Shown one piece after another: positions 1 to 64,000 of a stretch of DNA of 64,000 nucleotides. This stretch comes from Methanobrevibacter olleyae (lineage in GTDB: Archaea; Methanobacteriota; Methanobacteria; Methanobacteriales; Methanobacteriaceae). The notes below the pieces were generated by a model that did not search any database, had not been told where the DNA came from, and saw only the letters and a list, made by a program, of their open reading frames with translations. The DNA lies in contig NZ_FOTL01000002.1 of the NCBI RefSeq assembly GCF_900114585.1, positions 1 to 64,000 of the forward strand, read 5' to 3'. A program made the translations under genes and the position numbers. The first letter of the stretch is position 1. The number at the start of each line of letters is the position of its first letter.

Positions 1-85
1 ACTTGCGTAAATTTTTTTAGATTTTTCACAAGTCGATAAATTTAAATGCTTTAACCAATATAATATATTTAGTGTCTTTATTATC

Positions 86-151
86 AAATTTAATACTATG
101 TTTCATGTTAATTCACTAAATAAATATATGTTTAACATAGTATTTAAATTT
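86..151. repeat. Near-perfect 17-bp inverted repeat
   Basis: The left arm (86-102) contains AATACTATGTT and the right arm (134-151) contains AACATAGTATT, extended on both sides by AAATTT with one extra T on the right. The arms are 31 nt apart. The core AACATAGT/ACTATGTT recurs in another inverted repeat at 11399-11502. It could be an RNA stem or an operator; nothing decides between them. Confidence 0.55.
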
Positions 152-294
152 AACGATTGTAAAGGCACTTTTTACGTTAATAACGTTCATAAAATTTGTA
201 TTTTTACTATGGAAAATCATAGAGTATTGAAAACATAGAAAATAAGAACAAAAAATGCTCTAATTTTTAGAAAAAATCTAGGACCCTAAATAAA

Positions 295-386
295 TTTAAA
301 AATTACAAAAAAGTTCATAAATAAAAAAAATCAGCACAATTTTAAAAATTACAAAAAAGTTCATAAATAAAAAAAATCAGCATAAT
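295..386. repeat. 46-bp tandem repeat, two copies
   Basis: Copies at 295-340 and 341-386 differ at about one base. The unit contains AAGTTCATAAATAAA and AATCAGCA. It lies directly downstream of the minus-strand MATE gene but contains no part of its coding sequence. Confidence 0.85.
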
Positions 387-407
387 TTTAAAATCTACTA
401 ACTCCGT

Positions 408-1805
408 TTAATTTTTAGAATTTATAGTAATATTCTTATACTTTATCAGCTTTTTAATATGAAGATCTGCCCAAATCATCGTTATTGTATTTACCAGCAA
501 TTCACCAAGGATTATTCCCCACCAAGCTCCATATTCTCCATAATCTAAAACAACAGCTAAAAGTATAGCAAAGCCAAGAGTAAATACAGTTTCTCTTAAA
601 ATTGTCTGAAACATAGCAGTTATACCATTACCAGTTCCCTGAAAAACAAATGTAGATGTTGCTCCATATCCCATTGTAGGAAAATAAATAACAATAAGGG
701 ATAAAAATGCAATAAGTTGTGGACTTAATCTTGTACTTGTACCAGTGTATGCAAATATTGAAACTATTTGCGGTGCAAATATATAAACTATTAAAGCAGC
801 AATAAAACCGAATAAAATAGCTATCTTCATAGAATATCTATGAGCTACTAAAATCTCTTCATACTTCCTAGCTCCATAATTAGCTCCAACAACGGATATT
901 AAAGCAGTTGCTACTGCAAGCATTGGAGTTGTTGCAATTGTTACCACTCTCCAAGCAGTTGAATAAACTGCTACTGCATCAGTTGTAGCTACCCTAACTA
1001 ACAAAAGTGAAAATAACGCTGCAAATAAGGCATTGTTTATTAATTCTAAACTTGCAGGCAAACCTACTTTTAAAATATCTATAGTAATACCTTTATTAAA
1101 TTTATAATTAGATAAAAACGGTTTTAAATAACTGTCTTTTTTTATATAAAACCAATAAAACAATATTAAATTTACAGATAATAAAGAAATTAATGTTGCA
1201 ATAGCTGCTCCCTTGAGACCTAGATTTAAGGCATAAATGAAAATTGGATCCAAAACAATGTTTAAAATTGAAGAAAACAGCATTGCATACATCGTTCTAT
1301 TTGCATCACCTTCCCCTCTTAAAATACCATATAAAGAATTAGACAAAATTATCAAAATTGAACCTATAGATAAAATGATTCCATAATCCATTGCATAATT
1401 TATTGTAATTCCTGCACCCATTGCAAGAAGGATATCTTTTAAGAATATTAACAAAATAGTTGTAGTAACTATAGAAATGACTATAGTTATTAAAATTGTG
1501 TGAATGGCTCCATTATCCGATTTTTCCTTATTTTCTTCACCTATATATCTCGATAAAGCAGATGCAGAACCTGCACCTAAACCATTTCCAATACCTATTA
1601 GTGCAATAAAAATCGGACTAACAAAGCCAACCCCTGCTAAAGCATCTGCACCTAAACCAGAGACCCAAATAGCATCTATAACACCATAGAGACTTGTGAT
1701 AAATAATGAAATTATTAATGGAATAGACATTTTCCATAAAGCAATTCTAGGATTACCTAAAATAGAATCTACCCCATCATAGTGTTTTATCTTCTCATCA
1801 TCCAT
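408..1805 (-). CDS. MATE family multidrug/sodium efflux protein
   Basis: This 465-residue polytopic membrane protein has about twelve hydrophobic segments arranged as two MATE half-repeats (roughly residues 20-210 and 240-440), the usual length for the family. Typical features are the first helix pair (PLIISLFITSLYGVIDAIWV) and the GAGSASALSRYIGE stretch after helix 2. MATE proteins export cationic drugs or metabolites in exchange for Na+ or H+; the substrate here cannot be read. The ATG at 1805 gives a normal N-terminus (MDDEKIKHYDG). It stands alone on its strand, and a second, diverged MATE gene lies at 13612-15012. Confidence 0.9.
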   Translation of the reverse strand: MDDEKIKHYDGVDSILGNPRIALWKMSIPLIISLFITSLYGVIDAIWVSGLGADALAGVGFVSPIFIALIGIGNGLGAGSASALSRYIGEENKEKSDNGAIHTILITIVISIVTTTILLIFLKDILLAMGAGITINYAMDYGIILSIGSILIILSNSLYGILRGEGDANRTMYAMLFSSILNIVLDPIFIYALNLGLKGAAIATLISLLSVNLILFYWFYIKKDSYLKPFLSNYKFNKGITIDILKVGLPASLELINNALFAALFSLLLVRVATTDAVAVYSTAWRVVTIATTPMLAVATALISVVGANYGARKYEEILVAHRYSMKIAILFGFIAALIVYIFAPQIVSIFAYTGTSTRLSPQLIAFLSLIVIYFPTMGYGATSTFVFQGTGNGITAMFQTILRETVFTLGFAILLAVVLDYGEYGAWWGIILGELLVNTITMIWADLHIKKLIKYKNITINSKN

Positions 1806-2165
1806 ACTACCACAAAAGTCTTTAAATATTTTTTAATTACTTATGAATATATATTAATCAATATTTATATAAATAACTCTTAATTTAATTTTAATTTTAA
1901 TTTTATATCTAAAAAAGTTATCTATTAACTATATAAAGTTAAAAATAAAAGATAGATAGAAAAATATTGAATTATGATATATAAATAGACAGAAATAGAA
2001 AAAATTAAAAAAATATAATAAAATATAATAAAATAGAAAAAATTAAAAAAATATAATAAAATATAATAAAATAGAAAAAATTAAAAATAGGATAAAATAG
2101 AATAAAATAAATATCTTAATTAATAAAATTATATAAAAATTAGTTTTAAAAATTGATGTGATATT
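1806..2165. repeat. Divergent intergenic region with 38-bp tandem repeat
   Basis: AT-rich DNA between the divergent MATE gene and the next gene. From 1995 a 38-bp unit starting ATAGAAAAAATTAAAA is repeated at 1995, 2033 and, partly, 2071. A GTGATATT ribosome binding site precedes the ATG at 2166. No further structure was seen. Confidence 0.7.
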
Positions 2166-2579
2166 ATGGATGAAAATAATTATGTAACTTTTAAAAAACA
2201 ATATGGAAATATTAAACGCCCTAGAACAAAAGAATTATCCATTAATTCAAATGGAGTAAAAATATATGAAAAAGATCAATCTATGATAATCAATATTAGT
2301 GTGCCAATTGAAGAATCAAGAGATATTATAAAATACTTTGAAGAATTTAATTTAGGGGAAGATATTCAATTCAATATTAGCAATACTGGAGACTTCAAAT
2401 ATGTTTTTAGAGGAATCTCACCAGTTACTGATAAAGATAGTTATTCCTCATTTTCAATAATTGTTCAAGAGAAGAATCCTAGACCAGACCAAATTCAAGT
2501 AGAAGCAGACTGTAATCAAGTTGATGAATATGGAAATCCAATTCATGAATGTATTGGCTGTGGATTACATAGAGAATAA
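2166..2579 (+). CDS. Unknown 137-residue protein with Cys-rich tail
   Basis: Not recognised. A GTGATATT ribosome binding site lies just before the ATG. The body looks like a compact alpha/beta domain (INISVPIEESRDIIKYFEEF, then FKYVFRGISPVTD). The last 25 residues carry Cys and His (DCNQ...HECIGCGLHRE), so a CxxC metal or iron-sulfur site is possible. No membrane segment or signal peptide is present. It is monocistronic as far as can be seen. Its last 27 coding bases are repeated immediately downstream. Confidence 0.7.
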   Translation: MDENNYVTFKKQYGNIKRPRTKELSINSNGVKIYEKDQSMIINISVPIEESRDIIKYFEEFNLGEDIQFNISNTGDFKYVFRGISPVTDKDSYSSFSIIVQEKNPRPDQIQVEADCNQVDEYGNPIHECIGCGLHRE

Positions 2580-2630
2580 AAATCTGTAAAAATTGGCTGC
2601 AGATTAGATAGAGAATAAAAATCTGTAAAA
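2553..2630 (+). repeat. 39-bp tandem duplication of a gene 3' end
   Basis: Bases 2553-2591, which include the final codons IGCGLHRE and the stop, are repeated at 2592-2630 with four substitutions. The 39-bp period is a multiple of three, so the second copy (IGCRLDRE then stop) lies in the same frame behind the first TAA. Confidence 0.9.
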
Positions 2631-3273
2631 AGATTAAATCATAAAAAAATGAAAACATCTAAAAACCAAATTATAAAAAGAAAAAGCAGAGCTAAATTCA
2701 AGCAATCTAATTAAATATCCAATTAATTTTTCAAATAGATATTAATTAAACTATATATTTAATCTATCACTAAATTAATTATTTTATATCTGACATTTAT
2801 TCTTAAAAATAATTAATATAGTACCCCATATGATAAGACTTATTCCATATTTTAAAAAAAAACTATTTATAAAAAAACTATTTTTAAACTCATAATTAAA
2901 TTATTTTTTTAAAATTTTTATTTTTATTTAAAACTATTTTTCTTAAAATTTCCATTATTTTTAAATATTTTTATTAAGCTACTTTTCTTAAACTACTTTT
3001 TTAAAAAAAAACTAAAAGCCTTAAAATCAAAACAATTTTAAAAATTTTTAAAGACTCCTTTAAAGCAATTGTTTTCCAAAATAAAACAACATAAATCATA
3101 GGTCATTATTTCGTATTTTATATAAAAATAACAAAATGATATCAATATTAAAATAAAGTCGTTAAATTGATTTAATTTGATTATAATATTCTAAAAACTT
3201 TTTAAAATAGTTAATAATTTATATAAGAAAGATATATAAAAAATTAAAGAATATTAAGTCAAATTAAGGTGAA
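2631..3273. other. Long AT-rich intergenic region
   Basis: No open frame with a ribosome binding site and no stable hairpin was found. It is largely A/T homopolymer runs. A TATA element (TTTATATAAG, 3218-3227) suits a start near 3245 for the gene at 3274, which is preceded by GGTGA. Confidence 0.5.
3218..3227 (+). promoter_or_regulatory. TATA box for the 3274 gene
   Basis: TTTATATAAG matches the archaeal TATA consensus and sits about 50 bp upstream of the start codon, giving a short leader that ends in the GGTGA ribosome binding site. Confidence 0.45.
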
Positions 3274-4122
3274 ATGATGATTGATGAAATTTTTAAAAAT
3301 TACCAAAAGCAAGAAAGGGAAAATTTTAAATTACTGGCCAAAGATTTTGGGATTGATGGAGAATTTCTTTCAACCCCTAATGCAAATCATGATTTAATAG
3401 TAATTTTAGATAGTGTGAATCTGTTAAATGAAGAACTTGATTCTTTTAAGGTTATCGATGATTTTTATGAAAAAATTGTGAAAGAAGGAATTTTATTAGG
3501 TCTAGGTTTTGGTAAAGCACATATGATAAAAAAAGTTCTAGAGTTAGATATGAATAAAAATGAAATAATTGATACTGATTTAGAAGAATATAAACAGTAT
3601 TTTCCTAAGTTTGATGTGGTAAAATATGACTTTAAAAAACAATGGGAAAATGGAATAGAAAGAGTTAAAATCTCAAGGCATGAAGAACCTAGCGAACTTG
3701 AAATTGAAATAAGCAAACTAGCTTTTATCTCTAAACTAATTGATAAAAACCATAAAGAATTAAAGAAAATGCTCTTTGAAGAATTTTTTAATGAATTTAA
3801 AATCGATAGAAAAAAGGCAAAATACAAATTTGAAAAAAGAATTATAATTGATTCTGAAAAGCTAAAGCCTCTAACAAGATCTAGATTTTTTAAAGATAAA
3901 TATGGAAAATACAAGATTAAGAGAATTATAGAAGACTATTTTGAACTTATGATAGATACAGGTATGGAAATTGGGATAAGGGCAGGATTTAGACTAGTTA
4001 TTGAAGATATTAAAAAAAACATTATGCCTTATGACCTATTAAAAAACCTATCTGAAACAGAAATAATGATGTATATTCAAAAAGAACACAGCGAATACAT
4101 CTTTAAAAAACATGCCAAATAA
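3274..4122 (+). CDS. Unknown 282-residue protein, tandem paralogue A
   Basis: Family not recognised. It is a soluble, charged, mostly helical protein with no signal peptide or membrane helix. It resembles the next gene in plan: both begin with a short helix (IDEIFKNYQKQE / INEIYELYTKQL), carry KEGILLGLGFGK / KEGILFGIIVGK near residues 70-85, and end with a second Gly-rich helix (GMEIGIRAGF / GVDIGILNGK). Two adjacent ATGs follow GGTGA; the second (3277) has the better spacing. The pair probably arose by tandem duplication and long divergence. Confidence 0.65.
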   Translation: MMIDEIFKNYQKQERENFKLLAKDFGIDGEFLSTPNANHDLIVILDSVNLLNEELDSFKVIDDFYEKIVKEGILLGLGFGKAHMIKKVLELDMNKNEIIDTDLEEYKQYFPKFDVVKYDFKKQWENGIERVKISRHEEPSELEIEISKLAFISKLIDKNHKELKKMLFEEFFNEFKIDRKKAKYKFEKRIIIDSEKLKPLTRSRFFKDKYGKYKIKRIIEDYFELMIDTGMEIGIRAGFRLVIEDIKKNIMPYDLLKNLSETEIMMYIQKEHSEYIFKKHAK

Positions 4123-4231
4123 AGCAAATTAAAAGAAAATATCCAAAAAAAACAAACTAGAAAAAATAAACCCAAACAAACTAGAAAAAAATAAAAAATT
4201 TCACTTAAAAACAATTAAAAAAGGTGATGAT

Positions 4232-5185
4232 ATGAGCTATTTAATAAATGAAATTTATGAACTTTACACAAAGCAATTAGAAATAACCGAACCTATTTTA
4301 AAAGACATAGGAGTTGAAGATAGTATAGACAATTACCTTATTGATGTAAATATAGACTTCGAAATGTTACTTGAATCTAATGACTTGATTAAGTATGAAC
4401 ATGACGAGCTTCGAGAAAAAATAAAGCAAGCATACGATGAAATATTTAAAGAAGGAATTTTATTTGGAATAATAGTTGGAAAAATAATTAAGCTAAATAA
4501 CTGTAGGGCAAATAAAGAAAATTATAGTGAGTATCTAGAAAGAGACTATGATTATTATACAGAGTATAATTTTAAGGTAGACTTCTTTAAAAAGATCATT
4601 CCTCCAATAAAAATCAGAAAATCAACTAGAGAAACTAAAGCTAGGCAATTAAACTATAGAAATAAAAAGTATGAAGAAAGAAGAAAAGTCAATGGAATTA
4701 ATGTAAATTGTGAAGCAGATAAAGAGGGAATATACTCTATTAATGAAGAAATAATTGAATATAAAGAAAGGATTAGAAAAATTGGAATAAATAAATTTTT
4801 AGATAAAGAAAAAATAAGCGAAGAGTTAAAAGATAAATACTTCAATATAAATGATAAATTGTTTGAAAAATTATTTCATACTTTAGAGGTCAGCTTGAAT
4901 AATGCTGAAAGGGCATGCCAAAACTATTATCGTTTTGATACTTTTACAGCACATGATATGTTCGTATCTGATTTATTTGCAAATCTTGAAGGAGAATTTG
5001 AAGCAAATGAACTAGTAAGCATATATTTAAAATATGTTTTCTTTAAGGGAGTTGATATTGGAATACTAAATGGAAAGATGTTTTTCATATATGATATCCA
5101 AAAGGGATTCTTAAATTATTATGAAATTCAGAATATGAACTCTAATGAAAAAACTAAGTACTTAATTAAAGAATTATTTGATTGA
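4232..5185 (+). CDS. Unknown 317-residue protein, tandem paralogue B
   Basis: Family not recognised. A GGTGATGAT ribosome binding site precedes the ATG. It shares layout and two helix motifs with the gene 110 bp upstream (KEGILFGIIVGK near residue 75; FFKGVDIGILNGK near 275) but is longer, with a Lys/Arg/Glu-rich middle (RNKKYEERRKVNG). No membrane segment is present. The two may be co-transcribed, but the 109-bp A-rich gap leaves this open. Confidence 0.65.
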   Translation: MSYLINEIYELYTKQLEITEPILKDIGVEDSIDNYLIDVNIDFEMLLESNDLIKYEHDELREKIKQAYDEIFKEGILFGIIVGKIIKLNNCRANKENYSEYLERDYDYYTEYNFKVDFFKKIIPPIKIRKSTRETKARQLNYRNKKYEERRKVNGINVNCEADKEGIYSINEEIIEYKERIRKIGINKFLDKEKISEELKDKYFNINDKLFEKLFHTLEVSLNNAERACQNYYRFDTFTAHDMFVSDLFANLEGEFEANELVSIYLKYVFFKGVDIGILNGKMFFIYDIQKGFLNYYEIQNMNSNEKTKYLIKELFD

Positions 5186-5332
5186 ATTTATAGTACAAAA
5201 TCCATAAGCCTAATAATTATCTAATTTTAATTTTACCTTAATCTATTATAGTCCAAATTATCAAAAAAACTTATCATCAAGCTAATTTAGCACCAAAATT
5301 TATAGAAAAATAAGATTTTGATTTTTCACTGC

Positions 5333-5446
5333 TTAATTGATTTGTATTATTACTGGTATCATTAGATATCTAAATAATAAAAGCTACATTTTTTAATTGA
5401 GTTGTATTAGTGTAATCAGATATCTAAATAATAAATATTACATTTT
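5333..5446. repeat. Imperfect ~55-60-bp duplication at the thioesterase 3' end
   Basis: TTAATTGATTTGTATTA...AGATATCTAAATAATAA...TACATTTT (from 5333) recurs from 5393 with a few changes and a short deletion. The second copy reaches about nine bases into the end of the minus-strand thioesterase gene, including its stop codon. Confidence 0.6.
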
Positions 5447-5836
5447 ATAGCCAGTTCCAATAAACTGTGCAATATCTCTACCGGTATCATCTGAAATATC
5501 AACATTAATTACAGAAGTTGTTTTTCCATTTTTACGATAGTAAGCCTTTGCTATAAGCTTTTCTCCTTTTGAAGCACTTAAATAATTTATGCTAACTTGA
5601 AGGCCAACTGTTGGCCTATGTAATTGATTAGATAAAACTGCAAAAGCAAAGTCACCAAGTGTGAAAATCGCGCCACCCATCACAGCACCATAAGCATTTC
5701 TAAAATCATCACAAAGTTCTAAACTACAAACACAAGAATCTTCTTTAAGCTCATCTAGATGAACTCCAATATTTGTTGCAAACTTATCTCCTTTAAAAAA
5801 TTCTCTTGCCTCTTCAATTGATTCAAAAGTTGCCAA
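5438..5836 (-). CDS. PaaI-like hotdog-fold thioesterase
   Basis: 132 residues, typical for the PaaI/YdiI family of acyl-CoA thioesterases that hydrolyse small aromatic or acyl-CoA esters in the cytoplasm. The core motif is visible: FRNAYGAVMGGAIFTLGDFAFA, where the family keeps HGG-like residues before the hotdog helix, followed by VGLQVSINYLSASKGEKLIA. The start is TTG (MATFESIEEA), justified by a GGTGAT ribosome binding site three bases upstream. It follows the acetyltransferase gene by 18 bp, so the two probably form one transcript. The substrate is unknown. Confidence 0.85.
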   Translation of the reverse strand: MATFESIEEAREFFKGDKFATNIGVHLDELKEDSCVCSLELCDDFRNAYGAVMGGAIFTLGDFAFAVLSNQLHRPTVGLQVSINYLSASKGEKLIAKAYYRKNGKTTSVINVDISDDTGRDIAQFIGTGYKM

Positions 5837-5854
5837 ATAATCACCTTTACATTA

Positions 5855-6433
5855 TTATTCATCAGTTTTGACTTTTCTAATAAATTTAGCTGGAACTCCA
5901 GCTACGATTGAATTTTCTCCAACGTCTTTTGTAACAACTGCTCCAGCAGCAATGATTGCACCATCACCTATTGTAACTCCAGGTAAAATTGTTGCATTAG
6001 AGCCAATCCAAACTTTATCGCCAATATTTATTGGAGCAGCAATCAAATTAGCTCTTTTTTCTGGATTTTCATCATGGTTTAAAGTAGCCATAACTACATT
6101 ATGACCAATTAATGCATCATCTCCAATTGTGATTCCTCCTTGATCTTGGAATTTACATCCTGCATTAATAAAAACATTTTTACCTAGATGAATATTCTTT
6201 CCAAAATCTGTAAAAAATGGAGTGAAAACTCTAAATTCATCATCTAGCTCTTGATTAATCAATTCAGAAAACAATTCTCTTCTCTTGTCAAAATCATGAT
6301 ATTTATAATTTAATTCACAAGTAATTTCTTGAGCTTTTTTACTATAATAATTACAAGCATCTAAAGCTTCTTCATCCATAATTAATACATCACCAGCATT
6401 AAAAATATCTAGTAAATCATTTAGTTCTAACAT
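5855..6433 (-). CDS. Maltose/galactoside O-acetyltransferase-like enzyme (left-handed beta helix)
   Basis: 192 residues with the Maa/LacA/NodL plan: an N-terminal helical cap with YNYK-like spacing ([24 protein letters not shown]), then hexapeptide repeats ([34 protein letters not shown], read here as two adjoining stretches). The LNHD motif holds the expected catalytic His near residue 118. The end ([30 protein letters not shown]) is typical. Such enzymes use acetyl-CoA to acetylate sugars or other small hydroxyl compounds. First gene of a pair with the thioesterase. Confidence 0.9.
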
Positions 6434-6599
6434 AATAATAAGTTGATTTTAACTAAATATAAATATTTATAAAAAAATGATATAATAAAAAAGATTTAAG
6501 AAATAGTTAAAATTAATAAAATATGATAAAAAAAGATATTTAATATAATATAAAAAATGAAAATAAAAATAAAAAAGAAAAGGAAGAATAGATTTAAAT

Positions 6600-9010
<2,411 letters not shown>

Positions 9011-9150
9011 ATGAAAATTCTAAACTTAGTTTTTGGAGTTATGATATGAAAATTCTAAACTTAGTTTTTGGAGTTATTATATGAAAATTCTAAACTTAGT
9101 TTTTGGAGTTATTATATGAAAATTCTAAGCTTAGTTTTTGGAGTTATTAT
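9011..9150 (+). repeat. Four tandem 35-bp copies of a start region, each a leader-peptide frame
   Basis: Copies start at 9011, 9046, 9081 and 9116 and run into the true gene start at 9151. Each holds ATGAAAATTCTAA, then a TTTTGGAG ribosome binding site seven bases before the next ATG. Each copy encodes a 12-residue peptide, MKILNLVFGVII or a one-residue variant, whose TGA overlaps the next ATG as ATGA. The frames are 9011-9049, 9046-9084, 9081-9119 and 9116-9154, the last overlapping the downstream gene. This arrangement would allow stepwise coupled translation. Confidence 0.85.
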
Positions 9151-9699
9151 ATGAAAATTCTAATATCAAATCTAAAAGGAAAAGAACTTTTAGATATAGC
9201 TATGAAAAATAGAATAGATAAATTAATATCTGTTTATACAAATTACAATGAAACAAGCTTACTTGATCAGTACATGACTAAAGAAAACATTAAAATAAGT
9301 ACTACAAATGCAATTGAAGCTTCAAAACAATTAACAGATATAATAAGGCCTTCTAAAGAAGATAATGAAATCTATGTAGCTACAGATGGAAACTTTTTAG
9401 GATCTATCTTAAACTTTGTAGCAAATAAAGAAGGAGTAGATTATATTTACTATTGTTTTAATAATCAAACTATCCAAATGCCTAGATTAAGTATAAATTT
9501 ATCTAAAACTAAATTAAAAATCCTTAAAACACTTGCAGAGTCAGAACAAACTGCAATATTAATTGGAAAAAATGTTGGAATTTCAAGAGCGATGGTTTAT
9601 AAACATATTAATATTTTAATGGAAGATGGCTTAGTAGGTCAAACCAAACAATATGAAAAATATTACCTAACAAACGCAGGTAAAATGGTGATAATTTAA
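9151..9699 (+). CDS. Possible CARF/Csa3-like winged-helix regulator
   Basis: 182 residues. The N-terminal ~110 residues look like a Rossmann-like alpha/beta domain (MKILISNLKGKELLDIAMKN; ISVYTNYNE; NEIYVATDGNFLGSILNFV), which recalls the sensor half of Csa3/CARF regulators. The last ~65 residues form a winged helix (KILKTLAESEQTAILIGKNV, then SRAMVYKHINILMEDGLV). ATG 9151 was chosen over an upstream in-frame TTG because GGAG lies seven bases before it. No CRISPR array or cas gene is in the window, so the CARF link is tentative. Translation may depend on the four upstream leader frames. Confidence 0.6.
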   Translation: MKILISNLKGKELLDIAMKNRIDKLISVYTNYNETSLLDQYMTKENIKISTTNAIEASKQLTDIIRPSKEDNEIYVATDGNFLGSILNFVANKEGVDYIYYCFNNQTIQMPRLSINLSKTKLKILKTLAESEQTAILIGKNVGISRAMVYKHINILMEDGLVGQTKQYEKYYLTNAGKMVII

Positions 9700-9736
9700 A
9701 AATAGTATTTTTATAAATAAAATAAATTAAAAAAAA

Positions 9737-10153
9737 TTATTGAACATAAAAGAGAAAAATTCTGCCACCTTCTATTTTCAAATACTCTCCCTCATTTACT
9801 AAAACATAAACAATAGAGCCTTTATAAGAAGTTGAATCATTGCTAATAATACTATCCAATTCCATCGAAGAGTCAGAATATCTTATAACAGACCCTCCAA
9901 AATTAGAGGTTTGTATGAATCTATATTCCCCTGGAGGTAAATCAGAACCTATTTTATAAGTTCCTTCATCCCACACTTTAGTAACCTCTGTACTATTTGA
10001 ACCAATTTCACCAGTTATGGTAGAGGTATTTTTATATGGGAAAAAGCTCCCAATGACCATAGCAATGATGATAATTCCAATACAAGAAATTACTACCACG
10101 GAAAGTAGTTTTTTTCTTCTACTCCATTTTCTCAAATCATCTATAAAACTCAT
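9737..10153 (-). CDS. Unknown single-pass membrane protein
   Basis: 138 residues when started at the ATG at 10153, which has a GGGGAG site upstream; a longer frame from TTG at 10168 would swallow that site. A basic cytoplasmic N-terminus (DDLRKWSRRKKLL) precedes one helix (residues about 17-38), so most of the protein lies outside. The outer part has a beta-rich module (WDEGTYKIGSDLPPGEYRFI, then GSIVYVLVNEGEYLKIEGG) of a kind found repeatedly in secreted proteins of Gram-positive bacteria and archaea. Function unknown. It converges on the regulator gene. Confidence 0.7.
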   Translation of the reverse strand: MSFIDDLRKWSRRKKLLSVVVISCIGIIIIAMVIGSFFPYKNTSTITGEIGSNSTEVTKVWDEGTYKIGSDLPPGEYRFIQTSNFGGSVIRYSDSSMELDSIISNDSTSYKGSIVYVLVNEGEYLKIEGGRIFLFYVQ

Positions 10154-10568
10154 TTTAAATCTCCCCAATAATTTTAATATAAATTAAGTGTCTTAAAGAT
10201 TTTATTTAACATTCCTAATTCTAAAGCTTCAATTAAACCTATGAAAAATCTTAGCTTATTGTAAACCTATGAGAAACCTTAGCTTATTTACTTTCTCTAT
10301 ACTCATATATGTGTTAATCCATCAATAACTCTTGAAATTAATAGTATTGTTGCAAAAATTAATAAATTGACATTATAGTTTAGAAAAAATAATATGCATA
10401 TGTAGAATATGATATTTAATTTAATCTAATATAAATATTTAGTATTTAAAATATGATTATTTAGTAAAATAAGAAAAATATTAGGGAAAACTTAAGAAAA
10501 TTTTATATAATTTATAAACATATTAAATTATAGAAATTAACTAAATTTTAAAAAAAAGGAATTATCTT
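10154..10568. other. Divergent intergenic region with 28-bp direct repeat
   Basis: Two copies of a 28-bp unit (10235-10262 and 10263-10290, AAACCTATGARAAAYCTTAG) are the only structure seen. The remainder is AT-rich promoter DNA for the genes on both sides. Confidence 0.55.
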
Positions 10569-10802
10569 ATGAACTCCTCAAACAAGACACAAAATCTAAG
10601 TCCAATTGAAGAAATTAAAAAAGAGTACTTAGAAAAAATAGATTATTTGGGAAATAGAAGAAGTAAATACGCTCTTTATAAAAAGTTTTCTAAAAAATAC
10701 AATATCAATAAAAGAATTTTTCTCTACATTCTTAACGAAGCACATGAAGATGTAGGAAGCCCCAAAAGATATGAACTAAAACAAAATAAAATTAAAAGAT
10801 AA
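10569..10802 (+). CDS. Small basic unknown protein
   Basis: 77 residues, rich in Lys and Arg, with a GGAATTATCTT stretch before the ATG as a weak ribosome binding site. Helical segments (IEEIKKEYLEKIDYLG; RSKYALYKKFSKKYNI) and no Cys or hydrophobic helix suggest a cytosolic, perhaps nucleic-acid-binding protein. Not recognised. It stands alone between long non-coding stretches, and nothing in the context gives its role. Confidence 0.5.
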   Translation: MNSSNKTQNLSPIEEIKKEYLEKIDYLGNRRSKYALYKKFSKKYNINKRIFLYILNEAHEDVGSPKRYELKQNKIKR

Positions 10803-10840
10803 TTTTTTTTTAAAAAAAAATACACCACATCACAAAATAA

Positions 10841-10856
10841 AGGAAAGATTTATAAG
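10841..10856 (+). promoter_or_regulatory. Orphan archaeal promoter
   Basis: AGGAAAGA (BRE-like purines) followed by TTTATAAG (10849-10856) is a near-ideal archaeal promoter, predicting a start near 10876-10881. No plus-strand gene follows before the opposing dphB gene ends at 11745. Confidence 0.4.
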
Positions 10857-11336
10857 CTTTAACAACATAATATAATACGATGTGTATAAACTTACATATC
10901 ATATGATAAATAAATTTTATAATCTCCAATAAAAATAATTTATTAATCATATTAATTTAAGAGGGTATTTAAATCTATTATCTTTTATAAAAAAGTCCTA
11001 TATAAATTACCTTAAAAATTGTTATTTATACCTAGTATAAATAATACACTATTACAAATTACCTAAATACTATAAATACTTATTAATTTTTATAGAAGTA
11101 TAATAATAAATATCCTCTTATTTTATAGCTAGTTTTTTTAATATTTTTAAGAAATTTTTTAAACATATTAAAAATAAGAAATTAATTTAATAGACTAAAA
11201 ATAAATATTTTTAAAATTTATTGAATGAATATATTATTTTTTATATAAAATTAAAAATTTTTAAAATTGAATAATATATTAAAATAATTCAATGAAATAT
11301 GAAAATATTTATAAATAAAAAGAATAAAAATAAATA

Positions 11337-11520
11337 TGGGATTAATATCCATTAGGAGATGAAGAATATTATAAATTTTTTTATAATACTTTTCATATAA
11401 AGAACATAGTAAAAAGGAATTTTTATGATTTATATTTTAAAAAAATAAATTTTAAAAATTTTTTAAAAGATTAGAAACTAACAAACAACTACTATGTTCT
11501 TTCTAATTTTTTTCTATTTT
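11337..11520 (+). ncRNA. Candidate structured non-coding RNA
   Basis: Three inverted repeats occur close together: GGAT-TAAT-ATCC (about 11339-11350), TATTATAAA-TTTT-TTTATAATA (11367-11388), and a 12-bp perfect long-range stem AAAGAACATAGT (11399-11410) with ACTATGTTCTTT (11491-11502). The last is followed on the plus strand by T-rich sequence typical of archaeal termination. Strand and function are inferred only. Confidence 0.35.
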
Positions 11521-11618
11521 TGCATTTTTATAATATACTTTAAGCCAACTTTTAATAATTTCTCTTTTTAAAATTAATTTATATATTAACGAATAATTAT
11601 ATTGAAAAACAAATTAAA

Positions 11619-11730
11619 ATGAAATAAATTAAAATGAAGTGAAAAAATAAGCTAAATGAAATAGATTAAATGAAATAAATTAAAATGAAGTGAAAAAATA
11701 AGCTAAATGAAATAGATTAAATGAAATAAA
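11619..11730. repeat. 51-bp tandem repeat, two and a bit copies
   Basis: The unit starting ATGAAATAAATTAAAATGAA is found at 11619, 11670 and, partly, 11721, nearly identical. It lies just past the dphB stop codon. Confidence 0.85.
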
Positions 11731-11744
11731 GAAAAAATACTTAA

Positions 11745-12542
11745 TTATATATCATCCAAAATCTCTTTTGGAGCTCCAGCTAGCTCTACCAAATATTCTG
11801 CTTCAACAATATGCAATTTAGAAGGAATTACAATACAGTGAAGAGGACCGCCAAAATCAAAATCTATTAAGTCTTTAATGTATCCTGCCTTTAGAAGATT
11901 ATCTTTAGAGCCAACTCTTGCAATGCCAATAGCTAAAGTCTCTTCGTCGATAAGTCCAACTCTATCAAGATTATCATTAATAGTCATTAAATTCTCTAAG
12001 CCCTCATTAACAGTCATATATTTATCTTTGTGAGCTTGAATATCTAAAAGGACTAAAGTATGCATATCCATTTTTAAATTATCTTCAATAGAGATATAAG
12101 GAGATTTAGGAAAATAATCATATTCTAAATCTGGAAATGGAATAGTTGTTACTTTACCAAATTTATAAGCTTGAAGACCAGAAATAGCTGGTGCTGAAGA
12201 TAAAATAGAAGATCCATGAATTATTTCAAAATCAATACCCTCTCTTGCACATTCAACTAAAAAATCAGAATGGGTTGTAGCAATTAAAGGATCCCCACCA
12301 GTAATTAATGCAACATCCATAGCCTTTGCCTCTTTTAAAAATATTGATTCCTCTTCAACTTGAGTTCTATCCAGTACGATAATTTCTTTTCCAATGATCT
12401 CTTCAATAGCTTCAAAATTAGAGCCAAATAAACGAGAGGTGAAAAATTCTGCATAAACTTTATCTACATTTTTTAATGCTTCTACACCTTTTAGAGATAT
12501 GTCTTTTTCATCAAATAATCCTAAACCAACTAAATAAAACAT
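11745..12542 (-). CDS. dphB: Diphthine synthase
   Basis: 265 residues, typical of archaeal DphB, a SAM-dependent methyltransferase of the tetrapyrrole-methylase fold. It trimethylates the modified histidine of elongation factor 2 in diphthamide synthesis. Visible marks are the N-terminal MFYLVGLGLFDEKDISLKG, the SAM-site loop ALITGGDPLIATTHSD (about residues 90-106), and HGSSILSSAPAISGLQAYKFG. A GTGAT ribosome binding site precedes the ATG. It appears monocistronic, preceded by a structured element and a terminator-like hairpin belonging to the gene upstream. Confidence 0.96.
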   Translation of the reverse strand: MFYLVGLGLFDEKDISLKGVEALKNVDKVYAEFFTSRLFGSNFEAIEEIIGKEIIVLDRTQVEEESIFLKEAKAMDVALITGGDPLIATTHSDFLVECAREGIDFEIIHGSSILSSAPAISGLQAYKFGKVTTIPFPDLEYDYFPKSPYISIEDNLKMDMHTLVLLDIQAHKDKYMTVNEGLENLMTINDNLDRVGLIDEETLAIGIARVGSKDNLLKAGYIKDLIDFDFGGPLHCIVIPSKLHIVEAEYLVELAGAPKEILDDI

Positions 12543-12604
12543 AAAATCACTTAAATAATTAAATTTTTGATATCGTTGAATAAAATAAGAAAAAATAGAT
12601 TAAT

Positions 12605-12674
12605 AAAAAAAAGGGTGCTTAATAACACAGGCCCACCATAAACCTGCTATAAACGTTAAAAAGCATCCCTTTTT
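12605..12674 (-). ncRNA. Hairpin element with internal stem upstream of dphB
   Basis: An outer 13-bp stem (12608-12620 with 12661-12674; GGGTGCTT against AAGCATCCC, one G-U type mismatch) encloses an inner CAGG/CCTG stem (12628-12646). Read on the minus strand, it ends in eight T residues, as a terminator or a small RNA would. It is the most GC-rich intergenic patch nearby. It may be a small RNA, a dphB leader element or a second terminator. Confidence 0.45.
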
Positions 12675-12699
12675 ACACCATACATCACCACTTTATTTT

Positions 12700-12732
12700 A
12701 AAAAAAAGCGTAGCTGTTTAAATAAACAGCTA
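12700..12732 (-). terminator. Hairpin plus T8 terminator after the flavoprotein reductase
   Basis: TAGCTGTTTA (12711-12720) pairs perfectly with TAAACAGCTA (12723-12732) around a two-base loop. On the minus strand this is followed by CGC and eight T residues. It lies about 150 bp beyond the stop of the gene at 12881. Confidence 0.65.
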
Positions 12733-12880
12733 ATAATATTTTATACATTACTAATATTTAAATTTAATCATACTTGAATAACTTACTAAATAAAAGAATT
12801 TTAATAGCTAAGGTAAAAAAATAATAAAAAACAATGTTAAAAATATTAAAAAAGAAAAAAATTCTAAAATATTAAAAAAC

Positions 12881-13417
12881 TTAAAGAGATTTACCTAATT
12901 CATAAGCTTCATTAGGATAATTAGAATTAAGAATATCCGGTTTTAAATAGCAGAAAGTAGCTAATATTTTACCACAATCTTCAAAACCTAAATAGCGAAC
13001 TATATTATCATAATTCAATTCAAGTGCAGACATTGTCCAATCATTGCCATCTGCAGCAGTTGCAAGTAGTGCAGACTTCTTAGTAGATTCCATGATTTCA
13101 TAATTAATTGAATAAAATCTATCAATAACAGTTTTAATTTGAGCAGACAGGCCAAAATAATACAATGGACTTACAAAAACAATCATATCTGATAATATGA
13201 TTTTATCATAAATTTTATCCATCGAATCTGAATAAATACATTTTCCGCCATGATGACGGCAAGAATCACATCCTCTACATGGAGAAACATCCTCAAAAGC
13301 AGAATCAAATCTATAAACCCTATGTCCTGCCTCTTCTGCACCTCTAATAAATTCACATGCTAAAACATTTGAAGTTCCATCTCTATGCTGACTACCTGTA
13401 ATCATTAAAATTTCCAT
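12881..13417 (-). CDS. Iron-sulfur flavoprotein-like NADPH-dependent FMN reductase
   Basis: 178 residues with a flavodoxin-like fold. MEILMITGSQHRDGTSNVLA is the FMN phosphate loop with the usual GS.R..G.S pattern, and SPLYYFGLSAQIKTVIDRFY is the second FMN-binding region. CRGCDSCRHHGGKC (residues about 48-61) matches the Cys-rich motif of iron-sulfur flavoproteins, common in methanogens and clostridia. Such proteins transfer electrons, often in oxygen defence, but the partner here is unknown. A strong GGAGG site lies upstream, and the downstream hairpin suggests a single-gene transcript. Confidence 0.88.
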   Translation of the reverse strand: MEILMITGSQHRDGTSNVLACEFIRGAEEAGHRVYRFDSAFEDVSPCRGCDSCRHHGGKCIYSDSMDKIYDKIILSDMIVFVSPLYYFGLSAQIKTVIDRFYSINYEIMESTKKSALLATAADGNDWTMSALELNYDNIVRYLGFEDCGKILATFCYLKPDILNSNYPNEAYELGKSL

Positions 13418-13490
13418 TAAAAATCCTCCAAAATAATTATAAATCAGCTATTTTACTAGATAAATAAACTGTTTAAAATAATAAACCATA

Positions 13491-13650
13491 ATCAACCACT
13501 ATTTCCAACAACTCCATAATTTAATCCACAATCAACCACTATTTCCAACAACCCCATAATTTAATCCACAATCAACCACTATTTCCAACAACCCCATAAT
13601 TTAATCCACAATCAACCACTATTTCCAACAGCTCTATAATTCATCCATTT
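13491..13650. repeat. 40-bp tandem repeats derived from the end of the MATE gene
   Basis: A 40-bp unit beginning ATCAACCACTATTTCCAACA is found at 13491, 13531 and 13571, and again at 13611, where it is the last codons of the minus-strand MATE gene (RAVGNSG then stop). The three intergenic copies are nearly identical to one another and differ from the genic copy at several bases. The 40-bp period is out of frame. Confidence 0.9.
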
Positions 13651-15012
13651 TCCACTAAAGTATCTATAAACATAGAATCCGGCTCTTACATACCAATCTA
13701 TAAACATTGCAATCCATGTTCCAAATACTCCAATCCCTAAAAAATCTGCAATAAGATAAGATAAAAAGATTCTGCAAATAAACATCACAGATAAACTTAC
13801 CATCATTGGCCATTTTGCATCTCCTGCTCCCCTAAATGTAGTTGGCAAGGTAAAAGAAATTGGCCAAATAATAATTGCAAAAATACCATGCCAAATAACC
13901 ATTTGGGAAGTTAAACTAGCAGTTAGTGGAGATAGATTATATAGCTGCAATATAAATGGAAGAATAGAGAATATGATTAAATTAATTATTAAATGAGATA
14001 AGAAAACAATGATTAAAATCTTCTTATTATAGAATTTAGCTTGTTCATAGTCATTATTTCCAACACAGCGTGAAATAACTGCAGTTAATCCAAGATTTAT
14101 TGCAAAGCCAGGTAAAACTGAAAATATGCCAATTGCATATCCAACAGAATTTGCAGCAATAGCCACTGTTCCAAATGTAGAAACCAAACTTAAAACTAAA
14201 ATTCTACCTAATTGAAAAAGCCCATTTTCAACTCCATAAGGAACTCCGACATTTAAAACTTTCCTAAGTAATCTCCAATCGAATTTATGTTTTAAAGTCT
14301 TTTTAATATGCAATTCATATCTATCTTGAAGTAGAAAGTAAATCATTACAAATGCAGAAATAGCTCTTGCAATAACTGTAGGAATAGCTACACCTTCAAC
14401 TCCAAAGCCAAATACAAAAAGTAAAATAGCATTTCCAATAATGTTTAAAATATCACAAAGAAACATTATTAACATGGGAAGCTTGGCATTAGCCATTGTT
14501 CTAAATATAGCTGCTCCAGAATTATAAATAGCTATAAATGGAATTGAAATAGCCATATAACTTAAATAAATATCTGAAGTGTTAAATACATCTTGATCTA
14601 TTTGGCCAAACAATAAGTTAATTAAAAATGATTTTGCAAATAAAACACAAATAGCCATTATAATTGCTAAAATAGCTGTAAACCATACTAATTGATTTGA
14701 TGCCTCACATGCATTTTCTCTTTCGTTATTTCCCAAGTACTGACCAGCTATTACAGCACCACCTGTAGCTAGTGCAGCAAAACTGAAAATAAGTAGTTGA
14801 ACTAAAAAGTCAACTAAAGAAACCCCTGAGATTGCAACTTCACCAAGGGATGCAACCATCATTGAATCAGCAAGACCTAGAAAAAATTCTAATGTTTGTT
14901 CAATTAAAAGCGGAATAAACAAAGCCCATAAAAGTTTATTTGTAAAAAAATATCCTCTTTCATTAACTCTTTTATCACTTAAAATATCAAAGAAACCTCT
15001 AACAACATTCAT
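13612..15012 (-). CDS. MATE family efflux protein
   Basis: 466 residues with about twelve membrane helices in two MATE half-domains. Typical segments are the helix-1 region (LLWALFIPLLIEQTLEFFLG), GEVAISGVSLVDFL after it and AGQYLGNNERENA between helices 2 and 3. It exports an unknown substrate by Na+ or H+ antiport. It starts 23 bp after the aldo/keto reductase stop and is probably the second gene of that operon, so export of a product or toxic carbonyl linked to that enzyme is conceivable. It is distinct in sequence from the MATE gene at 408. Its 3' end is tandemly duplicated downstream. Confidence 0.9.
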   Translation of the reverse strand: MNVVRGFFDILSDKRVNERGYFFTNKLLWALFIPLLIEQTLEFFLGLADSMMVASLGEVAISGVSLVDFLVQLLIFSFAALATGGAVIAGQYLGNNERENACEASNQLVWFTAILAIIMAICVLFAKSFLINLLFGQIDQDVFNTSDIYLSYMAISIPFIAIYNSGAAIFRTMANAKLPMLIMFLCDILNIIGNAILLFVFGFGVEGVAIPTVIARAISAFVMIYFLLQDRYELHIKKTLKHKFDWRLLRKVLNVGVPYGVENGLFQLGRILVLSLVSTFGTVAIAANSVGYAIGIFSVLPGFAINLGLTAVISRCVGNNDYEQAKFYNKKILIIVFLSHLIINLIIFSILPFILQLYNLSPLTASLTSQMVIWHGIFAIIIWPISFTLPTTFRGAGDAKWPMMVSLSVMFICRIFLSYLIADFLGIGVFGTWIAMFIDWYVRAGFYVYRYFSGKWMNYRAVGNSG

Positions 15013-15035
15013 ATAATCAAATATTCTGTCAATAA

Positions 15036-16184
15036 TTAATCGTCGGTAAATCCATATACTTCTATTTCAAAGGTTTTAGCTATTTCTGGCATTAAGCTTG
15101 CAATGTCAATCTGTTGAGGGCATTCTTTCATACATGCCTCACAGCCAGTACAATCAGAAGCTATACCTACACCTTCTAAAACTGAATAATTTCTATAAGC
15201 ATTTCCTACAGCAGTGAATAAGCCATTACGTCCCTCAATCATTTCATTATTATATAAATCAAATAACTTAGGAATATTAATATTAGAAGGACAAGAATTC
15301 ATACAATAATTACATTTGGTACATGGTACAGTAATATTACTATTAATTATAGCTGTAACTTCCTCAATGATTTCATGTTCTGCTTCATTAAGTGGTTTAT
15401 AATCATCCATAAATCTAATATTTTCTTCAATCTGTTCTAAGCTACTTGCACCAGATAAAACCATAAACACTCCATCAATTTCTGCAACATAACGTAAAGC
15501 CCAAGAAACTGGAGATTCACTAGAATTATATCCTTTCATGATTTTTTCTGCCTCTTCCGGAATATCTACTAAAAAACCACCCTTTAATGGTTCCATAACA
15601 ATAATTGGCAAGGCATGTTTCTTTGCTACTTCTACACATTTTCTTGATTCAACACCTTCATTTTCCCAATCAAGATAATTAATTTGTAATTGCACAAATT
15701 CCATCTCAGGATGTTCATTTAAAATATTATCTAAAAATTCAGCATTTGCATGGGTAGAAAGACCTAATTTTTTAATTTTTCCTTCAGATTTTTTCTCCTT
15801 TGCAAAGCTAAATGTATCTACATACTTCCATCCAGCTTCAGAAAAGCCACTAACATTATGTATCATGTAATAATCAAAATAATCTACTCCACAACGTTCT
15901 AATTGCTCATTAAATATTGGTTCTACTTGAGATTCATCACTAATAAGAAATGTTGGCATCTTATCTGCAATTAAGAATGAATCACGAGGATAACGTTTTA
16001 CAACTCCTTCCCTTAATGCAATTTCACTTTCCCCATCATGATATGCATAAGCTGTATCAAAATAATTAAATCCATGCTCCATAAAAATATCTACCATTTT
16101 ATTTACTTGTTCTTGGTCCACACTAGATAAATCATTCTCATCTAAAAGTGGCAATCTCATCATTCCAAATCCCATATTTTTCAT
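15036..16184 (-). CDS. Aldo/keto reductase with C-terminal 4Fe-4S domain
   Basis: 382 residues: an aldo/keto reductase barrel (residues 1-280) followed by a ferredoxin-like tail, a known fusion in anaerobes. FGMMRLPL opens the barrel, FDTAYAYHDGESE carries the catalytic Asp and Tyr, and MIHNVSG the His region. The tail has CTKCNYCMNSCP and CTGCEACMKECP, two clusters of four Cys. It reduces an unknown carbonyl with electrons from a nicotinamide or through the clusters. GGAG lies seven bases before the ATG. It is the first gene of a probable operon with the MATE exporter. Upstream lie two similar short leader frames and a 24-bp palindrome. Confidence 0.92.
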   Translation of the reverse strand: MKNMGFGMMRLPLLDENDLSSVDQEQVNKMVDIFMEHGFNYFDTAYAYHDGESEIALREGVVKRYPRDSFLIADKMPTFLISDESQVEPIFNEQLERCGVDYFDYYMIHNVSGFSEAGWKYVDTFSFAKEKKSEGKIKKLGLSTHANAEFLDNILNEHPEMEFVQLQINYLDWENEGVESRKCVEVAKKHALPIIVMEPLKGGFLVDIPEEAEKIMKGYNSSESPVSWALRYVAEIDGVFMVLSGASSLEQIEENIRFMDDYKPLNEAEHEIIEEVTAIINSNITVPCTKCNYCMNSCPSNINIPKLFDLYNNEMIEGRNGLFTAVGNAYRNYSVLEGVGIASDCTGCEACMKECPQQIDIASLMPEIAKTFEIEVYGFTDD

Positions 16185-16229
16185 AATTAATCTCCTTAAT
16201 GCAATAAAATAATTTAATATAATTTAATC

Positions 16230-16338
16230 TTAGGGGGCTTGAATTTTTTCATAAAAAAATTCCTTTGAATTTTCCATATTTTTATTCATTCTAGCAATCA
16301 TTGAAAAATTCCTTTGAATTTTCCGTATTTTTATTCAT
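16230..16338 (-). other. Two similar short leader frames before the aldo/keto reductase
   Basis: On the minus strand a duplicated segment encodes MNKNTENSKEFFNDC (16291-16338) and MNKNMENSKEFFYEKIQAP (16230-16289), the second overlapping the stop region of the first. AGGAGG directly abuts the first ATG, closer than normal. The same DNA also forms AAAATTC-CTTT-GAATTTT hairpins (for example 16256-16273), so it may act as RNA or DNA structure rather than be translated. Confidence 0.35.
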
Positions 16339-16362
16339 CCTCCTAAAAAGTTAGTTTTATTT

Positions 16363-16386
16363 CTAAAAATACAATTGTATTTTTAG
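16363..16386 (-). promoter_or_regulatory. 24-bp perfect palindrome, probable operator of the aldo/keto reductase operon
   Basis: Each half is CTAAAAATACAA and its complement, with no spacer. On the minus strand a TATA-like TTTTTATATAAC (about 16385-16396) lies just upstream, so the palindrome would cover the transcription start, where archaeal repressors commonly bind. Confidence 0.5.
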
Positions 16387-17010
16387 TTATATAAAAAAAT
16401 AAGTATTTATTATTATTAAATTTAAATAATACGCTTTATAAATATACTATTGCTGATAATAATGAAGCATAGATTAAATTTAGATACCAGAAACTCAAAT
16501 GATATTTTGTTAAAAGAAATATTTAAAATTATGGATTCTATAAAAATCCAAAAAAGAGCTCCATAAATTCTTTAATATTTCAAAAATTTATCTGCAAATT
16601 CCGTTTTATAAAATTTTTTCATAAAAATAAACTCTAAAAACTTTTAAAACCTTTAAATAGAATTTTAAGCATGGGCTTAAAGGAGCAATCTATTATCACA
16701 AGGATTTTACTCAAAGACATCCATACAACAATTATCAAAAAAACTCAAATCCTAAGGCCCTATAAACATTACTTTTTACAGTTAATCTTTATACTTAATA
16801 TATAAATAAAAGTAATTTAAGTAATACTTATTACTTTTTAGATTAAAATAAGTCATTTGTATTACTTTTTTTAGAAATATTTTTATATATTGGAAAATAA
16901 TTATTAAATGTAAAGAATTAATATAGTATTTTTTTATTAAAAGTGTTAGTTTTAGTATTTTTAATTTTAATTTTTACAATTTAGAATATTTTTTAAAAAA
17001 AAATAGTTTA
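16387..17010. other. Divergent control region, remainder
   Basis: Contains small hairpins TGGATT-N7-AATCCA (16532-16550) and TTAAGC-ATGG-GCTTAA (16665-16680), then the promoter and operator of the nicotianamine synthase unit (16797-16836) and a second TATA-like element near 16886-16895. No gene was seen. Confidence 0.45.
16797..16836 (+). promoter_or_regulatory. TATA box with overlapping AAGTAAT operator
   Basis: ATATATAAAT (about 16797-16806) is followed by AAGTAATA-CT-TATTACTT (16819-16836), an 8-2-8 perfect inverted repeat at the predicted start site. Extra half-sites lie at 16810-16816 (AAGTAAT) and about 16862 (ATTACTT). A metal-responsive repressor would suit the metallophore gene downstream, but the regulator is unknown. 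Confidence 0.5.
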
Positions 17011-17154
17011 ATGGATAAATTGGATTTTTCTACTAAACAGCTTAGTTATGGTTATGATACTGAAATTAAAGTTAGAAATTTTTTATTTTCTCAAATAATA
17101 ATGGAATATGCTTATGGATATATTCCATCTATCATAAAGATATTAAAGATTTAA
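17011..17154 (+). pseudogene. 47-codon frame, possible ABC-ATPase remnant
   Basis: An ATG-initiated frame of 47 codons lies in the leader of the nicotianamine synthase gene. It has no clear ribosome binding site. Its beginning (KQLSYGYDTEIKV) loosely resembles the first strand and loop of ABC transporter ATPases, after which similarity stops. It may be a decayed gene start, a leader peptide or a chance frame. Confidence 0.25.
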
Positions 17155-17237
17155 ATAAATATTATAGATTTAAATAAATATTATATTGATTGTAAAGAGA
17201 ATGATCTATTTTTATATTGAATAAATGTTGTGATATT

Positions 17238-18059
17238 ATGAGTTGCTATAAATATTGGGGTAAAATTGAAGAAATAGCTAACAAGCTTTCTAACTATGGT
17301 GATTTAGATAATGAAGGCCTTTCTGCATTAAATGGTACTGATATTGATGAAATAACAAAGATTTTAGATGAAATTGAAGTAATTGCTCATGATAAAGAAA
17401 TAGATTTTGATTCAGCAAAGCACATTCTTGATGATGAGAAAATGAATAAGGCTTTACAATTGATTCGTAAATTCTATGTTTATATCGGTGCAAGACTTGA
17501 GAGGGAAAACGCACTAAAGATATTAGAATCTGATGATCCTAAAGCTGTTTTAGATTCATTCCACTTCTATGATAGATATATTGGACTTATAGAAAATGAA
17601 AGACAACTAGCTAATTTTAATAAAAATAAAACCTTTGTATTTTTAGGTAGTGGACCTTTACCATTAACATTAATAATGTTTAATAGGGTTACTGGTTGTA
17701 AATGTATAGGTATAGAACAGTTTGAAGAAGTTGCAGATTTATCAAGAAAAGTTTTAAAGCGTTTAGACCTTGATGAAGGCATAGAAATTATCACCGGTGA
17801 TGAAAAAACTATTGCAGATTTAGACTATGATATTTTAATGATTGCAGCATTTGCAGAACCTAAAGATAGAGTATTTGCTAATGTTTGGGAAATTGTAGAT
17901 AAGAAAACTCCAGTTCTTTATAGAACATACACCGGTATGAGAGCAATTCTTTACTCTCCAGTAACTGAAAAAGATAGACGAGGATTCCATCAAGAAGTTA
18001 TGTTACTTCCAAAAGGAAAAACAAACAATACTTCAGTTTTAATAAGGAAGATAAGTTAA
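17238..18059 (+). CDS. Nicotianamine (thermonicotianamine) synthase-like protein
   Basis: 273 residues. A helical N-terminal domain is followed by a Rossmann-type methyltransferase core with VFLGSGPLPLTLIMF (about residues 134-148) and GIEQFEEVADLSRKVL, the SAM-binding signature of nicotianamine synthases. The Methanothermobacter homologue joins aminobutyrate units from SAM and glutamate into thermonicotianamine, a metal chelator; the same role is inferred here, in nickel or iron handling. ATG 17238 was chosen because GTGAT lies four bases upstream; an upstream in-frame TTG has no such site. The operator at 16819 supports metal-dependent control. Confidence 0.88.
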   Translation: MSCYKYWGKIEEIANKLSNYGDLDNEGLSALNGTDIDEITKILDEIEVIAHDKEIDFDSAKHILDDEKMNKALQLIRKFYVYIGARLERENALKILESDDPKAVLDSFHFYDRYIGLIENERQLANFNKNKTFVFLGSGPLPLTLIMFNRVTGCKCIGIEQFEEVADLSRKVLKRLDLDEGIEIITGDEKTIADLDYDILMIAAFAEPKDRVFANVWEIVDKKTPVLYRTYTGMRAILYSPVTEKDRRGFHQEVMLLPKGKTNNTSVLIRKIS

Positions 18060-18246
18060 AAAGAATTATTTTTAATACCCTCCCCCCTTCTTTTTTTAAT
18101 TAGCATTTTTTCTATTTTCATAAAGCCACTTTCTTAGTTTATTTTATAAAAATTTATAAATATTAAAAACCATATTAACTATAACAATGTTTTAAAATTA
18201 TTTTAATTAATTAATCTTTGATTAAATTAATAGAGAGGGGATTATT

Positions 18247-18639
18247 ATGGATTTAGATTCTAAAGAAGTTGTAGCAAAAATAGAAGAATTTAGAAAAACT
18301 AAAAGTTGTTCACAGGCAACTCTTATGGGTATTTGTGCTGTTGCAGGATTACCTACTGAAGAATTAGCTCTTTTAGCTAAAGGTTTCTCTGGAGGTATAG
18401 GTGGAACTTTTTCAGAAGGTACTTGTGGCGCTGTAACCGGTGCAGTTATGGCTTTAGGCCTTTTAGGTGAAGATGAAAATAAAATCATTTCCGCTTCCAA
18501 AAGATTATTTGATGAGTTTAAAGATGAATATGGTTCTGTAACTTGCGGTTATATTTCAAAAGATGGAGACGATAAATCCCCTTGTGTTGAAGTATGCCTC
18601 TATACAGGTGATAAAGTCTGTAAATATCTAAAAGAGTAA
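18247..18639 (+). CDS. C_GCAxxG_C_C family redox protein
   Basis: 130 residues. The family pattern is clear: Cys21 and Cys30 in CSQATLMGIC, Cys60 in GTCGAVTGAVMALG, and late Cys at 100, 113, 117 and 125. Members are small putative redox or metal proteins, sometimes selenoproteins in bacteria, and often sit near redox enzymes; no reaction is established. AGAGGGGATT gives a strong ribosome binding site before the ATG. It follows nicotianamine synthase by 187 bp on the same strand. A shared transcript is possible but not shown. Confidence 0.85.
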   Translation: MDLDSKEVVAKIEEFRKTKSCSQATLMGICAVAGLPTEELALLAKGFSGGIGGTFSEGTCGAVTGAVMALGLLGEDENKIISASKRLFDEFKDEYGSVTCGYISKDGDDKSPCVEVCLYTGDKVCKYLKE

Positions 18640-18828
18640 TGTTCACTATTTTTTAACTTTTAAGTAATATTTCAAGTTTAAATGAATTTAAAGTATTTTT
18701 ATAATATTACATTTAATATAGAGCAACTTAAAAATTTTCAATTTATGCCCAATTTCAATAGAAAAAGGATTTCAACAAAGAGAAAATAATAACCCAAAAT
18801 AATAAATTAAAGTAATTCTAAAAAATCA

Positions 18829-19176
18829 TTAATTTTTATACAACATTTGTTTATTGTATTCTTTTTCTAATTCCAATTGTCTTATTTTTCTATCATACTC
18901 TGCTTCTTCAGCTTCTTTAAATTCCATTAAGCCACTAACTAGAATATCAATTTTTCTCTGGCAATCACCCATTGCTTTTTCCTTTTGAATTTTTAAAGAT
19001 TCTATTTCATTATCAATCTCCATAATTCTTAATTCACTTAGAGGAGTAAAGCCTAAACCTAAAGCCTCATCAAGAGCATGATCTAATAAATCTTGTAACT
19101 TTAATCCTTTAGACTTTGCTAAGTCCTTTTTCTCTTTATTTATCTTTACACTTGTAGTCTCATTAAAGCAACCCAT
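18829..19176 (-). CDS. Unknown coiled-coil protein with RHH-like N-terminus
   Basis: 115 residues from the ATG at 19176, which has GGTGA five bases upstream; a GTG at 19185 would overlap that site. Residues 8-40 (SVKINKEKKDLAKSKGLKLQ) look like the strand-helix start of a ribbon-helix-helix or small DNA-binding protein. Residues 50-112 are a long charged coiled coil (KEAEEAEYDRKIRQLELEKE). Dimer formation is likely. Function unknown. It stands alone on its strand. Confidence 0.6.
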   Translation of the reverse strand: MGCFNETTSVKINKEKKDLAKSKGLKLQDLLDHALDEALGLGFTPLSELRIMEIDNEIESLKIQKEKAMGDCQRKIDILVSGLMEFKEAEEAEYDRKIRQLELEKEYNKQMLYKN

Positions 19177-19593
19177 AACCTTCACCTAGATAGAATTTTT
19201 TAAAAATTAAATAAAAAAACTTCCCCCAGAATATCTGAAAGAAATCAAATAAATATATTATATAATTTTAAATTTTATATATATAAAATTAATTAAATAA
19301 CCAATATATATGATAAGATAATATAAAAATAATAAAAATTAAATATTTAATCAAAAAAGAACAACTAAAAAAATAAAAAGGCAATTTTTTAAAATAGAAA
19401 AAGAAAAACCAGTTTTTAAAATAGAAAAACAAAAAATGCTAGAAATAGAAAAACAAAAAATGCTAGAAATAGAAAAACAAAAAAATCAAAACAAAAAACT
19501 ATTGTTTTAAATGAAATGTTGATTAATTAAATCAAATTATATGAAATAAATATAAGAATTATCCTCCATGAAACTAATTAAATTAAAGATACT
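19177..19593. repeat. Divergent intergenic region with 24-bp repeat
   Basis: A 24-bp unit (ATAGAAAAACAAAAAATGCT...) repeats at 19421, 19445 and 19469. Apart from AT-rich promoter-like DNA nothing else was seen. Confidence 0.65.
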
Positions 19594-20691
19594 ATGCTAA
19601 CTATAAAAATTCCAGTGCAAAATATAGAAGCAACAAGACAAATTTTACTAAAATATAAAATCATTGATTTTGATTACAAAATTAAAATAGAGAACGGTTT
19701 CGGACATATCCCTATCAAATATGAAAACAAGGACGATACACTTTCCAATATAATCGAAGAGATAAAAAAAGAGTTAATTCAAGAAAATAATAAATTTACA
19801 ATTGAAACTGTATATTTAGATGAAGAAAATGACTTAGAGATTGTTAAACGTTATCCTAGAAGTATAAGTGAAGTTCTTAAAGATAAACTTAATGAAGAAG
19901 AAATTGAAAATCTAAAAAAATCATTTGATATCATTGGAGATATTGTAATTGTAGAAATTCCAGAAAATCTTGAAGGTCATAAAAAAGAAATCGGTGAAGC
20001 AACACTTCAATTTACAAGGCGAAAAACAGTTTATATGAAAAAAAGTGCAGTTGAAGGACTAATAAGAACAAGACAACTTGAATTAATTGCAGGTGAGGAC
20101 AATCCTATAACAATTCATAAAGAACATGGCACTAGATTAAAATTAGATCTTAGAAATGTTTACTTCTCACCAAGATTAGCTACTGAAAGGAAAAGAGTTC
20201 AAGAAGCTGCAAACGACGGTGAAGAAATATTAGACATGTTTGCAGGTATTGGGCCATTTCCTATTGTAATAGCTCATGAAAAGAATGTTAATATAACTGC
20301 AGTAGATATCAATGAAACAGCAATAAAATACTTAAAAGAGAACATTGAATTAAATAAACTAAAAAATGGTGTTCACATTACTGCAATATGTGGAGATATA
20401 AATGAAGTTGCAGTAAATGAATTAAAGGGTAAAAAATTCGATAGGCTTCTTATGAATCTTCCAGGCTTAGCACCAGAGTTTTTAGATTTAGCAGTTTCAT
20501 TATGTAAAGATGGTGGAGTTATTCATTATTATGAATTTTCAGATGGATTTTCACAAGGAATAGAAAGAGCTCAAATTGCTTGTGAAAAGCAAAATAAAGA
20601 AGTTGAGATTTTAAATACTCGGAAAGTTAAATCATCAAGTCCTGGAATGTGGCATGTAGCTATTGATTGTAAAGTAAGTGATAAAAAATAA
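19594..20691 (+). CDS. trm5: tRNA (guanine37-N1)-methyltransferase Trm5
   Basis: 365 residues, the size of archaeal Trm5. The enzyme methylates N1 of guanosine 37 next to the anticodon with SAM and prevents frameshifting. The class I methyltransferase motifs are present: EEILDMFAGIGPFPIVIA (about residues 210-227), AVDINETAIKYLKENIELNK after it, and LMNLPGLAPEFLDLA as motif IV. The N-terminal ~150 residues form the tRNA-recognition domains. No strong ribosome binding site was seen before the ATG. Followed by a 53-bp tandem repeat. Confidence 0.93.
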   Translation: MLTIKIPVQNIEATRQILLKYKIIDFDYKIKIENGFGHIPIKYENKDDTLSNIIEEIKKELIQENNKFTIETVYLDEENDLEIVKRYPRSISEVLKDKLNEEEIENLKKSFDIIGDIVIVEIPENLEGHKKEIGEATLQFTRRKTVYMKKSAVEGLIRTRQLELIAGEDNPITIHKEHGTRLKLDLRNVYFSPRLATERKRVQEAANDGEEILDMFAGIGPFPIVIAHEKNVNITAVDINETAIKYLKENIELNKLKNGVHITAICGDINEVAVNELKGKKFDRLLMNLPGLAPEFLDLAVSLCKDGGVIHYYEFSDGFSQGIERAQIACEKQNKEVEILNTRKVKSSSPGMWHVAIDCKVSDKK

Positions 20692-20701
20692 ATATCTTTA
20701 A

Positions 20702-20816
20702 GAAAAATAGGATTCATTAAAAAAAATGTTAAAAATAATAAAGGATTAAATAAAGAAAAATAGAATTCATTAAAAAAAATGTTAAAAATAATAAAGGATT
20801 AAATAAAGAAAAATAG
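20702..20816. repeat. 53-bp tandem repeat
   Basis: The unit starting GAAAAATAGRATTCATTAAA is present at 20702 and 20755 and begins a third time at 20808. It fills the gap between the convergent trm5 and mtnA genes. Confidence 0.88.
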
Positions 20817-20863
20817 AAAAAATATTAAAGAATCATTTAAAAAAAATTAGTAAAAAATTCAAT

Positions 20864-21823
20864 TTAGAAAAGATCTTTAAATTCTTTTTCTAAATTATTT
20901 AAATCTATAACTCCATTTTCAGTAATTACACCAGTTATTAACTCTTTAGGAACTATATCAAATGCAGGATTAATCACTTCAGTTCCCTTAGGGCAAATTC
21001 TTACACCACCATAGTAAATTACTTCATTAGGATCTCTCTCTTCAATAACTGTATCAAAAATAGAGATCTCTTTATCAAAAGTACTAAAAGGCGCTGCTAC
21101 ATAAAATGGAATATCAAAATGTTTTGCAGCAAGAGCTACCATAAAAGAACCTATCTTATTTGCAATTCCATCATGAGCTACCCTATCAGCTCCAATAACG
21201 ACTTTATCAATTTTACCAATAGACATCAAGTATCCACTTGCCACATCTGGAATTAATTTTACAGGAATCCCCTCTTCTTGCATTTCCCATACACTTAAAC
21301 TTGCACCTTGTCCCCTTGGACGAGTTTCATCACAAATAACTTGAATATCCTTTCCTTGACTAAAAGCAGAACGGAAAACACCTAATGCAGTACCATAATC
21401 TACACAAGCAAGTGCACCAGCATTACAATGAGTTAAAACAGTATCACCATCATCGATAAGCTTAGCACCATATTCACCAATAGCTAAATTAGTACTAACA
21501 TCTTCATGAGCCATTTCTAATGCCTCTTTTAAGATATCATCAGATTCCATAACCCTATCTACTGCCCACATTAAATTAACTGCTGTAGGTCTTGCATTTT
21601 TCATTTGGCTTGCTACCTTTTCCATATCTTCTCCTGCTATTTGAGCAAGTGCCATACCAAAAGCAGCTGAAACCCCAATTGCAGGAGCTCCACGAACAAT
21701 CATATCTTTAATAGCTCTAATAACATCTTGGTAAGTACTGCAATAAACATAAGTTAATTCATCAGGTAATTTAGTTTGATCTATAAGTTTTAATTTATTA
21801 TCTTCCCATTCTAAAGTTCTCAT
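20864..21823 (-). CDS. mtnA: S-methyl-5-thioribose-1-phosphate isomerase family protein
   Basis: 319 residues from the ATG at 21823, which has GTGAT four bases upstream. Family marks: RGAPAIGVSAAFG near residue 48, CDETRPRGQGASLSVWEM with the catalytic Cys region, and GADRVAHDGIANKIG with the catalytic Asp. MtnA isomerises methylthioribose-1-phosphate to the ribulose form in methionine salvage. Related archaeal enzymes can also act on ribose 1,5-bisphosphate or 5-deoxyribose phosphate, so the true substrate is uncertain. No other salvage gene is adjacent. Confidence 0.9.
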   Translation of the reverse strand: MRTLEWEDNKLKLIDQTKLPDELTYVYCSTYQDVIRAIKDMIVRGAPAIGVSAAFGMALAQIAGEDMEKVASQMKNARPTAVNLMWAVDRVMESDDILKEALEMAHEDVSTNLAIGEYGAKLIDDGDTVLTHCNAGALACVDYGTALGVFRSAFSQGKDIQVICDETRPRGQGASLSVWEMQEEGIPVKLIPDVASGYLMSIGKIDKVVIGADRVAHDGIANKIGSFMVALAAKHFDIPFYVAAPFSTFDKEISIFDTVIEERDPNEVIYYGGVRICPKGTEVINPAFDIVPKELITGVITENGVIDLNNLEKEFKDLF

Positions 21824-22021
21824 AACAATCACAATAATAATTTAATAAAGACAATTGAATTTAAAATTAAATAAAATACAATAAAATATTGGTCTTTTTT
21901 AAATAAATAGGTTATTATAAAAATTAGTATAGATAAAAAAGTTTAAAAATAAAATAAAAAATAAAGAAATAGCTAAAAAGTAAAATCAAATATAATTTTC
22001 CAATAATAGCTAAAAAAAGAT

Positions 22022-22046
22022 AAAAAAAGGACATAAAAAGTCCTTT
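22022..22046 (-). terminator. Terminator after the alcohol dehydrogenase
   Basis: AAAGGAC (22026-22032) pairs with GTCCTTT (22040-22046) over a 7-nt loop. On the minus strand the stem is followed by a run of T residues, starting eight bases after the stop codon at 22054. Confidence 0.65.
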
Positions 22047-22053
22047 ATAAAGT

Positions 22054-23097
22054 TTATTCATCAAATTCTTCAAAGGTAATAACAGCTCTACCTTCAACTT
22101 TTCCATTTCTTAAGTCATCAAGAGCATCTAGAACTTTACTAAATGGATATTGTTGAGCTTGAACTTTGATTTTTCCAGCTTTTGCTAAGTCCATAATCTC
22201 ATAAAGGTCAGTGATAGTTCCACCTTGAGTTAATCTTACCATAACACCAGGTTTAACAGTAGTCCAGCTTACAGGGAGTGTTCCTCCACCAAGACCTAAA
22301 ATGGAAATAAGACCTAATCCTTTGGTAATTTTTGCAGCAAGTTCTAAAGTGTTATCTCTACCTACAAAGTCAAATACAGCATCTACACCTTTACCATCAG
22401 TTAATTCCATGATTTTGTCATATGCATTATCATCTAGAACAACTAATTCATCAGCACCATACTCAGTCATTTTAGCCATTTTATCAGCGGATCGGTTAAC
22501 TACAATAACACGAGCAGAGGTTGTTAAAGCTAAATATTGACAACAGTAGAATCCAAGTCCACCTACACCAATAACTACTGCAGTACCATTATTTGGAATA
22601 AATGGTTTTGCAGTTTGTACAGCCCCATATGGAGATAAACCTGCATCAGCTAATGCTACATATACTGTAGGATCAAGGTCCCCTAAAGGTGCAACTTCTC
22701 TTGCATCAGCAATCATATATTCTGCCATTCCCCCATCTTCTTTAAGACCACGTGCACTTGCAACTTCACAGAAGTTGTCACGACCTGAAAGACAGTATTG
22801 ACATTTACCACATGCATGTAATGTGTCTACAATAACATTTTGTCCAACCTCAACAGTATCTACTCCCGGTCCAAGTTTTACAACAGTCCCTGCGTTTTCG
22901 TGACCAAAAGTGAATGGTCCTTCAAATGGAACTGTAATAAAGCCTTCATCAATAACTTCAAGGTCAGTTCTGCACATTCCTGCACCTTTCATTTTAATTA
23001 AGATTTCTCCAAATTTAGGTTCTGGTATAGGTACATCCTCCAATACAGGAGGTTTTCCTAATTCATTTATTCTCCAAGCTTTCATTGTTCCAGCCAT
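22054..23097 (-). CDS. Zinc-dependent alcohol dehydrogenase
   Basis: 347 residues, a medium-chain dehydrogenase. The catalytic zinc ligands lie in CRTDLEV (about residue 43) and GHENAG (about 65). A structural zinc lobe has CGKCQYCLSGRDNFC (about 95-109). The coenzyme fold has VVIGVGGLGFYCCQYLA near 170. It oxidises alcohols or reduces aldehydes with NAD(P). Methanobrevibacter species grown with ethanol as a hydrogen supplement carry such enzymes, but the substrate here is not readable. GGGGAA precedes the ATG and a terminator hairpin follows, so it is a single-gene unit. Confidence 0.93.
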   Translation of the reverse strand: MAGTMKAWRINELGKPPVLEDVPIPEPKFGEILIKMKGAGMCRTDLEVIDEGFITVPFEGPFTFGHENAGTVVKLGPGVDTVEVGQNVIVDTLHACGKCQYCLSGRDNFCEVASARGLKEDGGMAEYMIADAREVAPLGDLDPTVYVALADAGLSPYGAVQTAKPFIPNNGTAVVIGVGGLGFYCCQYLALTTSARVIVVNRSADKMAKMTEYGADELVVLDDNAYDKIMELTDGKGVDAVFDFVGRDNTLELAAKITKGLGLISILGLGGGTLPVSWTTVKPGVMVRLTQGGTITDLYEIMDLAKAGKIKVQAQQYPFSKVLDALDDLRNGKVEGRAVITFEEFDE

Positions 23098-23541
23098 ATT
23101 TATTCCCCATTTTAATTTTATTCATTAAATGATAATTCAATGAAATTAATAAAAAAAATTCAATAAATAATTTGAAGTATTGATTCTGTTCAACTATTTT
23201 TCAAACTGTCGAATATTTATTAGAAAAATTCATTTTAATTTAAACCTATTTAAGCTAAAAAAATTTTATTTATAATATATTAGTTCTATTATTTAATTTT
23301 TTTGAATTTTTTTAAAAATTTAATAATTGCATCAAAAATTAAAGAGCACAAATTTTAAAATAAAAATAATTGCATCAAAAATTAAAGAGCACAAATTTTA
23401 AAATAAAAATAATTGATTAAAAAATAACAATAAACTAATTAAAAAATGTAAAAAATGAACTATTCTGAAAAACCGAATAGTTAAAAAAAAAGTAAGATAG
23501 GAAATAAATAATCCTATTTTTAAATAATAAATATTTAATCA
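23098..23541. repeat. Intergenic region with 43-bp tandem repeat
   Basis: The unit AATAATTGCATCAAAAATTA... occurs at 23322-23364 and 23365-23407. The remainder upstream of the alcohol dehydrogenase is AT-rich promoter DNA. The nifB terminator lies at 23441-23482. Confidence 0.75.
23441..23482 (-). terminator. nifB terminator hairpin
   Basis: AACTATTC (23458-23465) and GAATAGTT (23475-23482) form a perfect 8-bp stem over nine bases. On the minus strand it is followed by CATTTTTTACATTTTTT. It lies 60 bp past the nifB stop codon. Confidence 0.55.
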
Positions 23542-24432
23542 CTAAAAGTGAGACTGAGGAGCATTTCCTAAGTGATGGTCTTCGTGTTTTTTACCAGGAA
23601 TCCCATAAGCATCTGCTCTACATTGAGTACATGCTCTAAATACTGGAAGATATTCTTCTACATCACTACGAGCTTTTTCAATCTCTCCACATCCTGGTTT
23701 TGGATAATCAGCCATTTTATTTAATGGAATTAATGGAAGAACATTAACTAAATCTGCACCACATTCCCTTACAGTTTTAGCTATATCGACAATATGTTCA
23801 TCATTCAAGCCAGGAATAAGAACAATATTAACTTTAACAATTACACCTAAATCAGTGATCTTCTTAATTCCTTCTAATTGATTTTTAGAAAGGATTTTAG
23901 CTGCTTCAAGTCCTTTATAAACTTCACCTTCATAAACAATAAATCCATAAATATCCTTACCAATTTCAGGATCCACCGCATTAACTGTAACGGTTACAGT
24001 ATTTACACCAAGCTCAGCAATTCTTTCAGCATATTTTGGAAGTAAAAGACCATTTGTACTCATACATTTAATTAAATCTGGTTTTACTTTATTGATCTTC
24101 TCAAAGAATTCAAAGGTAGCTTCATTAGCTAATGAATCTCCAGGACCTGCAACACCAACAACAGTAATAGCACTGTCTTCAGTTACATTTACTACATGTT
24201 CTACTGCAGCATCTGCATCCATGATAGAACCTGCTACACCTGGCCTATCTTCTTCAGTATTAATGGATCTTATACAGAAATTACATCCAATATTACATTT
24301 AGGAGCAATTGGTACATGTACTCTACCTACTTTATCATGTAATTTTTCATTATAACATGGATGTACTTTTGTAATATGTGCAAATTTTGCACCTTTATGA
24401 CTTCCTCCACATCTTATATCTTTATTAGTCAT
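23542..24432 (-). CDS. nifB: NifB-type radical SAM protein
   Basis: 296 residues, the short archaeal form without the C-terminal NifX domain. Cys46, Cys50 and Cys53 (CNIGCNFC) form the radical SAM CxxxCxxC motif; the N-terminal HPCYNEKLHDK and the late CTQCRADAYGIPGKK carry the additional cluster ligands. NifB makes the carbide-containing NifB-cofactor for nitrogenase. No nifHDK genes are in the window. It may be separate in function, as nifB occurs in many methanogens. GAGGTAATACT precedes the ATG. The gene follows the mmp cluster by about 0.5 kb, with an inverted repeat (24678-24695) in its upstream region. Confidence 0.94.
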   Translation of the reverse strand: MTNKDIRCGGSHKGAKFAHITKVHPCYNEKLHDKVGRVHVPIAPKCNIGCNFCIRSINTEEDRPGVAGSIMDADAAVEHVVNVTEDSAITVVGVAGPGDSLANEATFEFFEKINKVKPDLIKCMSTNGLLLPKYAERIAELGVNTVTVTVNAVDPEIGKDIYGFIVYEGEVYKGLEAAKILSKNQLEGIKKITDLGVIVKVNIVLIPGLNDEHIVDIAKTVRECGADLVNVLPLIPLNKMADYPKPGCGEIEKARSDVEEYLPVFRACTQCRADAYGIPGKKHEDHHLGNAPQSHF

Positions 24433-24911
24433 AGTATTACCTCAATACAATATAATTTTAAAAGCTTTAATAACTTAAAATTTCTCTCCAAATTAGTAAA
24501 TTAAAACAAATAAAGTTTTAATAACTTAAAATTTCTCTCCAAATTACTAGTTTAAAATAAATTAAAGAAGGCATTTATTTTAAACATTATAAATCTAAAA
24601 ACTTATTAATTAATCAACAATTCCACACATCAATTAAATTATTTAATTAATAAAAGTTTATTCGTTTATAATTAAACTTATAACCATCGTTATAAACATT
24701 ATAATATTTAAGTATTTCTATTTACTTCTAAGAAATACGAACAATGATAAAAATTTACGAACAGTTTTAAAAAATCAATAGCTAAACTTTAAAACCTTGA
24801 AACATTCATAAAAAAATTAAGAATTTAATATAAAAATATAATAATTAATTTAAACTAAAAAATGAAGTTAATAAAACTAAAGATTAAAAATAAGGTTAAA
24901 ACTAAAAAGAT
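24433..24911. repeat. nifB upstream region with direct repeat
   Basis: A 38-bp element (AAAGYTTTAATAACTTAAAA...) occurs at 24461-24498 and 24512-24549. An inverted repeat TTATAAC-CATC-GTTATAA lies at 24678-24695 and two copies of TACGAACA near 24737 and 24759. These may be regulatory sites of nifB. Confidence 0.5.
24678..24695 (-). promoter_or_regulatory. 7-4-7 inverted repeat upstream of nifB
   Basis: TTATAAC (24678-24684) and GTTATAA (24689-24695) around CATC. It does not match the GGAA-N6-TTCC operator of the nitrogen regulator NrpR. Role unknown. Confidence 0.35.
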
Positions 24912-24988
24912 TTAATCCCAAGTTTTAGGAGCATTTAACTCTACTCAAAAACAAGCTAATCCCAAGTTTTAGGAGTATTTAATTCTAC
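24912..24988 (-). repeat. Duplicated 3' end of the mmp17 gene
   Basis: Bases 24956-24988, coding for VELNTPKTWD and a TAG stop, are repeated at 24912-24944 as VELNAPKTWD and a TAA stop. Only three bases differ: one is silent, one gives Thr to Ala, and one exchanges stop codons. The 44-bp offset puts the copy in another frame. Confidence 0.9.
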
Positions 24989-25522
24989 AATATACCCTTC
25001 AGCTTTTTCAATCCATTCATCTTTAATTAATTCATCAGTAGCTATAACAGAAATGATATCTCCACGAGAAATATCTTTCATTATTTTAAATCCTTCAGGA
25101 ACTATCCTAAATACCGCATCATAGATTCTTCTTTTAAGGTTTTTATGAGGATCATCTACAACTAAATTAGACACCTCTTGTTCTCCAGCTAAGTGAATAA
25201 CATATCTGCTTGGTTGATGAACATTTTCCCTACCATTATTTTCCCAAAGAGTTCTAAGAATATTTGGAAGATATTTTTCATCATCAATTAAAACAACAGT
25301 AGTATCTTCTTCTGCATTATAGTTAACATTAGCTACTTCTTTTAAAGTAATGTGCTTAGAAGTTTTTCTCATTTTAATAGCTATAATGAAACAAACCTCA
25401 TCTGGATTAACATAAGCACGCATATCATCAATAGAAGGTGGTAGGACTAAATCTTGAAAGATCTGTCTAATAATCATATCATAGACTTTTGCCCCTTCTG
25501 GATCATTTGATTCAATATACAT
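24956..25522 (-). CDS. mmp17: Methanogenesis marker protein 17
   Basis: 188 residues. Identified from its general sequence (IESNDPEGAKVYDMIIRQIF; RRIYDAVFRIVPEGFKIMKD) and from its place at the end of an mmp3-6-5-15-17 series, as in other methanogens. Mmp17 is found only in methanogens and relatives. It has been reported with McrC, Mmp3 and Mmp7 in the ATP-dependent complex that activates methyl-coenzyme M reductase, though it has no known enzyme activity. GTGAT precedes the ATG. 54 bp separate it from mmp15, and co-transcription is likely. Confidence 0.85.
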   Translation of the reverse strand: MYIESNDPEGAKVYDMIIRQIFQDLVLPPSIDDMRAYVNPDEVCFIIAIKMRKTSKHITLKEVANVNYNAEEDTTVVLIDDEKYLPNILRTLWENNGRENVHQPSRYVIHLAGEQEVSNLVVDDPHKNLKRRIYDAVFRIVPEGFKIMKDISRGDIISVIATDELIKDEWIEKAEGYIVELNTPKTWD

Positions 25523-25576
25523 ATAATCACTTCTTTAAAGAGTATAGAAAAAAGCTTAATAGTTCTAAGCTAAAAT

Positions 25577-26812
25577 CTATTCCTGTCTCTTACCCATACC
25601 AGATACAAGTAAAGCTGCACCTACAGCACCAATGTGCTGTGAATATTTTGGTACGATAACTTCAATTCCGCCTAAAGTTTCACTTACTGCTTCAACAAGT
25701 CCAGAAATTAAACTAGTTCCTCCTACTTGGATTAAAGGTTCACGAATATCAATCTCTTGTAATTGCTGTTCATATACTTGTTCAGATACAGAGTGACATG
25801 CAGCAGCTGCTACATCTGCTTTAGAACCACCGGCAGCAAGGGTAGTTACTAAGTCTTGAATACCAAATACAATACAATATGAATTTAACATAGCTCTTCT
25901 CCAGTCACCTTGTACTGCAAGTGGACCAAGTTCTGTAATATCTACATCTAATCTACGAGAAGTCATATCTAAGAATCTGCCAGATGCACCTGCACAGATA
26001 CCTCCCATAGTAAAGTTATCAGGAATACCGTTATTTACAGTAATAACCTTGTTATCCATACCTCCAATATCGAGTACAGTAGCTTCACCTTTTTGACGAC
26101 CTGCTAGGTATACTGCACCTTTTGCATTTACAGATAACTCTTCTTGGACAAGTTCCGCTCCAAATTCTTGACCCATAGTAAATCTACCATAGCCAGTTGT
26201 TCCTATCCCTTCAATATCATCCCATTTGTAACCTGTACCTTCAAATGCTTCTGCAGCTGCAGTTTGTGCAGATTCAACAATATCTTTAGTAGAAGTCCAG
26301 CCAGTTCCAATAACCTTATTGTTTTCCATCAAAACAGCTTTTGTAGTAGTAGAACCAGAGTCCAAACCAAGAGTAAGGCCTTCTTGCTTTTCACGAGCAA
26401 GAATACTTCTACGTGTTACAGTAGTAGCTAATGCTTCCATACGGATGAATAGCTCATCAGCTTTTGTTCTTTCAGTAAATGAATAAGTGACTACCGGAAT
26501 ACGGGTGTTGTTTTGGATAAAGCGCCTTACTTCATTCCTTACCAATGCTCCCTCAGCACACCTGAAACAAGTAGCAATAAATACTGCATCAGGTTTACAT
26601 TTACCTTCAACAATAGACATAGCTCTTGCAATCATAAGTTTTAAACTTGAACTTTGAGCAGAAAAACCGAATTTCTCATAAGCTTCATTAATATAATCCA
26701 AATCAATTTCAGGAAGGATGATTTCAGCTCCAAATTTAAGAGCTGCCTTTTCAATTTCTTTTTGAATACCACTATACTCAGTACCACAAGAAACCAGTGC
26801 AATTTGTACCAT
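25577..26812 (-). CDS. mmp15: Methanogenesis marker protein 15 (ASKHA ATPase)
   Basis: 411 residues. The N-terminal ~140 residues ([20 protein letters not shown]...) precede an ASKHA ATPase like the activator of 2-hydroxyacyl-CoA dehydratase: [20 protein letters not shown] (phosphate 1), [12 protein letters not shown] (phosphate 2), [13 protein letters not shown] with the cluster-ligand Cys, and [10 protein letters not shown] at the end. By analogy it drives a low-potential electron transfer with ATP, which would suit reductive activation of Ni(I) in methyl-CoM reductase; this is inference. GGAGG site; only one base separates it from mmp5. Confidence 0.88.
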
Positions 26813-26813
26813 T

Positions 26814-27326
26814 TTATTCTCCTCCCTCTACTTCTTCTTTAGTAGTTTCTTCTAGAATATCATCATCCCCTTCTAGGTCTCCTCCACCGCCAGGTAAAGA
26901 GTCTAAGAATTCCATAATTTGATTTACCATAAGCATTGTGCCATCTTCATCAGTAGGATAAACAAGTTCTAAAGTAGGTATATCTTTTTTACGTAAACAG
27001 AAAATAGATAATTCATTTGTTCTTGCACATCCTACACAACCAAAACCAAATGGAGCATCATCAACAATAATTGCTGCCTCTGCTGCATCTATAAGAGGTC
27101 CAATAATGGACATCCTTCCCCTTACACCAGAAGGCACTTCAATAGCAGCATATTTTAATCCATTAATTGGATCTTCTTCTGTAATATTCATTGGAGGTGA
27201 ATCAATCTCCGGGTCTTTAATTTTTTGTCTTATTTGTTTTTGAAGAGCTAAAGGAGTGTGGCCTTTTCTCTCAATTAAGTCAGCTAAAACCAATGAATTT
27301 GGTGGATAAATAGCTACTTTTACCAT
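26814..27326 (-). CDS. mmp5: Methanogenesis marker protein 5
   Basis: 170 residues. The start ([20 protein letters not shown]) and the central [15 protein letters not shown], with a CVGC motif near residue 95, are characteristic. The C-terminal tail is acidic ([15 protein letters not shown]). Its activity is unknown; it is limited to methanogens and travels with mmp3, 6, 15 and 17. The stop codon lies one base from the mmp15 start, so translation is probably coupled. GAGGATGATATT precedes the ATG. Confidence 0.85.
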
Positions 27327-27411
27327 AATATCATCCTCATAATTATAATCTAAGAAAGTTTTTTAATTTATTAATTTATTTTAAATTATTTTATTAATCC
27401 CATAAACTTCC

Positions 27412-27900
27412 TTATTCTTTGTCTTCCTCACTTTTTTCCTTTTTTAAAGAGTTTTCTAAAACTTCCCTAAAGTAATCTACAGAAACAGGTTCTTTTTTCT
27501 CAATTACAACTTCTCTTGGGTTTTTTAAAGCTTCACCAACATAATCAAGAATTTTAAATTCCTTCTCCATTTGATGGAAACCTTCTCTTGGCCCATATCT
27601 ATGGCCCCTACATCTTCTTGGGTCACCTGGGGCAAAACCTCTTTCCTTTGTAAAGATTCCATAAGGGTCTAGTTTACGGAGCTCTCTAATAGCTTGCTTA
27701 ACATATTTATCTTTTCCACTAATCATAGCACCGTAACAAGTCCATTTAACCGTAATAGGCAAGTTTAAAAGGTGTAAGAAGTTTACAACTTCACTTTCAC
27801 TTACATTTGCTTTTGAACTTAAAATAATCATCCTTGTTGAAACTTCAGGATCCATATCCTCTTTACCTAATTCTGGAGTTATACATAAATTTGCAGTCAT
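27412..27900 (-). CDS. mmp6: Methanogenesis marker protein 6
   Basis: 162 residues. The middle (VKWTCYGAMISGKDKYVKQA) and the very characteristic FAPGDPRRCRGHRYGPREGF (about residues 98-117) identify the family. The charged C-terminus is Lys/Glu rich. Function unknown; conserved in methanogens and encoded with other markers of methyl-CoM reductase assembly or activation. AGGAGG precedes the ATG, and it begins 36 bp after mmp3. Confidence 0.86.
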   Translation of the reverse strand: MTANLCITPELGKEDMDPEVSTRMIILSSKANVSESEVVNFLHLLNLPITVKWTCYGAMISGKDKYVKQAIRELRKLDPYGIFTKERGFAPGDPRRCRGHRYGPREGFHQMEKEFKILDYVGEALKNPREVVIEKKEPVSVDYFREVLENSLKKEKSEEDKE

Positions 27901-27936
27901 CTAATTCCTCCTAAAATACAAGTATTTAAAAATAGT

Positions 27937-29487
27937 TTATTTATCATCCTCATAAACTTGATAAATATAAAGGGTGCTTCCATCTTTAAGCTTATTTAAA
28001 CCTTCAATATTACCAACAACTTCACCTACAACATTAGTAGCTGAGAATGGTTCACCGGTAGGTCCAAAATCATCAGTATCCACAGTCCTTATACCAATAA
28101 GGCCTAAATTCTTCTTAGACATATTAGTTACCCCTATTTCTCCTGCCTTCATAATGTCGCTTGGAGTATTTTCAGGAATAAGCCCCTTAGATTCATCAGT
28201 ATTACCATGGAACATAAACATATTCATATCTGGAACTGCAAAGTAAACTTTCAATGTTCCAACTGGTTTTTCTGCAAGACCAGTGATTTTTTCTAAATAC
28301 CACCTAGTTCTTGGAGCCTTATCAGTAAATTTAACTTTAAGTAACTCATCACTTGAAAGGCCAAAAGTACTAACTTCTTTATTTTCTAATATATTAACAG
28401 TATTCTCTGGTTCTTGAGTGACGATAATTGCATCATCATCTTCATTTCCAGTTCTTATATGATTAATACCTAGAGATTGAAGTTTTTCTTCTGCCTCTTT
28501 TTGAGTCATCATCATAAGCATGATTATATCAGGACTACTTCTTACAGTAATTAAATCTCCTTTTTTAGCTATATCAAACAATTCCATACCTTGTTTAACA
28601 GTTGCTAAATTAGTGTGAGTTTCAGCTCTAACTCTGTCTTCTCTATAAATATAAACTCTACCTTTACCTTTTCCATCATTTCTTAAGGTAACTGTTCCTC
28701 TTTTACGTTCTGTAATTTCCTCTTTATCCTTAGTTAAACCAGTTAATTCATAGAACCCTACAAAAGAGTTAGATTCAAAACTAACTTCAATTTTATCATT
28801 TCTAATTAATGAGAATAAATGTTCAACAGATTTAGGAGAATTAAAGTTAGGTTCAAAAAGAACATAGGTAAATAGTTGATTTCCCTCTTCTAAAACTTCA
28901 TCTAAATTGGAACCTCCAGTACTATCTTTAACAGTACTACGCTCAATAATAGGTTCAATAGATAAAATTTCATCATCAGTTAATGAAAATAATGTTTTTC
29001 TTCCACCTATAACTCTTGCAAATACTCCACGGTCACTATATTTTGGAACACCATAAACATTAGAGTGATCATCTTTTACAAAAATTATGTGAGTAGCATC
29101 ATTAGAAAATCCTGATAAACTAATTAAAACTTCATTATCGAAATATGCAAATTCATCATGAGATGGTTCAAAATTAGAACTAACAGGACCAATAGCTACT
29201 TCATTAGATGTTTCCCAACGAACATTATTAGAGATAAACTGAGAATAATTTTCTTTGAAAAAATCAGTTAAAGGTTTTGATTTTTCAGAAACTTCTAATT
29301 CAATGAGAATACTTCCTTTAGGTGTTTTTATCTTATATTTGAGAATATTACTTTGTATTTCACTTTCTCCTTTAATAAGACAAACAATACTACCTTCACT
29401 ATAAGGAGCATTTGAAAGCTTTATAGCATCTTTGATAGTAGAGCCTTCAGGAATATCCACATGATCTCCATTAATTTTTATTAGCAT
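27937..29487 (-). CDS. mmp3: Methanogenesis marker protein 3 (UPF0288)
   Basis: 516 residues, first gene of the mmp3-6-5-15-17 series. The N-terminus (MLIKINGDHVDIPEGSTIKD) looks like a ubiquitin/ThiS-like beta-grasp fold. The middle carries a cyclophilin-like module (KRGTVTLRNDGKGKGRVYIY; ETHTNLATVKQGMELFDIAK) and the end resembles a second such module. Mmp3 has been found in the complex that activates methyl-CoM reductase together with McrC, Mmp7 and Mmp17. GAGGCAAAGCT precedes the ATG. The promoter must lie in the 29488-30011 gap. Confidence 0.88.
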   Translation of the reverse strand: MLIKINGDHVDIPEGSTIKDAIKLSNAPYSEGSIVCLIKGESEIQSNILKYKIKTPKGSILIELEVSEKSKPLTDFFKENYSQFISNNVRWETSNEVAIGPVSSNFEPSHDEFAYFDNEVLISLSGFSNDATHIIFVKDDHSNVYGVPKYSDRGVFARVIGGRKTLFSLTDDEILSIEPIIERSTVKDSTGGSNLDEVLEEGNQLFTYVLFEPNFNSPKSVEHLFSLIRNDKIEVSFESNSFVGFYELTGLTKDKEEITERKRGTVTLRNDGKGKGRVYIYREDRVRAETHTNLATVKQGMELFDIAKKGDLITVRSSPDIIMLMMMTQKEAEEKLQSLGINHIRTGNEDDDAIIVTQEPENTVNILENKEVSTFGLSSDELLKVKFTDKAPRTRWYLEKITGLAEKPVGTLKVYFAVPDMNMFMFHGNTDESKGLIPENTPSDIMKAGEIGVTNMSKKNLGLIGIRTVDTDDFGPTGEPFSATNVVGEVVGNIEGLNKLKDGSTLYIYQVYEDDK

Positions 29488-30011
29488 AGCTTTGCCTCTT
29501 TTTTATAAAATAATAATCATTATTTTGATAAAGCTCTTAATCTAAATTAATTTTTAATTTAAATTAAAAGCATAATCCTTAAAATAAAACTATAATCTTT
29601 AAATTAAGACCATAATTCTTAAAATAAAACTATAATCTTTAAATTAAGACCATAATCCTTAAAATAAAACTATAATCTTTAATTAAGATTATAATATAGT
29701 TAAAATTTAACTATAATTATAAAATAAAAAATTTAAATCCCATAAAAAATAAAAAAAATCCTCTATTTTATAAATTACATATTATTTATATTATTAATAA
29801 TATAAAATAGTTTTTAAATTAATTTATAATAATAAAAATTAAGTAAAAATTATTAAAAAGTTTGATAAAAAAGTGAGTAGAAATAAATTAAACAAATTAT
29901 GGTAAAAATTATAAAAAATAGGACATAATCAATAGAATGATAAAAAATAGAAAATAATGAATAAGATGAATAAAAAAATAGGAAATAAAAAATAATACAA
30001 GTAAATTCTAA
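29488..30011. repeat. Region between glnQ-like gene and mmp3 with 40-bp repeats
   Basis: A 40-bp unit beginning CATAATCCTTAAAATAAAAC is repeated three times (29571, 29611, 29651) directly upstream of mmp3. The other half, up to the ABC ATPase stop, is A/T rich without hairpins. Repeat number may affect the mmp promoter distance. Confidence 0.8.
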
Positions 30012-30695
30012 TCATTCATAGAATTTACCTAAGAAATCTTTCATTCTTTTGTTGTCTGATGAGAATACTTCTTCAGGAGTACCTTGTTCTACTATTACTC
30101 CTCCATCCATGAAGATAATATCATCAGAGACATTACGGGCAAAGTTCATCTCATGAGTAACAATAACCATTGTCATATGTTCTGCAGCTAAATCCTTAAT
30201 AACTTGTAAAATCTCACCAGTAAGCTCTGGATCTAGAGCAGAAGTAGGTTCATCAAAGAATAAAATATCTGGATTCATAGCAAGAGCCCGTGCAATAGAT
30301 ACCCTTTGCTGTTGACCCCCAGACAATTCAGATGGATAAGCATCTTCTTTATCTTCCAAATCCATTTTTTTAAGTAAATCCCTTGCATGGGCAAATACTT
30401 CTTCTTTATCTCTTTTTTGAACTCTTAAAGGAGCATTAGTAATGTTTTTCATCAAAGAATGATGAGGGAATAGATTAAAGTTCTGGAAGACTAAGCCAAA
30501 TGTTCCATCAAAATCAATGATTCCGCTATCTTCAGTTTCTAATTTAGTAATACATCTAAGTAATGTAGATTTACCAGATCCTGAAGGTCCAATAATAGAT
30601 AACACTTCTCCTTTTTCCACATTAAAAGAGATATCTTCTAAAACCACATTATCGCCAAAACTTTTTTTAAGATTTTTAACTTCTAATAAACTCAT
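30012..30695 (-). CDS. Polar amino-acid ABC transporter ATPase
   Basis: 227 residues from the ATG at 30695, chosen because AGGAG lies seven bases upstream. Walker A is GPSGSGKST (36-44), the Q-loop is [14 protein letters not shown], the signature is LSGGQQQR, Walker B is [14 protein letters not shown] and the switch His lies in [10 protein letters not shown]. Closest in type to GlnQ/HisP. It energises uptake by the permease just upstream, whose stop codon lies 10 bp away, with the binding protein at 31613. Confidence 0.95.
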
Positions 30696-30705
30696 GATAT
30701 CTCTC

Positions 30706-31359
30706 CTATGTGTCATAATAATCTAATCTAGCTTCAAAGTGTTCCATAATAAATGCTACAATACCATTAAAGACATAGTAAAATACACCTGCAATTAACA
30801 ATGCTGAAATAGATGCTTCAGCTGCTGCAATTTGTTTTGCAACAGTAAACATTTCTGGAATTGCAAGTACAAATGAAAGAGAAGTATCCTTTACAAGGGT
30901 AATGACCTCATTAGTTATAGAAGGAAGTACTATTTTTACAACTTGAGGCAAAATAACTATAAAGAATGTCTCCAATCTACTATAACCTAAAACTTGTGCA
31001 GCTTCATATTGCCCTTTAGGAATAGATTCAATCCCGCCACGGAAAATCTCTGCAAAGTATGCTGCATAGTTAATAGTAAAAGCAATGATAACTGCAATCA
31101 TTCTAAATTCACTTGAAAGACTTATGCCAAATATGTAGTATGGTGAAAAGAATACAACAATTAATTGTAACATCAATGGAGTACCTCTCATTATTGAAAT
31201 ATACGCTTTCATTAACCATCTTAATGGTTTAAAACTACTTATTCTTCCTGCTGCCACAAGTAAACCAAGTGGAATAGAGAATAATAAGGTAAGTGAGAAT
31301 ATTTCAATAGAAGTACACATACCCCACATTAATTCTTCAATAATTTTACTTAATAACAT
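30706..31359 (-). CDS. Polar amino-acid ABC transporter permease
   Basis: 217 residues with about five membrane helices, HisM/GlnP family. The family marks are [18 protein letters not shown] near residue 55 and the EAA loop [20 protein letters not shown] (about 112-131), which docks to the ATPase. It likely works as a homodimer. Second gene of a binding protein-permease-ATPase set. The 250-bp gap to the binding-protein gene contains a terminator hairpin and 28-bp repeats. Confidence 0.94.
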
Positions 31360-31390
31360 CTAACATTCTCCAAAAAATAAAACAGTAAAA

Positions 31391-31502
31391 TTAATAAATT
31401 TAAACTAATATTTCTAAATTAATAAATTTAAAATAATATCTTTAAATTAATAAATTTAAACTAATATTTTTAAATTAATAAATTTAAATAAATCATTTAA
31501 AC
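31391..31502. repeat. 28-bp tandem repeat, four copies
   Basis: Units starting TTAATAAATTTAAA are exactly 28 bp apart at 31391, 31419, 31447 and 31475. They lie inside the ABC operon, between the terminator of the binding-protein gene and the permease start. Confidence 0.88.
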
Positions 31503-31562
31503 TATCATTCAAATAATTTATTTAAGCTTAAAAAAAAACCATTTTAAAAATTAGCTTAATAA

Positions 31563-31600
31563 TAAAAAAAAGTTTATACATAATAGATTATGCATAAACT
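31563..31600 (-). terminator. Intra-operon terminator after the binding-protein gene
   Basis: A 14-bp stem with one mismatch (31571-31584 with 31587-31600) and a two-base loop is followed on the minus strand by eight T residues. It starts 13 bases after the binding-protein stop. Partial termination here would make more binding protein than permease and ATPase. Confidence 0.7.
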
Positions 31601-31612
31601 AAAGTTACCTAA

Positions 31613-32437
31613 TTATTTTGTAATAAGAGAACCTGGAACACCGTAAGTATTGTATTTTTGTGCAATTTTTTCAACTGTTCCGTCTTCAAACATTTCATCT
31701 AATGTTTTTTGGACTTGGTCTTTTAATTCATCATTACCCTTTTTGAAACCTACACCATATTGTTCTGAAGAAATTTCTTCATCTAATATTTTGTATTGGT
31801 CACTGCCTTTTTGATTGATTTGGTATTGTGCTACACCAATATCAATTGCAACTGCATCACATGCACCAGATTCTAAATCCATAAATGCAGTGTTATAATC
31901 AGCAATTTGAGTTAAGGTTTTAAAGGTGTCAGCTAAAGATTTTTGATCTCCTTCAAGAGCTGCTAAAGCAGAGGAGTCTTTTTGGGTTTCTACAATTTTA
32001 CCTTTTAAATCAGCTAAATTGTTAATACCAGAATCAGTTTTTACAACAACCACTTGTTTGTTGTCAATGTATGGTTTAGACCATGTGTAGTTATTTTCTC
32101 TACCGTTAATTGTAAATCCATTCCAAATACAGTCAATAGAGCCAGAGTCTAATTCACTGTCTTTAGCATCCCAATCTATTGGTTGCTTTACTAAAGTCCA
32201 ATTATTTCTATCACAAACTTCTTGAGCTAAGTCCAAGTCAAATCCAACATATTCCCCATTATCATCTTTGTATCCGTATGGAGGAAATTCTGCATCGAAA
32301 CCAACAACAAGAGTTTTGTTGTCATTATCAGCAGTTCCATTACCACCTAAGAAGTCTAAGAAACCTGCGCTAGATGCACCGATGACTAAGAATGCTAATA
32401 ATACAATCCCTATAATAATTCCTATTTTTTTATTCAT
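31613..32437 (-). CDS. Polar amino-acid ABC transporter binding protein
   Basis: 274 residues, family 3 periplasmic-type binding protein. An N-terminal helix (GIIIGIVLLAFLVIGASSAG) without a lipobox Cys suggests a signal sequence or membrane anchor. The mature part starts with LVVGFDAEFPPYGYKDDNGE and has GFDLDLAQEVCDRNNW, both typical of the family; YGVGFKKGNDELKDQVQ is the late motif. It captures the substrate outside the cell for the permease and ATPase downstream. The ligand, probably a polar amino acid, cannot be named. Confidence 0.94.
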   Translation of the reverse strand: MNKKIGIIIGIVLLAFLVIGASSAGFLDFLGGNGTADNDNKTLVVGFDAEFPPYGYKDDNGEYVGFDLDLAQEVCDRNNWTLVKQPIDWDAKDSELDSGSIDCIWNGFTINGRENNYTWSKPYIDNKQVVVVKTDSGINNLADLKGKIVETQKDSSALAALEGDQKSLADTFKTLTQIADYNTAFMDLESGACDAVAIDIGVAQYQINQKGSDQYKILDEEISSEQYGVGFKKGNDELKDQVQKTLDEMFEDGTVEKIAQKYNTYGVPGSLITK

Positions 32438-32948
32438 AGATTACACCAAAAAAATATTTTTAATTTGTAATTATATCATAAATTAGATAAATAAAAAAAT
32501 CTAATCTATATAGTTATTTAAGAAAATCATATTATATAAAATAGTGTTATTTATTCAAAATAATATAAAAAATTGAGCCAAAAATCCAAGTTAGGAAGAA
32601 TAAAATTACTAAATAATAAATAATGTTTAAAATTTAATAAATTAGAAAATCAATTAATATTAATAAGAATTATAAAACAATATAATAAAAATTTTTAATA
32701 AAAATAGAAATTATAGTAAAAATTGGTTTTATATTATTAAAACAATTAAAAACATTACAAAATTAAAAATTTTAAAAAGCAACACGTCAAATAAAAAGAA
32801 AATAACAAAAAAATAGTTAAAGAAAAAACAGCAAAAAAATAACAAAAATAATTAAAGAAAAAACAGCAAAAAAATATTAAAAATAATTAAAGAAAAAATA
32901 GTAAAAAAATATTAAAAATAATTAAAGAAAAAAATAGTAAAAAATAAA
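32438..32948. repeat. Intergenic region with 35-bp repeats
   Basis: From 32817 a 35-bp A-rich unit (TTAAAGAAAAAACAGCAAAA...) repeats at 32817, 32852, 32887 and 32922, ending at the stop of the mmp2 gene. The other part is AT-rich promoter DNA for the binding-protein gene; nothing else was seen. Confidence 0.75.
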
Positions 32949-33926
32949 TTATTCATTCATTTTTAAGATAGGGTTTTTATTTTGACTGAATAAAACTGCT
33001 TTTTCATCACCATATTCTAAATAAAGTTTTTTCTCTTTAATAATATCCCCAACAACAGCAACATCAAATGAATATGAGCTTAGCTTGTCAATGATTTCTT
33101 GGCAGTTTTCTTCTTTAGCAGTCAAGACAAAAGCAGCACCAGGATAAGCTCTAAGCCATTCATCCCATGGAACATCCGGATTTCTTGGAATTGACTCTAA
33201 ATTTACACAAGCTCCAACACCAGATGCCTCAAGTAGCATTTCTAAAGTACCTAAAGTTCCAGGATTACTAATATCCTTACCTGCTGTCGGCAAGTGAGCT
33301 TCAGCAATCTCTTGCATAACTTTTATTTGATCTTGAACTAATTTTTCATCTTTTTCATATGTTGTATCCCAATTTAAAGCAAATTGGGGATGTTGTCTGC
33401 CATCAGTATCAATTGCAACAAGTACTTTATCTCCAACATTTGCACCAGCAGATGTAATTAATGAATCCTTGTGAGCAATACCTACAATAGCTACATCTAA
33501 TGAATTAAATTCAGAATCTGGATGGAGATGTCCCCCAACCATAGGAACATTAAACTTCTTGCATCCATCTACAATGCCTTGAAGCAAATCATCATAGATT
33601 TCATCATCTAAAATAGACATCGTATTTACCATAGCTATTGGTTTTCCACCCATAGCAGCAATATCATTAACATTAACAAGTACAGAACAATAACCTGCCC
33701 AATAAGGATTTACACTCATCAATTGACCCCAAATCCCATCAGCAGCAAGTAAAATAACTTTATTATTTCCTATATCAATAGCTGAAGCATCATCTCCAAA
33801 ATCAAGTAGAACTTCACCAGAGATATTATAAACTTCACCTAAAGTTTTTGTAACCTTTTCAATAGAGTTTTTTCTACTAACTCCTACGAATTCTTGAAGT
33901 GATTTAACAAGTTCATTAAAATCCAT
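32949..33926 (-). CDS. mmp2: Methanogenesis marker protein 2 (AIR synthase-related)
   Basis: 325 residues of the PurM/SelD/HypE superfamily. DFGDDASAIDIGNNKVILLA is the ATP-binding start, SVLVNVNDIAAMGGKPIAMV and VPMVGGHLHPDSEFNSLDVA are the conserved middle motifs. Its sequence matches the methanogen-restricted marker 2 subgroup. Function unknown; the fold normally activates a carbonyl oxygen with ATP. AGGTG precedes the ATG. It lies outside the main mmp cluster, next to a DUF2117 gene. Confidence 0.82.
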   Translation of the reverse strand: MDFNELVKSLQEFVGVSRKNSIEKVTKTLGEVYNISGEVLLDFGDDASAIDIGNNKVILLAADGIWGQLMSVNPYWAGYCSVLVNVNDIAAMGGKPIAMVNTMSILDDEIYDDLLQGIVDGCKKFNVPMVGGHLHPDSEFNSLDVAIVGIAHKDSLITSAGANVGDKVLVAIDTDGRQHPQFALNWDTTYEKDEKLVQDQIKVMQEIAEAHLPTAGKDISNPGTLGTLEMLLEASGVGACVNLESIPRNPDVPWDEWLRAYPGAAFVLTAKEENCQEIIDKLSSYSFDVAVVGDIIKEKKLYLEYGDEKAVLFSQNKNPILKMNE

Positions 33927-34060
33927 TATTACACCTTTAATTAGACTAGAAAAATTTTAAAAAAATTATAGTTAAGTAAAAAAATAATCTATAAACCCTT
34001 TTATTTACTAAAAAAATGATTTTTAAGCCTTTTTATTTACTAAAAAACAATTTTTAAATA

Positions 34061-35785
34061 TTAATTATCTTCATCATGTTCATCTGATTCATCAATAGAA
34101 TCTTTAAAATCTTCCATATATTCTGCCCATCCATCAAAATCATCTAATTCATCTTCAGATTCAACAGAATTAATAATTTCACCTACATTCTCTTCAATGA
34201 AGACTTCCTCAACTGGAGAATCAAAATCATCATTCAAAACTTCTTCTGAAAGCTCATCACAGTCAAAGCCATCAATGAATTCATCATTTAAATAGAATTC
34301 ATCATTTAAATCATCATTTAAGTCATCATTGAAATTAGGATTATCATCGATAAATTCATTATAAGAACTTACTTCCATATAGTTATGATCTTTCTCAATA
34401 AAACTAGGAACAATTTCCTTAACATTTTCAATTAGGCGAGCTTTAAATACATTAAACACAGCAGTTTTAAATTCTTCAACAGACTCTGCCTCTCCGTCAA
34501 ATGGAATTTCCAAAGTTTGATTAGATAAGAATAATCTTTCATGAATATTATCTCCAACGATATCATCAAAGCCAGAGCTTACTTCAATAATTGTTGATTT
34601 TTCATTAACAAAGCCTTTTTCAACAACTTTATCTAAATCCCCATCAGTTATTCCAATAATGGGAATATTAAAACGATACAATATATCAGAAGCAACTAAA
34701 GAGGTGTCATCACCTATGGTAATTACTAAGTCAAAATTTTTAAATTTATAAATATCATAAGCTGTATGGTCGACATAAGCTATTTTAAATGAATTCTTAT
34801 CTTGAGAAATATCATCAGAGTATAAAATGCTTTCAGCATCATTAATTTTTACATCTTCCTTTGACAAAATACGGGGACTTATATCTGAAGACTTTCTAAG
34901 TAAACCTGTTTTAACTATAACTCTATTTAAATCAACCCTGCCTAATTTCTCAACACCATGAACTTTAAGAACACCATTGATAATATCTATAATGATTCCA
35001 TTTTGTGCAATTAAAATAACAGATTCCCCCTCAGAACTTCCTACAACTATACCATTAACAAAAATATTTTCTCCTGGACTTACCCCATGGATTTTACGGT
35101 AGGTGTAATTACTAGACTCATCTAAGTCAAAATAGGTTTTCAATATATCTTCAAAAGACTCTTCATCCTCTTTTTCAATATCTTCAGAGAAGTATTTACT
35201 TACAATTTCCTCAGGTCTGACTTCATTTAAATTTAAAGAAGCTTTTAGCCTATCAAACAATTCCTCAAAGTTAAATGCAATAGAATCATCCATATCCTTT
35301 TTGCCTAAACCTAATAAGCTTCTTTTACTTTCTTTACTACTTGATAATTCTTCATTTAAAACAACATTCCAACTTATTATAGAGGCATCTTCCTCACCAG
35401 GCCTTTCAATTTGAATAACAGGTATTCTTGAATCATATAAAGGTTTATGATTAGTAGCTAAGTAATCTTCGTTAGATATGTGTTTAAAATAGTGATTAAA
35501 AACTTTATAACCGAAAACCTGACCAGTTTCTGCAGATTTACCATAATTTAATAAGAAAATTACATCAACATTTTCTCTATTAAAAAGATCTAATGATTCA
35601 CTTGGTAAAAGTTTTAAGGAGATATCAATTGTGTTTTCTAAAGCAGCATCAATTACTGCAGTTCTACCCATTGTCCCACCTAAGCGACAACGGACATTAC
35701 CAAAATTAGATAAAATATCAATAATCTTAATAGCCCAGCCAGAATCAATAATTCCAGGACCATGTACAACTACACCAATTTCCAT
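34061..35785 (-). CDS. DUF2117 domain protein
   Basis: 574 residues. The N-terminus (MEIGVVVHGPGIIDSGWAIK; GNVRCRLGGTMGRTAVIDAA) is the DUF2117 hallmark, found in methanogens. A Rossmann-like region with FDLVITIGDDTSLVASDILY and PIIGITDGDLDKVVEKGFV (about 350-400) follows. The last ~100 residues are extremely acidic and low in complexity, with short Asn-Asp repeats (DDLNDDLNDEF). Biochemical role unknown. GGTGTAAAAT precedes the ATG. It sits between nob1 and mmp2 on the same strand. Confidence 0.82.
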   Translation of the reverse strand: MEIGVVVHGPGIIDSGWAIKIIDILSNFGNVRCRLGGTMGRTAVIDAALENTIDISLKLLPSESLDLFNRENVDVIFLLNYGKSAETGQVFGYKVFNHYFKHISNEDYLATNHKPLYDSRIPVIQIERPGEEDASIISWNVVLNEELSSSKESKRSLLGLGKKDMDDSIAFNFEELFDRLKASLNLNEVRPEEIVSKYFSEDIEKEDEESFEDILKTYFDLDESSNYTYRKIHGVSPGENIFVNGIVVGSSEGESVILIAQNGIIIDIINGVLKVHGVEKLGRVDLNRVIVKTGLLRKSSDISPRILSKEDVKINDAESILYSDDISQDKNSFKIAYVDHTAYDIYKFKNFDLVITIGDDTSLVASDILYRFNIPIIGITDGDLDKVVEKGFVNEKSTIIEVSSGFDDIVGDNIHERLFLSNQTLEIPFDGEAESVEEFKTAVFNVFKARLIENVKEIVPSFIEKDHNYMEVSSYNEFIDDNPNFNDDLNDDLNDEFYLNDEFIDGFDCDELSEEVLNDDFDSPVEEVFIEENVGEIINSVESEDELDDFDGWAEYMEDFKDSIDESDEHDEDN

Positions 35786-35885
35786 ATTTTACACCAAATA
35801 TAGTTTTATAGTTATTTTGAGCAATCAAATAAAAGTAAATAAAAGTAAAGAATTTTTATAGAATTCTTTAAAAAAATAATTTCAA

Positions 35886-36395
35886 TTAATATGTTTTTAT
35901 TCTTCTTTTAAATACTTTAGATCCGCAGATTTCACAATCCTCAAAGGCATAATCTGCATCAAACTCTTTTTTACATCCTTCACAAGTTTTAACCCAATTA
36001 TAAACTCCTTTAATTCCTTCTGTAATGATACTGTCATAAGGAATATTTAAGATTTTCAAAACATTTTGCATTGAATAATCATCAGTTAAAACTTTGATTT
36101 CTACATTTTCCCCATTTAATAAGTCTAAAGCTAAAGCCAATAATTTTTTATCAGCCTCAGATAAACGTAAGTCATCTCCTGATTCAGAGATTATTTCATT
36201 TAACTCTTGAATAAACTCATCCTTTGGCTCTTTAATTATAATTTTTCCTTCTTCAATAGATTGATCTAGCAATATCTTAGATTTTAAGTCTTTAACTTCC
36301 TCAGTAATCTCAGAAACTGTAAAGTTAAATTGACTTCTAGGTTCAAAGCCATTTATAAATGCAGAAGCATCTAAGATATAATATAAATTATTCAT
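35886..36395 (-). CDS. nob1: Nob1-like ribosome-maturation endonuclease
   Basis: 169 residues from the ATG at 36395; the longer frame to 36482 would add a hydrophobic, unconserved 29-residue tail. A PIN domain (YILDASAFINGFEP; LSEADKKLLALALDL; VLTDDYSMQNVLKIL) carries the acidic metal ligands. A C-terminal zinc ribbon has CEGCKKEF and CEICGSKVF. Archaeal Nob1 cuts the 3' end of precursor 16S rRNA. No clear ribosome binding site was seen. Confidence 0.88.
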   Translation of the reverse strand: MNNLYYILDASAFINGFEPRSQFNFTVSEITEEVKDLKSKILLDQSIEEGKIIIKEPKDEFIQELNEIISESGDDLRLSEADKKLLALALDLLNGENVEIKVLTDDYSMQNVLKILNIPYDSIITEGIKGVYNWVKTCEGCKKEFDADYAFEDCEICGSKVFKRRIKTY

Positions 36396-36643
36396 GATAG
36401 ATATATTTATATTTTCAATGAATAAACTTAATGATATTAATCTAAGTAATACTCTAAAACAAATATAATATAAAGAACTCATACTGACATCATCTAAAAT
36501 ATGAAAATCTATAAGAATGGAAATTTATAAGAATGAAAATCTATAAGAAAATGTATAAAAAATATATTTAATATAAAGAATATAAATATTAAAAAAAATT
36601 GTAGATAATATATTATTCAAAAAAACAAGTTTGAGGTAATTTT

Positions 36644-37162
36644 ATGAAAAGCAAAACTATGGAATTACATAAAAAGAAAGCGCCAATAAAAGTTTCCTGT
36701 GGTGTTATAACTCTCAGTGATAGATTTTCCAATGATAAAGAAGGGGAAGAAAAAGATTTGTCTGGAAAATATTTAAAGGAAGAGTTAGCTAAAAAATATG
36801 ATCTTAATTCTTACACCATCATTCCAGATGAAATAGATACTCTAAAGAATACCATTGAAGAAATGATTGATTCTGGAGTTGAAGTGATTATTACAACTGG
36901 GGGAACTGGTCTTGAATCAAGAGATATAACTATTGAAACAATAGAACCTCTTTTTGAAAAAGAAATTAAAGGCTTTGGAGAAATATTTAGAGCAATCTCT
37001 TATGAAGAATTAGGTGCAGGATCCCTTTTATCAAGAGCAACAGCAGGTATTTATAGAAAAGCTATGATATTTGCATTGCCAGGTTCACCAGATGCAGTAA
37101 AAACCGGTCTTGGAATAATAATTGATGAACTGGGCCATTTAAAAAAGCATGCTAGAAAATAG
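36644..37162 (+). CDS. moaB: Molybdenum cofactor biosynthesis protein MoaB
   Basis: 172 residues. CGVITLSDRFSNDKEGEEKD starts the domain, VIITTGGTGLESRDITIETI carries the TTGGTG motif, and ALPGSPDAVKTGL the late one. MoaB/MogA proteins adenylylate molybdopterin before metal insertion. In methanogens the cofactor serves formylmethanofuran dehydrogenase and formate dehydrogenase. GAGGTAATTTT precedes the ATG; in-frame Met6 is an alternative. It is the only plus-strand gene between 32.9 and 41 kb. Confidence 0.93.
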   Translation: MKSKTMELHKKKAPIKVSCGVITLSDRFSNDKEGEEKDLSGKYLKEELAKKYDLNSYTIIPDEIDTLKNTIEEMIDSGVEVIITTGGTGLESRDITIETIEPLFEKEIKGFGEIFRAISYEELGAGSLLSRATAGIYRKAMIFALPGSPDAVKTGLGIIIDELGHLKKHARK

Positions 37163-37286
37163 GCAATGAAAAGAAAAAAAGAAAAAATCAAGAGTATAGA
37201 GACCTAGTGATTTTTTAATGACATCGCCAAATAAAAAATAAAAAGAGTAAGTAAGAAAGAAAAAAATAGTTATCTTTTAAAATCAA

Positions 37287-37811
37287 TTATTTGAAAAATT
37301 CACTTACTGAAATTAAAGGTTCAAGTACAATTCCTTCATTTGCAAAGGTCTCCATTGCACCTTCTTCCCTATCCACAACAACAAATGCTTTTTTAACTAC
37401 TCCACCATTATCAACTATTGCATTAATTGCTTTTAATAAAGATCCACCAGTAGTAGTAACATCTTCAACAAGAATTACATTGTCACCTTCATCTAAATCC
37501 CCTTCGATTAGTTTAGAGGTCCCATAACCTTTTTTCTCTTTTCTAATCATAAGAAGAGGTTTTTTAGATTCTAATGAAACAGCAGTTGCAATAGGAACAG
37601 CACCTAAAGCAGGACCTGCAATTTTATCAATATCTCCATCAACTTTTTCATTGATTAATTTAGCTATTGTAGATAAAATTTCAGGTTCTGTAATAGCTCT
37701 TTTCATATTAACATAATAATTGCTTTTCTTACCTGAGGCAAGTGTGAATTCCCCCTGCTCAAAAACCTTATTTTCCTTTAAAATTTCTATTAAGTATTCT
37801 TTTGAAACCAT
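37287..37811 (-). CDS. pyrE: Orotate phosphoribosyltransferase
   Basis: 174 residues if started at ATG 37811, with GGAATGAG upstream; ATG 37820 would add [23 protein letters not shown] is the N-terminal orotate-binding motif, and [20 protein letters not shown] is the PRPP-binding motif (about residues 110-130). It joins orotate to PRPP to give OMP in pyrimidine synthesis, the pathway also fed by carA and carB at 45-50 kb. No neighbour shares the pathway directly. Confidence 0.95.
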
Positions 37812-37850
37812 TAAACTCATTCCAAGAAATATAAAAAATAAATCGAATTG

Positions 37851-37963
37851 TTGAATTATGCTTAAAAATTTATTACATTATTGAATTATGCTTAAAATTT
37901 TATTCTATTATGCTTAAAAATTTACTAGATTATTGAATTATGCTTAAAATTTTATTCTATTAT
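37851..37963. repeat. TTGAATTATGCTTAAAA repeats
   Basis: The motif TTGAATTATGCTTAAAA recurs at 37851, 37881 and 37932 with a shortened copy at 37907, giving 30- and 51-bp periods. The last copy touches the stop codon of the PRC-barrel gene at 37960. Confidence 0.8.
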
Positions 37964-38244
37964 AATTGGCTTTTTAAATCTTCAATATCTTTTTCCATTT
38001 GACTAAATTCTTCATCAAAGACATCTTTTAAAATAACTTTATCCCCAATTTTATCAATCATATCAAAAGGAATCACTAACTCACTTTTACTTATGTTTAA
38101 CGTTTCTTGAATTCCTCCCTTAGATACAATAATAGATTCAATGATTTCAGCTTCAACATCAACATCTATATCAGCAACTTTTCCCATAACAGTAACGTCA
38201 TGAGCTAAAACTTCTTTACCAACTAAATCTTTAACTATTCTCAT
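37960..38244 (-). CDS. PRC-barrel domain protein
   Basis: 94 residues from ATG 38244, which has GGAGAG seven bases upstream; the TTG at 38259 lies before that site. MRIVKDLVGKEVLAHDVTVM and GKVADIDVDVEAEIIESIIV are the beta-barrel of PRC-type domains, with VIPFDMIDKIGDKVILKD after it. Small archaeal PRC proteins are widespread and may bind RNA or regulate cell division (CdpB type), but no role is assigned here. The end is a short charged helix. Confidence 0.85.
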   Translation of the reverse strand: MRIVKDLVGKEVLAHDVTVMGKVADIDVDVEAEIIESIIVSKGGIQETLNISKSELVIPFDMIDKIGDKVILKDVFDEEFSQMEKDIEDLKSQL

Positions 38245-38711
38245 AAAAAGTCTCTCCAAAAATAAGTTTGATAATTATTATTTAAAACTTAGTAAAAGTT
38301 TTTATTGATTAATATTGTCTTTATTTAAAACAATTAATAAAATTTTTGTAAAAATTATAAAATAAGAACTTAAAAAAAATAAGAACATCACAAAAATCAA
38401 TGCATTAAATAAAAATTCAAATTTAAATCCAAACCTGATTATGAATAAGTTTTGGTTGGCATTTGCCAATTATTAGAATATAACTTCCAATTAACATCAT
38501 TTTAAAACTATAATATAAATCTTTTGGTTAAAATATTAATTAAAATCAATTAAAAAAAAAAAAAAAACTATTTGAAAGAAATAATAAATAAAAAAAGCTT
38601 TTATTAAACTATTTAAATGAAATAATAAATAAAAAAAGATTTTTATAGAAAAATAATTAAAATTAATAAAAAATAGATAAAAATATATAAAAAATAAAGA
38701 ATAAAGAGATA
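38245..38711. other. Upstream region of the PRC-barrel gene
   Basis: Contains a TTGGCA-TT-TGCCAA palindrome (38456-38469) in a locally GC-richer patch, and an imperfect 50-bp A-rich duplication near 38565-38655. No gene was found. Confidence 0.5.
38456..38469. promoter_or_regulatory. Palindrome TTGGCA-TT-TGCCAA
   Basis: A perfect 6-2-6 inverted repeat with an extra TTGG half just before it (38452-38455). It lies 210 bp upstream of the PRC-barrel gene. An operator is possible; no regulator is known. Confidence 0.35.
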
Positions 38712-38825
38712 TTAATCTTCTTTATTCCAATTTATTGCACCATAAATTACACAAACAAGAGTCATTACAATCATAAGAATATAAACACTCCAGATCCACG
38801 GATCTTCTATTCCTAAAACCATCAT
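38712..38825 (-). CDS. Small accessory membrane protein of the symporter
   Basis: 37 residues (starts MMVLGIEDPWIWSVY, ends IYGAINWNKED): one membrane helix and a short charged tail. GGTGA, four bases before the ATG, overlaps the symporter stop codon (TAGGTGA), so it is translated with the symporter. Short one-helix partners are known beside sodium/solute symporters of anaerobes and are thought to help assembly or transport. Confidence 0.8.
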   Translation of the reverse strand: MMVLGIEDPWIWSVYILMIVMTLVCVIYGAINWNKED

Positions 38826-38833
38826 GATATCAC

Positions 38834-40492
38834 CTATTTACCACCGTTTTTAGAAAGCCCATTAAAAGCCCTTGAAATAACTTTCTCTTCTAATGGTTCT
38901 GTAAGTAAGCTAACTACCACTGTAAATATTACAGAAACAGGAATAGCAAATATCATTACATCAATTGAATACCATGGCATTACATTAATTAACATATCTA
39001 CTCCAAAAATGAACTTACAAATTCCAAGTCCCACTGCAGTTTTCTTATAAACAAAGACAAGTAAGAATAAACTTGTAAGAGTACCAGAAACAAGTCCTGC
39101 AATAGCCCCTTCTTTTGTAGTTCTTTTCCAGAATAAAGCCGCACAATAAACTGGTAAAAATGCCGCTGCACATAATCCCATAAATAAAGAGGTACCTAAT
39201 GCTACAATACCACCAGGTAAAGCTAAACCAATAATCAATGATAAAATTACAGCTATTAAAATACCTAATTGACTAACTGAAATAAATCCAATCTTAGTTT
39301 CTTCACTAGAAGCACTTTCTTTAATTTCCTCATCACTGATACCGTCAGATTTTCCCCTATTTTTTAAAGCATCTACAATATCGTGTCCTAATGCAGTACC
39401 TTGAGTGTGGTATTGTGAGGATAAGGTAGACATAGCTGCTGCAAGTAATGAAAGTAAGAAGATATATACAAACCATTCAGGAAGTGCTGTTGAAATAAAT
39501 GTTGGAATAATGGAATCCATATTTCCACCAACATAATCAATAGCTATTTGCCCAAAGTGCTGGTAGAAGTAAACATTACATAAGGAACCTACAACATATG
39601 CACTACCAGTCATTACAAAGATAAAGATAGCGCCAATTAAAAGGGATCTATGAAGTTCTTTGTCAGATTTTACAGTCATGAACCTTACTGCAAGTTGTGG
39701 TTGAGCTAATGATCCAATACCTACTCCCATAATAGTTGTAGTTACTAATGACCACCAGAAAGGACTTCCAAGTCTTGGGAAGCTTGTCCAACCAGTACCT
39801 CCTTCAGCTATAGCATCAGCAGGATAAAGATGAGCCATATTAGTTAGTGCAGTGTTTGCTTCAGTTACACCGCCTAATACCCAATAAATGAATACAAGTA
39901 AAATCAGCATTCCAATAAACATAATACTTCCCTGTAATGCATCAGTATACATAACTCCCTTTAATCCGCCAAATAATACATATCCACAAATTACAATAGC
40001 AAGGACTAAAAGAGCTACATTAAAATCAAGCATTAAAGAAGATTCCATAAATCTTGCTGCACCAATAAGCACTACTGCCGCATAAATAGGCATAGCACAG
40101 AAGATTAAAGTTCCACTGAAATATTGTATGAATTTACTATTAAATCTGCGACCTAAAAACTCAGGGAATGTAAGAGAATCAAGGTTCTTACCCATTTTAC
40201 GAGTTCTTTTACCAAAGAATACAAATGCAATAAATATTCCGATGATAATATTTAAGAATGCAAGCCACAGTATACCCATACCATATTTACCTGCTACTCC
40301 TCCAAAGCCAACAATAGCTGCTGTAGAAATAAATGTAGCTCCATAACTTAATGCCATAATATATGGATGAGTTTCTCTACCTGCAACCATAAAGTCTTCA
40401 GAGGAATTAGTCCTTTTCCATGCAAGGTAACCTACATAACCTACCATAAGAAAATAAACTATAAAAACAACACCTAATAAAAAATAATCCAT
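38834..40492 (-). CDS. Sodium/solute symporter (SSS family)
   Basis: 552 residues with about thirteen membrane helices. YLAWKRTNSSEDFMVAGRET follows helix 1 and is typical; ALSYGATFISTAAIVGFGGV contains the sodium-site region; LLAAAMSTLSSQYHTQGTAL is the conserved helix 8 motif. The family takes up proline, pantothenate, carboxylates or sugars with Na+; the substrate is not identifiable. A 37-residue accessory protein follows directly in the same transcript. Confidence 0.93.
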   Translation of the reverse strand: MDYFLLGVVFIVYFLMVGYVGYLAWKRTNSSEDFMVAGRETHPYIMALSYGATFISTAAIVGFGGVAGKYGMGILWLAFLNIIIGIFIAFVFFGKRTRKMGKNLDSLTFPEFLGRRFNSKFIQYFSGTLIFCAMPIYAAVVLIGAARFMESSLMLDFNVALLVLAIVICGYVLFGGLKGVMYTDALQGSIMFIGMLILLVFIYWVLGGVTEANTALTNMAHLYPADAIAEGGTGWTSFPRLGSPFWWSLVTTTIMGVGIGSLAQPQLAVRFMTVKSDKELHRSLLIGAIFIFVMTGSAYVVGSLCNVYFYQHFGQIAIDYVGGNMDSIIPTFISTALPEWFVYIFLLSLLAAAMSTLSSQYHTQGTALGHDIVDALKNRGKSDGISDEEIKESASSEETKIGFISVSQLGILIAVILSLIIGLALPGGIVALGTSLFMGLCAAAFLPVYCAALFWKRTTKEGAIAGLVSGTLTSLFLLVFVYKKTAVGLGICKFIFGVDMLINVMPWYSIDVMIFAIPVSVIFTVVVSLLTEPLEEKVISRAFNGLSKNGGK

Positions 40493-41163
40493 TTAAAATA
40501 CCTCAAAAAATTTAAATTCATAAAAATAATAAATATAAAGTATCATATCTAAAATAGAAAAACAATTCAAAAAAAATTTTGCTAAAGATAAAAATAGAAA
40601 ATACCCCTAAATATATTCAAGATAAAAACTTAATCTATTTTTTAAACAAAATGAAGAAAGATTTTCATTTTAAGAATATAAGATATTATATTTTAATAAA
40701 CTTAAATAAAATGAACAAAGATTTTCATTTTAAGAATATAAGATATTATATTTTAATAAACTTTAAACAAATATTAAATTTACACATTAATTTTTAGAAT
40801 ATATTATATATAAATTTTTTTAGTAATATTTCTTGAAAAATATTATAAAAACTTATTTAAGTCTTAGTTGAATTAATAAACTAATTAAAAGAAATTGTTT
40901 GAAAAATAAAAACTAAAATATAGATGAATGAATAAAAAATATACATTTCAGACAATTAATAGATATTTTAAAATAGTAAATTTATTAATGGATTAAAAAT
41001 AAATAAGATAATGTTATTAAATTATAAGCCTTATGGAATAATTATAATAAGAATCCTTATAAGAAGCCTTATGGAATAATTATAATAAGCGAATCTATAA
41101 AATTTTATAAAATCAACTTAACAATTACTTAAAATACATATTAAAAAATCATGGAGAAATTAT
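40493..41163. repeat. Divergent region with 60- and 38-bp duplications
   Basis: A 60-bp unit including GATTTTCATTTTAAGAATAT is duplicated (40646-40765); although open in one frame it lacks a start signal and is not called a gene. A 38-bp unit with AAGCCTTATGGAATAATTAT is duplicated at 41026 and 41064. The rest is AT-rich promoter DNA. Confidence 0.8.
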
Positions 41164-42465
41164 ATGATTTGGAATGAAAATGCAGAATGTATGGATAAGC
41201 AAGAAAAAGAAGAAATGCAACTTGCTTTGCTCCAAAAACAAGTAAAAAGAGTTTACGAAAATGTACCATTTTACAGGAAAAAGTTTGATGAAGCTGGATT
41301 TAAGCCAGAAGACTTAAAAACTCTTGATGATGTAGCTAAAATCCCATTTACCACTAAAGATGATTTAAGGCAAGCTTATCCATTTGGATTATTTGCAGTA
41401 CCTGAAGAAGAAATTATAGAAATTCACAGTACCTCCGGAACCACTGGAACCCCTGTTGTATCTGGATACACACAAAAAGATATTGATATTTGGGGAGAAT
41501 GTACTGCAAGAGCTATTGGAATGGCTGATGGAGATAGAAACTCTAAAATCCATAACTCTTACGGATATGGATTGTTCACTGGAGGATTTGGAATCGACCA
41601 TGGTGCAAAGACTATGGGAGCAACAGTTATTCCAATGTCTGCAGGAAATACTTCAAGGCAATTAAAAATTATGGAAGATTTCCAAAGTGATATTCTTACT
41701 TGTACTCCTTCATATGGAATGTATCTAGCTGAATCTCTTGAAAAAGAAGGCTTCGGTCCAGAGGATATCAGTTTACATTCAGGTATATTTGGAGCTGAAA
41801 TGTGGACTGAAGAAATGAGATGCAGTTTAGAAGAAAAATTAGGAATCACTGCACATAATATTTATGGGCTTACTGAAATTATTGGTCCCGGTGTAGCTAC
41901 TGAATGTAAGGAACAGGCAGGTTTGCATATTCAGGAAGATCATTTCTATGCAGAAATCGTTGACCCTGACACTCTTGAAAACCTAGAAGAGGGTAAAACT
42001 GGAGAATTGGTTTTAACCACACTTACAAGAGAGGGCATGCCAGTAATTAGATTTAGAACCAAGGACATTACTGCACTTAGATGTGAAAAATGTACTTGTG
42101 GAAGAACCACTACAAGAATGGATAGAATCACTGGTAGAACCGATGACATGCTAAAAATCAAAGGTGTAATGGTTTACCCATCTCAAATTGAAGCTGCTAT
42201 CCTACAAATTGAAGGTTTAACCGCTAACTATCAGATTCATGTATCAAGACCTAAATATCTTGATGAAATCGAAATAAAGGTTGAAACTTCACAGGAAGTA
42301 TTCTCTGATGAAATGAAAAAGATAGAAGAGTTTGAAAATAAAATCGCAAGAAAAATACAAAGTACAATTGGCATTAGCGTAGATGTAACTTTAGTAGAAC
42401 CAGAATCTCTACCAAGAAGCGAAGGAAAAGCTATCAGGGTTATTGATGAGAGAAACTTTGATTAA
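41164..42465 (+). CDS. paaK: Phenylacetate-CoA ligase family protein
   Basis: 433 residues, the standard length. [16 protein letters not shown] (about residues 86-101) is the AMP/phosphate loop, [18 protein letters not shown] the central motif and [20 protein letters not shown] the C-terminal hinge with catalytic Lys region. The enzyme activates an aryl acid to its CoA ester with ATP. In methanogens such ligases sit with indolepyruvate oxidoreductase and serve aromatic amino-acid synthesis from aryl acids. Here only the ACT protein follows, 44 bp downstream. GGAG precedes the ATG. Confidence 0.93.
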
Positions 42466-42509
42466 ATAAAAATTATAAAAAGTATGATAATTATAATGAA
42501 AGTGATAAA

Positions 42510-42941
42510 ATGAATGTAAAGCAACTTTCTGTATTTATTGAAAACAAAGAAGGAAGATTGAAAAATGCTGTTAATGCAGTATCACAAGCTGAAGTAAACA
42601 TTAGAGCTCTTTCAATTGCAGACAGTTCCAAATATGGAATCTTAAGATTGATTGTTTCTGATAATGAAAAAGCAACAGCGGCATTAAAGAAAGAAAAATT
42701 CACAGTTAAAGAAACTGATGTAATTGTTGTAGGGATAAAAGACGAACCTAATGGCCTTAACACAATGCTTGAAATACTTGAAGAAGAAAGCATAAATGTT
42801 GAATACCTTTATGCATTCGTTAGCTCTAAAACTGATGAAGCCATTGTTGTCGTTAAAATCGAAGACTGTGAAGGCGGCCTTAAAGCATTGAAAGATGCCG
42901 GTGCAAACATCTTATCCAAAGAAGATTTAGATGAATTATAA
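42510..42941 (+). CDS. Tandem ACT-domain protein
   Basis: 143 residues made of two ACT domains (1-70: QLSVFIENKEGRLKNAVNAV; 72-143: NTMLEILEEESINVEYLYAF). ACT pairs bind amino acids and control enzymes. This type is regularly found next to phenylacetate-CoA ligase genes, so it probably senses an aromatic amino acid and modulates the ligase or its pathway. GTGAT precedes the ATG. Co-transcribed with the ligase. Confidence 0.92.
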   Translation: MNVKQLSVFIENKEGRLKNAVNAVSQAEVNIRALSIADSSKYGILRLIVSDNEKATAALKKEKFTVKETDVIVVGIKDEPNGLNTMLEILEEESINVEYLYAFVSSKTDEAIVVVKIEDCEGGLKALKDAGANILSKEDLDEL

Positions 42942-42974
42942 ATCTTCTTATTTTCTCTTTTTTTAATCCATTTC

Positions 42975-43069
42975 CATTTTTATCTTTTTAAAGCCATTAG
43001 CTATTTTTATCTTTTTTAAAATATTAACTATTTTTATCTCTTTTAAACTATTAGCTATTTTTACAATCC
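42975..43069. repeat. 27-bp T-rich repeats
   Basis: CTATTTTTATCTYTTTTAAA...ATTAG recurs about every 27 bp at 42975, 43001, 43028 and, partly, 43055. It starts 30 bp past the ACT gene, and its T runs may serve as terminator. Confidence 0.7.
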
Positions 43070-43140
43070 TTTGAAATCTATTAAAAAGAAAATGACCTTT
43101 AATCTGAGATACTCTATATCCTCATTTTACCCTTATCAAA

Positions 43141-43347
43141 ATAGTATAATAAAAAACCTAAAAATAGTATAATAAAAAACCTAAAAATAGTATAATAAAA
43201 AAGTTTAAAATAGTATAATAATAAATTAAATAATAGTATAACAAAAAACCTAAAAATAGTATAATAAAAAAGTTTAAAATAGTATAATAATAAATTAAAT
43301 AATAGTATAACAAAAAACTTAAAAATAGTACAATAATATTAATGTGA
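43141..43347. repeat. 23-bp periodic array upstream of the ATPase gene
   Basis: ATAGTATAATAAAAAACCT-type units start exactly every 23 bp at 43141, 43164, 43187, 43210, 43233, 43256, 43279, 43302 and 43325. The first half of the unit is most conserved. The last unit reaches the ribosome binding site of the ATPase gene. A matching array lies on the far side of the gene (44702-44838), in the same orientation. Confidence 0.92.
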
Positions 43348-43352
43348 TTAAA

Positions 43353-44645
43353 ATGGGAGAAGTGTATATACATCGTATTATAGACAAAGAAATACAAAGA
43401 TACCTCAAAGTTGTAGGTGCAATACTTATCGTTGGACCGAAATGGTGTGGAAAAACAACTACTGCAGAACAGCATGCTAAAAGTGTATTAAAATTAGATG
43501 ATATAGATAAAAGAGAAGAATACTTAATGCTTGCAGATATAAAACCTTCAGAGCTATTAAATGGAGAAAAACCAAGATTGATTGATGAATGGCAAATCGC
43601 TCCAATATTATGGGATGGAGTGAGAAATAGTGTTGACTCATTAAAAGAAAAAGGATTATACCTTTTAACTGGTTCAACAAGTGTTGATGAATCTGAAATA
43701 ATCCATAGCGGTACCGGCAGAATTCATAGAATGAAAATGTACCCAATGAGCTTATACGAAAGTGGGGACTCTAATGGAAAAATATCAATTATGGAATTAT
43801 TTGATAATCCAAATAAAGACATAAATGGTATCAAATCAAACTTAAATTTTGATGATTTATTATTTGCCATCTGTAGAGGAGGATGGCCTGAAAGCTTAAG
43901 CCTTAAAAGTAAAGAAGATCAATTATTAATTCCAAAAATGTATGTTGATAGTATCTGTGAAAGTGATGTATCTAAAGTAGATGGAGTAAAAAGAGATCCT
44001 GAGAAAGTAAGGCATTTACTTAAATCTTATGCTAGAAATATCTCCACTGAAGCAAAAGATACAACTCTTATGGCAGATATAAGTGAACAATTTGGTGATA
44101 TTAGCAGAGGTACCTTTTATTCATATGTCGATGCATTAAAAAGAATATATGTCATTGAAAATGTTCAAGCTTGGTCACCAAATATACGTTCTGCAAAAAC
44201 TATGAGATCTACAACAAAAAAAGAATTTATAGATCCATCAATTGCAATATCTGCACTAAACTTAACACCTCAAAAATTATTAACTGAAATAAAAACACTT
44301 GGATTTATTTTTGAAACTTTGTGTATTAGAGATTTGAAGATATATACTAGTGCCTATGGTGGGAAAATTCATTACTTTAGAAAAAATGATAAATTGGAAG
44401 TTGACTGTGTTTTAATTTTAGATGATGGTAGATATGCCTTAATTGAATTTAAACTAGGTGCTAAAAACATTGATGAAGGTGCAAAACATCTAATTGATGT
44501 AAATGAATTAATTAAAAAAGAAAGAAAAAAAGGAAATACAAAAATCAATAATCCTGAATTCTTAGCAGTTATTACTGGTGGCGAAAAAGCTTATACAAGA
44601 GAAGATGGCGTTAAAATAATTCCCATCGCTTGTTTAAAAAATTAA
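43353..44645 (+). CDS. AAA ATPase with DUF4143 (nuclease-like) C-terminus
   Basis: 430 residues from ATG 43353, with GTGAT three bases upstream. Walker A is GPKWCGKTTTAEQ near residue 32; DEWQIAPILWDGVRN follows the Walker B position; LLTGSTSVDESEIIHSGTGR is the sensor region. The C-terminus has a PD-(D/E)xK-like core (KLEVDCVLILDDGRYALIEFKLG). Such ATPases are common in archaea and bacteria in many copies. They are spread horizontally and linked to unknown, perhaps defence or mobile, roles. The gene is bracketed by 23-bp repeat arrays. Confidence 0.88.
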   Translation: MGEVYIHRIIDKEIQRYLKVVGAILIVGPKWCGKTTTAEQHAKSVLKLDDIDKREEYLMLADIKPSELLNGEKPRLIDEWQIAPILWDGVRNSVDSLKEKGLYLLTGSTSVDESEIIHSGTGRIHRMKMYPMSLYESGDSNGKISIMELFDNPNKDINGIKSNLNFDDLLFAICRGGWPESLSLKSKEDQLLIPKMYVDSICESDVSKVDGVKRDPEKVRHLLKSYARNISTEAKDTTLMADISEQFGDISRGTFYSYVDALKRIYVIENVQAWSPNIRSAKTMRSTTKKEFIDPSIAISALNLTPQKLLTEIKTLGFIFETLCIRDLKIYTSAYGGKIHYFRKNDKLEVDCVLILDDGRYALIEFKLGAKNIDEGAKHLIDVNELIKKERKKGNTKINNPEFLAVITGGEKAYTREDGVKIIPIACLKN

Positions 44646-44701
44646 ACACCAATAATTATTTTAAAAATTTAACATCAATGAAAAAAAATTCTTTTTCAAA
44701 A

Positions 44702-44838
44702 ATAGTATAATAAAAAACCTAAAAATAGTATAATAAAAAACCTAAAAACAGTATAATAAAAAACCTAAAAATAGTATAATAAAAAACCTAAAAACAGTAT
44801 AATAAAAAACTTAAAAATAGTATAATAAAAAATAAAAT
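44702..44838. repeat. 23-bp periodic array downstream of the ATPase gene
   Basis: Six units of the same 23-bp sequence start at 44702, 44725, 44748, 44771, 44794 and 44817. Some have ACAG for ATAG. The orientation is the same as in the upstream array, so the gene lies between direct repeats. Confidence 0.92.
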
Positions 44839-44861
44839 AAGTTAAATAAAAAAATAAAAAA

Positions 44862-45143
44862 TTAAAATTCCTTTAACATTTCAACGATTTCATCTCTGCT
44901 GTATCCTAATTTAACAAGAATAGCTTTGAGACTATCATTATCTTCCCATTTAACTTCTTTCCAAGCTTTAAAATCGTTTCTAATAATTGCATTAATTACT
45001 AATTGCATAGTAATAAAATCATCACTTTCAACTACCATTAAAGCATCATTTTTATTAAATTTTCCTTCTGGATCAACTAAATCGTATTTTCCAGATTCAG
45101 AATCTAATTTCACTATCGCACTATCAATTTTAAAAGGCATCAT
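44862..45143 (-). CDS. Unknown small acidic protein
   Basis: 93 residues. Not recognised. Acidic and soluble, with a beta-like start (FKIDSAIVKLDSESGKYDLV) and helical end (LKAILVKLGYSRDEIVEMLK). Two adjacent ATGs follow GGTG; the second gives MPFKIDS. It may be the first gene of its own unit; a 44-bp repeat separates carB upstream of it from this gene. Confidence 0.6.
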   Translation of the reverse strand: MMPFKIDSAIVKLDSESGKYDLVDPEGKFNKNDALMVVESDDFITMQLVINAIIRNDFKAWKEVKWEDNDSLKAILVKLGYSRDEIVEMLKEF

Positions 45144-45221
45144 AACACCAACATAATTATTTTAAATAAGAATGATTAGCAAATAAATTTAAAAAATAAA
45201 TAATAAAGAAGTGATCTTTAC

Positions 45222-45378
45222 TAATAATAAAGAACTAATCTATACTAATAATAAAGAACTAGCTTTACCAATAAAGAACTAATCTATACTAATAATAAAG
45301 AACTAGCTTTACCAATAAAGAACTAATCTATACTAATAATAAAGAACTATCTTTTACCATAAAGAACTAATATGTTCA
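45222..45378. repeat. 44-bp repeats reaching into the carB 3' end
   Basis: A unit with TTACCAATAAAGAACTAATC occurs at 45265 and 45309 at a 44-bp period, with further partial copies from about 45221. The carB stop region itself (TTACCATAAAGAACTAAT from 45354) is a diverged member. The repeats therefore carry the last Trp codon and stop of carB on the minus strand. Confidence 0.8.
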
Positions 45379-48300
45379 TTTAAAGATTTAACTTTTAAAT
45401 CATTTTCTTTAACAGCTGCAATTGCATTTAAAGCTGCTCTTGCACCAGCTAAAGTAGTTACATAAGGAATTCCAAGTTCAACAGCTAAACGTCTAATAGT
45501 ATAGCCATCTTTAGAAGCCTGTTCACCATGAGGAGTATTAATAATCATATCAATTTCCCCATTTAAAATAGCCTCCTTAATATTTGGATGTCCTTGAGAT
45601 ACTTTTTTAATTCTTGTAATTGGAACATTAAATACAGAATCAGCGGTACCTCTTGTAGCAATTATATTAAATCCTAAGCTACTGGCTTTCTCAGCAATAG
45701 GTTGGATTTTCTTTTTATCTTGTTCCCTTACACTAATAAATAGATTTCCCTCTTTAGGTAAATCCATACCAGCAGAAAGCTGTGATTTATAGAAAGCAAG
45801 TCCAAAATTTTCATCTACACCAATGCTTTCACCAGTGGATTTCATTTCAGGACCTAATATACTGTCAGATTCAGTTAGCTTTAAGAATGGGAAAACAGAC
45901 TCCTTAACTGCCACATGGTTAATCTTAATCTCTTTAGCTAAATTAAAGTCCTTAAGTTTTGCACCCATCATTAATGAGGTAGCAACTTTTGCAAGGGGAA
46001 CACCAATAGCCTTACTTACAAATGGAACAGTTCTACTTGCTCTTGGGTTAGCTTCAATAATGTACACTCTTTCTTCATCTAATTTAACAGCATATTGAAT
46101 ATTCATCAATCCAATTACATCTAATTCTAAGGCTAGTTTTCTAGTATTCTCCCTAATTACTTCAAGTAAATGTTCCGGAATGGTCTGAGGAGGTATTACA
46201 CATGCAGAGTCCCCAGAGTGAACACCTGCTTCTTCAATATGTTCCATAATACCTGCAATGAATACATCTTCACCATCACATAATAAATCCACATCAAGTT
46301 CAACAGCATCTTCCAAGAATTTATCTACAAGAATAGGGTGTTCTGGTGAAACTTTTACTGCCTCTTTCATATACTCTTCAAGTTCATCTAAGCCATAAAC
46401 AATTTCCATTGCTCTTCCGCCAATTACATAGGATGGACGAACAAGAACCGGAAATCCAATTCTCTCTGCTGCTTCTCTTGCTTCATCAAATGAATTAGCT
46501 AAACCATAAGGTGCTTGGTGAATATGCAGATCATTTAATACTTCAGTGAACCTTTCCCTGTCTTCCACCCTATCAATACTTTCATATGGAGTACCTAAGA
46601 TTTTAACCCCTGCCTTTGCAAGAGGAACAGATAAGTTAATTGAAGTTTGACCACCAAATTGAACAATGACCCCATCTGGTTCTACCTGTTCAATTATTCC
46701 CATAATGTCTTCAAAGGTTAATGGCTCAAAGAACAGCTCATCTGAAATATCATAGTCAGTACTTACAGTTTCAGGATTGTTATTTACAAGAATGGTTTCA
46801 ATTCCTTGGTCTTTTAATGCAAGAGAGGAATGTACACAACAGTAATCAAACTCAATACCCTGTCCGATTCTAATTGGACCTGCACCAATGATTAAGATTT
46901 TCTTATTGTCAGTTTTAATAAGTTCATTACCGCTGTCATAACTACTGTAATAATATGGGGTTTTAGCTTCAAATTCAGCTGCACAAGTATCTACCATTTT
47001 ATAAGATGGTTTAATATCAAATTTAAGAAGAAGTGCTTTAACATCTTCTTCTTCAATACCTGCTAGTTTAGCTAAACTAAAGTTAGAGAACCCTAATTTT
47101 TTAGCTTTAAGTAAAAATTTTTCATCTTCAAGTGCTTCTTTGCTGACCCTTTCTTCAAATTTAACAATATTCTCAATTTTGTATAAGAAGAATTCATCCA
47201 TTTTAGATAGTTCTGCAAGTTCCTCTACAGTTCTTCCATCTTTAATAGCAGAATACATATGGAATAATCTTTCATCAGTAGGATTTGCCAAATTGTCTTC
47301 AGTGTATTCAAGATATTCAAATCCATCTAAACCAATATCCAAAGAACGGATAGCCTTTTGAATAGCTTCTTCATAGGTTCTACCAATAGCCATTACCTCC
47401 CCAGTTGCTTTCATTTGAACTCCGATTTTTCTATCAATGCCCTTAAATTTGTCAAATGGCCATCTTGGGATTTTTACAACGATATAGTCAATAGAGGGTT
47501 CAAAGGAAGCAGGAGTTTCTTTAGTAATGTCATTTCTAATTTCATCTAAGCTTAAGCCAAGAGCTACTTTAGAAGAGATTTTTGCAATTGGATAGCCAGT
47601 TGCCTTAGATGCAAGTGCACTGCTTCTACTTACACGAGGGTTAACCTCAATGATCTTATATTCATTAGTTTCAGGATTTAATGCAAATTGAATATTGCAT
47701 CCACCATTGATTCCTAAGTTTCTAATAATCTTAATAGAAGCATCCCTCAGTCTTTGGCATACTTCATCATTTAAGTTTTGAATAGGAGCTACTACAATAC
47801 TGTCACCTGTATGTATACCCATCGGATCTACATTTTCCATATTACATACAATGATACAGGTGTCGTTTTTATCCCTCATCACTTCAAATTCAATTTCTTT
47901 CCAGCCAAGAACAGATTCATCGATTAGTACTTGGTTAATATAACTCATATCAAGGCCATGGGTAGTAACCTCAATAAGTTCTTCCTTATTATGCGCTATT
48001 CCACCGCCAGTTCCACCTAAAGTAAATGCCGGACGTACAATAACCGGATAGCCTATTTCTTCTACAGCTTCTAAAGCCCCATCAACAGACTCTACAGCAT
48101 TACATTTAGGAATAGGTTCATCTAACCTATCCATAAAATTAGCAAATAAATCTCTGTCCTCTACATCAGCAATAGTCTGGACATCAGAACCAATAACTTT
48201 TATCCCTTCTAAAAGCCCCAATTTCCCAAGTTCAGTTGCAATGTTTAAGCCAGTTTGTCCACCCATAGTAGGTAAAATAGCATCGATTTTCTCTTTTTCA

Positions 48301-48533
48301 ATAATTTGAGCTACAAGCTCTGGAGTTAGTGGTTCAGTATAAACAGTATCTGCCATATCCATGTCAGTTTGAATAGTAGCAGGATTACTGTTAACAAGAA
48401 CCGTTTCAATCCCTTCTTCTCTAAGGGATTTGCAAGCTTGAGAACCAGAGTAATCAAACTCAGCTGCTTGACCAATTTGAATAGGTCCAGAACCAATTAT
48501 AAGCACTTTATTAATATCCTCATCAACAGGCAT
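45354..48533 (-). CDS. carB: Carbamoyl-phosphate synthase large subunit
   Basis: 1059 residues from ATG 48533 ([14 protein letters not shown]), preceded by GAGAGGAT. Two homologous halves each hold an ATP-grasp domain: [20 protein letters not shown] opens the first and [20 protein letters not shown] the second; [20 protein letters not shown] and [20 protein letters not shown] close the grasp sites. The last ~130 residues are the MGS-like allosteric domain ([14 protein letters not shown]). It makes carbamoyl phosphate from bicarbonate, ammonia and 2 ATP for pyrimidines and arginine. Follows carA in an operon. Confidence 0.98.
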   Translation of the reverse strand: [1059 protein letters not shown]

Positions 48534-48704
48534 ATTATCCTCTCTTAAATACACATTAAAGTAATAATTTTATAATAATTTAAATAATAAATTCTTAATA
48601 ATTTTATAATAATAAATTTTTAATAATTTTAACTAATAAATTCTTAATGATTTTAATAATAATTTTGTTTTTAATAATCAATTAAATACAATGAAATTCA
48701 AAGC

Positions 48705-49784
48705 TTAGTACTCCTTAATCATTTTGCTAAAGTCTTCAAATAATACCTTTGTATCATTTGGGCCAGGACCAGATTCTGGATGGTATTGAATAGTTCTTAA
48801 TGGCAATTCTTTATGTGAAAATCCTTCTGGAGTACCATCATTTAAGTTGATTTGAGTTAATTCTAAGTCACTGCCTTTTAAAGAATCAGGATCAATACAG
48901 AATCCATGATTTTGTGAAGTAATAAACACTTTTCCAGATTGTAAATCTTTTACTGGTTGATTTGCTCCTCTGTGACCAAATTTCATTTTATAAGTGCTTG
49001 CTCCAAATGTTTTTGCAATTAGATGTTGGCCCATGCAAATACCGAATACAGGGAACTTATTGATCAATTTTTCCACATTACCGATTGTGCTTGTAAGCCT
49101 TTCAGGGTTTCCAGGGCCACTAGATACCATGAGACCATTTACACCATAATCCAAAATAGTCTTATAATCAGCATCATAAGGGAATAAAGCAACACCAACA
49201 CCATTTTCTAAGAAACAATTAATGATATTCCTTTTAACACCACAATCAATAATAGCTACTGTTTTATCAAAATCCCCATAAGTTTTAATTTCAGAAGTAG
49301 ATACTAAAGGAACTAGATCCAGATCAACGATACTTTTATGCTGGCGAGCACGAGCTACAAGTTCATCATCATCTATTTCTTCAGTAGCTAATGCTGCTTT
49401 TAAAGAGCCTTTTTCACGAATCTTTAAGGTTAAATCCCTTGTATCAATATCTTCAATTCCAGGCACTTTAAATTCTCTTAAAAACTCATCCAAAGTCTTT
49501 TTAGCACCGAAGTTAGATAATTTTTTACAAGCTTCCCTTACTACAAAACCTTCAACTTGCACTTTATCAGATTGATACCAATCTTCACTAACACCATAGT
49601 TGCCTTCTAAAGGATAAGTGGACATCAATATTTGTCCTTTAAAAGAAGGGTCAGTTAGTGCCTCGGTATAGCCAGACATACCAGTTGAAAAAGCAAGTTC
49701 ACCTACAGTTACAGTTTCATAACCAAAGGCTTCACCTTTTAAAATAGTTCCATCTTCTAAAGCTAATTTTGCTTCATTTCCCAT
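48705..49784 (-). CDS. carA: Carbamoyl-phosphate synthase small subunit
   Basis: 359 residues from ATG 49784 with GGGTGAAA upstream. LALEDGTILKGEAFGYETVT opens the N-terminal domain. The glutamine amidotransferase domain has SSGPGNPERL, the nucleophile Cys in VFGICMGQHLIAKTFGAS (about residue 243) and HPESGPGPND with catalytic His. It splits glutamine and channels ammonia to CarB. 171 bp of AT-rich DNA separate it from carB, more than usual, but the order and strand fit one transcript. Confidence 0.97.
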   Translation of the reverse strand: MGNEAKLALEDGTILKGEAFGYETVTVGELAFSTGMSGYTEALTDPSFKGQILMSTYPLEGNYGVSEDWYQSDKVQVEGFVVREACKKLSNFGAKKTLDEFLREFKVPGIEDIDTRDLTLKIREKGSLKAALATEEIDDDELVARARQHKSIVDLDLVPLVSTSEIKTYGDFDKTVAIIDCGVKRNIINCFLENGVGVALFPYDADYKTILDYGVNGLMVSSGPGNPERLTSTIGNVEKLINKFPVFGICMGQHLIAKTFGASTYKMKFGHRGANQPVKDLQSGKVFITSQNHGFCIDPDSLKGSDLELTQINLNDGTPEGFSHKELPLRTIQYHPESGPGPNDTKVLFEDFSKMIKEY

Positions 49785-50529
49785 ATTTTCACCCAAATAT
49801 AATTCATTGTATTTAATATCAAAATAATAACAGATCAATATACAAATGATAAATTAATTTACCTTAATTATTTATGTAATTTATTTAATTTAAATTATTC
49901 TATAAATCAGCTTTTAATTAAGAATATTTAAAATCAAACCTTAACTAAATAAACCATCATCACATAACAAAATCAATCCAAAATTTATAAAACATCAATA
50001 TAAATAGTACATTATGATATGATATCTATTAAACAAAATATTTTAAGTTATCTATTAAGATGATAATTTATTAAAGCATAATTTGGCAATAGTGGAATGA
50101 TTTAATAAAAATAGAAAGTGGATTTGACAATATAATATAAATTATGATATTAGATTATTAATATAACAATAGAAAAATAGGGATTTCCAACAAAATCCCA
50201 TATGGATATTTCAAAGACTTAAACTAGGGTTAGAAAAAAAGTTTTTCATAAAAAGAAAAGATATTGCATTTTTAGCAAATATCCTAAATAAAAGGGATTA
50301 AGATAAAAAAAGTTTTTGATAAAATAATAATTGTAACATCAATCCAGCTATAATAATAGCATTATATAGATATTAGTTTAATTTTAGTCATATAAATTTT
50401 TTTATATTCGGTGTCGTTAATTATTTATAGATGGATGTATAGAATTATTATTAATTACTTGTACATATTTATCTTTTTAATTTCATTTATTTAAATAAAA
50501 TAATAAAAAATAATTGGAGGTAAATAAAA
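49785..50529. other. Divergent region between carA and the adhesin
   Basis: 745 bp without a gene. A small hairpin GGGATTT-CCAACA-AAATCCC lies at 50180-50199, and long A/T runs fill the rest. It must hold the promoters of carAB and of the adhesin, the latter preceded by a strong GGAGGT site at 50516-50521. No clear operator was found. Confidence 0.5.
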
Positions 50530-52644
50530 ATGATTAATGATTTGAATAAAATTGTTATAGTGTTTTTATTTTTAATTTTTTTATCTATTTCGGCTGTCTC
50601 AGCACAAGAGAATACAAGCCCTGAAATAGGTTTAAATGAAAACATAGAAACCATAGATGCAGAAACAGCAGAGGAAAAGATCAATCTTGGAACCGGTGAT
50701 GATAGTGCAGTAGCTTCAGAGTCTGGTAAAGAAGATGAAGTCAATCTTATAATGAATGAGGATAACTTAAAAGGTACAGGATCATCATTCAAAGATTTAC
50801 AAGAATTAATCGACAATACAGGTGTGAATAACATATTAACTCTAGATAAAGATTATGTTTATTCTGCTGGTGATTCAGAGATAGTTATTACTAAACCCAT
50901 AACTATTGATGGTAAAAACCATGTTATTGATGGAAAATTATCAACAAGAATACTCAATATAACTGGCAATTATGTCACATTAAAAAATATAAAATTCATA
51001 AACGCCAATAACACTCATGATGATTATGGTGGTGCTATCTATTGGAAAGGAACTAATGGTAATATAATCAACTGTTCTTTTGTCAATAACCATGCAAAGT
51101 ATGATGGTGGTGCTGTTTATTGGTATGGTGCTAATGGTAATTTAAAGGATTGTTCTTTTGTTAATAACCATGCTAATGATTATTATGGTGGTGCTGTTTA
51201 TTGGTATGGTGATAATGGTAATTTAAGTGCTTGTTCTTTTGCCAATAACCATGCAAAGTATGATGGTGGTGCTGTTTATTGGTATGGTGCTAATGGTAAG
51301 TTAAGTGCTTGTTCTTTTGTTAATAACCATGCTAATGATTATTATGGTGGTGCTGTTTATTGGAGTGGTGTTAATGGTGTTTTAAGTGCTTGTTCTTTTG
51401 TTAATAACCATGCTAACAATGATGGTGGTGCTGTTGATTGGAGTGGTGATAATGGTGTTTTAAGTGATTGTTCTTTTGTTAATAACCATGCTAACAATTA
51501 TGGTGGTGCTGTTGATTGGTGGGGTGATTATGGTGTTTTAAGTGATTGTTCTTTTGTTAATAACACTGTTAATCAGTATGGTAATGCTATTTATTTGAAT
51601 ACAAATACTACTAATGTATATTATTCTTCTTTTAGCATTTATCGCCCTAAAAATACAGCAGTGGTCAAAGTTAATAATCTAATCTACTACAATAATAGTA
51701 CTTATGGGGTTGAATATCAGGAAAAGGGTAAGCCAAGTCATTATGGTTTTATAAATGATGGTTATGTTACTTTTTATGATTTAGACAACGAAAAACACAA
51801 TATTGAAATGAGATTGGATAAAGATGGTAGCAAGTTTACTAATTATATAATTATAACTGGTGATTCTTACTTAAGTGCTGGTAATGTTTCTATGTTTTAT
51901 AATGATGGTACTAAATACACTTTAAAGCTAACAGATTATAAAGGAAACCCTTTAATAAATCAAAATGTCCAAATAATTATTGGAAGTGCAAAATACACTA
52001 TAAAAACAGATATAAGAGGATATGCAACACTAACCATTAAACAGAAAGCTGGAAAATACAATATTGTTGCTAGTTTTAATGGTAATAGTGAGTATGGTCC
52101 AGATAATATTGTAAGTACTTTAAGAATTTTAGATTCACCTATAACAAAGAATAAAAACCGTAAGATCTATTTTGGTGGAAGATTTAAAGTGCAAATAATA
52201 AATGTATATGGTAAGCATGTTGGTGCTGGAAAAACAGTTAAATTCACAATAGCTGGAAAAACATACAACATAAAAACAGACAAGAATGGTTATGCAAGCT
52301 TAAAAATAAGACTAAAGCCAAGAGCCAAAAAGTATACAATAACAACAAAATACGGTAAATTTATCAAAAAGAATAAAATCACTGTTAAACCTGTTTTAAC
52401 TGTTAAAACTATTGTAATGAAAAAAGGAAAGAGAATCAAATTCTATGTTAAGCTGATAAACACTAAAGGAGAACCACGAGCTAAAAAGAGAATAATATTT
52501 AGATTTGATGGAAAAAAATATAAAATCAAAACCAATAAAAACGGAATTGCAACACTAAAAATCAAATACCTAAGAAAAGGCAAACACAGGATTTACACAC
52601 AATACGGTAAAGCAAAAATAAAAAACACAATAAAAATTAAATAA
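50530..52644 (+). CDS. Adhesin-like protein with beta-helix and Ig-like repeats
   Basis: 704 residues, secreted. A signal peptide (IVIVFLFLIFLSISAVSA) is followed by an acidic linker (30-85). A parallel beta-helix region (about 90-380) has near-identical ~32-residue repeats of the type CSFVNNHANDYYGGAVYWYG. Two or three Ig-like/Big domains follow (LKLTDYKGNPLINQNVQI; VKFTIAGKTYNIKTDKNGYA; KIKTNKNGIATLKIKYLRKG). The C-terminus is very basic and has no membrane anchor. It is probably bound to pseudomurein or partner cells, as for other methanogen adhesins; this is inference. Confidence 0.9.
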   Translation: MINDLNKIVIVFLFLIFLSISAVSAQENTSPEIGLNENIETIDAETAEEKINLGTGDDSAVASESGKEDEVNLIMNEDNLKGTGSSFKDLQELIDNTGVNNILTLDKDYVYSAGDSEIVITKPITIDGKNHVIDGKLSTRILNITGNYVTLKNIKFINANNTHDDYGGAIYWKGTNGNIINCSFVNNHAKYDGGAVYWYGANGNLKDCSFVNNHANDYYGGAVYWYGDNGNLSACSFANNHAKYDGGAVYWYGANGKLSACSFVNNHANDYYGGAVYWSGVNGVLSACSFVNNHANNDGGAVDWSGDNGVLSDCSFVNNHANNYGGAVDWWGDYGVLSDCSFVNNTVNQYGNAIYLNTNTTNVYYSSFSIYRPKNTAVVKVNNLIYYNNSTYGVEYQEKGKPSHYGFINDGYVTFYDLDNEKHNIEMRLDKDGSKFTNYIIITGDSYLSAGNVSMFYNDGTKYTLKLTDYKGNPLINQNVQIIIGSAKYTIKTDIRGYATLTIKQKAGKYNIVASFNGNSEYGPDNIVSTLRILDSPITKNKNRKIYFGGRFKVQIINVYGKHVGAGKTVKFTIAGKTYNIKTDKNGYASLKIRLKPRAKKYTITTKYGKFIKKNKITVKPVLTVKTIVMKKGKRIKFYVKLINTKGEPRAKKRIIFRFDGKKYKIKTNKNGIATLKIKYLRKGKHRIYTQYGKAKIKNTIKIK
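51061..51560 (+). repeat. Internal ~96-105-bp repeats of the adhesin
   Basis: Seven or so near-identical DNA repeats containing TGTTCTTTTGTTAATAACCA and GGTGGTGCTGTTTATTGG encode the beta-helix turns. High DNA identity, including silent positions, indicates recent expansion or gene conversion. Confidence 0.85.
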
Positions 52645-52711
52645 AAAAAAGATAAGATACAAACCCTTATCTTTTTTCCTTATTTTTTAAAATTAATCCT
52701 ATTTTTATAAA

Positions 52712-53431
52712 TTAATATTCTCCACTAGAACATCTATCAAATTTCATTTGTTTAGAAATCTCTTTCTCTCTCTTTTGTGAAACTTTAGTATTCATTTGAT
52801 TCATAAAGTCATCTAAGATGCTATCTTTAGATAATCTATTTGAATTCTTTTTATCTTCACCAGCTTCTTTATTTTCTTTAATATAATCTTGTTCATTAGA
52901 TTTGAAAGTTTTAAGATTTGAATTTGATTTTGAAAGAGAGTGCTTAAGAACTAAACCATCATAAAACCATCTTACTGCAAAGCTATCAGAGCTAGTTAAA
53001 GAAATTAAATGTTTAGAATATCCATTTTTAGAAAAAATAATTTCAATTGATGAATACAAAGTGGATAAATCAGACTTTTTAAGTTTTAAATCAATTATTT
53101 CAGAATAAAATATCTTCAAAGAACCCATAGATTTACGTTTAAGTAAAGATTTCTTTTTTAGTAAAATACAATCCTCTTCTAAGGATGTCTCAGATATCAC
53201 ATTAGAACTCATAGAATTTTTAGAATCAGAGGAACCAATACTTCTAGAATCAGAAGAATTAATATTCTTAGAATCAGAGAAACCAATACTTCTAGAATCA
53301 GAAGAATTAATATTCTTAGAATCATAGGAATTAGTTAATATTTTAGCATCCACTTTTGAACTTAATCTCTTTTTTGAAAAAGAAAAATTAAGAAGGTATT
53401 CAGATGAGTAATTTGAATTAGTTTTATCCAT
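52712..53431 (-). CDS. Unknown Ser-rich protein, possible PH-like domain
   Basis: 239 residues from ATG 53431 with GTGAT upstream; a longer frame to 53599 only shadows the neighbouring membrane gene. The middle (about 45-90) is a Ser/Asp/Asn linker with two copies of DSRSIG/FSDSKNINSS. After it, SLKIFYSEIIDLKLKKSDLS and a following strand-rich part resemble a PH-like lipid-binding fold. The C-terminus is basic (QKREKEISKQMKFDRC). No signal peptide. Third gene of a three-gene unit with two membrane proteins; it may act at the membrane. Confidence 0.55.
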   Translation of the reverse strand: MDKTNSNYSSEYLLNFSFSKKRLSSKVDAKILTNSYDSKNINSSDSRSIGFSDSKNINSSDSRSIGSSDSKNSMSSNVISETSLEEDCILLKKKSLLKRKSMGSLKIFYSEIIDLKLKKSDLSTLYSSIEIIFSKNGYSKHLISLTSSDSFAVRWFYDGLVLKHSLSKSNSNLKTFKSNEQDYIKENKEAGEDKKNSNRLSKDSILDDFMNQMNTKVSQKREKEISKQMKFDRCSSGEY

Positions 53432-53459
53432 AATATCACATACTAAATTAGATAGAAAA

Positions 53460-53867
53460 TCAGAATGAAGTGTTAATCTTTCCTTCAATGAAATATAATA
53501 AAGCAAGGTAAATAGCCATAGATGCGAAATAGCTAATAATATCCATATAATCAAAGATAGATCCTGATTTAATAAATAATGCCACATACTCCCATACAAA
53601 TGATGCTAAGATTGTAACAATAATTATAATCCAAAGATTTGTTAATTTAAAGGGATAAACAACATTTAGAAAGCTTAACAATACAATGATAGCTAAAAGA
53701 TCATTAAAGTAAAATGTAAAAAACCAATTAAGAGAATGTAATAAATTATTATTCAATAAGTAAAGCAACAATGCTATAATTAAAATTATTAAATTCTTCA
53801 CTCTGAAATTTTCATTACTTCTTTCAAATGAAAATCTTTCAAGAATCAAATTAGGTAAATTAAACAT
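53460..53867 (-). CDS. Unknown polytopic membrane protein
   Basis: 135 residues from ATG 53867; TTG 53891 is an alternative. Four hydrophobic helices (for example LIILIIALLLYLLNN, IIIIVTILASFVWEYVALFI) separated by short loops; a conserved-looking Glu/Tyr in the third (WEY) recalls small VanZ/DUF2238-like proteins, but no assignment is made. Between a tail-anchored protein upstream and a Ser-rich protein downstream. Confidence 0.6.
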   Translation of the reverse strand: MFNLPNLILERFSFERSNENFRVKNLIILIIALLLYLLNNNLLHSLNWFFTFYFNDLLAIIVLLSFLNVVYPFKLTNLWIIIIVTILASFVWEYVALFIKSGSIFDYMDIISYFASMAIYLALLYFIEGKINTSF

Positions 53868-53899
53868 TCTAATCAATAAGAATTTTAGCAATTATTAAA

Positions 53900-54106
53900 T
53901 TAGTCAAAAGTCATTATAAAAATAGCTATCAATAAAACAATAACCATCATGATAATCAATAAAGCAGTATTATCCAATGCAAAGGATTTATAAAATCTAG
54001 GCTCATTTTGATAATCTTCTCTTTGATAGGTCTCTTCATTAGAATCTTTTACAATCTGTTTATCTTTTACTTCATAGTCCTCAACATCAATAATCTCATC
54101 ATCCAT
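53900..54106 (-). CDS. Small tail-anchored membrane protein
   Basis: 68 residues from ATG 54106, with GGGTGAT four bases upstream. The N-terminal 40 residues are acidic and soluble (MDDEIIDVEDYEVKDKQIVK); one helix at the very C-terminus (LLIIMMVIVLLIAIFIMTFD, about 48-67) would anchor it facing the cytoplasm. Function unknown. First gene of the three-gene minus-strand unit. Confidence 0.65.
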   Translation of the reverse strand: MDDEIIDVEDYEVKDKQIVKDSNEETYQREDYQNEPRFYKSFALDNTALLIIMMVIVLLIAIFIMTFD

Positions 54107-54493
54107 TTTATCACCCTTAGTTTGAAAATAATTATATCTTATTATCAATTAAAAATTTATAAATCTTTTTATAAATAATTGTTCTTATAAAAAAATATTA
54201 AAACATTACCTTAAACTAATCAAGTACAGATACCTATAAAAATAATAACTAATGAACTTAAACTAATCAAATATAGATAGCTATAAAAAATAATAACTAA
54301 TGAACTTAAACTAATCAAATATAGATAGCTATAAAAATAATAACTAATGAACTTAAACTAATCAAATATAGATAGCTATAAAAATAATTAAAATATAATT
54401 TAAATATGTATAATTAATTATTAATCTTAAAGCTAATTTAAGCTGATTATAGATTTGATTAAATTAAAAAAACAATAAATTGAAGGTGAAATT
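54107..54493. repeat. Divergent region with 47-48-bp repeats
   Basis: A unit with TTAAACTAATCAAATATAGA is repeated at 54211, 54258, 54306 and 54353, three of four nearly identical. Promoters of both flanking units must lie here. GGTGAAATT precedes the gene at 54494. Confidence 0.85.
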
Positions 54494-54724
54494 ATGAACC
54501 AATTTTGTCCAAAATGTGGGGCAAAACTATTAGATATCAATGCTAAGTTTTGTAGTCAATGTGGTGCTAACTTAACTGAAAAAAAGGAAATTGACCCTAA
54601 AGACTTACCTGATGAAAGAATTGATTTAAGAGAGGGCATGACTAAAAGAAATACTGGAATGTATAAGTTCACTAAATGGGGAAGACGAAAGAAAAAGCCA
54701 ATAAACTGGGACATGGAAAAATAA
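54494..54724 (+). CDS. Zinc-ribbon protein
   Basis: 76 residues. The first 30 form a double CxxC zinc ribbon (FCPKCGAKLL, KFCSQCGANL). The rest is charged and basic without a membrane helix. Such small zinc ribbons are common in methanogens, as partners or sensors of unknown kind. GGTGA precedes the ATG, and the next gene begins 19 bp after it. Confidence 0.8.
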   Translation: MNQFCPKCGAKLLDINAKFCSQCGANLTEKKEIDPKDLPDERIDLREGMTKRNTGMYKFTKWGRRKKKPINWDMEK

Positions 54725-54743
54725 CTAGTTTGGAGATTATAAA

Positions 54744-55091
54744 ATGAAAACAAAAGAGGAAATTGGAGAAAAAATTGAATCATTAAATGATAAAATTGCA
54801 GGATTAAAAGCTGAAGAAGAAAGCCTTAGTAATGAACTTAAAGTAATTCTTGCAGGTTCTGAACTACAATCAATTATGTTAACAAGCACTTTAGTTAGCT
54901 CTGAAAAACAGGTGGAGGACTTACTTGAAAAGTTTGAGCAAAGAGCAGAAGAATTAACTGAAAAATATGAAGAGGCATCTGCAAAGGCTAATGATGAATT
55001 AAAAAACCAAATCCATGCTATGATTTGGACAAATGACATTCGTTTAGATACCATTAAATGGGTTCTTGATAAAGAAGATGAAGAAATCTAA
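54744..55091 (+). CDS. Unknown coiled-coil protein
   Basis: 115 residues, almost wholly helical (KTKEEIGEKIESLNDKIAGL; VEDLLEKFEQRAEELTEKYE). Rod-like dimer likely. GGAGATTATAAA precedes the ATG. Second gene of a pair with the zinc ribbon. No function is assigned. Confidence 0.65.
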   Translation: MKTKEEIGEKIESLNDKIAGLKAEEESLSNELKVILAGSELQSIMLTSTLVSSEKQVEDLLEKFEQRAEELTEKYEEASAKANDELKNQIHAMIWTNDIRLDTIKWVLDKEDEEI

Positions 55092-55298
55092 TACCAAAAC
55101 ATTTAAAATACCCTATAAAAGAAATCTAAATACATTAAAACATTAAAGATTCTATAAAAGAAATCTGAATACATTAAAACATTTTATAAGGTTCTATAAA
55201 GAAATCTGAATATTCATTAAATCCATTAAAGAAACCTAATGATTTAAAAATAAAAAGACCTTAGTAATTTTTTAAAATTTCCAATAAGAGATTAAAGT

Positions 55299-56555
55299 AT
55301 GAAAAAGATTATTTCAATATTGCTTTTGTCATTAATCATATTATGTCCAATATTTGCTGAAAGTGTGGATGCAACTACTGTATTCTTAACATCAGACCAT
55401 CTTACAGGACATGATACTGATTTTGCCAGATTAGATGCCATCAAAGATAAGATAGAATCAAAAACAAACGGAGATGTCTCTGTAATAGTTGATGATTCTG
55501 CTTCTAATCCTGGAGAAGGGACACGAGTAATGAGAGCAGACTGTGATGTGGCAGTGACAATTGCATCTGCCTGTGCAGGAAATCTAGTTGATCTTGCAGG
55601 TTATTCCACAAAGGTTACTAAGAAAATCATTTATGTAAATGCAGGTTCTCTTGATTTAAATAGCTTGAACTTTTTAAGAAGGTCTTACGATGATGACTGG
55701 TCAGACTATAGATTTGCATCTGTAAAAAGTCCTGGAAAGTTCCTAAGTGATGCTGGAATAACTCTAGTTCAGCCAAGGGAAAAATATCCAAATGACTTGT
55801 ATAACGGAAGGCTAGCTTACGATAGCGATAATGTGAATGAATATATTGCAGATGAAATCATAAAGCAAATCTACACAAAAACTAATGAAAACAAACAATT
55901 GGATAGTGGCTTAATAGTTTATCATCAATTAAATCCAAAGTATTTAGCTGAAGATTCTAAAAAGATAGTTGATGAATATGGAAAAGACATGAAAGAATCA
56001 TATGGCTCTTATACAACCCAACAGTTATTATACATGAGTTCATCATATTTAGTAGGTTACAGCTTAGAAGTTCCACAATCATTTGAAGCTCCAGATAACC
56101 CTGAAAAATATTCCAGATTTACAAAGGGAGAATATTCCTTTAACGATTATTCTAATATGGCAGATGAAGTAGTAGACTATATGAATAAAAATGGCAAGGC
56201 ACCGGATTCCATTAATTACGAAGGTGCAACTATAGGATACTATGATTTAGTCTATAATTTTGCCTTGCTTAGTGAAAACCACACAAGTGCAAGTAACATG
56301 GATTTCCCATCAAAATTTGAATTCCATAAATATTACAGCAATTTCTTATTTGAAATATTGCCTATCGTAATAATATTCATTGTAATTATTGCAATAGCAC
56401 TAATTATTAGAGCTAGATTAAAAAGAAGAAAAAGGAGAAAAAATAGAAGATACAAGCCTAGAAGAAACCTAGAAAGAGCTAGAGAAACTGCTGTGCAAAA
56501 TAGAAGTTCAAGAAGATTTCATAAGAATTTAGATTCAAAATATTATTCAGACTAG
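55299..56555 (+). CDS. Surface protein with pseudomurein-binding-like repeat
   Basis: 418 residues. A signal peptide (IISILLLSLIILCPIFAESV) precedes a ~200-residue alpha/beta domain containing FARLDAIKDKIESKTNGDVS and CDVAVTIASACAGNLVDLAG. Residues about 270-325 (YSNMADEVVDYMNKNGKAPD, then GYYDLVYNFALLSENH) fit the pseudomurein-binding repeat pattern. One helix near 350-372 is followed by a strongly basic cytoplasmic tail (RLKRRKRRKNRRYKPRR). So it is anchored in the membrane and can contact the cell wall. Enzyme activity is unknown. Confidence 0.72.
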   Translation: MKKIISILLLSLIILCPIFAESVDATTVFLTSDHLTGHDTDFARLDAIKDKIESKTNGDVSVIVDDSASNPGEGTRVMRADCDVAVTIASACAGNLVDLAGYSTKVTKKIIYVNAGSLDLNSLNFLRRSYDDDWSDYRFASVKSPGKFLSDAGITLVQPREKYPNDLYNGRLAYDSDNVNEYIADEIIKQIYTKTNENKQLDSGLIVYHQLNPKYLAEDSKKIVDEYGKDMKESYGSYTTQQLLYMSSSYLVGYSLEVPQSFEAPDNPEKYSRFTKGEYSFNDYSNMADEVVDYMNKNGKAPDSINYEGATIGYYDLVYNFALLSENHTSASNMDFPSKFEFHKYYSNFLFEILPIVIIFIVIIAIALIIRARLKRRKRRKNRRYKPRRNLERARETAVQNRSSRRFHKNLDSKYYSD

Positions 56556-56709
56556 AATCATTCATCTAAAAAGCCAATAATATCAAATAAACAAGAGAAC
56601 ACAGATAAATCATAATCAGAAAGAAATATTAAGAGAAATAAAAGGAAAAATAAAAACTAAAAATAGATATCTTTTAAAATACTCTAGATTAATAATTGGG
56701 AGTTTAAAA

Positions 56710-57654
56710 ATGACAGAAACTCAAAATATCAATGAGAAAGATACGGATAAGAATCAAGAAGAGATAAATAGCTTAAAAGAAGAGATAAGTTATTTAAAAG
56801 AGATTTTAGTTAGTAAAATCTTTGAAGAAGACCATTTAATTAATTTTACTTGTAAAGAAATCGAAACAGATTATTCTCTAAAATTTGGAGTTTATAAATA
56901 TAAAATAAAAGATTATAAAATTAAAATTAAAAAAACAAAAAGAACAATTGAATTAATTAAAAAAATGATTAATAAACAATCAACCAATCAGTTTAATAAA
57001 GACATTGGTGATTTGGAAGAAAATCAGATTAAAATAAATAAAACTAAAATCAACAGGCCAAAAATTAATATGGTTGAAATTGAAAACCATATTGCAAATG
57101 AGTTTAAAGAGGAAGATTTAGAATTAGAAACTGAAACTGCAAAAGTAAATATACTTATTGAAAAACATAAAAATAGCCTAAACAAAAACCAGGATTTTAA
57201 AGAATTAAATACCTGTTATAAAGATTGTATAAGAAAAATACATCCTGATTTATTACTTAAGCCAACAAGCTTTGAAGAAAACTTATTTTATAATTCTAAA
57301 GAGGCCTATGAAGATAGAGATTTAGTAGAGTTAGAATCTACACGAAATTTAATAAACATGCATAAAATTGATAAAATTCCAAAAACCTTAGAAGAGTTTG
57401 AAGAATTGAGAGATAAGATAGAAATCAACATTGAATTAGAAGAAAAAGAAATCTCTAAAATAATCAACTCTAAACCCCACACTCAGCTAAAGTTCTTATT
57501 AGATACTAAAAAAGTTAATGATTATAAAGAAGGATTGGTCACTTCTTTATTAGAAGTTGAAAAAGAGTTTATTAAAGTTAATAAGAAGTTAATTGAATTA
57601 AAAAAAGAAAACAACATCACATATAAATTGGATTTAACTAAAGAGAATGGTTGA
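56710..57654 (+). CDS. Coiled-coil protein with J-domain-like HPD motif
   Basis: 314 residues. Long coiled coils at both ends (KEEISYLKEILVSKIFEEDH; KELEEFEELRDKI-type) flank a segment around residues 168-215: CYKDCIRKIHPDLLLKPTSF, then SKEAYEDRDLVELESTRNLI. HPD at 178-180 after a basic helix is the signature of J-domains, which stimulate Hsp70 ATPase. The helix lengths are unusual, so this is a divergent or degenerate J-domain. GGAG precedes the ATG. No chaperone gene is adjacent. Confidence 0.65.
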   Translation: MTETQNINEKDTDKNQEEINSLKEEISYLKEILVSKIFEEDHLINFTCKEIETDYSLKFGVYKYKIKDYKIKIKKTKRTIELIKKMINKQSTNQFNKDIGDLEENQIKINKTKINRPKINMVEIENHIANEFKEEDLELETETAKVNILIEKHKNSLNKNQDFKELNTCYKDCIRKIHPDLLLKPTSFEENLFYNSKEAYEDRDLVELESTRNLINMHKIDKIPKTLEEFEELRDKIEINIELEEKEISKIINSKPHTQLKFLLDTKKVNDYKEGLVTSLLEVEKEFIKVNKKLIELKKENNITYKLDLTKENG

Positions 57655-57700
57655 ATATGGAATTATTGCTAGATTCTATAGGGATCATTATTAAATTTTA

Positions 57701-57773
57701 TATTGCTTTTTAAATTTTAATATTGCTCTTTAAATTATATATTGGTATTTTAAATTTTAATATTGCTTTTTAA
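57701..57773. repeat. 20-bp T-rich repeats next to the rimI 3' end
   Basis: TATTGCTTTTTAAATTTTAA and variants follow each other at 57701, 57721, 57740 and 57761, in the gap between convergent genes. Confidence 0.65.
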
Positions 57774-58220
57774 TTAATTATGAATTTTATCTGTGTTAAA
57801 AAACATAACATAGGCATCTGATCCATCTTCATAATATCTAGGAACTTTTCTATCAATTGTAAAGCCAAATTTTTGATAAAAAGAAACTGCAACATCATTG
57901 TGTGATTTTACTTCTAAAGTGATTCTATGAATATCACAAGTTTTAAATATATTCATAGCCATCATAAGTAAACGAGTAGCTATATGCTGACCACGAAACT
58001 TTTTATCAACTGCAAGAGCAATTATATGACCTAAACCTTCTTCTTTTACCCAAAATATAATATAAGCTACAACTTCACCATTTTCAACTGCTACAAGAAA
58101 ACCTGCACCAATTTCAAACAATTGCTGAAGAATAGCTACTTCATAAGGATTAGAAAAAGATTCCACTTCAATTTGATAAACTCTCTCCAAATCAGATGGA
58201 GTAAACTCACGAATAAACAT
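57774..58220 (-). CDS. rimI: Ribosomal-protein-alanine N-acetyltransferase family (RimI-like)
   Basis: 148 residues, GNAT fold. IREFTPSDLERVYQIEVESF opens it, IIALAVDKKFRGQHIATRLL (about 68-87) is the acetyl-CoA pyrophosphate loop (RGQHIA), and NDVAVSFYQKFGFTIDRKVP the late motif. Archaeal homologues acetylate the N-termini of many proteins like eukaryotic Ard1. A weak AAGG site precedes the ATG. Single gene. Confidence 0.92.
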   Translation of the reverse strand: MFIREFTPSDLERVYQIEVESFSNPYEVAILQQLFEIGAGFLVAVENGEVVAYIIFWVKEEGLGHIIALAVDKKFRGQHIATRLLMMAMNIFKTCDIHRITLEVKSHNDVAVSFYQKFGFTIDRKVPRYYEDGSDAYVMFFNTDKIHN

Positions 58221-58474
58221 ATAAAAACCTTGAAATAATTTAAATAACTAAAATCATTTAAAAAATCAATTTTAATTTAAATTAATTGTTATATTTTTAA
58301 TAAAGTTAATTTAATAATTAGAAATTTACTATTAATATTATATAATTTACTCAATTAAAAAGATTTCTAATAAATAAAAAAAATTTGCTTAGGTTTAATA
58401 AAATATTAAATAAAGAAAATATTAAATTATAAAAAATAAATATAAATTTATAAAAAAATAAAAAAGGAATAAAA

Positions 58475-58885
58475 ATGTGGAATGATTTAGAGGAGTATAT
58501 ACTTAAATTAGCTATTAAAAATAGTCAAAAGACAGGTAAAAAAACTAAAATAGTTGAAATTGGAGTTGGAAAATTTCAAACAATATCTAAAAATTTAAGT
58601 AAAAATGATAATATTGATTTAATTATGACGGATATTGACCCAGATAATGAAAACATTACTAAGGATGATGTCTTCAACCCAAACATGAATATCTATAAAA
58701 ATGCAGATATCATATTTTCAATTAGACCTCCTGCAGAATTACAAGAGGCAATAATGAAAATAAGAGACAAAATTAATGCAACATTAATCATAAAGCCATT
58801 ATTTAATGAAGATTTAAATATTAAAACTCATAAAATGCAGTTAAAAAATTATAATCGTGCTTCATTCTATATTTATGAAAAATAA
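58475..58885 (+). CDS. UPF0146 family protein
   Basis: 136 residues. KIVEIGVGKFQTISKNLSKN and DLIMTDIDPDNENITKDDVF match a minimal Rossmann fold like a methyltransferase core; YKNADIIFSIRPPAELQEAI is characteristic of this archaeal family. Function unknown; binding of SAM or another nucleotide is possible. GGAATAAAA precedes the ATG. Its last 45 coding bases are duplicated downstream. Confidence 0.87.
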   Translation: MWNDLEEYILKLAIKNSQKTGKKTKIVEIGVGKFQTISKNLSKNDNIDLIMTDIDPDNENITKDDVFNPNMNIYKNADIIFSIRPPAELQEAIMKIRDKINATLIIKPLFNEDLNIKTHKMQLKNYNRASFYIYEK

Positions 58886-58935
58886 AATTAAAAAACTATA
58901 AAAGTGATTCATTCTATATTTATGAAAAATAAAAT
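58841..58935 (+). repeat. 47-bp tandem duplication of the UPF0146 gene end
   Basis: Bases from 58841 (coding LKNYNRASFYIYEK and stop) recur from 58888 as LKNYKSDSFYIYEK and stop. The final 28 bases are identical. The 47-bp offset is out of frame. Confidence 0.92.
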
Positions 58936-59084
58936 ATTTAAATAAAATAAATTAAATATAGATTTACAGCTACAATACATTATATATAAATACAATATAA
59001 GGATTATAGAAATTCTAAAATAATGTCAGATGATTTATTCATCATAAAAACTATTTTTAACAAATCAGGAACTTGGGGATTATA

Positions 59085-61853
59085 TTGATAGAAGAAATAT
59101 TAAAACAGTACTCCACTCAAAAAGAAGGGCTAAGTAGTGCTGAAGCATATAGTCGGTTAGAAAAGTATGGTCTTAACAAACTTAAAGAACAGAATAAAGA
59201 TGGTCCTTTAAAATTATTTTTATCTCAATTTTTAGATGTTTTAATATTTATGCTTATAATTGCAGCTATAGCAAGTTACATTATTGGAAATCAGCTTGAT
59301 GCATTCGTTATTGTTGTAGTTGTTATAATTAACTCAATAATCGGATTTTTCCAGGAATACCGTGCTGAAAATGCTATGGCTAAACTTAAAAGTTTGGTAA
59401 GTACAGTTGCCCATGTAAAAAGAGATGGAAACATCAGCCGAATTCCTGGAGAAAAACTTACAATTGGAGATATTGTAATCCTTGAAGAAGGGGATAAAGT
59501 CCCTGCTGATTTAATTTTAATCGAGTCCTACGATTTATATGTAGATGAATCCTCCCTAACAGGAGAATCAAACTTAGTTAAAAAAGATACCGATTATAGT
59601 AATATTGAAGACTTTTTAAATAAAATCAAAAATATTACTAAATATTCTAAAGAGGAAAATCTTCAAAGTAAAATCCTTTCTATGAATTCAAATATCATAT
59701 TAGGAAAGGGAATAGGTGTAGTAATAGCTACTGGCATGAATACAACCATAGGTAAAATCGCTAAAATGATTCAGGAAGATGAAGAAAAAACACCATTAAC
59801 AATTAAGGTAGAAAGGCTTGGTAAAACAATTGGAATCCTTTCAATAATCATTTGTATTTTTGTCTTCTTTATTGACCTTTTCCAAAATGTAGATATTCTT
59901 GAAAGTTTTATGACTGCAGTTTCCCTTGCCGTTGCAGCAATTCCTGAAGGGCTTCCAGCAGTGCTAACATTAACTTTAGCATTAGGAATGCAAAAAATGG
60001 TAAAGTCTAATGCAATTGTTAAAAGATTATCTTCTGTAGAGACATTAGGATCATGTACTTACATTTGTACAGATAAGACAGGTACTTTAACTGAAAATAA
60101 AATGACTGTTAGAGAAGACCATCTGACAAATAAGGAAAAATCTCTATTGATCTCTGGACTATGTAATGCTGTAAGGTATGAAGATGATGAATTGATAGGA
60201 AACCCTACAGATTTAGCCCTATACAACTTTGCTTGTGAAAATGATTTTGAAGAACTTAGTAAAAATAGAAACCTTCTAAAAGAATATGAAATACCTTTAG
60301 ATAGCAATAGAAAAAGAATGACTATGGTTTATAGTGAAAATGCTGAAAATAATACTGATGAATCTACATCCAATGATAAAAATTACTATGTATTAACTAA
60401 AGGTGCACCTGAATTAATTCTAGACCTATCTAAACAGATAGATATTGATGGAAATATAAAAATTATTGATGATGAAACTAAGGATAGTATTATCTCAAAA
60501 ATTGGTGAAATGACCAATTCATCTTTAAGAGTAATCGGTCTTGCCTATAGAAAAATAGACTCTCAAAAATTTGAAAAAATATTAGACAACGATGAAAAAA
60601 GAAAAACAGACACTCAAAAATTTGAAAAAACATTAGACCATGATGAGAAGCTATTTGAAAATAAGCAGGCTTACGAAAAACATGAGCCTCATAGTGAAAA
60701 GAAAGACCATGGAGAATCTTTTGAAAGTGATTTGATTTTCACAGGTCTTATCGGCATAATGGACCCTCCAAGAGAAGAAGCTATAAAGGCAGTAGCAGAT
60801 TGTCAAAAAGCAGGAATCCATGTAGTGATGATTACTGGAGATCATAAAGACACTGCAACTGCAATAGCAAGAGAAATAGGATTAGTTCATGAAAGCCATA
60901 AATCAAAAAATTCAAAAAGCTATGATGATTCTAATGAAAAGCAAGTGTTAACTGGAGAGGAATTAGAGAATTTAAGTGATGAAGAGTATGATAAAATTGC
61001 TAAAGACATCAAAGTATATGCAAGGGTTTACCCAGAACAAAAAAGAAGGATCATTGAAGTATTGCAAAAGCAAGACGAAATAGTTTCAATGACTGGTGAT
61101 GGTGTAAATGATGCACCGGCACTTAAAAAAGCATCTATTGGAGTAGCTATGGGTAGTGGAACTGATGTAACTAAAGAGTCTGCAGATATGATTATTCAAG
61201 ATGATAACTTTGCTACAATAGTCTCTTCAATAAAGGAAGGTAGAACAATTTTTGACAATATCAAAAGATTCCTTAAGTTTCAATTATCCACAAATATTGG
61301 AGCAATACTAACTATCACCATTGGATCTTTATTAGCAATACCAACTCCATTTACACCAATTCAACTTTTATGGATTAATATCATAATGGATGGCCCTCCA
61401 GCACAATCATTAGGATTAGAAGGGCCTGAAGAGGATATAATGAAAAGACCTCCTGAAAGAGGAGAGTTAATTGACAAAAAAACTATGCTTAAAATAGCAA
61501 TCTCAGGAATTGTTATGACTATAGGAACTTTAGGATTGTTCTATTATGAATTGATGAATGGTGGGGCAAATGTAAAAACTAAGGCGGTTACCATTGCATT
61601 TACAGTATTTGTATTATATCAGCTATTTAATGCATTGAATTATAAGTCCAGCTCTAAAGTTAGAAATACTATGCTAGGCTTGTCACTTATTGGATCATTT
61701 ATATTGCAAGTTCTTGTTATATATGTACCATTCTTACAAATAATATTTAAGACCTGTTCAATTGGCCTAATCGATTGGATTTTAATAATTTTAGTATCTG
61801 GAGTGATTTTAGTTACTGATAGGATTGCTAATAAAGTTCTAGATAAGAATTAA
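59085..61853 (+). CDS. Calcium-type P-type ATPase (SERCA/PMR1-like)
   Basis: 922 residues. TTG at 59085 is the likely start, with GGGGAT four bases before; TTG 59073 overlaps that site. SSLTGESNLVKK (A domain), AAIPEGLPAVLTLTLALGMQ (helix 4 with the PEGL ion-site motif), CTDKTGTLTENKM (phosphorylated Asp), TKGAPELIL, MITGDHKDTATAI and MTGDGVNDAPALKK are all present. Ten membrane helices are expected. It pumps Ca2+ or a similar cation outward. An insert between N and P domains (about 490-545) is highly charged with a 17-residue duplication. A 36-residue one-helix protein follows. Confidence 0.95.
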   Translation: MIEEILKQYSTQKEGLSSAEAYSRLEKYGLNKLKEQNKDGPLKLFLSQFLDVLIFMLIIAAIASYIIGNQLDAFVIVVVVIINSIIGFFQEYRAENAMAKLKSLVSTVAHVKRDGNISRIPGEKLTIGDIVILEEGDKVPADLILIESYDLYVDESSLTGESNLVKKDTDYSNIEDFLNKIKNITKYSKEENLQSKILSMNSNIILGKGIGVVIATGMNTTIGKIAKMIQEDEEKTPLTIKVERLGKTIGILSIIICIFVFFIDLFQNVDILESFMTAVSLAVAAIPEGLPAVLTLTLALGMQKMVKSNAIVKRLSSVETLGSCTYICTDKTGTLTENKMTVREDHLTNKEKSLLISGLCNAVRYEDDELIGNPTDLALYNFACENDFEELSKNRNLLKEYEIPLDSNRKRMTMVYSENAENNTDESTSNDKNYYVLTKGAPELILDLSKQIDIDGNIKIIDDETKDSIISKIGEMTNSSLRVIGLAYRKIDSQKFEKILDNDEKRKTDTQKFEKTLDHDEKLFENKQAYEKHEPHSEKKDHGESFESDLIFTGLIGIMDPPREEAIKAVADCQKAGIHVVMITGDHKDTATAIAREIGLVHESHKSKNSKSYDDSNEKQVLTGEELENLSDEEYDKIAKDIKVYARVYPEQKRRIIEVLQKQDEIVSMTGDGVNDAPALKKASIGVAMGSGTDVTKESADMIIQDDNFATIVSSIKEGRTIFDNIKRFLKFQLSTNIGAILTITIGSLLAIPTPFTPIQLLWINIIMDGPPAQSLGLEGPEEDIMKRPPERGELIDKKTMLKIAISGIVMTIGTLGLFYYELMNGGANVKTKAVTIAFTVFVLYQLFNALNYKSSSKVRNTMLGLSLIGSFILQVLVIYVPFLQIIFKTCSIGLIDWILIILVSGVILVTDRIANKVLDKN

Positions 61854-61979
61854 TAATTAAAACACTTTAATTGATAAAATGAAATTATAAGAAATTAAAA
61901 ATAAATTATAAATAGTATATCAAATAAACTATAATTAATTAAAACTATTATTTATTAAATAATTATAAGGAGGAAAATC

Positions 61980-62090
61980 ATGAATTTAATAGCAGATATT
62001 GTAAGTGGACTTTCATCAATGAGCCTTGTTATGATTGCAGGATTTATCATTGTTGTTGCATTATTAACTGTAGTAGGAAGAAAAGCTTAA
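61980..62090 (+). CDS. 36-residue one-helix membrane protein
   Basis: AAGGAGGAAAATC directly before the ATG is one of the best ribosome binding sites in the window. The product begins MNLIADIVSGLSSMSL, then one hydrophobic helix (about 15-33) and a basic end (GRKA). It starts 126 bp after the P-type ATPase stop on the same strand; a TATA-like TTATAAAT near 61906 may give it a separate promoter. Size and topology recall one-helix ATPase partners such as KdpF or sarcolipin. Function not established. Confidence 0.75.
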   Translation: MNLIADIVSGLSSMSLVMIAGFIIVVALLTVVGRKA

Positions 62091-62512
62091 ATAGATAGTT
62101 CTTATTAGATAGTTTTTAGTAGATAGTTTTTAGTATTAATTTTTAAATTAATATTAATTTTATCTATATTACTAACCACCAAAAATAACCACCAAAAGTA
62201 TACTTTTTTTAAATTAATTAACCATTAAAATATATCACATTTTCATAGATCCAATCACATACCCTCTTCCAATTCACATGCAATCTAATTAAAAAATATT
62301 AATGTGAAACTTTTTTTAACTAATTCTGTACTAAAATGAATAAATTATCCATATATTAATTATAGCTAGGATATTAAGATTATACTCCTCAATGTGACTA
62401 TTTTTTAAAAAAAAGTTATTTGATTTTATTGATTAACAATGTTTAAATTAAAAAAAAGAAAAAGCATATTTGACTAATTTAAATTAATCAAATATATCAA
62501 TTATTTTTATTT
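62091..62512. other. Non-coding region between convergent genes
   Basis: About 420 bp of AT-rich DNA. T runs near 62207 and 62314 (plus strand) and A runs near 62450 may stop transcription from either side. No hairpin or frame stood out. Confidence 0.5.
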
Positions 62513-64000
62513 TTATCCTTCTTCTGTATATTTTTTATAATAACCAATTATTATTAATCCTAAGATTAATAGAATTATAAATATTATTCGATTATCATTA
62601 CTGTCCTTAATCTTTTTTATTTCTTTTTCGACATAATGCGCTTTTTTATTCACGCCATTTAATCCATTTCCAAGACTAGGGGATGCAGATGCACTTGCTA
62701 TATTAACACCAGATTCGCCATAAGTGTATTTAGTTGAATTTAAATCGCCACTTCTTGCATTAGATGGTGAAGGATTTAAATTAATACCCCTTATGTCTTG
62801 GCTAGTGTTTAATTTATTGCCCTTATCCTTTGAGATAAATGACTTTCCATTAGGATTATTGCCAAGACCATTAGCTGAATTAGAACTACTATCTGATGTA
62901 GCAAAACCATTTTGATTATTTCCAAATGCATTAGATGAATTAAAACTGCTATTTGATGTAGCCAAAGCATTTTCATTATTTCCATCATACTTTTTATCTA
63001 ACCATAATAAATCAACAGTTCTAATATAACTTGAATTTAAATAACCTTTCAACCAATCAGGCAGTTCATCTTCACTCATGAATCTACCTGGGCTAGTTCC
63101 ATTAGTATTGTTTTGGATGGTATTATTTGTTCCACATCCTCCGATTCTTGCTGCATTATCCCCCCCTAGTCCACTGGTTTCAAGAATATTATAAAGTATT
63201 CTTGAATTACTTGTATTTGAGCTTAAACCTTCATTTAAGCTTATAGCTATTGAATTAGGTGTTATGACATGATTATACATAATATCATATTTGTGATTCC
63301 CATATGTATTTTGAGAATAGCTAATACCATAAAGGCGTGTACCTTCCTTAAAGCCATCAACATCAGCGACAATAATAGTGTTATTTAATATTCTATCATC
63401 TGAGTCTTGGACTTCGATTCCACTAACCAGTGACCAGGAATCAGTTCCTGCCTTTCCAGTAATATTGATGAAATTGCTTATAATGTCAAGTTTTGTAGAA
63501 CCATAATAGTTTTCTGAATAGATTCCAATATTCGGTCCAAAGCTGAAACTTGTGAGATTGTTATAAGCGACTTTAATGTTATTTGCAGGCCCGGTTACTT
63601 GTATAGGGTAGGCAGTACCCATTCTAGTACCACCACCTAAGGTAAAAATTTCAATTGTGTTGTTTACAATTGTAACATCATCCAATCGATAAATATCTAA
63701 ACCATATAAATAATTAATTTGACCGTATTCTGTATTAAAGTCATTAATTTTTATATCATTATTATCAATAATTGCATTATTACAAGCATATATTAACACA
63801 GAAGATAAGGTAGGATATCTTGTATCTGCATATACTCCATGATTAATGGTTGAATAAACTTTATTGTTTGTAAATCTTAAGTTAGTGCATTCGCCAGCAG
63901 CAAAGGATGAAACTTTATCCATCCATACGCCACCATAAATACCATAGCTCCAATCTACATCACGTAAAGGCAAGTCAGCATTGATGAGATTATTGTAAAC
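62513..64000 (-). CDS. Adhesin-like beta-helix protein, 5' end outside window
   Basis: At least 495 residues; the frame is open to the window edge (reads VYNNLINADLPLRDVDW at the edge), so the start is missing. Right-handed beta-helix repeats (NNAIIDNNDIKINDF; VTIVNNTIEIFTLGGG; NSRILYNILETSGLGG) fill about 300 residues. A Ser/Asn/Gly-rich stalk with repeats (FATSDSSSNSANGLGNNPNG) follows, then one membrane helix (IIFIILLILGLIIIGYY) and a short tail. It is a surface protein, anchored unlike the adhesin at 50.5 kb. Ligand unknown. Confidence 0.88.
   Translation of the reverse strand, partial: VYNNLINADLPLRDVDWSYGIYGGVWMDKVSSFAAGECTNLRFTNNKVYSTINHGVYADTRYPTLSSVLIYACNNAIIDNNDIKINDFNTEYGQINYLYGLDIYRLDDVTIVNNTIEIFTLGGGTRMGTAYPIQVTGPANNIKVAYNNLTSFSFGPNIGIYSENYYGSTKLDIISNFINITGKAGTDSWSLVSGIEVQDSDDRILNNTIIVADVDGFKEGTRLYGISYSQNTYGNHKYDIMYNHVITPNSIAISLNEGLSSNTSNSRILYNILETSGLGGDNAARIGGCGTNNTIQNNTNGTSPGRFMSEDELPDWLKGYLNSSYIRTVDLLWLDKKYDGNNENALATSNSSFNSSNAFGNNQNGFATSDSSSNSANGLGNNPNGKSFISKDKGNKLNTSQDIRGINLNPSPSNARSGDLNSTKYTYGESGVNIASASASPSLGNGLNGVNKKAHYVEKEIKKIKDSNDNRIIFIILLILGLIIIGYYKKYTEEG

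Follow-up and report, generated by a model that had tools for sequence, protein, structure and literature searches.

The beginning of a regulator gene of the gut methanogen Methanobrevibacter olleyae lies at the downstream end of a tandem array carrying four short reading frames, each chained to the next one and the last one to the gene itself. The question raised by this locus is whether such an arrangement represents a selected device for adjusting the synthesis of the regulator, or belongs to the ordinary satellite-like arrays of the genome. The answer depends on the following features of the window, i.e., the stretch of 64,000 nucleotides from contig NZ_FOTL01000002.1 that was analysed:

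8858..8872, + strand: conserved, gene-specific upstream element GGAAAANAAAGTGCC (exact-match search, orthologue alignment)
8900..8914, + strand: candidate TATA region AAATAATTTTATATT (TATA matrix)
8990..9163, + strand: 35-bp tandem array, 5.0 copies (Tandem Repeats Finder)
8990..9010, + strand: 5' partial copy with CGAAC where GGAG would be expected, leaving the first frame without a Shine-Dalgarno (SD) site
9011..9049, + strand: minicistron 1, peptide MKILNLVFGVMI
9046..9084, + strand: minicistron 2, peptide MKILNLVFGVII, GGAG at 9035
9081..9119, + strand: minicistron 3, peptide MKILNLVFGVII, GGAG at 9070
9116..9154, + strand: minicistron 4, peptide MKILSLVFGVII, GGAG at 9105; ends in a TGA that overlaps the regulator start at 9151
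9140..9143, + strand: GGAG site serving the true start at 9151
9151..9699, + strand: regulator gene of 182 amino acids, with a C-terminal winged helix (HTH_5, ArsR type) and a weak, sub-cutoff Csa3 match (Pfam, NCBIfam, orthologues)

The array has a period of 35 and consists of units with 96% matches and without indels, and the sequence ATGAAAATTCT occurs exactly at positions 9011, 9046, 9081, 9116 and 9151. These five ATGs at 35-bp steps bear out the statement of an earlier sequence-only reading that a ribosome binding site (RBS) and a start codon have been tandemly duplicated. Each of the first four ATGs opens a 12-codon frame whose TGA shares an ATGA with the next ATG, which agrees with the four chained 12-residue peptides of that reading, and only two sequence positions vary among the four minicistrons. 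The last frame, as had also been proposed, ends in the ATGA that contains the true start of the regulator. A GGAG had been assigned to every unit ahead of a start; it occurs at 9035, 9070, 9105 and 9140, 11 nt ahead of the starts 9046, 9081, 9116 and 9151, respectively, but not ahead of 9011. The 12-codon frames ending in ATGA result from a unit of the GGAG-7 nt-ATG type, from a second codon of the gene starting with A, and from the fact that 35 equals 2 modulo 3. From the same period it follows that gain or loss of whole units preserves the ATGA chain and that this phase is an outcome expected by chance in one case out of three, two points which the sequence-only reading had put forward correctly.

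The C-terminus of the regulator matches Pfam HTH_5 with 29.6 bits, over the cutoff, and its match to the Csa3 CARF family (NCBIfam TIGR01884) reaches 38.3 bits, under the cutoff of 60.2. A profile search of the PDB yielded weak matches alone, mostly with winged-helix regulators, and an AlphaFold model was set aside as unreliable (mean pLDDT 44.7). Orthologues are present in 13 of 19 Methanobrevibacter genomes, own genome included. Position 9151 is considered as the true start because the eleven full-length orthologues share the N-terminus MKILISNLKGK or MRILISNLKGK aligned with it, one group being slightly changed after that. An in-frame TTG at 9103, inside the array, could lead gene callers to extend the regulator by 16 residues; this start was rejected since the orthologues begin at the ATG.

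Upstream of the array, the element GGAAAANAAAGTGCC has no other exact match in this genome. It precedes the TATA candidate by about 30 bp and is also found upstream of the orthologous gene in relatives; almost every gene-bearing genome of the genus contains one exact match, located upstream of this gene. The element is a likely gene-specific control site or small RNA. The candidate TATA region at 8900-8914 scores 6.4 with a small matrix built from six tRNA promoter sites of the genus, and is the most consistent placement of this matrix: once the insertion is removed it lies at about -88, a position where several orthologues also possess TATA-like sites, some of them weak. No TATA-like box was detected by the same matrix in the units of the array, the best of which scores below zero (-2.5). 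Because the units are devoid of such a box and the best promoter candidate lies upstream, the array is probably located in the transcribed leader; a start near 8935 would place all of it there, and the spacing of the core promoter would then be unaffected by the number of units.

The 35-bp array is missing from all eleven full-length Methanobrevibacter orthologues, each of which has a single start. The upstream DNA of the eight aligned orthologues nevertheless matches well, with GGAAAANAAAGTGCC and a block ahead of the start but without array. The distance from GGAAAANAAAGTGCC to the start is about 132 bp in most orthologues, 177 in a M. ruminantium-like genome (G002) and 278 in another genome (G012), as compared to 279 at the array-bearing locus. 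Judged from these alignments, the array is a lineage-specific insertion, since the eleven orthologues lack it, in a leader of varying length, and the length of this leader is not constrained because it varies among the array-free orthologues.

As a repeat, the 35-bp array far exceeds what chance would produce, but tandem arrays are abundant in this genome. In sampled stretches totalling 464 kb (L030-L049), 404 arrays were counted; the 130 that have a period of 15 or more and a match of 90% or higher are distributed as 52/33/45 over periods of 0, 1 and 2 modulo 3, without any clear bias. The sampled G+C content, 27.1%, is close to the 26.9% reported for M. olleyae YLM1 (PMC4824261). M. ruminantium and M. 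olleyae are listed among the archaea richest in satellites, and the long-repeat satellites of M. ruminantium are mutually unrelated (PMC6749651). A coding array at 51019-51564 has a 78-bp period, as does a satellite family attributed to M. olleyae (PMC6749651). The 35-bp array itself was found only once in the own genome, where all other matches are short and weak, which led to the rejection of a dispersed repeat family, and no copy of the exact unit pattern was found in viral contigs. A known RNA element was similarly rejected, as an Rfam search gave no match. No description of a tandem RBS and start codon array was found in a partial library of the literature.

When 114 mostly noncoding arrays were randomly placed in noncoding DNA, 12.8 were expected to cover a called start, and only one, the present array, actually does so. 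High-identity arrays covering starts thus appear to be purged by selection, the 35-bp array being a survivor. A wider survey, covering 2.06 Mb and 1,494 ORFs not shorter than 100 amino acids, revealed tandemly copied starts at three more genes (periods 21, 58 and 30), and one more, with a period of 52, was obtained when 139 genomes belonging to the family were scanned for the pattern. In scans allowing a GGAG-to-ATG spacing of 6 and 8, no further obvious tandem copy of RBS and start was seen by eye at a gene start. The 58-bp array, 2.7 copies long, covers the RBS region and the first codons of a 211-codon gene in a M. ruminantium-like genome (L056, - strand, near 2207), a putative phosphopantetheinyl transferase by resemblance. 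The 52-bp array is a two-copy duplication of GGAG and start codon in another genus of this family (L100, 969-1050), followed by a gene judged from its translation alone as dTDP-glucose dehydratase-like. Short upstream frames exist in all four of these other cases and ATGA linkage in none of them, so that the ATGA phase of the present array, one case in a small set of five, fits the chance expectation of one in three.

The sequence of the array suggests how it was formed. The 5'-flank sequence AAGCTTAG is found again at the junction within unit 4, units 1-3 carry AAACTTAG instead, and TATGAT precedes the start both in the 5' partial copy and in the copy after it, which suggests a first duplication joined at a short AA and followed by further copying of units. 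Replication slippage would have tandemly copied the RBS, the start codon and the first four codons of the regulator gene, adding one array to the genome's ordinary satellite-like population. Re-initiation at ATGA is functional in an archaeon (PMC6728339). Some ribosomes would probably initiate at the copies preceded by GGAG, halt at ATGA and restart, and others would start directly at the last site, with a likely net change in the basal translation of the regulator that is tolerated rather than selected. In our opinion a recent, lineage-specific slippage satellite of this kind, covering the start region and probably affecting translation to some degree, is the probable explanation of the locus.

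The idea of a tuned or selected device, as had been envisaged from the sequence, is not supported: the array is absent from the orthologues, and the other copied starts show no preference for ATGA. Phase variation in its usual sense is excluded: the frame of the regulator begins in the last copy whatever the number of units, so that copy number never shifts it, and gain or loss of units could tune expression but not switch it by frame. Only 14% of single substitutions would break a unit and few substitutions have occurred, which gives a comparison of the frames no power to reveal selection on the peptides; evidence of selection on the array was not seen. A regulatory leader peptide also finds little to sustain it, as the small frames are absent in orthologues, give no Rfam match and contain no codon run of the attenuation type.

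The most substantial rival to the slippage satellite is a translational coupler tunable by copy number, in which the folded last ribosome site would become accessible only when ribosomes translate the unit before it, and the number of units would set expression. Folding predictions for a 100-nt context leave the SD of the true start 7% and its ATG 0% unpaired, versus 39-71% and 23-84%, respectively, in the eleven orthologues, and the minimum free energy around the start is -18.7 kcal/mol versus -3.6 to -6.9. All four GGAG sites are predicted to be paired in the longer leader. As in termination-reinitiation, each stop shares an ATGA with the following start and an SD lies inside the upstream frame; this mechanism operates in Haloferax volcanii, where its dependence on SD is variable (PMC6728339). 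The 12-codon frames also exceed the minimum of 8-10 codons at which upstream frames boost translation in E. coli when they carry a ribosome site close to the start of the target (PMC13255528). Ribosomes on one unit would plausibly open the next site and re-initiate in a coupled manner. Against the coupler, however, a 180-nt context leaves 20% of the SD and 34% of the ATG open, and the array is neither conserved nor recurrent at other genes. The fold of the whole leader, with z = -4.45 against simple shuffles, was rejected as a sign of selected structure, for repeated shuffled units fold at least equally well in 40 of 200 trials. Since this control removes the signal, the predicted structure would arise from the repetition itself, and it may nevertheless affect translation. 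Such a coupler consequently seems unlikely, and its more elaborate form, a natural serial coupler where four near-identical minicistrons would each open the next site and the number of repeats would set the dose of regulator without ever breaking the frame, is quite improbable. Some observations also weigh against the slippage satellite: arrays covering starts are depleted, so that this one persisted where most seem to be removed, and the structure at the last start is clearly unlike that of the orthologues, which makes an effect-free array unlikely. With one genome per species compared, selection or variation in copy number may still play a part.

Two other readings concern the DNA rather than its translation. 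The sequence of 174 bp made of near-identical 35-bp units would be difficult for short reads, and the array could be real with a wrong number of units; yet TATGAT, in the 5' partial copy and before the second start, and AAGCTTAG in unit 4 anchor both ends, and an assembly error of this type appears very unlikely. Tandem arrays that precede regulator genes can serve as binding sites, and each unit might accordingly bring a promoter or a protein binding site, the small frames being incidental. Duplication of a promoter was rejected for units without TATA-like sequence, their scores standing well apart from that of the 8900-8914 candidate, and the unit sequence is missing from the orthologues, which leaves promoter or operator multiplication scarcely probable.

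With respect to known systems, the array shares with attenuation leader peptides the occurrence of short frames ahead of a gene, but differs from them by the absence of a diagnostic codon run, of an Rfam match and of conservation. It resembles the archaeal ATGA termination-reinitiation pairs (PMC6728339) in its 4-nt overlap and in the SD located within the upstream frame; those are native overlapping gene pairs, whereas the upstream frames of the array are four near-identical 12-codon frames, apparently born by duplication, whose coupling is putative. Similarly, like the upstream nonsense ORF boosters (PMC13255528), it places short meaningless frames with an internal ribosome site close before the target start, except that the boosters are engineered, act in E. 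coli and use one frame, whereas the array is natural, archaeal and has four in series. If tunable, it would represent a natural counterpart to these boosters and a frame-safe contingency locus acting at the level of translation in an archaeon. In its 96% identity, its absence from orthologues and its confinement to one locus, it behaves as a satellite array, and with the satellites of Methanobrevibacter (PMC6749651), a genus of high satellite density, it shares species specificity, a unit sequence unrelated to those of other arrays, a scattered occurrence and a period above 30 nt. Unlike them, it covers a ribosome binding site and a start codon; it exemplifies how slippage can make chained small ORFs that seem designed, and calls for caution in the annotation of small ORFs and leader peptides in repeat-rich genomes.
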